From: Kangiella sp.
GTDB taxonomy: Bacteria > Pseudomonadota > Gammaproteobacteria > Enterobacterales > Kangiellaceae
NCBI GenBank assembly: GCA_026195755.1
Contig: JAPHRL010000222.1
Location: forward strand, 1-33,889
DNA: 33,889 nucleotides
Direction: 5' to 3'
Below, in pieces: positions 1 to 33,889 of the stretch (positions within the stretch are counted from its first letter, which is position 1; each line of letters begins with the position of its first letter). The notes under the pieces were generated by a model, which was given only the letters and a program-made list of their open reading frames with translations, was not told the DNA's origin and did no database searches. Position numbers and translations under genes: made by a program.

Positions 1-1
1 A

Positions 2-1459
2 GTTAACAAAAACACCAATGAAGACAAAAACTATTCAAGGCTTGATATATTTGAACCTGTCGGAGCTATAGATGAGCGCTTTATCGTGGCGCTCTCAAAC
101 ATGGGAAGAGATAAAACTGCAGTTATCAAGTTTGATGCAAGCTTGAAAAAAGAAGTCGATGTTTTATACGAATCAAATAGTTACGATATTAAGTCAGCAA
201 CATTTGATACTATCCAAAATAAGCTGACATCAGTAACTTATGTTGATAGAGGAGTAAAAAAGCAGAAATTTCTAGATAAACCTAATCAAGCACTGCAAAA
301 AGACCTTCACCAGCAAATTGGCTTGGATTCTATTTTCATTATTGATAGTTCATTAAATAACAATGACTTAGTTATTTTTGCTTATGATTCAACGCACCCT
401 GGTAAGTTTTATCACTACAATCAGGAGCTTGGTAAGTTACGATTCTTGCAAAATGAGATGCCAGATTTACACCCTTATACCTTCAGAAAAGGCAGGCTTC
501 TTACAGCAAAAAATGAGCTCGATAACATCGTTGAAGGCTTTTTATTCCTACCTCAAGCACCAAACAAACATCCTCTAGTTGTTATGCCTCATGGAGGGCC
601 GATTGGCGTGCAGGACCGCAATGAATTTGATCAAGCCACTCAGTTCTTAGTCAATAGAGGTTATGCAGTCCTAACCATCAACTTCAGAGGAAGTGCTGGT
701 TATGGTAAAGAATACATGAACGCTGGACGCGAACAGTTTGGCGAGGGTATTGAAGCAGATATTAACCTACTAACTCAAAAAGCGTTTGCTCATCCATCTG
801 TAGATAAAAACAATGCCTGCATTTATGGTACCAGTTACGGTGGTTATTCAGCGGTAACCTCAACGATCATTTATCCGCAGAATTTTAAATGTGCCATCAC
901 CGCTTTTGGTGTTTTTGATTTACCTTTACTATTCAGTGCTACCAATCTTAACCAAACTGAAAGCCGGAAAGACGCAATCAGCTTTATTGTTGGCGATATA
1001 GATGCCGACTATAACAAATTGAAAGCCAATTCACCTTTATATAAGGCTTCTCAGATCAAAGTACCTACTCTGATTTTTTCAGGCTTACGTGATGAGATTG
1101 CCCATCCCGAACACAGCCGTCGCCTAAATTATGTACTAACGGAACTCGGTAATACGGAAGTACAATATCATGAGTATACGCTTTCGGGGCATGGACACAG
1201 AAACTGGCGTGGAGACATTCACCAATATGTCACTATTGTTGAGTTTTTAGATCGGCACATAGGCAAGAATAAGTCTTATCCCAAAGACGACCATAATGTA
1301 CTAGCAAATGATAACTTTAATGTGGGTATGATTTACTACAATGGAACCTTTGTTGAAAAAGACACTAAGCAGGCTGAGCGCTATCTCAAGCTAGCTCATA
1401 AATATGGAGATGATCGTGCAGCTCAATACTTAAGGCGTTTAGGCATTTATAATTTTTAG
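2..1459 (+). CDS. S9 family serine peptidase (prolyl oligopeptidase type), C-terminal part, with Sel1-like tail
   Basis: The reading frame is open from base 2, so the gene begins left of the window; the GTG at 86 is internal. The first third resembles the end of an S9 beta-propeller. The rest is an alpha/beta-hydrolase domain with an HGGP oxyanion motif near 588, the nucleophile motif GTSYGG (Ser codon at 833), a likely catalytic Asp in GLRDEIAHPEHS near 1091, and a His in SGHGHRNW near 1190. The family cleaves oligopeptides, and members resembling this one are often exported; the signal peptide, if any, lies outside the window. After the hydrolase domain the last roughly 45 residues look like one Sel1/TPR-like repeat (GMIYYNGTFVEKD, then KQAERYLKLAHKYGDDRAA), an unusual appendage for an S9 enzyme. 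The gene ends just before a strong terminator. Confidence 0.85.
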   Translation, partial: VNKNTNEDKNYSRLDIFEPVGAIDERFIVALSNMGRDKTAVIKFDASLKKEVDVLYESNSYDIKSATFDTIQNKLTSVTYVDRGVKKQKFLDKPNQALQKDLHQQIGLDSIFIIDSSLNNNDLVIFAYDSTHPGKFYHYNQELGKLRFLQNEMPDLHPYTFRKGRLLTAKNELDNIVEGFLFLPQAPNKHPLVVMPHGGPIGVQDRNEFDQATQFLVNRGYAVLTINFRGSAGYGKEYMNAGREQFGEGIEADINLLTQKAFAHPSVDKNNACIYGTSYGGYSAVTSTIIYPQNFKCAITAFGVFDLPLLFSATNLNQTESRKDAISFIVGDIDADYNKLKANSPLYKASQIKVPTLIFSGLRDEIAHPEHSRRLNYVLTELGNTEVQYHEYTLSGHGHRNWRGDIHQYVTIVEFLDRHIGKNKSYPKDDHNVLANDNFNVGMIYYNGTFVEKDTKQAERYLKLAHKYGDDRAAQYLRRLGIYNF

Positions 1460-1472
1460 TTGTCCAAGCATC

Positions 1473-1501
1473 AAAAAAAGGAGCTAACAGCTCCTTTTTT
1501 T
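1473..1501 (+). terminator. Rho-independent terminator after the S9 peptidase gene
   Basis: A perfect 13-bp inverted repeat, AAAAAAAGGAGCT and AGCTCCTTTTTTT, surrounds a 3-base loop (AAC) and continues into a run of T. It starts 13 bases after the peptidase stop codon. The A run on the other side would let it work in either direction. Confidence 0.93.
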
Positions 1502-1583
1502 TCACCCAATCTACAAATCACCAACAAGCCTCTTTTACCCATTGAAAACTACGTAAACTCTTCAGCAATAATTTGTATAAATC

Positions 1584-1611
1584 TTGACACAGGTAAATAC
1601 GTGCATATACA
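1584..1611 (+). promoter_or_regulatory. Sigma-70-type promoter of the marR operon
   Basis: A perfect -35 TTGACA (1584-1589) is followed after 16 bases by TATACA (1606-1611), a four-of-six match to the -10 consensus. The predicted transcription start, about seven bases further, falls at or next to the ATG at 1619. Together with the absence of a Shine-Dalgarno sequence, this suggests a leaderless marR transcript. Confidence 0.6.
1593..1610. promoter_or_regulatory. Candidate MarR operator (imperfect palindrome)
   Basis: GTAAATAC-GT-GCATATAC is an 18-base imperfect palindrome in which 13 of 18 positions agree with the reverse complement. It covers the promoter spacer and most of the -10 box. This size and position are typical of autorepressing MarR proteins. 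The assignment to the adjacent MarR is inference. Confidence 0.35.
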
Positions 1612-1618
1612 CTTAATT

Positions 1619-2017
1619 ATGATGAGACCCGAATTTATTGAAGCAAAAGACTGTTTTTGTCTTGAAGCTCGGCGTAAAGCCAGAGCAATCACTAGACTCT
1701 ACGAAGAAAAACTGAGACCTCATGGTCTCCGTGCCACTCAGTTTTCAGTATTAGCTGTCCTAAAGTTAAAGGGACCGACATCAACCACAGAGCTTGCTGA
1801 CTTTCTGGTTCTTGAGCGAACCACAATGACCCGTGGCGCAGCGGTGATGGCAAAACACGGTTGGATTGAACCGTCACCAACTGAAGATAAGCGGGTTAAA
1901 GCATGGCGATTAACCCCAACTGGAGCTCAAAAGCTCAAAGAAGCATTTCCAGCCTGGCAGGAAGTGCAGCATCAACTGAAGAAAGAGATGGAGACCCAGC
2001 ACAACGATAAGGAGTAA
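1619..2017 (+). CDS. MarR family transcriptional regulator
   Basis: Winged-helix DNA-binding protein of about 132 residues, normal for the MarR family. The recognition region reads STTELADFLVLERTTMTRGAAVMAKHGWIEP and is followed by a wing with EDKRVKAWRLTPTGA, the standard MarR signature. MarR dimers usually repress their own operon and neighbouring detoxification genes until a ligand or oxidant binds. The ATG at 1619 (or 1622) is preferred. The frame is open further upstream, but that stretch encodes the terminator and promoter and resembles no protein. It heads an operon with GST, YbaA-like and VOC genes, only two bases before the GST gene, so it probably controls their response to electrophile or oxidative stress. 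Confidence 0.88.
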   Translation: MMRPEFIEAKDCFCLEARRKARAITRLYEEKLRPHGLRATQFSVLAVLKLKGPTSTTELADFLVLERTTMTRGAAVMAKHGWIEPSPTEDKRVKAWRLTPTGAQKLKEAFPAWQEVQHQLKKEMETQHNDKE

Positions 2018-2019
2018 CA

Positions 2020-2637
2020 ATGAAGCTTTACTATGCGGAAACAGCCAATTGCTATAAAACTTGTGCCGTTGCGCACTATTTAAAATCCCCGGTTGAATTT
2101 GTTCGGGTTAACCTTGGAGAGCTTGAACATAAGCAGCCGGATTTCATGGCCAAAAACCCTAATGGCAAAGTGCCGGTGCTTGATACCGGGAACGGATATC
2201 TCTGGGAATCGGTGGCCATCATGTGCCATCTGGCACGTCAGGCCGACTCAGACTTATGGCCAAATGACGACAAACAGATTGAAGTATTACGATGGATCAG
2301 TTGGGATTTTGACTGCTTTTTGCCCAGTGCGGGCGTCTATTATTACGAGAATATTATTAAACCTCAGTTCAACATTGGTAAACCCGATCCCAATGCCTTG
2401 CAAAAAGTTGAACCACAGTTTAAGCAGCACGCAGAACTTCTAAACAACCACCTGGCAGGAAAAGACTTTGTGGTTGGAGACAGCCTGACATTAGCCGATT
2501 TTTCACTTGCAGTCATGCTGCCCTACGCAGAACAGGCGCAGATCCCGCTTGATAATTTCCCCGAAATTCAACGCTGGCACCATGAGTTAATGCAACTTCC
2601 GGCCTGGCGTTCCCCCTTCCCCACCATAGATAAATAA
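2020..2637 (+). CDS. Glutathione S-transferase
   Basis: Cytosolic GST of 205 residues. The N-terminal thioredoxin fold begins KLYYAETANCYKTC. It contains the cis-proline motif (NGKVPVLD) and the Glu-Ser pair (LWESVAI) that binds the gamma-glutamyl group of glutathione. The C-terminal helical domain carries the usual GDSLTLADFSLAV signature, whose Asp caps a helix. The family conjugates glutathione to electrophiles or reduces peroxides; the substrate cannot be read from the sequence. AAGGAG lies six bases before the ATG. It is the second gene of the marR operon and is followed by a 10-base gap and another strong ribosome-binding site. Confidence 0.9.
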   Translation: MKLYYAETANCYKTCAVAHYLKSPVEFVRVNLGELEHKQPDFMAKNPNGKVPVLDTGNGYLWESVAIMCHLARQADSDLWPNDDKQIEVLRWISWDFDCFLPSAGVYYYENIIKPQFNIGKPDPNALQKVEPQFKQHAELLNNHLAGKDFVVGDSLTLADFSLAVMLPYAEQAQIPLDNFPEIQRWHHELMQLPAWRSPFPTIDK

Positions 2638-2647
2638 GGAGTTAATT

Positions 2648-3007
2648 ATGACGTTTTATATTGATGGATATGTTTTACCCGTACCGAAAGACAAACTTGA
2701 TGAATACATTGAAATGGCCAAGATGGCCGGAAGTGTCTGGAAAGAATATGGCGCACTAAAAGTTGTTGAAGCGGTGGCTGACGATGTGCAACCCGGCAAA
2801 GTCACCTCATTTCCACAGAGTGTGCAACTCAAAGACAACGAAACCGTTATTTTCTCTTACATCCTTTATGAGTCTCGCGAAGCTCGCGACGAAATCAATG
2901 AAAAAGTGATGAAGGATCCGCGCCTTGCTGATATGAAGCCCGAAAGCATGCCCTTCGATGGGATGAGAATGTTTTGGGGCGGATTCAAACCTATCGTCGA
3001 ACTGTAA
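2648..3007 (+). CDS. ybaA: DUF1428 family protein (YbaA-like)
   Basis: A 119-residue protein matching the YbaA/DUF1428 family over its whole length: it opens YIDGYVLPVPK, has the block KEYGALKVVEAVADDVQPGKVTSFPQSVQ, and ends with MPFDGMRMFWGGFKPIVEL. The fold is a small ferredoxin-like dimeric alpha+beta barrel. Biochemical function is not established. It lies in the marR-GST operon with GGAG upstream of the ATG, a context that points to stress or xenobiotic response. Confidence 0.88.
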   Translation: MTFYIDGYVLPVPKDKLDEYIEMAKMAGSVWKEYGALKVVEAVADDVQPGKVTSFPQSVQLKDNETVIFSYILYESREARDEINEKVMKDPRLADMKPESMPFDGMRMFWGGFKPIVEL

Positions 3008-3038
3008 AGTCTGTTGATCTTAATTAAAGGAGCAAATT

Positions 3039-3515
3039 ATGAGTCACAACAATAACCCACCGAAAGCACCCATCGCTCACCTGGTCTGCAGCCCTTGCAA
3101 TGAAGCCATTGAGTTCTATAAAAATGCATTTGATGCAGAAGAAGTGCAAAAAGTACCCTCGCCGGACGGAAAGAAAGTCATGCATGCTTGTTTAAAATTG
3201 GATGGCGGCTTTATCTTTCTGGTCGATGACTTCCCTGAGTTTAACCCTGATGGCAAGTCACTGTCTCCGCAATCACTGGGTGGAAGCTGTGTCACCATTC
3301 ATCGTCAGGTTAAAGACTGTGATGCTGCCTTTAAACAAGCCATCAAATCAGGCGCAAAATCGCGAATGGAACCCGAAGATACTTTCTGGGGCGATCGCTA
3401 CGGTGTGATTACGGATCCCTTCGGACATTACTGGTCGATAGCTCATCATATTAGAGAAGTTTCCGAAGACGATATTGAACAGTACATGAAGAATGAATTT
3501 ACCGACAAGTGCTAA
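3039..3515 (+). CDS. VOC superfamily (glyoxalase/PhnB-like) protein
   Basis: A 158-residue vicinal-oxygen-chelate protein. It shows AIEFYKNAFDAEEV near residue 22 and the closing motif DRYGVITDPFGHYWSIAHH, both typical of the PhnB-like branch. Members dimerise and some bind a divalent metal, acting on glyoxals, antibiotics or unknown substrates. The acidic and His residues of a metal site are only partly recognisable, so activity is uncertain. A GGAG ribosome-binding site precedes the ATG. It is last in the marR-GST-ybaA operon. The 102 bases after it hold no clear terminator before the convergent yciO. Confidence 0.85.
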   Translation: MSHNNNPPKAPIAHLVCSPCNEAIEFYKNAFDAEEVQKVPSPDGKKVMHACLKLDGGFIFLVDDFPEFNPDGKSLSPQSLGGSCVTIHRQVKDCDAAFKQAIKSGAKSRMEPEDTFWGDRYGVITDPFGHYWSIAHHIREVSEDDIEQYMKNEFTDKC

Positions 3516-3617
3516 GGCACCTATCGGAAGATCGAGCAGAACAACCCCTAAAGGCTAGGAGTTTGTCATGCCTATAATAACCACTTGTTTATGCTTTGAT
3601 AACCGGGAAGAAGGTGC

Positions 3618-4241
3618 CTATTCAAAAACCGTCGCATCGCCAGCACCGTAACGGATAATTTCTGGATAGCCGGTGGTCATATCGACCACGGTTGTTTCCT
3701 GATGACCACAATAGCCGCCGTCAATTACCGCATCAACACGGCCATTTAGTTCATCAAAAATTTCGTATGGCGCCAACACCTCGCCTTCATCTTGGCCGGG
3801 CAAGATCAAGCTGGTGTTCATCATGGGCTCGCCGAGCGCTTCCAAAATTGCTTGCGAAATAGCGTTATCCGGCACACGAATACCAATAGTTTTCTTTTTC
3901 GGATGCTTAAGACGATTAGGCACTTCTGCCGTAGCGCGCAGGATGAAGGTGTATGGGCCTGGTGTGTTGTTTTTAATCAGCCGAAATGCTGTGTTATCCA
4001 CTCGTGCATAAAAAGCCAATTCGGATAAATCACGACACACTAAAGTAAAGTTATGATCTTTTTCCAGGTCACGTATCTGACGGATCCGATCCAGCGCTTT
4101 TTTATCACCAATATGGCAACCAAGCGCATAGCCTGAGTCCGTCGGATACACCACAACGCCACCATTACGGATAATGGCAACGATCTGGCTGACTAATCGT
4201 GGCTGAGGGTTTTCTGGATGTATTTCAATCAGTTGTGTCAT
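3618..4241 (-). CDS. yciO: YciO/Sua5 family protein (threonylcarbamoyl-AMP synthase-like)
   Basis: A 207-residue single-domain protein of the Sua5/YrdC/YciO fold. Visible motifs are GGVVVYPTDSGYALGC near residue 28, the KxR-type nucleotide site RIRQIRDLEKDHNFTLVC, and the late TTVVDMTTGYPEIIRYGAG. Family members make threonylcarbamoyl-AMP for the tRNA t6A modification. The length and the yciV partnership fit YciO rather than TsaC, and YciO is thought to be a weaker or divergent member. It lies downstream of yciV with a 38-base gap, as in enteric bacteria. Confidence 0.87.
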   Translation of the reverse strand: MTQLIEIHPENPQPRLVSQIVAIIRNGGVVVYPTDSGYALGCHIGDKKALDRIRQIRDLEKDHNFTLVCRDLSELAFYARVDNTAFRLIKNNTPGPYTFILRATAEVPNRLKHPKKKTIGIRVPDNAISQAILEALGEPMMNTSLILPGQDEGEVLAPYEIFDELNGRVDAVIDGGYCGHQETTVVDMTTGYPEIIRYGAGDATVFE

Positions 4242-4279
4242 AAGTTATCTTTAGGGTCTGTTGACCTTTGGTATTCGAA

Positions 4280-5110
4280 TTACTGCCATGCCGTCCATAC
4301 AGGTGTGACGTCGGCAGGCATCGGTGGAAACTTTCCAAGCAAGGCCCACGGTTTATCCGGAGAATGGAAATCTGAGCCTTGTGAGCCAAGCAGGTTATAC
4401 TTTTGCGCCCAGTTTGCCAATAGGTTTTTCTTGCCTGGATGGATATTAGGATAACATACCTCAATACCCTCTCCGCCCATCTTCTGGAATGACTGAATCA
4501 ATTCATGGAGCTGGTTAGAGCCCATTTTATAGCGTGTAGGATGTGCTAATACTGGAACGCCGCCTGACTGTTTGATAATGGCTATGGCGTCCTCCAGTTC
4601 AAACCACTCATCTTTAACAAACGCCTTGCCACCTTTAGCCAGATACTTTTTAAAAGCATTGCCAAAATTGTTCACCACTCCATTATCTAAGAGATATTGA
4701 GCCAGATGGGTACGACAAACCATGTTCTGTTCTTGCAACATCACTTCCACATCAGCTACCGCCTGTTCGACACCTGCTTTTTGCATCTTATGTGCCATTT
4801 CTAGCGCGCGGGTATGCCGTTTCTGTTGCTGAAGCTTTAGAAATGATGATAAACCTGCATGCTCAGGATCAATATTTAAACCCAAAATATGCAGGGTATG
4901 TTTACCCCAACCCGCCGAAATCTCCACCCCTTCGACAAGGTTAATGGCAAAATCATCCGCTTGTTTACGCAATGCCAATACGCCAGCCACTGAATCGTGA
5001 TCGGTAATCGCCAGCTCATCCACGCCGCGCTCAATGGCTAACTCAATCAGCTCTATCGGTGACAAACTGCCGTCTGAGGCATGCGTGTGGTTGTGTAAAT
5101 CTCTCAGCAC
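4280..5110 (-). CDS. rnm: PHP-domain 5'-3' exoribonuclease, RNase AM (YciV)
   Basis: A 276-residue PHP-domain phosphoesterase. The metal ligands are visible in order: LHNHTHASDG at the N terminus, ITDHDS near residue 38, EGVEISA near 60, VLAHPTRY near 190 and GSDFHSPD near 250. E. coli YciV (RNase AM) trims 5' ends of ribosomal RNAs. The insert between the second and third ligand groups and the overall length match this group. PHP enzymes also include histidinol phosphatases (HisK/HisJ type), but YciV-specific features and the linkage to yciO favour RNase AM. It is divergent from yciB with 100 bases between starts. Confidence 0.85.
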   Translation of the reverse strand: MLRDLHNHTHASDGSLSPIELIELAIERGVDELAITDHDSVAGVLALRKQADDFAINLVEGVEISAGWGKHTLHILGLNIDPEHAGLSSFLKLQQQKRHTRALEMAHKMQKAGVEQAVADVEVMLQEQNMVCRTHLAQYLLDNGVVNNFGNAFKKYLAKGGKAFVKDEWFELEDAIAIIKQSGGVPVLAHPTRYKMGSNQLHELIQSFQKMGGEGIEVCYPNIHPGKKNLLANWAQKYNLLGSQGSDFHSPDKPWALLGKFPPMPADVTPVWTAWQ

Positions 5111-5210
5111 TTCAATCCTGCTTGGTTTTAGGTATCAAATGAAAACGGTTACCAGTTTGCCTATCTTTTGCATTCAGGTAAACTTGGCGGGCACTTTTTT
5201 GGAGTCTAAT

Positions 5211-5828
5211 ATGACCTTTTTGAAAGAAAACTATCCTTTAGTCGCATTTATCGCGGTTTACCTCATCACTAAAAACTTAATTCTCGCCGCGGCAGTCTGG
5301 AGCGCAGGTTCGTTAGTGCAAATTTTAACCAGCGTATTCACCAAGCAACCGATTAAGAAAAGTCACATCGCCTATTTTGTTCTCGGCGTGCTATTAGTGG
5401 CTTCAGCCTACTACTTCGATGACGAAAACTTCATCAAATGGAAAACCAGCATTATTTTATGGGCTGGGTCATTGTTTATCTTGTTCCGCCAGATTTTTAG
5501 CAAAAAGTACATCATTCAGGATTTGCTGAAAGCCAATAACATCCTAAAAGATACAGCGCCACGCAGTCTGCTAACAAAGATCAACTGGCTATGGATTCTG
5601 TATTTAACTGGCTTCGGCTTCTTAAATTTATATGTCGCCTATACCTTTAGCACCGACGTCTGGTTCTGGTTTAAAATAATTGGCCTCTTTGCATCAACCA
5701 TGCTGTTATTTATCATCAGCATTATCATGCTCAAAGAACATGTTGATCTCGAAGAGCCACAGAAAGCTGATGCTGGAAAAACTGATTCAGATAAGAACGA
5801 TCCCCAAGATAAAGAGTCTCAGGAATAA
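5211..5828 (+). CDS. yciB: Inner-membrane intracellular septation protein YciB (IspZ family)
   Basis: About 205 residues with several hydrophobic segments (KENYPLVAFIAVYLITKNL, HIAYFVLGVLLVASAYYF, WILYLTGFGFLNLYVAYTF, and IIGLFASTMLLFIISIIML), as in YciB/IspZ. YciB is an inner-membrane protein involved in envelope integrity and septation. The start at 5211 is chosen because TTGGAG lies six bases upstream and the protein then begins like family members. The frame is open upstream but that stretch has no family character. The final 30 residues are a highly charged Asp/Lys/Glu tail not usual in the family. It heads yciB-yciI-bolA. Confidence 0.88.
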   Translation: MTFLKENYPLVAFIAVYLITKNLILAAAVWSAGSLVQILTSVFTKQPIKKSHIAYFVLGVLLVASAYYFDDENFIKWKTSIILWAGSLFILFRQIFSKKYIIQDLLKANNILKDTAPRSLLTKINWLWILYLTGFGFLNLYVAYTFSTDVWFWFKIIGLFASTMLLFIISIIMLKEHVDLEEPQKADAGKTDSDKNDPQDKESQE

Positions 5829-5831
5829 ATT

Positions 5832-6131
5832 ATGTTGTATGTCATCTTTTCACAAGACGTTGAAAACTCATTGCCGCTACGCACTCAAGCGCGCCCAGCG
5901 CATGTCGAACGGCTACAGGCACTTAAAGAACAAGGTCGCCTGATAATCGCCGGCCCCTGCCCTGCTATCGACGCAGAAGATCCGGGCGAAGCAGGCTTCA
6001 CCGGCAGCATGATCGTCGCCGAGTTCGATTCACTCGAAGATGCACAAGCCTGGGCCGACGCCGATCCCTACATCGAAGCCGGTGTTTACCAATCGGTAAT
6101 CGTAAAGCCTTATAAAAAAGTACTGCCTTAA
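5832..6131 (+). CDS. yciI: YciI family protein
   Basis: A 99-residue protein with the YciI signature: the N-terminal MLYVIFSQD strand, RPAHVERL with the conserved His, [11 protein letters not shown], and the conserved acidic [11 protein letters not shown] near the end. The His and Asp resemble an active site, but the role is unknown. It begins three bases after yciB stops, so the two are co-transcribed, as in many gammaproteobacteria. Confidence 0.92.
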
Positions 6132-6153
6132 CTAGTTATAAACGGAGCCCACA

Positions 6154-6417
6154 ATGGATAACTCACAACGCCTTGAACGCATGCAACAAATGATTCAAGA
6201 CGCACTAAACCCGACACAACTTGAAGTTATTGACGACAGCCATAAACACATAGGCCACGCCGGAGCAAAGGAAGGCAAAGGACACTTCACCGTAGTCATA
6301 AAAAGTGAAGCGTTAGAAGGGAAGCGAATGCTGCAACAACATCGAATGATCTATGAAGCGCTAGGCGACATGATGGAAACCGATATTCATGCACTGGCGA
6401 TTAAAGTCATAAAATAG
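6154..6417 (+). CDS. bolA: BolA family protein
   Basis: An 87-residue BolA-fold protein. It has DDSHKHIGHAGAKEGKGHF, containing the His residues used for shared Fe-S coordination with monothiol glutaredoxins, and the helix QHRMIYEALGDMMETDIHALAIK with the class helix-turn-helix-like motif. BolA proteins act in iron-sulfur trafficking and envelope or stress gene control. CGGAG precedes the ATG. It is the last gene of the yciB-yciI-bolA unit and is followed within seven bases by a REP-like hairpin. Confidence 0.9.
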   Translation: MDNSQRLERMQQMIQDALNPTQLEVIDDSHKHIGHAGAKEGKGHFTVVIKSEALEGKRMLQQHRMIYEALGDMMETDIHALAIKVIK

Positions 6418-6423
6418 AAAAGC

Positions 6424-6445
6424 GGTGCGTCACGACGCACCCTAC
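6424..6445 (-). repeat. REP-like palindrome with GTAG head
   Basis: Read on the minus strand, the element is GTAG followed by a hairpin whose arms are GGTGCGTC and GACGCACC. A tetranucleotide head next to a short GC-rich palindrome is the format of GTAG-type REP sequences mobilised by RAYT transposases. A second copy with the same head and loop logic is at 19717-19738. It lies between two convergent genes, may help terminate both, and its TAG doubles as the stop codon of the gene at 6442-6924. Confidence 0.65.
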
Positions 6446-6924
6446 GACTCACTAACTACTTTTATGAAATAAGTTTGCTTATGCTTGCTTTTTTCGAACC
6501 TTAACTTAACAGCTTGAGCACTCGCCTCATCAAGAAACCTATATATCTCAAACTCATTACCATTATCATCGAACCTGAATAATCCATATTTAGGCGGTGA
6601 TAAAGACTCTGTAGTCCATGTTGGCTCAGTGGAAAACACTTCACGAAGCTTTTCTACAAGTATTGAAGGGTTTCTTTCAGTACTGATACACTTTAGCAAG
6701 ATTCCAAAATCAAGAGAGTTTTTACAGAAAAATCCTTGGAGGAAAGCCTGAGAATCATCAATTTCCAAATAGGCCCCAAAACACTTTCCAAGCCCATCTT
6801 CCAAATATTCAAAGAACTCAACACTTAAAATCCTTTCAACATCAAATACTGTTAATGGAAAAGTGCATAAAGGAACAGGATTTGCTAGTTCACCCCACTG
6901 CTCTTTTGAAATTACCTTTATCAA
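6442..6924 (-). CDS. Hypothetical protein in the usual rpoS position
   Basis: A 160-residue soluble protein that I do not recognise. There is no signal peptide or membrane segment. It is mixed alpha/beta and rich in Phe and Glu, with a Phe-rich middle (YLEDGLGKCFGAYLEID, then AFLQGFFCKNSLDFGILLK). The frame begins with TTG at 6924, preceded by GAGG; no better ATG is seen. Composition is more AT-rich than its neighbours. It lies just downstream of nlpD on the same strand, where rpoS stands in most gammaproteobacteria. Its TAG stop overlaps the REP-like element. Confidence 0.6.
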   Translation of the reverse strand: MIKVISKEQWGELANPVPLCTFPLTVFDVERILSVEFFEYLEDGLGKCFGAYLEIDDSQAFLQGFFCKNSLDFGILLKCISTERNPSILVEKLREVFSTEPTWTTESLSPPKYGLFRFDDNGNEFEIYRFLDEASAQAVKLRFEKSKHKQTYFIKVVSES

Positions 6925-6947
6925 CCTATAACCTCGAAATTGATCAA

Positions 6948-7940
6948 CTACCGCTTCGGTAAATAACGCATTGGGTCGACGGGTTTGCCTTTGAAGCGAA
7001 TTTCAAAATGCAGTTTGGGGACATCGCTGTCGGTGTTGCCGACTTCGGCAATTTTCTGGCCAGCTTTGATGATTTCGTTTTCTTTAACCAGCAGGATTCG
7101 GTTGTGGGCGTAGGCGCTGATGAAGTCATTATTATGTTTGACGATAACTAAGTTGCCATAACCACGCAGTCCTCGGCCGGCATACACCACTCGACCTGCG
7201 GCGGAGGCTCGTACTGGGTCGCCTAAATTACCCGCTATATCAATCCCTTTGGAGCTTTTACTCGCTCCAGAAAAACCTTGCAGGATTTGTCCCATGGTTG
7301 GCCACATCCAGTATTTGACTGGTGAGTTAGGTGTATAGGCGATTGGCTCTTTACTACCACCGGTAGTATTTGAGGTGCCTGTCGGTTCCTTCTTGGGTTC
7401 TTTTTTAGGTTCTTGCCGCGCCACTGGTTGCGTTGGCTGAGTGCTTGGCTGGGTTTGATTACCGGCAGGATTTCTGGGAACTTCAGTGACAGGTCTTCTG
7501 GCAACGCTGACTGGTGTACGACGCGAGGCATCGGTAGATTGTTGCGTACCAGGTGGCTCTGTTCCAGCCACCTCATACTCTTCCGCTGGGGTTATATCGC
7601 GGGCTTTCTGTAAATTGATGCGCTGCCCTGCGTGAATGGTGTAGTTACTATCAATATCGTTGGCTTGGGCAAGAATGTTGTAATCAAGGCCGTAACGGAA
7701 GGCGATGGAGTATAGAGTGTCTCCTGGACGCACATGATAGAACTGCTGGCTGTTATCGACTTCGGAAGGCGGGTAGAAGCTATGGAGTTGTGCTTTATAA
7801 TTGTTGGCTTCACGCTCTTCGACTGGCGCCAGACGCTCATTACCACAACCCTGCAACCAGAAGACCACTAACACGATAGCGACGATCCAGAGTGAGCGGA
7901 TGGCCGATCGTTTTAGTATGTCTTTAGTTTCCTGTCGCAT
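6948..7940 (-). CDS. nlpD: Lipoprotein NlpD, LysM plus degenerate LytM (amidase activator)
   Basis: A 330-residue lipoprotein. The hydrophobic signal ends in the lipobox LQGC near residue 32. A LysM domain follows (YHVRPGDTLYSIAFRYGLDYNIL, residues about 68-112), then a Pro/Thr/Lys-rich linker with KKEPKKEP, then a LytM/M23 domain from about 210. In the LytM domain the first zinc ligand is lost (SSKGIDIAG rather than HxGxD) while LHFEIR remains. That matches NlpD/EnvC-type proteins, which activate the AmiC amidase at division rather than cutting peptidoglycan. It belongs to the surE-pcm-yqaA-nlpD block, but rpoS does not follow. Confidence 0.92.
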   Translation of the reverse strand: MRQETKDILKRSAIRSLWIVAIVLVVFWLQGCGNERLAPVEEREANNYKAQLHSFYPPSEVDNSQQFYHVRPGDTLYSIAFRYGLDYNILAQANDIDSNYTIHAGQRINLQKARDITPAEEYEVAGTEPPGTQQSTDASRRTPVSVARRPVTEVPRNPAGNQTQPSTQPTQPVARQEPKKEPKKEPTGTSNTTGGSKEPIAYTPNSPVKYWMWPTMGQILQGFSGASKSSKGIDIAGNLGDPVRASAAGRVVYAGRGLRGYGNLVIVKHNNDFISAYAHNRILLVKENEIIKAGQKIAEVGNTDSDVPKLHFEIRFKGKPVDPMRYLPKR

Positions 7941-7990
7941 GCCTTAGTTAAAAATCCTTGTTTTTACAATGAGTTATTGATTTTTCTAGC

Positions 7991-8575
7991 TTACACGTAT
8001 TTATAAATAATATAAGCGATGACCGCAAGGATTAAGAAGCCCCAGCCAATCCAATCTACATATTGACGCAACTTATGGCGCATTGGTTCCCCGCCCCACT
8101 TCACTAATCCGCCAATTAAGTAAAATTGCGCCGCTCTAGCTACGATCGAGGCTAACACAAATGGCAAAAAGGCCATACTGAGCGCGCCTGCGGTTAAGGT
8201 GAATATTTTATAGGGAACAGGGGAGAAACCCGCAATCAGTACTACCCAGACGCCAAAATCAGCAAACCAGACAACCGCTCTTTCGTAGGTCTCTAAGTAG
8301 CCAAACTGTTCAATTGCTGGCAACACCCAGGACTCAAAAGCAAAGGCGCCCACCAGATAACCGACAATACCACCTAAAACAGAGGTCACTGTTGCAAGAC
8401 CGGCTAATCTCAAAGCTCGGTGCGGTGTCGATAATGCCATTGGTGCCAACATCGCCGCAGTGGGGATAGGGAAAAAGATGGATTCGATGAAACTGACAAA
8501 GCCTAAAATATAAACGGCGTATTTATGACGAGCCCAACGCATGCAAGCGTCGTACATCTTGGTAAAAATATTCAT
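7991..8575 (-). CDS. yqaA: YqaA family membrane protein (DedA-like, SNARE-associated fold)
   Basis: A 194-residue integral membrane protein with an entrant-loop start (ESIFFPIPTAAMLAPMAL), a middle segment with GGIVGYLVGAFAF, the motif GFSPVPYKIFTLTAGAL, and a C-terminal helix GWGFLILAVIAYIIYKY. These features place it in the YqaA branch of the DedA superfamily, whose members include lipid carrier flippases. The exact substrate of YqaA is not established. It overlaps the end of pcm by four bases (ATGA), so the two are translationally coupled. Confidence 0.88.
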   Translation of the reverse strand: MNIFTKMYDACMRWARHKYAVYILGFVSFIESIFFPIPTAAMLAPMALSTPHRALRLAGLATVTSVLGGIVGYLVGAFAFESWVLPAIEQFGYLETYERAVVWFADFGVWVVLIAGFSPVPYKIFTLTAGALSMAFLPFVLASIVARAAQFYLIGGLVKWGGEPMRHKLRQYVDWIGWGFLILAVIAYIIYKYV

Positions 8576-9240
8576 CGCGCAACGCCGCTGACTAATGGAA
8601 CAAACTTAACTTTCTCAATCACGGTTTTCTTGAACTCATCACCCTGACGCTCCACCAGAATCAACTCTTGAGCTGTTTCGGTTTGCCCAACGGGGATAAC
8701 CATACGTCCGCCATCAGCTAGTTGCGCCATCAGCTTTTCAGGAATTGAAGGCGGAGCGGCGGTGACGATGATAGCGTCGAAAGGCGCGTTCTGTTGCCAG
8801 CCGTTAAAACCATCGGCAAAAAGATATTGCACATTGTGAATACCCAGCTGGCCCAGCGTCTTACGAGCCTGCATATGAAGCGCGCGGATACGCTCGACGG
8901 TAAATACGGTTTTGCACAGTTTGGATAAAATAGCCGTTTGATAACCGCAGCCAGTGCCAATTTCGAGAACCTTATTCATCGAGCCGGATTCAAGCAAAGC
9001 CTGAGTCATGCGGGCGACAATATAAGGTTGTGAGATGGTTTGCCCCATACCAATCGGTAAAGCAGTGTCTTCATAGGCGCGGTGGGATAAACCCTCATCA
9101 ATAAACACATGACGGGGCGTGTCTTCTACTGCTTTCAAAACCTGCTGATTGGTAATACCTTCGGCAATCAAACGTTGAACCAAACGGCCACGCGTTCTCG
9201 CTGAAGTCATGCCAATGCCAGAAAAATGAGTTGCGTTCAT
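8572..9240 (-). CDS. pcm: Protein-L-isoaspartate O-methyltransferase
   Basis: A 222-residue class I SAM methyltransferase that repairs isoaspartyl residues in aged proteins. It carries ALPIGMGQTISQPYIVARMTQ, the family substrate loop, SAM motif I (VLEIGTGCGYQTAIL), the acidic FTVERI, and FDAIIVTAAPPSIP. The chosen start gives the common IGMTSARTRGRLVQRL opening. No strong ribosome-binding site precedes it, and MTS at codon 11 is an alternative. It sits between surE (85-base gap) and yqaA (four-base overlap), as in many relatives. Confidence 0.95.
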   Translation of the reverse strand: MNATHFSGIGMTSARTRGRLVQRLIAEGITNQQVLKAVEDTPRHVFIDEGLSHRAYEDTALPIGMGQTISQPYIVARMTQALLESGSMNKVLEIGTGCGYQTAILSKLCKTVFTVERIRALHMQARKTLGQLGIHNVQYLFADGFNGWQQNAPFDAIIVTAAPPSIPEKLMAQLADGGRMVIPVGQTETAQELILVERQGDEFKKTVIEKVKFVPLVSGVAR

Positions 9241-9325
9241 AGTTGTCTGTCTGTTCTATGTTGTTGTTATTACTAAAGTAGTTATAGCTAAATTTGTTAT
9301 AGTACTGCGCCAGCTTTTTAAATGA

Positions 9326-10096
9326 TTATTTGTTAGTGGTAAAAGGAGAATCAAAGGCCTCCAGAAAATCTTCCACTTCATCAAAACTGTTATACGCAGT
9401 CAGATCCACATTGACGGGCGTGATCGAAACGTAGCCATTCTCAACGGCATGAAAATCCGTTCCTTCCCCAATATCTTGCCCGCTCGGTAAGGGGCCAAGC
9501 CAATATACCTGGCGGCCTTTTGGATCCTTGTCCGGAATAATAGTATCAGCACGGTGGCGATTTCCCAAGCGTGTTAGCTTAATTCCTTTTAATTCTTCAT
9601 AAGGAAGGTCAGGAACATTGATATTCAATACTCTATCTTTACCCAGCGGGTGCTCAATAAGCCCTTCAATGATCTCCGCGGCTACTCGCGCAGCGGTATC
9701 GTAATGTTGGCAGTTGTGCCCAACTAAAGACACTGCCACTGCAGTATACCCCAGGGCACGCCCTTCCATCGCTGCCGCAACCGTACCTGAGTAGAGGGTA
9801 TCATCGCCCAGATTAGCCCCGGTATTGATACCAGCAACCACCATATCCGGCGCTGCACCCATCAAGTGATGAGTGCCAAGGTGCACACAGTCGGTAGGCG
9901 TACCAGTTACGGCGAAAAATCCGCGCTCAGTTTGCCAGGCACGAATCGGGTGTTCCAAAGTTAATGAGTTGCTGGCACCGCTTCGATTGCGATCAGGTGC
10001 AACCACGGTTACCTGGGCAATACGTTGCAAATGGTCATATAAGGCATTAATTCCCGGCGCAAAAAAGCCGTCGTCATTACTCAGCAATATTTTCAT
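9326..10096 (-). CDS. surE: 5'/3'-nucleotidase SurE
   Basis: A 256-residue survival protein that dephosphorylates nucleoside 5'/3' monophosphates and short polyphosphate. The metal-site residues are present: [13 protein letters not shown] at the N terminus, [13 protein letters not shown] near residue 37, and [24 protein letters not shown] near 88. The length is normal. Its start overlaps the last 20 bases of truD, giving translational coupling. It is followed by an 85-base gap before pcm. Confidence 0.95.
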
Positions 10097-11165
10097 AAGA
10101 TTCTTTGTTGGATGTATCTTGTGTGTGGGTTTTCAATGCAAATAGTTCGCGCAATAAACTGGTGGCAAAGGCTCCTTTGGGCAGACTGAAAGCCAGCTCC
10201 AGAGTATTGTCATTATGCCATTGCAAGATGACATTCTGTGGAAAAACACGAATCGCACGGCGCTCACCATTAAGCCCTTTGCGCTCCAAAGCAGCAATCA
10301 GCTCATGATAAGGCTCTAGAACTGCTGTTTCAAATTCAGCGGCTTTAGCTAACAGCTGTGAACGACCACGTCCCGGCATAGGTGCTGTGGGATGGATGTC
10401 TTTTGCAACAAAGCGCGGCAGCTCCTGCGCCATATCCTGAACCGTAAAACCACTTTCAGAACCATCAAGCTGCACATAGTCGCCATCCAGCAACTCTGTA
10501 AACTTATTGGCTTCGATGCGCTTAGCCAAAACCTGATTAAACAAAAAGGAGCGTACGGCAGAAAATAACAGCCCCTGTAGATTACGATTTTTGAGACGTT
10601 TATTAGCCAACAATAAGTCAGCACCGCGAGTTAAATTGTCGCCATTATGACCGAAACGCTGCTCACCAAAATAATTGGCGAAACCGTGCTCCTGAATCTG
10701 TTCAAGCCTTTGCTCTAGGGCTTGCTTATCATAATCCTGGCTAAAGTTCAGATCACGTAAAGTAATCGCAAAATGATTTTGCTTAACCGCACCAATACGT
10801 AACTTTTTATCATGGCGAGTGGCTTTTAGGACTGTCACTTCGTCATCGTTAAACTCAGACCAATCAATCTCTTTAAGCAATGGCAACTGCACGCTGAACC
10901 ATTGTCTTGCGATGGCAAAGCGATCTTTCTTGCCTGCATAGCCAACATCAGTTGGATGAACCTCAGCAAAGCGACGCAGTTTGTGGCACACAATATCAGT
11001 ATTGATATTGCGCTTTTCGATGAGTAGCAGGTGGTGTGCGCCCTCACCCGAGGGTTCAAAGCGTAAATCTTCATCAACGCAGAAGTCGCTAAGCTGTTGA
11101 CGAAAAGTAGCGGTAGCTAATGGAGTACCGTAGGCTCTTGGCCAATCCTGAACGTGTATCTCCAT
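10077..11165 (-). CDS. truD: tRNA pseudouridine(13) synthase TruD
   Basis: A 362-residue pseudouridine synthase acting on U13 of tRNA-Glu. It contains the catalytic-Asp motif [18 protein letters not shown] near residue 74, the NYFGEQRFG block, and the TRUD insertion with PMPGRGRS. The ATG at 11165 (MEIHVQDW) is chosen because it abuts the ispF stop. The open frame continues 33 codons upstream into ispF, but those residues are unlike the family. No strong ribosome-binding site is visible, so coupling to ispF translation is likely. Gene order ispF-truD-surE-pcm is conserved. Confidence 0.94.
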
Positions 11166-11166
11166 C

Positions 11167-11649
11167 TTAATGGTCGATGGATTCAAGCAAGCAAACAGAA
11201 TGCACAGCAATCCCCTCTTTGCGACCAACAAAGCCCAGTTTTTCTGTGGTGGTTGCTTTGACATTAATGCGGTTCAGCTCAGCTTTACAGATATCCGCAA
11301 TGACCTGTTGCATGTCTGGAATTTTAGCGGCCATTTTTGGAGCTTGCGCCACGATAGTGACATCCAGGTTACCTAGGCGATACCCTTCGTCATTCACCTG
11401 CTGCATGACGGCTACTAACAGGCCACGACTATCGGCACCGGCAAATTTTTCGTCAGTGTCAGGAAAATGATGACCAATATCGCCTTTAGTGATAGCGCCC
11501 AATAGCGCATCACAAACCGCGTGCAACACCACATCTCCGTCAGAGTGGGCAAGTAAACCTTGCTCACCGGGAAACTCGACGCCACCTAAAATCAATGGGC
11601 TGTCGCCACCAAATTTATGTACGTCATAACCATGACCAATACGAAACAT
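11167..11649 (-). CDS. ispF: 2-C-methyl-D-erythritol 2,4-cyclodiphosphate synthase
   Basis: A 160-residue trimeric zinc enzyme of the MEP isoprenoid pathway. It contains the ligands GHGYDVHKF (Asp and His near residues 8 and 10), [21 protein letters not shown] and HFPDTDEKF, and the later [19 protein letters not shown] lies about six bases before the ATG. Normally it directly follows ispD, but here the whole his operon intervenes. It begins 34 bases after hisD with no terminator visible between them, so it may be co-transcribed with the his genes. Confidence 0.96.
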
Positions 11650-11683
11650 AGAAATCCTAACACTCGCGCTTAAAAACTGATTG

Positions 11684-12901
11684 CTAGGATCTTACCTGCA
11701 TACTGCGTTCATGCCAAACCAATTGCTCCGCTTCAGCCAGCGGGCGACCAATCTCCGCCAATTGGATACGACCTTCATCGCTAATCTGCTGGTAGGATTG
11801 AATATTCATAAAGCTTTGCACGCACAAGCCACTAGAACGATTGGCGCTGCCCATGGTGGGTAATGTGTGATTAGGGCCGGCACAATAATCCCCGAAAGCC
11901 ACTGCGCTGTTCTGTCCAATAAAGAGCGAGCCGTAGTGCTTCAGGCTTTGCGCTGCAATTCGTTCGTCAGCCAGCAACAGGTGTTCAGGCGCGTAGCGAT
12001 TACTAAAACGAATCATGGCTTCACTGTCATTAGCTTGCAGTAAAACTATCTGCTCGCCTTTGAGTAGATTATTCAGTTCATCATTAGCAAAAAGCTGCTG
12101 CTCGATGGATTGCAGAAACGCCACATCATCACTAACCAATACACTTTGCGCCTGTGGATCATGTTCAGCCTGCGCAGCCATATCGGCAATTAGCCATTCC
12201 TGATTAGCATTAGAGTCGGACAGAATTAGTAGCTCACTTGGTCCTGCTGCAACATCAATTTTGATACGACTTTGCAATAATTGCTTTGCCACGTTCACAT
12301 ATTGATTGCCCGGACCCACCACCATCTGTACCGGCAACATGCTCTGATACCCATAGGCCATTGCTGCGACCGCCTGTGCACCGCCAATGTGCCAGAACTC
12401 TGTTGCTCCTGCCAACGATGCAGCCGCTAAAATTGCAGGGTGCACTGATGGCGAACAGGCTATTCGACGTTCACAACCAGCAACCCGCGCTGGAATCAAG
12501 GTCATCAGTGCAGTTGAAATCAGCGGAAAGCGCCCACCCGGAATATAAGCCCCAATCGCTTCAATAGGACTGTACTGAAAGCCAAACACGCCACTTGCTT
12601 CTTCGAACTGTTGGGGTTGCAATGAATCTTGTTGCAACTGACAGAAAGCTTCAATTCGTTGCGCCGACTGTTCAATCGAGTTTAATAGTTGCGGCTCTAG
12701 CTCGTAGTCACGATAAGAACGTAGCTCGATTTTGCGTGGTTGAAAACCATCAAATCGCTTGCTCAGGTTATCAATCGCAAGATCACCGCCAGTCTCAATT
12801 TCCTTTAAAAGCTTAGCTACCTGTTGAAACAATTCCGGCGATTGGGTGAGATTAGGACGCTTCCAGTTAGAAACGCACTCAATGTAAGATTTATCCGCCA
12901 T
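11684..12901 (-). CDS. hisD: Histidinol dehydrogenase
   Basis: About 405 residues; oxidises histidinol to histidine in two NAD-dependent steps. Zinc ligands and catalytic residues are visible: [10 protein letters not shown] (Gln and His), RYAPEHLLL (Glu-His pair), [14 protein letters not shown] (Asp), and the C-terminal WHERSMQVR (His). The signature [24 protein letters not shown] is also present. The ATG at 12901 is preferred to an open upstream ATG at 12931. It overlaps the end of the hisA-IE frame by 11 bases, with GGGGG as ribosome-binding site, and gives the usual N terminus. hisD is last in this operon, whereas it is second in enteric operons. Confidence 0.96.
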
Positions 12902-14129
12902 TTCGTGCCCCCAATTCGTTAATAATATCACTGGCTGCTACCCCTTTTGATTTAGCTCGCGCCAGGGCAAAGAAGATTAAATCTGCCGCCTCCCAACGCA
13001 CTTCATCTTGATCGTGCGCCTCAATTAACTCTTCGCATTCTTCACGCAGTTTCTCCTGTTGTAAATCATCGCTAGCCAAAAGCTTTTGACTAAAGGTTTT
13101 GATTTCCTGAGTTTGCATGCGTTGTTCAAAAATGCGGTCCAAAGTGTCCAGCTCAAAAGAAGCTGATTGCCCAGCGAAACAACTGTAACGCTCAAAGTGA
13201 CAGGCATTACCTGTTTGTCTAACTTTGAATAATAAAGTATCGCCATCGCAGTCATAATCGACATTCACCAATTGTTGTTGATTGCCACTAGTTAACCCTT
13301 TCTCCCATAACTCATTACGCGAACGGCTGAAATAAATTCCTCTCTTCTGCGTAATGGCAGCCTGTAATGACTCTGGTGTTGAGTAAGCCAGCATTAGCAC
13401 ACTGCCGGTATCCACGTCTTGCACAATGGTTGGAATCAAGGGCGCTTTTTCAAAATCAAGACAAGCCATAACTGCCTCATCCAGTTTTAACTTACCCGTG
13501 TAAATTGACATACCTAACTGGCTGTTAGCACCAAGCTTATTGATAAACTGAATGTCATCCAGATCGGTTATACCACCAGCAACGGTTACCGGAATTTTTG
13601 ATTGCTTGATGACCTGTTCTATTCGCTCACGATCAATGCCTTGCATCATGCCTTCTTTTTCCACCTGGGTATAAAGAAACTCTGAACAGTTATCTTGAAG
13701 CTCATCAATCATGGCTGCAACTTTGCTATTTGAAGAGGACTGCCAGCCGTGAGTTACCCAGTCATCACCTTTTGCATCAATGGCAAATATCAGCTGTGAC
13801 TTTGGCAACTTCTTAACAAATTCTTCGCGACAACAAGTCCCTAAAATAATCTTTTTAGCACCACTGGCAAGATAATCTCTGGCAGTATCGTAATCACGAA
13901 TCCCACCACCCACACGACAGGGAAATTTTTTGATTAGTTGCTTGATTAAGGTTTTATTGTCGCCCTTCCCCAAAGCAGCATTTAAATCAATAATGGCGAC
14001 TTCGCCAAACAAAGAAAACTCTTCCAACAATTCGAACAAATTGTCTTTTTCTACAATCTTTCGACTGGCATCACCTTGCTGCAATTGCACAGCTTTGCCA
14101 TCTAATAAATCAATACTTGGAATCAACAT
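12891..14129 (-). CDS. hisA/hisIE: Trifunctional HisA-HisI-HisE fusion
   Basis: A 412-residue chain with three consecutive enzyme domains. Residues 1 to about 225 form the HisA ProFAR isomerase barrel: LIPSIDLLDGKAVQL with Asp7, VGGGIRD, AIDAK with Asp118, and YTQVEKEG with Thr154. Residues about 228-325 are HisI, phosphoribosyl-AMP cyclohydrolase, with metal-binding DYDCDGD (291-297) and Cys310, His311 and Cys317. Residues about 328-412 are HisE, phosphoribosyl-ATP pyrophosphatase, with EECEE (363-367) and EAAD (380-383). It would catalyse steps 2, 3 and 4 of histidine synthesis. HisIE fusions are common; HisA joined to them is not. All active-site motifs look intact, and no frameshift is needed. 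It starts 10 bases after hisF. Confidence 0.93.
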   Translation of the reverse strand: MLIPSIDLLDGKAVQLQQGDASRKIVEKDNLFELLEEFSLFGEVAIIDLNAALGKGDNKTLIKQLIKKFPCRVGGGIRDYDTARDYLASGAKKIILGTCCREEFVKKLPKSQLIFAIDAKGDDWVTHGWQSSSNSKVAAMIDELQDNCSEFLYTQVEKEGMMQGIDRERIEQVIKQSKIPVTVAGGITDLDDIQFINKLGANSQLGMSIYTGKLKLDEAVMACLDFEKAPLIPTIVQDVDTGSVLMLAYSTPESLQAAITQKRGIYFSRSRNELWEKGLTSGNQQQLVNVDYDCDGDTLLFKVRQTGNACHFERYSCFAGQSASFELDTLDRIFEQRMQTQEIKTFSQKLLASDDLQQEKLREECEELIEAHDQDEVRWEAADLIFFALARAKSKGVAASDIINELGARNGG

Positions 14130-14139
14130 AATTTTTACC

Positions 14140-14967
14140 TTAATCTTTTAAGTATTCGTTTCGAACGGCAACACCGTTTCTCAATAATTCGTCTTTCACC
14201 TGACCAACCGTAAATTCGCCACGATGGAAAATGCCTGCTGCTAGTGCTGCATCGCTGCCTGCGAGAAAGGTCTCGGTAAAGTGCTCAGGTTTGCAAGCAC
14301 CACCCGAGGCGATCACTTGAATACCAAGTTGCTCGCTGACTTTGCTCATCAGCTCATTATCAAAACCAAGACCAGTTCCATCTCGATGCATAGCAGTGAG
14401 TAATACTTCCCCTGCACCACGCTGCTCGACTTGTGCAAGCCACTGCATCGCATCTAAATCGGTCGGAGTATTACCACCATTAATAAAGACCTGGTAATCG
14501 CTTAAAGGCTTGTTCTGATCCTGCTTTTGACTCTGACCTTGATTCAAGTCCACAGCCACCACCACACACTGCGAACCAAAACCCTTAGCAATCTGGTCAA
14601 TCAAATCAGGGTGCTTAACTGCAGCACTATTGAGCGCTACTTTGTCAGCACCGGCATTTAAGAACTGCGCCACATCAGCATAAGTATTCAATCCACCGCC
14701 GACAGTAAATGGAATCGATAAATTTTCTGCCACACGAGTTACAACTTCTAAAGCATTAGCTCGCTGTTCAAGTGTCGCCTTAATATCAAGGAAAACAATC
14801 TCATCAGCTCCCTGTTCCTGGTAACGAACTGCCAACTCAACTGGGTCACCCATATCTTTCAGGCCTTTAAAATTAATTCCTTTAACCACCCGACCATGTG
14901 CCACATCAAGACAAACAATCACCCGGGACTTAAGCCCTTGTTCAATACTGTTTATTAACTCAGACAT
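14140..14967 (-). CDS. hisF: Imidazole glycerol phosphate synthase, cyclase subunit HisF
   Basis: A 275-residue TIM barrel that closes the imidazole ring using ammonia from HisH. The catalytic Asp residues lie in [15 protein letters not shown] (Asp21) and VVVAVDLN (Asp140), with phosphate-binding loops TVGGGLN and [12 protein letters not shown]. It is about 20 residues longer than usual. The excess is an N-terminal extension and a Gln/Lys-rich insert just after Asp140 (roughly residues 142-157, [13 protein letters not shown]). The start overlaps the last 13 bases of hisH, giving coupled synthesis of the two subunits. Confidence 0.95.
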
Positions 14968-15563
14968 TGCTTTAATACCTCTTCGCCAGCTACTCCGGAT
15001 TTTTCAGGGTGGCATTGAAATGCAATCGTGTTATTACTGGCAATAGCAGCAACAAACGTTTGCCCATATGTTACCGTTGCAATCGACTTGTCACTGGCAC
15101 TAACACCATAACTATTGACGAAATAAAGCGTCTGATTGTTGAGCCAATCTTCACTTGATTGAACATCAGACCATCCCACCATCGGTTGTTTTGGGCTTTG
15201 TAACCTAGTCACTTTTCCCTGCAATAATCCCAGTCCTGATACACCAGGATCTTCTTCAGACTCCTCAAACATAATCTGCAAGCCGATACAGATGCCGACC
15301 ATTTTTTTGTTGTCTCGATACCAGTTCGTAATCACCTCATCCAGAGCGCAGGCTTTCAGGTTGGTCATTACAGTTCTAAATCGGCCCTGACCAGGAATAA
15401 CCAAAGCCGAAATGTCGTAGCGCTCCAAATCGCTGGGTTGATTGATTGTTACTGGATAAAAACCCATACGACGTAAGCAACCATTTAAACTATATAAATT
15501 GCCCGCTCCAGTATTTATCACACCCACCGTTTTAGAGGCTTCTTTCATCACTGAATCACTCAT
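14955..15563 (-). CDS. hisH: Imidazole glycerol phosphate synthase, glutaminase subunit HisH
   Basis: A 202-residue class I glutamine amidotransferase that feeds ammonia to HisF. The triad is intact: Cys92 in GICIGLQIMFEE, and His185 and Glu187 in CHPEKSG. Several flanking positions are divergent from the common HisH pattern: PGQGRF replaces PGVGAF/H, FVNSY replaces FVHSY, and QCHPE replaces QFHPE. Its ATG overlaps the hisB stop (ATGA), and it overlaps hisF by 13 bases. Function as HisH is well supported by the partner gene despite the divergence. Confidence 0.92.
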   Translation of the reverse strand: MSDSVMKEASKTVGVINTGAGNLYSLNGCLRRMGFYPVTINQPSDLERYDISALVIPGQGRFRTVMTNLKACALDEVITNWYRDNKKMVGICIGLQIMFEESEEDPGVSGLGLLQGKVTRLQSPKQPMVGWSDVQSSEDWLNNQTLYFVNSYGVSASDKSIATVTYGQTFVAAIASNNTIAFQCHPEKSGVAGEEVLKQCLS

Positions 15564-16156
15564 AAACTACCCTTCGAACTATTGGCACCCGACTTTGGAA
15601 GCAAAGCTTCGCGCAGTGCAAAAGCAAGTCCTTTGAAAGAGGCTTCAATTAAGTGGTGATTGTTATCGAAATACTCCGCTTTAATGTGCAAACTTATCTG
15701 CGCATTAATCGCGAAGGTGTAGAAAAAGTGTTTCCACATTTCAGTAGCAATATTGCCAATCATTTCGCGTGTAAAAGGTAAGTCCGTTACGCCGTAACCA
15801 CGTCCACACACATCCACCGCGACCATGATCAGGCTGGCGTCCATCGGTAACAATCGTTGCCCATAACGGGTGATCGACTCTTGTTCGCGCCATGCTTGCT
15901 GCAAAGCTTGTCCTAAACAAATCGCGACATCTTCAATCAGGTGATGATCATCAACCTCTAAGTCACCATTGGCTTCAAGATTTAAATTCCAACCTGCGTG
16001 CAATGCCAACTGAGTGAGCATGTGATCGAAGAAAGGCAGTCCAGTATTGATCTTGAGCTTCTGCTGGCCATAGATATTGAGATCCAGGCGAATAGCTGTC
16101 TCTTTAGTCTGACGGACAATAGAAACTATAGACTTTTGGTTCTTTGTGTCACTCAT
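15560..16156 (-). CDS. hisB: Imidazoleglycerol-phosphate dehydratase (monofunctional HisB)
   Basis: A 198-residue dehydratase with both metal-binding repeats: GLPFFDHMLTQLALH and VDDHHLIEDVAICLGQAL in the first half, and TEMWKHFFYTFAINAQISLHI and NNHHLIEASFKGLAFALREAL in the second. It lacks the N-terminal HAD phosphatase domain that enteric HisB carries, so histidinol-phosphate dephosphorylation must come from another protein. The upstream HisC fusion supplies a HAD domain. ATGA overlaps join it to both hisC and hisH. Confidence 0.95.
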   Translation of the reverse strand: MSDTKNQKSIVSIVRQTKETAIRLDLNIYGQQKLKINTGLPFFDHMLTQLALHAGWNLNLEANGDLEVDDHHLIEDVAICLGQALQQAWREQESITRYGQRLLPMDASLIMVAVDVCGRGYGVTDLPFTREMIGNIATEMWKHFFYTFAINAQISLHIKAEYFDNNHHLIEASFKGLAFALREALLPKSGANSSKGSL

Positions 16157-17850
16157 AATAACCTCTCTAAATCATTTACTGACGCCACTACCAGATCGGC
16201 ACCAGCTTGATATAAATTTTGTTCGTTATCTTTGTTACTAACTCCAATAGCCAATGCGCCCGCTGCTTTAGCTGCCTGAATATCATCCGGTGTATCACCC
16301 AGCATCCAACAATAAGTTGCGCCATAATAAGCTTTACACTGATTGATTCCTTCTGGAGCAGGTTTAGACTCAATAACATCACAATCACTAACCAAATACG
16401 TATTACGAATCCCTAGCAGCTCTAAGCCAATTTCAGCTTCTCCACGAGGACGACCCGTGACTACCGCAGTTTTAAATTGCTTGCTGTTCTGTACAAATAA
16501 CTGAGTACAAAGATTTGTATCCAATAAGGCCTCTTCTAATTCATTGAGGCCTGCTTGACCACTACTGCCCAGATAAAACAACTGAAACTGTTCCACCACT
16601 GAGTCGTAGTTTGGCAATGAATCTTCTCGTTGTATCTTTATTAATTCATAGGTCAGCACCCAGTCATTATTAAATCCGCCACGTGAACGTAATGTGTCGA
16701 TTGCTTGTTGCTCTGGTTGTGTACCAATAAAGAACTCTACTGTTTGCTTGATAGCAGCGTCGTAACTCTTGCTGGTGTCAATCAAAACCCCATCCATATC
16801 AAAACAAATCAGCTCAGGTTTAAGCGCGAGTACCAAAGCCTGTCTTAGTACTTCCAATTCATAAGGAATGGCAATACGGATTGCTGACTGCTCTTGTGAA
16901 TCCAACTCCTTTTGCTCTAAGCCAACCAAATCAGTTTTAATCTGGATATTGCTTTGTTCACAAGCCGCTTTAATCAGTTTCAGTCTTTGTGGATTATCAA
17001 CAATCAGAATAAAATTAGCCTGGCTGTCTAACACATTCAAACCACGCTGGCGCAAAAACTGCACTAACAGATCACGGTTCTCTGCGATGCGCTGAGTAAA
17101 GTCCGCCACATCTCGTTGTGCCGCTTGAGTGAATGCCTGAATAGCGATTTCCAGAGTTGGCTGCGGCACATTGAATGGCATCTTGCGCTCAGCAAATCGC
17201 TTAATGAAAGCTTCACCACCCAATAGATAACCGCATCGAATGCCAGCCAGTCCATAAGCTTTGGATAAAGTGCGAAGCAGCACCAGGTTATCGAACTCTT
17301 CTAGCAAAGAAAGAGACTCTTCTGCCTGCCCTGTAAACTCGATATAAGCCTGATCAAGAAAGACCTCCGCTCCTTTGTTCTTGGCCTTTCGACAAGCATC
17401 TCTAATGAAATCCAAAGAAAGCGTTTCACCGGTTGGGTTATTAGGACTAGTCAATACCAGAATCGACTTCTCTGTTAGTGCTTGCAGGCTTGCCTCAAGA
17501 TCAATTGATAAATCTGACTTAGCTGGAATCAGTTTAGCTTTACTGCTCCAAACCTTGATGCCCGATAAATATTGACTAAAAGCAGGCATCGGAATGATCA
17601 AGTCACGCTGCTCAAGCGTTGCCAGTTTGAACATCAGTTCAATCGCTTCGTCGCCACCGTTGGTTACTAAAATCTGCTCGGGACTCAAACCCAACTGCTT
17701 GCTCATGGCTGATTTCAACTGAGACTGATCGGGATAGCGCCAATAGTTCTGTGGCGATAGTTTGCTGGTATCCAACCACTCAGGGAAACGATCCGCCCGC
17801 TCATTAAAATCGAGCTTTAACGGCTCAGTTTTGATTTCTTTCATATTCAT
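16153..17850 (-). CDS. hisC: Histidinol-phosphate aminotransferase fused to a HAD phosphatase domain
   Basis: About 565 residues. The first 346 or so form a PLP aminotransferase of the HisC type, with SPNNPTGETLS, LDQAYIEF and the PLP-lysine motif RTLSKAYGLAGIRCGYL. The last about 219 residues form a complete HAD phosphohydrolase domain. It has motif I FDMDGVLID, a cap region, motif II VVTGRPRGE, the motif III Lys in IESKPAPEG and motif IV MLGDTPDDIQAA. The linker is short, at about base 16812. HisC makes histidinol phosphate and a HAD phosphatase could remove its phosphate, so the fusion would join consecutive substrate-related steps. The ATG at 17850 is favoured (AAGG eight bases upstream); GTG at 17853 is possible. 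The HAD domain resembles the small archaeal/cyanobacterial TIGR01548-type clade from memory; that is unverified. Confidence 0.9.
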   Translation of the reverse strand: MNMKEIKTEPLKLDFNERADRFPEWLDTSKLSPQNYWRYPDQSQLKSAMSKQLGLSPEQILVTNGGDEAIELMFKLATLEQRDLIIPMPAFSQYLSGIKVWSSKAKLIPAKSDLSIDLEASLQALTEKSILVLTSPNNPTGETLSLDFIRDACRKAKNKGAEVFLDQAYIEFTGQAEESLSLLEEFDNLVLLRTLSKAYGLAGIRCGYLLGGEAFIKRFAERKMPFNVPQPTLEIAIQAFTQAAQRDVADFTQRIAENRDLLVQFLRQRGLNVLDSQANFILIVDNPQRLKLIKAACEQSNIQIKTDLVGLEQKELDSQEQSAIRIAIPYELEVLRQALVLALKPELICFDMDGVLIDTSKSYDAAIKQTVEFFIGTQPEQQAIDTLRSRGGFNNDWVLTYELIKIQREDSLPNYDSVVEQFQLFYLGSSGQAGLNELEEALLDTNLCTQLFVQNSKQFKTAVVTGRPRGEAEIGLELLGIRNTYLVSDCDVIESKPAPEGINQCKAYYGATYCWMLGDTPDDIQAAKAAGALAIGVSNKDNEQNLYQAGADLVVASVNDLERLL

Positions 17851-17875
17851 CACACTTACCTTTTTTAAACGGGCG

Positions 17876-18724
17876 CTACAGCACTTTGCGAATCGGCGTT
17901 TCTAAAATATCCGTTGCACCAGCTGTAATCAGTTTCGGTAACAAGTCTTTAATCAGCTTACGCTCAATGGCTGCTTTAATAGCAAAACCATCGGCGTTAT
18001 ACAGTTGGCTGACGGTTGGGGCTCGCATTGCAGGCAATAAATCGACAACCCTATCGATGCTCTCTTCTGAGCAGTTCATCTCCAGTAACACACGCTTACG
18101 ACCATTAAGAACACCACGCATCAAAAGCAAAAGGTCGTCAATCTGTTGACGTTTTGCGGGATCATTTATAACGTCCTTATTAGCGATAAGCTGGGTTGAA
18201 CTTTCCATAACCGTATCAACAATCTTCAAACGATTAGCGCGAATAGTCGAACCAGTGCTGGTATTGTCGATCACCATATCCGCATCTTCTGGCGGGAAAA
18301 CTTCAGTCGCGCCATAAGCACGGAGCAGCTGATATTGAACGCCCAACTTATCGAGATACTTCGCAGAAATTTTCTTATACTCGGAAGCAACAATAATTTT
18401 TCGCTGCTGTACCTCGTTCCAATCCCACTCTTCTGGAATACAGGAAACTAGTCTGACCGGGTTAAAACCTAAATCCTCAAGAACCTCAACGTCCGCCTCC
18501 TGCTCCAGCACCCAGTCCATGCCCGCAAAGCCAATATCGTGTTGGCCCAGCGCCACCATTTCAGGAATGTTCTGACTTTTCAGCAACTTAACCTCGATAT
18601 CACAGCCAAATAGCTGAGGGCGATAATTACGACTATCACCAACCAACGTCAGACCAATATCGGAAAGTAGCTCAGCCACCTTGTCGTATAACTTCCCTTT
18701 TGGGATTACCATTTTTAAAGCCAT
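17876..18724 (-). CDS. hisG: ATP phosphoribosyltransferase, long form
   Basis: First enzyme of histidine synthesis, 282 residues. The long form has a C-terminal ACT-like domain (from about residue 215, ending LPKLITAGATDILETPIRKVL) that binds histidine for feedback inhibition, so no HisZ partner is expected. The catalytic domain shows IPKGKLYDK, the DIGFAGMDWVLE loop and the PRPP-binding motif VIDNTSTGSTIRANRLK. AGGAG sits nine bases before the ATG. It is the first structural gene after the second attenuator and is 22-25 bases before hisC. Confidence 0.96.
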   Translation of the reverse strand: MALKMVIPKGKLYDKVAELLSDIGLTLVGDSRNYRPQLFGCDIEVKLLKSQNIPEMVALGQHDIGFAGMDWVLEQEADVEVLEDLGFNPVRLVSCIPEEWDWNEVQQRKIIVASEYKKISAKYLDKLGVQYQLLRAYGATEVFPPEDADMVIDNTSTGSTIRANRLKIVDTVMESSTQLIANKDVINDPAKRQQIDDLLLLMRGVLNGRKRVLLEMNCSEESIDRVVDLLPAMRAPTVSQLYNADGFAIKAAIERKLIKDLLPKLITAGATDILETPIRKVL

Positions 18725-18790
18725 GTCATTTCTCCTAAAGTTTAAAAATTTTAAAGTTTCATAGTTTCAAAAGCATCATTTCTTAAAGCC

Positions 18791-18829
18791 AATAAAAAAC
18801 CCCGTTGACCTTGCGGAGCAACGGGGTTT
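18791..18829 (-). terminator. His attenuator terminator 2 (proximal to hisG)
   Basis: On the minus strand a perfect 11-bp stem (AAACCCCGTTG with CAACGGGGTTT, 18829-18819 and 18807-18797) is followed by a T-rich tract, 67 bases upstream of hisG. An alternative pairing is possible: GAGCGACGG in the second leader ORF (18902-18894) can pair over nine positions, one of them G-U, with CCGTTGCTC at 18824-18816. This would break the terminator. It is the expected geometry of translational attenuation. Confidence 0.9.
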
Positions 18830-18863
18830 CTAAACCTGGGTGTCTTAACTGTTTAACTGAGTC

Positions 18864-18950
18864 TTAAAAAAGTCTTAAACATAAGCACCGCCACCGTCGC
18901 TCGCGCAGTGTATGATGATGGTGATGATGTAAGCTCTTGTTTAAAAACAT
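18864..18950 (-). CDS. hisL: Second histidine operon leader peptide
   Basis: A 28-codon ORF on the minus strand beginning MFLNKSLHHHHHHTLRERR. It has six consecutive His codons at positions 8-13 and ends 34 bases before terminator 2. It is followed by the Arg/Trp/Cys-rich end WRCLCLRLF. Ribosome stalling at the His run when charged tRNA-His is scarce would free GAGCGACGG for antitermination. There is only a weak ribosome-binding site (GAG ten bases upstream). A second leader this close to a complete first one is unusual. It shows little sequence similarity to leader 1 outside the His run. Confidence 0.85.
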   Translation of the reverse strand: MFLNKSLHHHHHHTLRERRWRCLCLRLF

Positions 18951-19016
18951 CTTTTTATCTCGTTTAATCAGCTTCAGTATTCAGTGTTAAAAGTCAGTTA
19001 TAAAAGTTACAAACAT

Positions 19017-19046
19017 AAAAAAAGCCCCGCTTCTGGCGGGGCTTTT
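19017..19046 (-). terminator. His attenuator terminator 1 (distal)
   Basis: On the minus strand a perfect 11-bp stem (AAAAGCCCCGC with GCGGGGCTTTT, loop CAGAA) runs into seven T. An antiterminator can form instead: GGCGG (19090-19086) and GCTTT (19081-19077) of leader 1 pair with CCGCC (19039-19035) and AAAGC (19045-19041). This gives ten base pairs around a small internal loop and destroys the 5' arm. It stands between the two leader ORFs. Confidence 0.92.
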
Positions 19047-19068
19047 AGAAATTCCTAATCAGTAAATT

Positions 19069-19131
19069 TCACACATAAAGCAACACCGCCAATCGGTCTG
19101 AATGGTGGTGATGGTGGTGAATTTGCGTCAT
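19069..19131 (-). CDS. hisL: First histidine operon leader peptide
   Basis: A 20-codon ORF on the minus strand reading MTQIHHHHHHSDRLAVLLYV, with six consecutive His codons at positions 5-10. This is the classic his leader format. An in-frame ATG four codons earlier (19143) would give an MNTV extension and would lie almost at the predicted transcription start, so either start is possible; neither has a clear ribosome-binding site. Codons 14-18 contain the strand that forms the antiterminator with terminator 1. The stop codon is 22 bases before the terminator stem. Confidence 0.92.
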   Translation of the reverse strand: MTQIHHHHHHSDRLAVLLYV

Positions 19132-19150
19132 TACTGTATTCATGAGGCTG

Positions 19151-19179
19151 ATTAAAACCTATCCGATGAGAGGTGTCAA
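19151..19179 (-). promoter_or_regulatory. Promoter of the histidine operon
   Basis: On the minus strand a perfect -35 TTGACA (19179-19174) and a -10 TTTAAT (19156-19151, five of six) are separated by the optimal 17 bases. The predicted start near 19144 is only about a dozen bases before leader 1. It is the best promoter match in the his region. A weaker TTAACA/TTAAAC pair before leader 2 cannot be excluded. Confidence 0.8.
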
Positions 19180-19279
19180 CAGTGTTATTAATATTTAATA
19201 CTTATATTAGATTAAGTTGTTTGTAAGGGCTCACCCAACAGGCTTGCTCCAATTCCCCCTTAGATTGAGCTGAGTAGTA

Positions 19280-19640
19280 GCCAAGTCATAGCAATTCAAA
19301 ACAGGACGTTTTGAATAGTAAAATTCGGGCCAGTGACCGAAGGAAATCCCTTTAGGGAGATGGAACGTATTTTACGGTGCATTAAGTGACTTGGCGGAAA
19401 CGAAGGTAGTTGAACGAAGTGAAACCTCAATCACGGGGTGTCGTTTCTTTTATGAAGTACATCCTTGTACTTCACCCTTCGGGCTAGCTTCGCTATTCAA
19501 AATCGTTCCTGACGATTTTGTGGCCCCTAAGGCAAAGACAAATTTGTCTGGAGCAAATTTGAACAGCGGAGAGGAGCGACGCTGGCTTTAGCAGAATACA
19601 GGGAAGTATTCTGTAAAAGGAACTCGCTGAAGAGCGAAAC
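19280..19640. repeat. Hairpin-dense non-coding element between ispD and the his promoter
   Basis: This gene-free stretch is packed with perfect inverted repeats. They include ATTCAAAAC/GTTTTGAAT (19294-19316, loop AGGAC), TGAAGTACA/TGTACTTCA (19453-19474, loop TCCT), CAAAATCGT/ACGATTTTG (19498-19520, loop TCCTG), the palindrome AGACAAATTTGTCT (19536-19549), and CAGAATAC/GTATTCTG (19592-19613, loop AGGGAA). Longer-range pairs GCCAAGTCA/TGACTTGGC (19280-19288 with 19387-19395) and GTAAAAT/ATTTTAC (19318-19324 with 19369-19375) enclose the first hairpin like a branched structure. A 66-codon open frame inside is very likely incidental. I recall similar loop-TCCT hairpin clusters in other gammaproteobacteria but know no name for them. 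Confidence 0.6.
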
Positions 19641-19716
19641 ACTCAATTAAACTAACGTAAAATAGGAGCAACGTTTGTATAATTTAATCAGGCTCACGCT
19701 CAGACCCTTCACAGAT

Positions 19717-19738
19717 GGTGGGCCAAGGCCCACCCTAC
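19717..19738 (-). repeat. REP-like palindrome with GTAG head, second copy
   Basis: On the minus strand, GTAG is followed by a hairpin with arms GGTGGGCC and GGCCCACC and a two-base centre. It is the same format and orientation as the element at 6424-6445, with the same CC-arm end and head. It lies five bases after the ispD stop codon and probably contributes to termination or mRNA 3' protection of the eno-ftsB-ispD transcript. Confidence 0.65.
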
Positions 19739-19743
19739 AACGA

Positions 19744-20445
19744 TCAATTACCCGCCAACCAAACCGATGCTAACATCATGTCTTCCGGTTCGGTGACTTT
19801 GATATTTTTGCGAGTTCCTATGACCAGAGCTGGGTGCTGGCCTTGCGCTTCGATAGCGGAGGCTTCATCGGTTATGGGCAATCCTTTCTCCAAACCTATA
19901 TCAATCGCTGTCGCTAAGGCTTCAACGGGAAAATATTGTGGTGTTTGGGCCAGCCAGATTTGTTCGCGGTTAAGCGTTTTATCGATCGTTTGGTTAGCGT
20001 TTGCAAGTTTGACGGTGTCCACTGAGGGGATAGCCAGAATAGCGCCATGTTTTGAATCTTTTCCGGCCTGAATCAGCGCATCGATGCTAGCTGTATCAAG
20101 GCAGGGTCTGGCGGCGTCGTGCACCATCACCCAGTCATCACCACCCTTCTGCTGCTTAATGGCTTGCAACCCATTAAGCACAGACTCTGCACGCGTTTCG
20201 CCACCTTCAACAGTAATGACTTTAGGATGCTTGGCGATTTTGAGCTTTGCCCAATGATTGTCGTTGGGGTGTAAGGCAACTACAACTTTATCAATGGATG
20301 GATGTTCGAGAAACTTGGATAGGCTGTGCTCAAGAATGGTTTTGTCATCAATTTCAAGATACTGCTTCGGCAGTTCGGCTTTCATCCGACTGCCAATTCC
20401 TGCTGCCGGAATCAGTGCCCAAATCTTCGGTTTACTTTCAGTCAT
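19744..20445 (-). CDS. ispD: 2-C-methyl-D-erythritol 4-phosphate cytidylyltransferase
   Basis: A 233-residue MEP-pathway enzyme that transfers CMP to methylerythritol phosphate. It has the nucleotide-binding start IPAAGIGSRMKAELPKQYL, the ribose/phosphate motif VMVHDAARPCL near residue 105, LAQTPQ near 165 and TDEASAIEAQG near 190, then NIKVTEPEDM. It begins five bases after ftsB stops, so the two are co-transcribed. Its normal downstream partner ispF is about 8 kb away beyond the his operon. A REP-like hairpin follows the stop. Confidence 0.96.
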   Translation of the reverse strand: MTESKPKIWALIPAAGIGSRMKAELPKQYLEIDDKTILEHSLSKFLEHPSIDKVVVALHPNDNHWAKLKIAKHPKVITVEGGETRAESVLNGLQAIKQQKGGDDWVMVHDAARPCLDTASIDALIQAGKDSKHGAILAIPSVDTVKLANANQTIDKTLNREQIWLAQTPQYFPVEALATAIDIGLEKGLPITDEASAIEAQGQHPALVIGTRKNIKVTEPEDMMLASVWLAGN

Positions 20446-20450
20446 ATTAT

Positions 20451-20777
20451 TTACTTAGGAGAATCTTGCCTGGTCTCTTGACGAGTGTCTTGTCTGGAGC
20501 TTTCTCTTGAATCGAGAATGCGGAAGAAAGTTTCGCCTTCTTTGATCATGCCTAGTTGATAACGGGCACGCTCTTCAATGGCGTCAGTGCCTTCTCTTAG
20601 GTCATGAATTTCAGCGAGAATTTTTTGATTGCGTAGCGCCAGTTCAGCATTTTCTGATTTGACTAATTCTGCTCTGGCTTCTTGTTGCTTTATTTCACGA
20701 AAAGAAGTTTGCCCGAACCACATTCGGTATTGAAGACTGGCCAAAATGACCAGTAATGTTAGGGCAACCCATTTCAT
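20451..20777 (-). CDS. ftsB: Cell division protein FtsB
   Basis: A 108-residue bitopic protein of the FtsQLB complex. A short cytoplasmic start leads into one membrane helix (VALTLLVILASLQYRMWF), then a periplasmic coiled coil (about residues 28-65) and the conserved IEERARYQLGMIKEGETFFRIL. The last about 17 residues are a low-complexity Arg/Gln/Asp tail with DTRQETRQDS, which is not seen in typical FtsB. No strong ribosome-binding site is visible; the hairpin upstream separates it from eno. Confidence 0.92.
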   Translation of the reverse strand: MKWVALTLLVILASLQYRMWFGQTSFREIKQQEARAELVKSENAELALRNQKILAEIHDLREGTDAIEERARYQLGMIKEGETFFRILDSRESSRQDTRQETRQDSPK

Positions 20778-20801
20778 AATCGTAACAATGCCAGAAAACA
20801 G

Positions 20802-20832
20802 GGGGCAAATAAAGCAATATGCTGTTTGCCCC
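20802..20832 (-). terminator. Hairpin between eno and ftsB (weak terminator or processing site)
   Basis: GGGGCAAA and TTTGCCCC (20802-20809 and 20825-20832) form an 8-bp stem with a possible inner AGCA/TGCT pairing. On the minus strand only an interrupted T-rich stretch (TGTTTTCT) follows, so it would terminate weakly and allow partial read-through into ftsB and ispD. Confidence 0.55.
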
Positions 20833-20847
20833 AGTTGGCTCTAATGA

Positions 20848-22134
<1,287 letters not shown>

Positions 22135-22183
22135 TTAAATTGTTTCAACCAAAACCTAAATAAAGAAAAAATCGAATAGACAT

Positions 22184-22212
22184 AAAAAAACACTCCTGAG
22201 AACAGGAGTGTT
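22184..22212 (-). terminator. Rho-independent terminator after kdsA
   Basis: On the minus strand AACACTCCTG and CAGGAGTGTT form a perfect 10-bp stem (22203-22212 and 22189-22198) with a four-base loop, followed by a run of T. It lies seven bases after the kdsA stop and upstream of eno, so it separates pyrG-kdsA from eno-ftsB-ispD. Confidence 0.93.
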
Positions 22213-22218
22213 AGAAAC

Positions 22219-23079
22219 TTAGAGCAAGTCGCCCTTACCAAACTCGTGGATCGAGTCCTCAATATAGCCGGCCTTTTTGACCACATCGTCCAGCTCTTTC
22301 ATGACACGCAGCATTTCTTCAATGCGATACATGGGGAAAGAGTTAGGGCCATCGCATTTTGCCACTTCAGGATTAGGGTGCGACTCCATAAATACGCCAG
22401 AGACCCCTGCGGCAATCGCGGCTCGCGCCAGCACTGGAATCACATCACGCAAACCACCTGATGTTGAACCTTGGCCACCCGGCAGCTGCGCAGAATGGGT
22501 CGCGTCATATACAATTGGACAACCCGTTTCGCGCATAATCGACAGCGAGCGCATATCTGATACTAAATTATTGTAACCAAAGGAGACACCACGCTCGCAG
22601 ACCATAATATTTTGATTGCCGGTTTCGCGCGCCTTATCAACCACATTTTTCATATCCCATGGCGACAAGAACTGACCTTTTTTGATGTTAACCGGAATAC
22701 CAGGTTCACAAACTTTACGGATGAAGTTAGTTTGACGGCACAGGAAAGCAGGAGTTTGCATCACATCAACCACATCCGCCACTTCTTGCATCGGTGTGTC
22801 TTCATGAACATCGGTTAAGACCGGAACACCCACCTGATCTTTGACTTTTTGTAGAATTCGCAAACCTTCTTCCAAACCAGGCCCGCGGAAACTTTTACTG
22901 GACGACCGATTCGCCTTATCAAACGACGACTTGTAAATATAAGGAATACCCAGTCTGTCAGTCATTTCTTTCATGAAGCCCGCAGTATCAATCGCCAATT
23001 GCTCACTTTCGATTACACAGGGGCCACAAATCAAGAAAAACGGTTTATCCAGACCAACTTCCCAATCCAGTAGTTTCAT
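22219..23079 (-). CDS. kdsA: 3-deoxy-8-phosphooctulonate (KDO-8-P) synthase
   Basis: A 286-residue aldolase-type enzyme that condenses phosphoenolpyruvate and arabinose 5-phosphate for lipopolysaccharide KDO. It has [61 protein letters not shown] and [27 protein letters not shown] precedes the ATG. It follows pyrG by 42 bases, the usual order in Pseudomonas-like gammaproteobacteria, and ends at a strong terminator. Confidence 0.97.
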
Positions 23080-23121
23080 ACTCTCACCTTAATAACTCAT
23101 CTTACCTTAGTAACTATTTGA

Positions 23122-24801
<1,680 letters not shown>

Positions 24802-24922
24802 TCAAAAAAACCATAAACAACTATATATAAATTTTGCCAATGCAAAAATCGGCCTGAAGGCCTTATATATCGTAGCTTTTCGAATTCTGACACACTTAAA
24901 ATCGGCCAAGGAGCTCGGCCAA

Positions 24923-25051
24923 ATGTCGATGAGAAGAAAGGGTCTCAAGACGGGAAGGCAGTATATCAAAAAGGGCGGAGCATTGGCGAGGAGTTTTTGT
25001 AAATACTTGGACCGAAGCTTGAGAGTCGGGAGATTAAGGGTGAGGAAGTGA
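24923..25051 (+). CDS. Small highly basic hypothetical protein
   Basis: A 42-residue ORF, MSMRRKGLKTGRQYIKKGG followed by an Arg/Lys-rich end, in the gap between pyrG and the XRE-DUF805 gene. AAGGAG lies nine bases upstream of the ATG. A hairpin follows immediately after the stop, which supports a real transcription unit. About a third of the residues are Arg or Lys, so nucleic-acid or membrane binding is conceivable, but I do not recognise a family. The frame is open for 47 more codons upstream from a TTG, without a ribosome-binding site. Confidence 0.4.
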   Translation: MSMRRKGLKTGRQYIKKGGALARSFCKYLDRSLRVGRLRVRK

Positions 25052-25075
25052 AGGCCATTAAAATGAAATGGCCTT
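25051..25075. terminator. Hairpin between convergent genes
   Basis: AAGGCCATT and AATGGCCTT form a perfect 9-bp stem with a seven-base loop. It lies between the small basic ORF on the plus strand and the XRE-DUF805 gene on the minus strand, so it could end both transcripts. The T tracts on both sides are short, so termination would be moderate. Confidence 0.6.
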
Positions 25076-25082
25076 TCTTAAA

Positions 25083-25667
25083 TCAGGGCTTCAAGGTCGC
25101 GCCCTCCTCACTAGCAGTCTCCTGCCCTTGAGATTCACCTTTCAAAGCTAACATAATAAACACTGGCACAAAGCCGAAAGGCACTAAAAACAATAGCTGA
25201 CACCAGCCACTGTGGCCAACGTCATTAAAACGCCGAGTACCAGCAGCTAACAGCGGTAACAGGGTTAAAATAGCGATAATCAGGTACAGCTTCTCATGCA
25301 GAACTTTCGAAATGGCGGCAATGAGCAAAACAAACAGAAAAAACCACCAATACTCAGCTCTGGAAGCTCTACCCTCAAAATTCGCATAATTGATAAAACA
25401 ATATTTAGCCGCAGTAAATAGATACATGGAAGCCTCACCGGTCTCGGGCTTGTCGATTTCAGGCTGCCCGCTTTCGGGAACAGTTAAATCATCCGGCGAA
25501 ACCTCAAAGACTGCAGCCAAAGCCCGAACAGTTTCGATGGATGCTTTGCCAGAGCTTTCTAAGCGCTGAATGGTTCTTAGGTTAAGACCGCATGCATCAC
25601 TTAATTGTTGCTGTGACCAATGTTTATTGGCACGTAGTTGTTTTACCAATTCTGAATTAATTCTCAT
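25083..25667 (-). CDS. XRE-type HTH regulator fused to DUF805 membrane domain
   Basis: A 194-residue two-domain protein. Residues about 4-62 form an XRE/Cro helix-turn-helix (LVKQLRANKHWSQQQLSDAC, then LNLRTIQRLESSGKASIETV and ALAAVFEVSPDDL). A short acidic linker follows. From about residue 83 there is a DUF805 inner-membrane domain with FINYANFEGRASRAEYWWF, three hydrophobic stretches and the typical GTRRFNDVGHSGW. This suggests a membrane-anchored DNA-binding protein that could respond to envelope state; that is inference. It is divergent from yaiI, and three phased repeats lie upstream of its start. Confidence 0.85.
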   Translation of the reverse strand: MRINSELVKQLRANKHWSQQQLSDACGLNLRTIQRLESSGKASIETVRALAAVFEVSPDDLTVPESGQPEIDKPETGEASMYLFTAAKYCFINYANFEGRASRAEYWWFFLFVLLIAAISKVLHEKLYLIIAILTLLPLLAAGTRRFNDVGHSGWCQLLFLVPFGFVPVFIMLALKGESQGQETASEEGATLKP

Positions 25668-25725
25668 CTAACTAGCTCTTATTCCCTGAATGAGACTCTA
25701 ATATAAAGAAAATTAAGCAATATAG

Positions 25726-25755
25726 TTACGACATTTTTACGTCTTTGTTTACGAC
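25726..25755. promoter_or_regulatory. Three helically phased TTACG(A/T)C direct repeats
   Basis: TTACGAC (25726), TTACGTC (25737) and TTACGAC (25749) recur at 11 and 12 bases, about one DNA turn. They sit 59-88 bases upstream of the XRE-DUF805 start and about 95 bases upstream of yaiI. Such spacing suggests cooperative binding of one regulator on one DNA face. The XRE-DUF805 protein itself is a candidate; no binding evidence exists. Confidence 0.4.
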
Positions 25756-25848
25756 ACTAAACGGCAGGAATTATTTTTTGCTCAATAAAACAGTGACTTG
25801 GCATTAAATGGTGTAAAATAGAGCAAATGTAGAATTGCTGGAATCATC

Positions 25849-26292
25849 ATGAAAATCTGGGTTGATGCCGACGCCTGCCCCGTAGTTATCAAAGATATTC
25901 TGTTTCGCGCGGCAGAGCGTACCAAAACACCTTTAACGCTGGTCGCCAACCAGTTTATTCGCACGCCACCCTCGCCCTACCTCAAAGCAATCCAGGTCAG
26001 TTCTGGCTTTGATGTGGCGGATGATGAAATAGTACAACGTGCAGAAAAAGGCGATTTGGTCATTACTTCGGATATTCCGTTGGCTGCCGAGGTCATTGAA
26101 AAAGGCTGCCAGGCATTGAGTCCACGCGGTGAGTTATTCACAAAGGATAATATTCGAGGGCGGCTCAATATGCGTGACTTTATGGATACCATGCGCTCAA
26201 GCGGCATTCACACCGGAGGTCCACCACCACTGAGTCAGACAGACCGGATGAATTTCGCCAATCACCTAGATAGGATTTTGGCGAAGGGCTAA
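25849..26292 (+). CDS. yaiI: YaiI/YqxD (DUF188) family protein, PIN-like
   Basis: A 147-residue protein with the invariant family start [17 protein letters not shown] and the later [16 protein letters not shown] and [21 protein letters not shown]. The acidic cluster resembles a PIN-type nuclease active site, but activity has not been established for the family as far as I know. It is a single-gene unit between divergent XRE-DUF805 and convergent mazG. Confidence 0.92.
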
Positions 26293-26317
26293 ATGATAAA
26301 CAGGGAATGACTTGCTT

Positions 26318-27151
26318 TCACCGTTTAACGGTTTGCCATCCTTCATCCAGCTGCTTAACCGCACGCCATCCCTCATCCAGCTGCTCTAGAGTCGCGCTAT
26401 CCACAGACAAGCTGCTCTGAGCCAAATAGTCTTCCAGCTTTCTGAATCGGGTCTCAAACTTGCGGGCGCTTTTACGCAGTGCCGCTTCGGCGTCTACTTT
26501 TAGGTGGCGCGAAAGATTTACACAGGAAAATAGCAAGTCGCCAATCTCTTCTTCAATGTTTTGCTGGTCATTGTTAGCGATAGCCTGTTTGAGCTCTTGA
26601 ATCTCTTCTTCAATTTTATCAATCACACCACTGATTTCGGGCCAGTCAAAACCATGACGGCCAACGCGCTTTTGCATTTTCTGGGCTAGCGACAAAGCAG
26701 GAAAATGTTTGGGCAAATCATCCAGCAAGCTGGTATTGGACTCATCTTTACCCTGGCGCTCTTGATGCTTCTGTTGCTCCCAGTTCTTTTTCAGTTCTTC
26801 ATCAGTCACAAACTCTTTATCACCAAACACATGCGGATGACGGCTGACGAGTTTGTCAGAAACCTTTTCGGCAATCGACTCAAAATCAAAGCGCCCTTCT
26901 TCCTGCCCTATCTGGGCATAGAATATAACCTGAAACAGCAGATCACCCAGTTCGCCATGTAACTCTTCAAAGTCGCCACGTTCGATGGCGTCTGCCACTT
27001 CATAGGCCTCTTCCAGCGTATAGGGAACGATGGTCTCGTAAGTTTGTTTACGATCCCAGGGGCAGCCTGAAATCGGATCACGCAACGCCTGCATGATGGT
27101 CATCAGTCGTTGCGTTTGTGGCAGTGCTGTAAGAACGGTTGTATCACTCAT
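26318..27151 (-). CDS. mazG: Nucleoside triphosphate pyrophosphohydrolase MazG
   Basis: A 277-residue protein with two MazG domains. The first has CPWDRKQTYETIVPYTLEEAYEVADAI and ELHGELGDLLFQVIFYA, the second FDWPEISGVIDKIEEEIQEL and NIEEEIGDLLFSCVNLSRHL. It hydrolyses NTPs to NMP and PPi and is tied to ppGpp turnover in E. coli. The last 20 residues are a tandem duplication, QLDEGWRAVK then QLDEGWQTVK, from a 30-base repeat with units beginning at 26335 and 26365. A single copy is usual. It lies 11 bases after relA. Confidence 0.95.
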   Translation of the reverse strand: MSDTTVLTALPQTQRLMTIMQALRDPISGCPWDRKQTYETIVPYTLEEAYEVADAIERGDFEELHGELGDLLFQVIFYAQIGQEEGRFDFESIAEKVSDKLVSRHPHVFGDKEFVTDEELKKNWEQQKHQERQGKDESNTSLLDDLPKHFPALSLAQKMQKRVGRHGFDWPEISGVIDKIEEEIQELKQAIANNDQQNIEEEIGDLLFSCVNLSRHLKVDAEAALRKSARKFETRFRKLEDYLAQSSLSVDSATLEQLDEGWRAVKQLDEGWQTVKR

Positions 27152-27162
27152 AAGTTAACTAT

Positions 27163-29373
27163 TTATCCGCGTCGTCTTTGGACTTTAAAAATATTAGGCA
27201 ATTGCTTGAGCAGTGTAATGACTCGCTGCAAATCTTCAAGCTGTGATAACTCAACTTCTATGTTGATCTGAACCTGTTCTCCACGCTTGCTAGTTGATAA
27301 GTCGGTTACGCCAGCATTTTCATTAGCAAGCACCGTAGTAATGTCTTTAAGCAAGCTTTTTCGATCCATTGCAAAGATCACCAAATCCACAGCATAAGCA
27401 TTACTAGACTCAGCTTCCCACTGCACCGGAATAATCCGTTCGGGTTTATCACGCAGCGCTTTCTTGGCGTGGGTACAATCTTTCAGGTGAATCACAATAC
27501 CGCGGCCCTGAGTAACATACCCAATAATATCTTCACCCGGTACTGGTTTACAGCACTTGGCAATACTGGTCAGCAGGTCGCCGACTCCTGACACTGACAC
27601 ATCGCTGAAAGATTTACGCTTGGATTTTTTGCGCAGAACCGGCTTGATATCACGTTGTGGCTGTTTAGATTCAAGTAGCTCTTTAGCACGATTAATAGCC
27701 TGCGTAATACCAAGATTACCAGTGCCGATCTTGGTGTACATTTCCACATCACTGGACAAATGCAATTTTTGTGCCAATTCTCGATACGGAACATTCGCCA
27801 AATCATTACGCGCTAATTCTTTTTCTAAAAGCAGACGGCCAGCATTGGCATTATCTTCCTGATCCAGTTTATTAAAAAACTGCTGAATTTTATGGCGGGT
27901 GCGACTGCTATTGATGTACCCATTGTGTGGAATCAACCAATCTCGACTCGGTGATTCTTCTTTTTGCGTCATAATCTCTATGACTTCGCCAGTCTGCACC
28001 TGATAAGTTAATGGCACGATTCGACCATTAATTTTAGCGCCCACGCAACGATGACCGATCGAGCTGTGAATTCTATAAGCAAAATCAATCGGCGTGCTGC
28101 CAGCCGGTAAATCGATAACCTTGCCCTGTGGCGTAAACACAAACACACGATCTTCGGAAACCGAGCTTTGAAATTCATGCATCAATTCATCCGCATTAAC
28201 ATCCGCCAGCTCACTTTGCCATTCCAGTAATTGGCGCATCCAAGCAATTTTATCGTCAACGCCCACTTTGGCTAAGTTGGCACCTTCTTTGTATGCCCAG
28301 TGTGCAGCAATCCCTTTTTCAGATTCCTCGTGCATCTGGAATGTACGGATCTGAATTTCAAGAATTTTGCCTTCCGGCCCAACCACTGCTGTATGAATCG
28401 AGCGATAGCCATTCTCTTTTGGGGTTGCTACATAATCATCAAACTCTTTGGGAATATGTTGCCATTCGCCATGCACAATGCCGAGCGCCCCATAACAATC
28501 CTGTACCCGCTCAACCAGAATTCGTACAGCGCGAACATCATAAATTTCCTCAAAACCCACCTTCTTACGGGTCATCTTTTTCCAGATGCTGTAAATATGC
28601 TTTACGCGACCACTGACTTCGCCTTTGATGTTTTCTTCTTTGAGTTTTTGCTCAAGCAATTGAGTAACATCATCAATATAACGTTCGCGATCAACCCGTT
28701 TTTCTTTTAAGTTTTTAGCAATTGACAGGTAAGCTTCCGGCTCAAGGTAACGGAATGATAAATCCTCCAGTTCCCACTTAAGCTGACCAATACCAAGACG
28801 ATTAGCCAATGGGGCAAAAATATTTTTCGTTTCGCGAGCAAAAGTTAATTGAGTCTCGCGACTGGAATCCTTGATATGACGGAGTGAGACAACCCGGTCA
28901 GCCAGCTTTAACAAGACAACTCGCGCATCATTCACCATACCCAGAAGCATCTTACGCAAACTTTCCACCTGCTGATGGTCATTTTCAGCACCGGTTTCCT
29001 GCTGTAAGCTACGCATAGCCTCCATTTGGCCAGCACCTTCCACCAGACCGGCAATAGTAGAGCCCACCTTATCTTTAATCGTTTCGATTTTGATAGAACC
29101 GGCAATCACAGAAGGCAACAAAACCGCGGCCGTCAAAGTATCAGGATCCGCATTGAAATGCGTCAAAACCTCAGCCAACTCAAGCCCCGCCGCCAAAGTA
29201 TTCAGCTTTAAAACAGGCGTCACCGATACATTCTGCTGCGCCATCGTCACCGCCTTCTGCAGCTTAGACTTAGGCTTACCATCAACCGTCAATTGATTCA
29301 GCTCAAGCCACTGCTCAAACGAAAACTGCGAATTATCAACCAGCTCAAATATATCGTGATCTTTACGTTTCAT
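27163..29373 (-). CDS. relA: GTP pyrophosphokinase RelA (ppGpp synthetase)
   Basis: A 736-residue ribosome-associated stringent-response enzyme. The N-terminal hydrolase domain is degenerate, since the HD metal site is not present (TLTAAVLLPSVIAGSIKIETI). The synthetase domain has GRVKHIYSIWKKM, YDVRAVRILV and the RelA-type acidic EFDDYVATPKENGYRSIHT rather than the basic SpoT version. TGS (VFTPQGKVIDLPAGSTPIDFAYRIHS), zinc-finger-like (SIAKCCKPVPGEDIIGYV) and C-terminal ACT domains follow. It is a monofunctional synthetase by motif. It is followed by mazG but separated from rlmD by about 1.1 kb of non-conserved DNA. Confidence 0.96.
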   Translation of the reverse strand: MKRKDHDIFELVDNSQFSFEQWLELNQLTVDGKPKSKLQKAVTMAQQNVSVTPVLKLNTLAAGLELAEVLTHFNADPDTLTAAVLLPSVIAGSIKIETIKDKVGSTIAGLVEGAGQMEAMRSLQQETGAENDHQQVESLRKMLLGMVNDARVVLLKLADRVVSLRHIKDSSRETQLTFARETKNIFAPLANRLGIGQLKWELEDLSFRYLEPEAYLSIAKNLKEKRVDRERYIDDVTQLLEQKLKEENIKGEVSGRVKHIYSIWKKMTRKKVGFEEIYDVRAVRILVERVQDCYGALGIVHGEWQHIPKEFDDYVATPKENGYRSIHTAVVGPEGKILEIQIRTFQMHEESEKGIAAHWAYKEGANLAKVGVDDKIAWMRQLLEWQSELADVNADELMHEFQSSVSEDRVFVFTPQGKVIDLPAGSTPIDFAYRIHSSIGHRCVGAKINGRIVPLTYQVQTGEVIEIMTQKEESPSRDWLIPHNGYINSSRTRHKIQQFFNKLDQEDNANAGRLLLEKELARNDLANVPYRELAQKLHLSSDVEMYTKIGTGNLGITQAINRAKELLESKQPQRDIKPVLRKKSKRKSFSDVSVSGVGDLLTSIAKCCKPVPGEDIIGYVTQGRGIVIHLKDCTHAKKALRDKPERIIPVQWEAESSNAYAVDLVIFAMDRKSLLKDITTVLANENAGVTDLSTSKRGEQVQINIEVELSQLEDLQRVITLLKQLPNIFKVQRRRG

Positions 29374-29618
29374 AATCTGGGTTCTTATTCTGTCCTTGGG
29401 ATAGGTCTAATTTTGTGGCCGTCTACAATAACGAAAAGCCTATATTAGCAGTATTGGTTTTTATTGGAAGTGGAGAAAAGTAACCAGGGTGTAAGCAAGT
29501 GTTTTGGTGCTTATTGGATCGCAAAGAGACTAGCTGATTATTAATGCCTGCGTATTTTTCTTGTCCATATAAATAAGCTATAGTCCTACTGACGAATAGT
29601 ATTCTCAATAGGATCTTC

Positions 29619-30116
29619 ATGAAAACATTAGCCTTTATAACACTTTTAAGTTTGATTAGTTCAGTTGAGTCAGTAGAGATAACGAACTTTAAAGCAGGCC
29701 TTGCCTGTACTGATGGTGAAACATTTGGCTGGATTTGCCACGAAACAAATGACATCTACATTACTGGACAAGGAAAATGTGTTTATAACAAGCAAGAAAA
29801 ACCTTGCACATGGCACGGATTCTCTTTTGATTACACTGGAGTGACAGAAGAAACAGAAATAAGCTGTAATATAGAGACATCAGTCCCAAGTAACCTCGGA
29901 AATCCAAAAGAAGAAATTTCAAAGAATCAGAACAGTTCAGAATTTATTTTAGAAGTACCAATTGGAGATGGTCATTTTTTCAATCCTCAATACAGCGTTT
30001 TGTCGTTTAATGATGACTCTCCCATTGTTGTAAAAAGAACATCTTGCTTCGTTGCAGATAAACTTTTATTTGAAATCAATAACCGACACATCTACCCTTC
30101 TAACCCACTAAAATAG
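29619..30116 (+). CDS. Secreted hypothetical protein with six cysteines
   Basis: A 165-residue protein I do not recognise. The N terminus looks like a Sec signal peptide (KTLAFITLLSLISSVES). The mature part contains six Cys, in GLACTD, GWICHE, GKCVYN, KPCTWH, ISCNIE and TSCFVA, an even number compatible with three disulfides in the periplasm. AGGA lies a few bases before the ATG. Composition is AT-rich and unlike rlmD and relA, between which it sits on the opposite strand, so it is probably an acquired gene. Confidence 0.7.
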   Translation: MKTLAFITLLSLISSVESVEITNFKAGLACTDGETFGWICHETNDIYITGQGKCVYNKQEKPCTWHGFSFDYTGVTEETEISCNIETSVPSNLGNPKEEISKNQNSSEFILEVPIGDGHFFNPQYSVLSFNDDSPIVVKRTSCFVADKLLFEINNRHIYPSNPLK

Positions 30117-30186
30117 TATGTGTCAGTTGAGATGAAGAGTGAACCAGAGCGAAGCCTGCCCTCGCGCGCAACATTATTAATAATAA

Positions 30187-30219
30187 GTCACTGGACCCCG
30201 TGGTTAAACCACGGGGTGA
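30187..30219. repeat. Palindromic intergenic repeat, GTCAC...CCCC type
   Basis: ACCCCGTGGT and ACCACGGGGT form a perfect 10-bp stem (30194-30203 and 30207-30216). They are flanked by GTCAC on the left and GTGAC on the right, with TGG bulged. Read on the minus strand this resembles the widespread GTCAYYCC...GGRRTCCAG dispersed repeat of proteobacteria, recalled from general knowledge and not checked. No T tract follows, so it is not a standard terminator. Confidence 0.5.
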
Positions 30220-30368
30220 CAAGATAATAGAGTTATTAAAAAAGTATTAACTGAATATTTACCATTAACCTTACAGGCCAGAAAGAACTAAAATGCTTAA
30301 GTTCACGGCAAAGAGTTGCGAAAGAGCGAGGTAATATTTCCTCAGCGAACGACACACTTTCCGACATG

Positions 30369-30497
30369 GTTTTAAAGCAGGATTTTTCTTTCAAGACAAG
30401 GCATAAGACTTTTTGAGGCGCGGAGCGGACTAATCGTCCGTGAGCACCTCAAATAAGTCTTATAACGCAGTATTGGAAGGAAAAGACTATTTAAAAC
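30369..30497. repeat. Long imperfect inverted repeat (MITE-like) abutting rlmD
   Basis: A 129-base element whose ends are GTTTTAAA (30369-30376) and TTTAAAAC (30490-30497). Its arms remain largely complementary up to a central TAATC loop (30431-30435). Matching internal blocks include TAAGACTT/AAGTCTTA, TTTGAGG/CCTCAAA and CGGAC/GTCCG. The right end reaches the first base of the rlmD TAG stop. The size, the full-length hairpin and the defined ends resemble a miniature inverted-repeat or hairpin element; it may now act as the rlmD terminator. No target duplication is obvious. Confidence 0.6.
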
Positions 30498-31843
30498 TAG
30501 CCCCTTTCAAAAAGAGCGATGGACTCTGTGTGCGAAGTATGCGGAAACATATCCATAACCCCAGCCTTCACCAGCTTATACCCTTTCTCTTTTAACTCAC
30601 CTGCATCACGCGCCAGGGTCGCTGGATTGCAGGATACATAGACGATGCGTTCTGGGTTGAAGCGCGTAATGTTTTGCACGACATCCAATGCGCCACTGCG
30701 TGGCGGGTCGATTAGGATTTTGTTGAAACCCTGTTGCGCCCATTCTTCTTGAGTAAAGTCGTCTTGCAGGTTGGTGGCATAAAATTCTACGTTGCTAAGA
30801 TCGTTATGTTTGGCGTTCATTTGCCCACGCTCAACCATGGCTTCGCTGCCTTCGACACCGACTACGTTTTGCACTTGTGTAGCCAGCGGGATGGTGAAGT
30901 TTCCTAAGCCACAGAACAAATCAAGAATTCGGTCGTCGGCTTTTGGCTCTAGCCATTCGATGGCGCGCTTGACCATTTTCGAATTAATGCTGGCATTAAC
31001 CTGGGTGAAGTCCATGGGGTGGAATAACATTTCCACATCATAGTCATCGAGACGATAGGACAACCAGTCTCGCGTGTCTGGGCCATAGAGCAAATGAACC
31101 GTATCCGGCCCTTTCGGTTGCAGGTAAATATAAATGCCGTGTTCTTTACCAAACTCGATCCACAAGTTTTGATCTTTTTCGGTTAATGGCACTAGATGGC
31201 GCACCACTAAGGCCACCTGATCATCGCCCATGGCGACTTCAAGCTGTGCGGTTTTGTCGTTGCTGTCGAGTTCGCTGATCATGTTTTTCAGTGGCGTGAT
31301 TAACTGCCCTACTCGCGGATCAAGTACCACACAGGAATCGATAGTGGCTAAAAAGCTGCTGCGCTTTTCACGGAAACCGACCAAGGCTCCGCCTTTCTTA
31401 GGTACAAATTTAACGCCCAGACGCGCTTTACGACGATAGCCTAAAACGTCTGCCTGCAGCGGTTCAACCAGCTCATAGTCACCATCTTTATGGGAGTGAT
31501 TACCGAAATGATCCAGCTGCTCGACCAATACATTTTGCTTGTGGGCTATCTGCGCTGAGTTACTCATGTGTTGCAAGCTGCAGCCGCCACAAATATCGGC
31601 GTGTTCGCAAGGCGGGGTTACGCGGTCTTCCGAGGCACTGTGAATTTCGATGGCCACGCCTTCGTCAAACTTGCCACGCTTTTCGGTGTACTGGAATGAC
31701 ACCTCTTCACCCTTAAGGGCATTGTCTACAAAAACCGTTTTGCCTTCTACGCTACAAATGCCGCGACCTTCGTGCGAGAACGCATGAATGGTTGCATTGA
31801 CGGGTTCGGTCGGTAACGGCTTTCTACGACGTCTTCTTGCCAT
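30497..31843 (-). CDS. rlmD: 23S rRNA (uracil-1939-C5)-methyltransferase RlmD
   Basis: A 448-residue SAM-dependent RNA methyltransferase. It has an N-terminal TRAM domain (VNATIHAFSHEGRGICSVEGKTVF) after an Arg-rich start and 4Fe-4S cysteines in CEHADICGGCSLQH plus DSCVVLDP. The SAM site is LDLFCGLGNFTIPLA and the nucleophile is in RIVYVSCNPATLARD. It is divergent from barA-side genes by distance, as in E. coli. The conserved rlmD-relA pairing is interrupted here by an inserted gene and two repeats. Confidence 0.95.
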   Translation of the reverse strand: MARRRRRKPLPTEPVNATIHAFSHEGRGICSVEGKTVFVDNALKGEEVSFQYTEKRGKFDEGVAIEIHSASEDRVTPPCEHADICGGCSLQHMSNSAQIAHKQNVLVEQLDHFGNHSHKDGDYELVEPLQADVLGYRRKARLGVKFVPKKGGALVGFREKRSSFLATIDSCVVLDPRVGQLITPLKNMISELDSNDKTAQLEVAMGDDQVALVVRHLVPLTEKDQNLWIEFGKEHGIYIYLQPKGPDTVHLLYGPDTRDWLSYRLDDYDVEMLFHPMDFTQVNASINSKMVKRAIEWLEPKADDRILDLFCGLGNFTIPLATQVQNVVGVEGSEAMVERGQMNAKHNDLSNVEFYATNLQDDFTQEEWAQQGFNKILIDPPRSGALDVVQNITRFNPERIVYVSCNPATLARDAGELKEKGYKLVKAGVMDMFPHTSHTESIALFERG

Positions 31844-31911
31844 GGTTAACTCTCAGATTCAGTTGATAAAATTCGGTAACAGGAAAGCCTGTGGCTGGCT
31901 CTGGGTTAGAG

Positions 31912-32679
31912 TCAGCTCCAGGCTTCGAGGAATTCAGTAAAGTGCGGTTGATTTTCGCTGGCTAAATACTCTTTTAACTTTTGCTCTTCTGCTTGCAGAT
32001 CTTGATGGCTTAAATTGCCACGCATCACTTCAAAGCGCAGGTACACCAGATAAGTATTAAGCACATCCGTTTCGCAATAATCGCGAATCGCCTTGAGATT
32101 GCCCTGGTGAAACGTTTCCCACACTTTGGCGCCGCTCATGCCCATTTTACCGGGATAGCCCAGCATGCTGGCGATTTTATCCAGCGGTGCATTGGCACGC
32201 GGATTATAGGAGGCAATCACGTCCATCAAGTCCAGGTGGCGACTGTGGTAACGGCTAATATAATTGTTCCACTTGAACTGGCTGTCCATTTCGCCGGTAT
32301 CCCAATATTTTGGAGCCGCGATATTATGTTTCATCGCGCGATAATGTAAGACCGGCAAATCAAAGCCAGAACCATTCCAGGACACGATAGTTGGCGTGAA
32401 ACGGTCAATACCATCAAAAAAGCGCTGAATGATTTCTTTCTCATCTGCCTGCTCGTCGCCCAAAGACCAGACGGTTAGCTTATCGCCATGGCGAAATACT
32501 GCTGAAATCGCAACCACTTTTTGCAAATACAAAGGCTGAAAAGTATTGCCGGTTTGCTGATAGCGCAAATGCTCCATCGCAGTGACCACATCCTCATCGG
32601 ACAAGCCTTCAAATTCGTTCAGCAAGCGACCTGCTTCAATGTCAGGTATTGTTTCGATATCAAATACAAATATATTCAT
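31912..32679 (-). CDS. Predicted 3'-5' exonuclease, DEDD superfamily
   Basis: A 255-residue protein with the DEDD exonuclease motifs in order: FVFDIETIPD at the N terminus, TIVSWNGSGFDLPVLHYRA near residue 100, LMDVIASYNPRANAPLDKIASMLGYPGK in the middle, and IRDYCETDVLNTYLVYLRF near 200. It matches the stand-alone polymerase-B-like exonuclease family (DNA_pol_B_exo2) by its TETIPD-like start and length. The nucleic-acid substrate is unknown. It lies 68 bases downstream of the rlmD start, on the same strand and upstream of rlmD, so the two may be co-transcribed. Confidence 0.85.
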   Translation of the reverse strand: MNIFVFDIETIPDIEAGRLLNEFEGLSDEDVVTAMEHLRYQQTGNTFQPLYLQKVVAISAVFRHGDKLTVWSLGDEQADEKEIIQRFFDGIDRFTPTIVSWNGSGFDLPVLHYRAMKHNIAAPKYWDTGEMDSQFKWNNYISRYHSRHLDLMDVIASYNPRANAPLDKIASMLGYPGKMGMSGAKVWETFHQGNLKAIRDYCETDVLNTYLVYLRFEVMRGNLSHQDLQAEEQKLKEYLASENQPHFTEFLEAWS

Positions 32680-32793
32680 AAAGTCTATCCGGCTCCCGCC
32701 TTTACTTGCCTATATCCATGGGGCAAGGTAGATTATGCAACGAAAGCCCCACATTATAACGACTTTGCCAAAAAAAGCTTGGAGAAATCACCT

Positions 32794-33765
32794 TTGAAAG
32801 ACATGCCGTGGTTCTACACAGTGTCATTGATTATAGCCCTGCTATTACTCGGGCCGTTAGCTGTAGCTGAACACCCTACACGCAAGGTCATTTCAGTGGA
32901 TGTGCTTGGCCCCTTTGCCAGCCCGCAAGAACAAGAGTTACTGTTTAGCCTAAAGCAAAATCTTCTGGATAAATATGACTTAGGATTGAAACAAAACTTA
33001 CTGTTCTGGCAAAAGCAGCCAAACTGGGCAACCCAGCTCCAGAACTCTGAAGCAGATTATATTATTACCGTGGGACAGGAAGGTTTGGATCGGATTATGA
33101 AGCAGTCAACAGGCCGCCCTGTTATTGCTGTGATGAATACGGCAGATAGCATCGAAGCCTTACGTAAAAAGCCGCATGATAACTTTTATGCCATCACTCA
33201 TGAGCAACCTTTAGTCCGATATTTTGCACTTATTAAAAGTCTTAACATTTATCAGGCCCAGACAGCCTCATTTTTCAGCGACCAAAACAGCTATTTAAAA
33301 ACACGATACAGTCAAATATCACGCTTTTTTAATTTACCCTACAAACCACTGGTGGTGAATCCGCATTTAAAAGCATTAGACGCCATCAGTCAGCTATCTG
33401 ACTGTTGCCGAATTATGCTGCATGATAGTGACCGAATTTATCCACCGGGGCGCTCTCGAAAATCATTACTGGTCAACAGCTTTCAGCATCGCATCATTGT
33501 TATAGGTAACTCGCAGAGCATGTTACAGGAAGGTGCGATGCTAGCATTATTTAGCAGGCCCTATACAATAGGTGAACAAACGGCTGATTTAATTTATCAG
33601 ATCGAAAAGGGCCAAGTTAAAGAGCGATATCAATATCCGGACAAATTCGTGCTAGATGCTAATCGCCGGATTGCCAAATTACTCGGTTTTTCTGAATTGA
33701 CTTTAGGTGAGTTAATTGGTCAGATTGAGATGTTAGAAAATCTATACTATGAGATGGAACAATAG
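32794..33765 (+). CDS. Periplasmic ABC-type substrate-binding-like protein
   Basis: About 323 residues with a signal peptide (WFYTVSLIIALLLLGPLAVAEHP) and a fold like ABC_sub_bind proteins: SEADYIITVGQEGLDRIM, RPVIAVMNTADS, then PYKPLVVNPHLKALDAISQL and FSRPYTIGEQTADLIYQIEKG. No permease or ATPase is adjacent. TTG at 32794 is preferred because GGAG lies nine bases before it; ATG at 32803 is the alternative. The gene ends in TAG directly joined to the ATG of the kinase gene, so it may be the kinase's periplasmic sensing partner; that role is inference. Confidence 0.75.
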   Translation: MKDMPWFYTVSLIIALLLLGPLAVAEHPTRKVISVDVLGPFASPQEQELLFSLKQNLLDKYDLGLKQNLLFWQKQPNWATQLQNSEADYIITVGQEGLDRIMKQSTGRPVIAVMNTADSIEALRKKPHDNFYAITHEQPLVRYFALIKSLNIYQAQTASFFSDQNSYLKTRYSQISRFFNLPYKPLVVNPHLKALDAISQLSDCCRIMLHDSDRIYPPGRSRKSLLVNSFQHRIIVIGNSQSMLQEGAMLALFSRPYTIGEQTADLIYQIEKGQVKERYQYPDKFVLDANRRIAKLLGFSELTLGELIGQIEMLENLYYEMEQ

Positions 33766-33889
33766 ATGAAAGACTGGGGAATCAGTAAACGCATAATGAC
33801 ATTGGCGTTGACGCCAACTATTTTGGTTGCCTTATTACTGGGCACCCTCTTCATTAGCAACCACATCAACGATAGCAAGTACTCCTTAA
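33766..33889 (+). CDS. barA: BarA/GacS-like hybrid sensor kinase, N-terminal fragment
   Basis: The frame is open from ATG at 33766 to the window edge, 41 codons. It starts MKDWGISKRIMTLALTPTIL and continues as a membrane helix (VALLLGTLFISNHI). This resembles the N terminus of BarA, and rlmD next to barA is the E. coli order. Only the first membrane segment is visible, so the kinase identity rests on this resemblance and on synteny. It is translationally coupled to the binding-protein gene. Confidence 0.6.
   Translation, partial: MKDWGISKRIMTLALTPTILVALLLGTLFISNHINDSKYSL

Follow-up and report, generated by a model that had tools for sequence, protein, structure and literature searches.

Histidine synthesis is the classic example from which gene fusion and the evolution of operons are taught, and the 33,889-nucleotide stretch of Kangiella DNA analysed here (the window) poses a question on both counts: does a single gene make a working enzyme for three consecutive steps of the pathway, and where did that gene come from? 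We put a probability of roughly 0.86 on the following reading: the gene encodes a trifunctional enzyme acting from PR-ATP to PRFAR, is present as a sole copy, has a HisA part of a Glu159 type, and goes back to a single fusion followed by operon transfer.

One open reading frame with three domains

The fused gene and its domains were assigned by Pfam and residue comparison.

12891..14129, minus strand: hisA-hisI-hisE fused gene, a single ORF of 412 aa, from ATG at 14129 to stop at 12891
13464..14129, minus strand: HisA (ProFAR isomerase) barrel, residues 1-222
13152..13463, minus strand: HisI (PRA-CH) domain, residues 223-326
12894..13151, minus strand: HisE (PRA-PH) domain, residues 327-412

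An earlier note on this DNA had described HisA, HisI and HisE as one in-frame chain of this length. Its coordinates are exact, and the strand, which it did not give, is minus; the plus strand across 12891-14129 has many stops. Pfam recovered the three domains in the order that the note had proposed, all above their gathering cut-offs: His_biosynth at residues 2-214 (154.7 bits; cut-off 23.6), PRA-CH at 246-318 (102.4 bits; cut-off 27) and PRA-PH at 328-410 (54.8 bits; cut-off 21.3). One chain carries domains for steps 2, 3 and 4 of the pathway and, as also remarked earlier, their order along the chain differs from that of the reactions. Among NCBIfam models, the protein reaches TIGR03188 for HisE (47.8 against 42.7), misses the HisA equivalog TIGR00007 (165.6 against 228.95 bits) and misses the HisIE equivalog NF002747 (169.1 against 187); no model dedicated to a HisA-HisIE fusion came up. 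Because its two halves fall below the equivalog cut-offs, automated pathway tools may list hisA as missing from organisms of this kind.

An AlphaFold2 model of the fused protein, built from an alignment of 41 relatives, has a mean pLDDT of 92.8 and a pTM of 0.87. In this predicted structure the last HisA helix (216-222) leads directly to HisI, whose first strand spans 232-238; no linker has been added between the two. Foldseek matched the N-terminal half to HisA/PriA (TM about 0.8 by target) and the C-terminal half to HisIE 6j22 (0.71).

Could sequencing, assembly or annotation have joined two genes artificially? The source genome is fragmented and only 86% complete, which could favour such an error, but 18 of the 19 genomes of the genus have the fused ORF without interruption, among them several that are single contigs, and the one lacking it is 55% complete. 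The same fusion is present in isolates (Kangiella aquimarina DSM 16071, Marinicella litoralis, Acanthopleuribacter pedis, Pleionea and Aliikangiella) and in many phyla. We give an artefact next to no weight; a stop codon hidden between HisA and HisI, which the earlier note had raised against itself, is excluded by the intact congeneric frames.

Distribution and copy number

A scan of GTDB contigs returned at least 80 loci, nearly all of which aligned from residue 1 to about residue 409, with identities of 41-94%; the window protein is 94% identical to that of a Kangiella MAG and 88% identical to that of K. aquimarina DSM 16071. The matches listed fall into about 15 named phyla, bacterial (Pseudomonadota, Acidobacteriota, Myxococcota, Planctomycetota, Melainabacteria, Bacillota, Gemmatimonadota and Calditrichota among them) and archaeal (including Woesearchaeota and Nanobdellota), where phylum is the NCBI rank of the record names, many assignments rest on MAGs and isolated odd phyla should be read with care. 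Closer to the window, 15 of 17 same-family genomes have the fused ORF. Two further families of the order (G039, G049) also have full-length copies, and a third (G048) a contig-edge piece, while the remaining families of the order have hisA and hisIE as separate genes. One genome of the same family, G020 (73% complete), carries an ordinary separate hisA and hisIE; we read this as a case of replacement, or as another his operon occurring in this family.

Frequencies were taken from even draws, each including its seed genome and counting genomes with a hisA/hisIE match. The fusion was found in 5 of 38 Acidobacteriota (plus one broken by contig ends), about 10 of 33 Planctomycetota (including two HisA-HisI forms without HisE and one split at contig ends) and about 19 of 44 Myxococcota; a draw of 80 genomes from the Woesearchaeota phylum contained five his-bearing genomes, two of them fused. 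The Pseudomonadota draw gave 1 of 114, namely the window's own genome. The earlier worry that the architecture might already be common was therefore justified for its spread across phyla, but not within Pseudomonadota, where the other 113 his-bearing genomes lack it.

Variant forms were also seen. Two Planctomycetota loci (L178:2172-3122 and L179:1381-2343) are HisA-HisI fusions that end before HisE, and a search with TIGR03188 found no HisE in these genomes. L130 and L133 contain ORFs of 603 and 589 aa that apparently carry two HisA/HisF-type barrels per chain followed by hisIE, with total scores well above that of the best single domain. Plasmids were considered as the vehicle of the fusion and rejected: the best 12 plasmid matches carry separate genes only, with no fused copy among them.

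In the window's own genome the fused gene is the only match, with no other HisA or HisI(E). The same holds for all 23 other fused genomes searched, which come from many phyla and have it as their sole HisA and sole HisI(E) match. Any histidine synthesis in these cells must therefore depend on this chain for steps 2-4.

The his operon and its attenuators

The operon in the window runs hisG, hisC::HAD, hisB, hisH, hisF, hisA::IE, hisD, behind two leader peptides:

19069..19143, minus strand: first his leader peptide, MNTVMTQIHHHHHHSDRLAVLLYV, with a terminator at 19020-19046
18864..18950, minus strand: second his leader peptide, MFLNKSLHHHHHHTLRERRWRCLCLRLF, with a terminator hairpin at about 18797-18830
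17876..18724, minus strand: hisG, long form with HisG_C
16153..17853, minus strand: hisC joined to a C-terminal HAD phosphatase (TIGR01548-like) in one in-frame ORF
15560..16156, minus strand: hisB, dehydratase only, without the N-terminal phosphatase
14955..15563, minus strand: hisH
14140..14967, minus strand: hisF, directly upstream of the fused gene
11684..12931, minus strand: hisD, directly downstream, overlapping the 3′ end of the fused gene

This context is widely kept: despite contig ends, hisF lies directly upstream of the fused gene in 72 of the 80 matches listed and hisD directly downstream in 66 of the 80. Both leader peptides precede hisG, and each contains a run of six His codons, with a terminator hairpin (z about -3.6 to -4.2) behind the peptide. 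Both leaders are retained in tandem in most Kangiella loci (L039-L041, L043-L046) and at Marinicella L059, L075 and L080; single His-run leaders stand before other fused operons, including those of Acidobacteriota L073, L076, L078 and L079. No Rfam leader RNA was detected in the window at gathering scores. Leaders of this kind are what one would expect to control a histidine operon, and they support the assigned pathway.

A second fusion lies in the same operon. At least one of its two parts, hisC or the HAD phosphatase, was detected at 64 loci, 53 of which have both in a single ORF, and the HAD catalytic motifs are kept in 55 aligned copies; TIGR01548 is classed by NCBI as a 'hypothetical equivalog'. 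Since hisB here lacks the HolPase half, hisC::HAD makes a good candidate for histidinol-phosphate phosphatase, an enzyme that is often missing, and its HAD part probably has this role, which would place steps 7 and 8 in one chain. Searches of open-licence papers on Kangiella his genes, TIGR01548 and hisAIE returned nothing relevant.

The operon is located between ispD and ispF-truD-surE (9326-12931 and 19744-20445, minus strand). These genes usually adjoin in gammaproteobacteria, and the site fits insertion of a whole operon.

A variant HisA active site

Two codons of the HisA part, located by alignment, bear on its chemistry:

14085..14087, minus strand: Gln15 codon, at the position of HisA Arg15
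13653..13655, minus strand: Glu159 codon, at the position of the HisA catalytic acid Asp176

The window protein keeps D7, D118 (E. coli D129) and W129 (W145), and replaces R15 by Q15, D176 by E159 and S202 by A184. In 41 diverse fused proteins, HisA D7, D118, W129, GGG74-76, R78 (R83) and the phosphate-binding glycines are 100% invariant. So are HisI D293-C294-D295-x-D297, C310-H311 and C317, and HisE E363-E364-x-x-E367 and E380-x-x-D383. Of these, the HisI DCDxD motif and the two later Cys are taken as the PRA-CH Zn/Mg ligands; the assignment of metal-binding residues in HisI and HisE follows general knowledge of the two families. The statement in the earlier note that all three active sites are intact holds for the key residues of HisI and HisE and for D7, D129 and W145 of HisA, but not for the HisA catalytic acid, which is Glu, or for Arg15, which is Gln.

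These two changes separate the fused type cleanly from ordinary HisA. Q15/E159 occurs in 58 of 58 members of the clade described below (49/49 fused and 9/9 nearest unfused), against R/D in 44/44 ordinary HisA proteins; the HisA proteins of Ilyobacter and Deinococcus also have Asp at the D176 position. The Ser202 position is Ala in the fused-type clade and Ser in 42 of 44 ordinary proteins; A184 was dropped as a clade signature because the other two also have Ala.

Asp176 is the catalytic acid of HisA (PMC9088769). In Salmonella enterica HisA, D176A and D176V abolish HisA activity, while R15S keeps it and gains TrpF activity (PMC7591586). Glu in place of Asp176 retains the acid group, and Glu159 most likely acts as the general acid instead. 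We regard the changed acid as the most interesting feature of the fused enzyme.

The same substitutions could be taken to mean that the barrel has lost or changed its activity, serving as a structural element or catalysing another isomerisation, with step 4 carried out elsewhere. Glu and Gln at these positions in every member, together with the missed TIGR00007 cut-off, speak for this possibility. We consider it unlikely, given that no other HisA was found in 24 of 24 genomes searched, that D7, D129, W145 and the phosphate-binding glycines do not vary, and that the fused gene is part of complete his operons that have His leader peptides. Still less probable is a dual HisA/TrpF isomerase of the PriA kind. 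PriA proteins are the top PDB and Foldseek relatives of the barrel, and the R15S result shows how TrpF activity can follow from a change at residue 15, but among 30 fused genomes trpF and trpA are both present in 19, both absent in 11, and trpA never occurs without trpF. With trpF present exactly where trpA is, the barrel is not filling in for TrpF, and this co-occurrence, in 30/30 genomes, led us to reject a PriA-like TrpF function.

The protein is most likely, indeed very probably, a working trifunctional enzyme for steps 2-4 with a variant HisA active site. Its HisE domain would remove pyrophosphate from PR-ATP (step 2), its HisI domain would open the purine ring (step 3), and its HisA barrel would isomerise ProFAR to PRFAR (step 4), using Glu159 as general acid and having Gln in place of the loop-1 Arg15. 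As the cell's only source of HisA and HisIE, the chain would be made from a compact his operon under His-codon attenuation. No published biochemistry for any member of the fused family was found in the open-licence literature.

Phylogeny and history of the fusion

A HisA tree was built from 104 rows. Its 49 fused domains make up one side of a branch (SH-aLRT 91), and the addition of nine unfused relatives (L120-L128, eight drawn from Acidobacteriota and one from the archaeal phylum) gives a clade with SH-aLRT 98 on a stem of 0.72. In the HisIE tree, too, a branch (81) separates the fused rows from the others. The HisA part of the Kangiella copy belongs to a subclade that also contains Acidobacteriota and Marinicella, which argues that the Kangiella gene was inherited or transferred already fused.

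The earlier note had inferred stepwise fusion of neighbouring genes. This is plausible as the origin of the fusion, but not as an event in this lineage, the fused HisAs being together with a few unfused relatives on one long stem. A recent joining of adjacent hisA and hisIE in the Kangiella lineage would agree with the separate genes of most gammaproteobacterial relatives in the order. It is hardly credible, however, when fused HisAs of many phyla share one clade with only nine unfused relatives, when the Kangiella copy groups as described and not with gammaproteobacterial HisA, and when the residue signature is common to the fused proteins and those unfused relatives and is found in no ordinary HisA sampled.

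The operons of these nearest unfused relatives are ordered hisI-G-D-C-B-H-F-A. With hisI first and hisA last, behind hisF, they show no simple adjacency of hisA and hisIE. These L120-L128 operons combine an unfused Q15/E159-type hisA with a stand-alone hisI. A search with TIGR03188 found no convincing HisE in the seven genomes tested, giving only weak, MazG-like PRA-PH matches; step 2 may be performed there by another pyrophosphohydrolase.

Could the unfused relatives be secondary fissions, with the fusion the older state of this HisA type? A tree with these relatives nested among fused forms of archaea and Melainabacteria was not rejected by an AU test (p 0.59). We nevertheless find this doubtful: a quick HisA tree places them outside the fused clade, their hisI is at the other end of the operon, and their HisI groups with ordinary HisI(E), outside fused HisIE, which argues against simple fission.

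A single fusion with horizontal transfer of the operon between phyla appears to be the simplest reading. This HisA type would have been fused once to hisIE, after which the operon would have spread; probably the residue change came first, then the fusion, then operon transfer, an order that is moderately supported. We lean, if narrowly, towards a broader proposal, in which a second lineage of ProFAR isomerases, with a Glu acid and Gln15, was overlooked, predates the fusion and spread as a three-in-one enzyme, carried by a transferable his operon, through bacteria and into DPANN archaea, possibly with a benefit from channelling between the joined active sites.

Comparison with known systems

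Five his fusions were listed in a 2007 survey (hisA/hisF elongation, hisIE, hisHF, hisNB and hisIED), with no hisA-IE (PMC1963479), and a 2023 review gives hisD, N, B, H, F, I and E as the fused genes without naming hisA (PMC10138114). A 2024 survey of archaeal fusions reports HisA/F-HisIE fusions in four metagenomic assemblies (cluster 787.1; PMC11237513). This is evidently the same architecture, and our Woesearchaeota/Nanoarchaeota loci L082-L084 and L090 would fit it. The passages that deal with these fusions treat them as sporadic and rare, in DPANN and unclassified archaea, and make no mention of the bacterial family, its residue signature or its operon. Nor did the open literature searched yield any account of how widely hisA-hisIE is spread in bacteria, of its single-clade pattern or of the residue signature. 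The architecture is therefore neither unheard of nor unique to the window genome, but the large family to which it belongs is hardly described. Its wide occurrence fills a gap, the only hisA-containing fusion in the reviews, within the open literature, being the HisA/HisF elongation. In addition, the replacement of the catalytic Asp by Glu, which is invariant here, extends to a few unfused relatives and is absent from the ordinary HisA sampled, offers a natural experiment on the mechanism of a barrel isomerase.

Compared with HisIE (E. coli HisI, S. flexneri HisIE 6j22, plant HISN2), the fused protein has the same HisI-HisE order and the same metal-binding and EExxE residues, at 33-34% identity, but carries HisA ahead of them without an added linker. 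It shares with S. enterica HisA and PriA the barrel, D7, D129, W145, the phosphate-binding motifs and the place in the pathway; in contrast to them, it has Glu for Asp176 and Gln for Arg15, is about 20 residues shorter, and is fused. PriA replaces a missing trpF, whereas the fused barrel, by trpF/trpA co-occurrence, does not. Among multifunctional his proteins, HIS7 (hisHF) joins HisH and HisF. Fungal HIS4 (hisIED) is also built on HisIE but joins HisD rather than HisA and, unlike in HIS4's HisIE-HisD chain, hisD in the window is a separate gene downstream.
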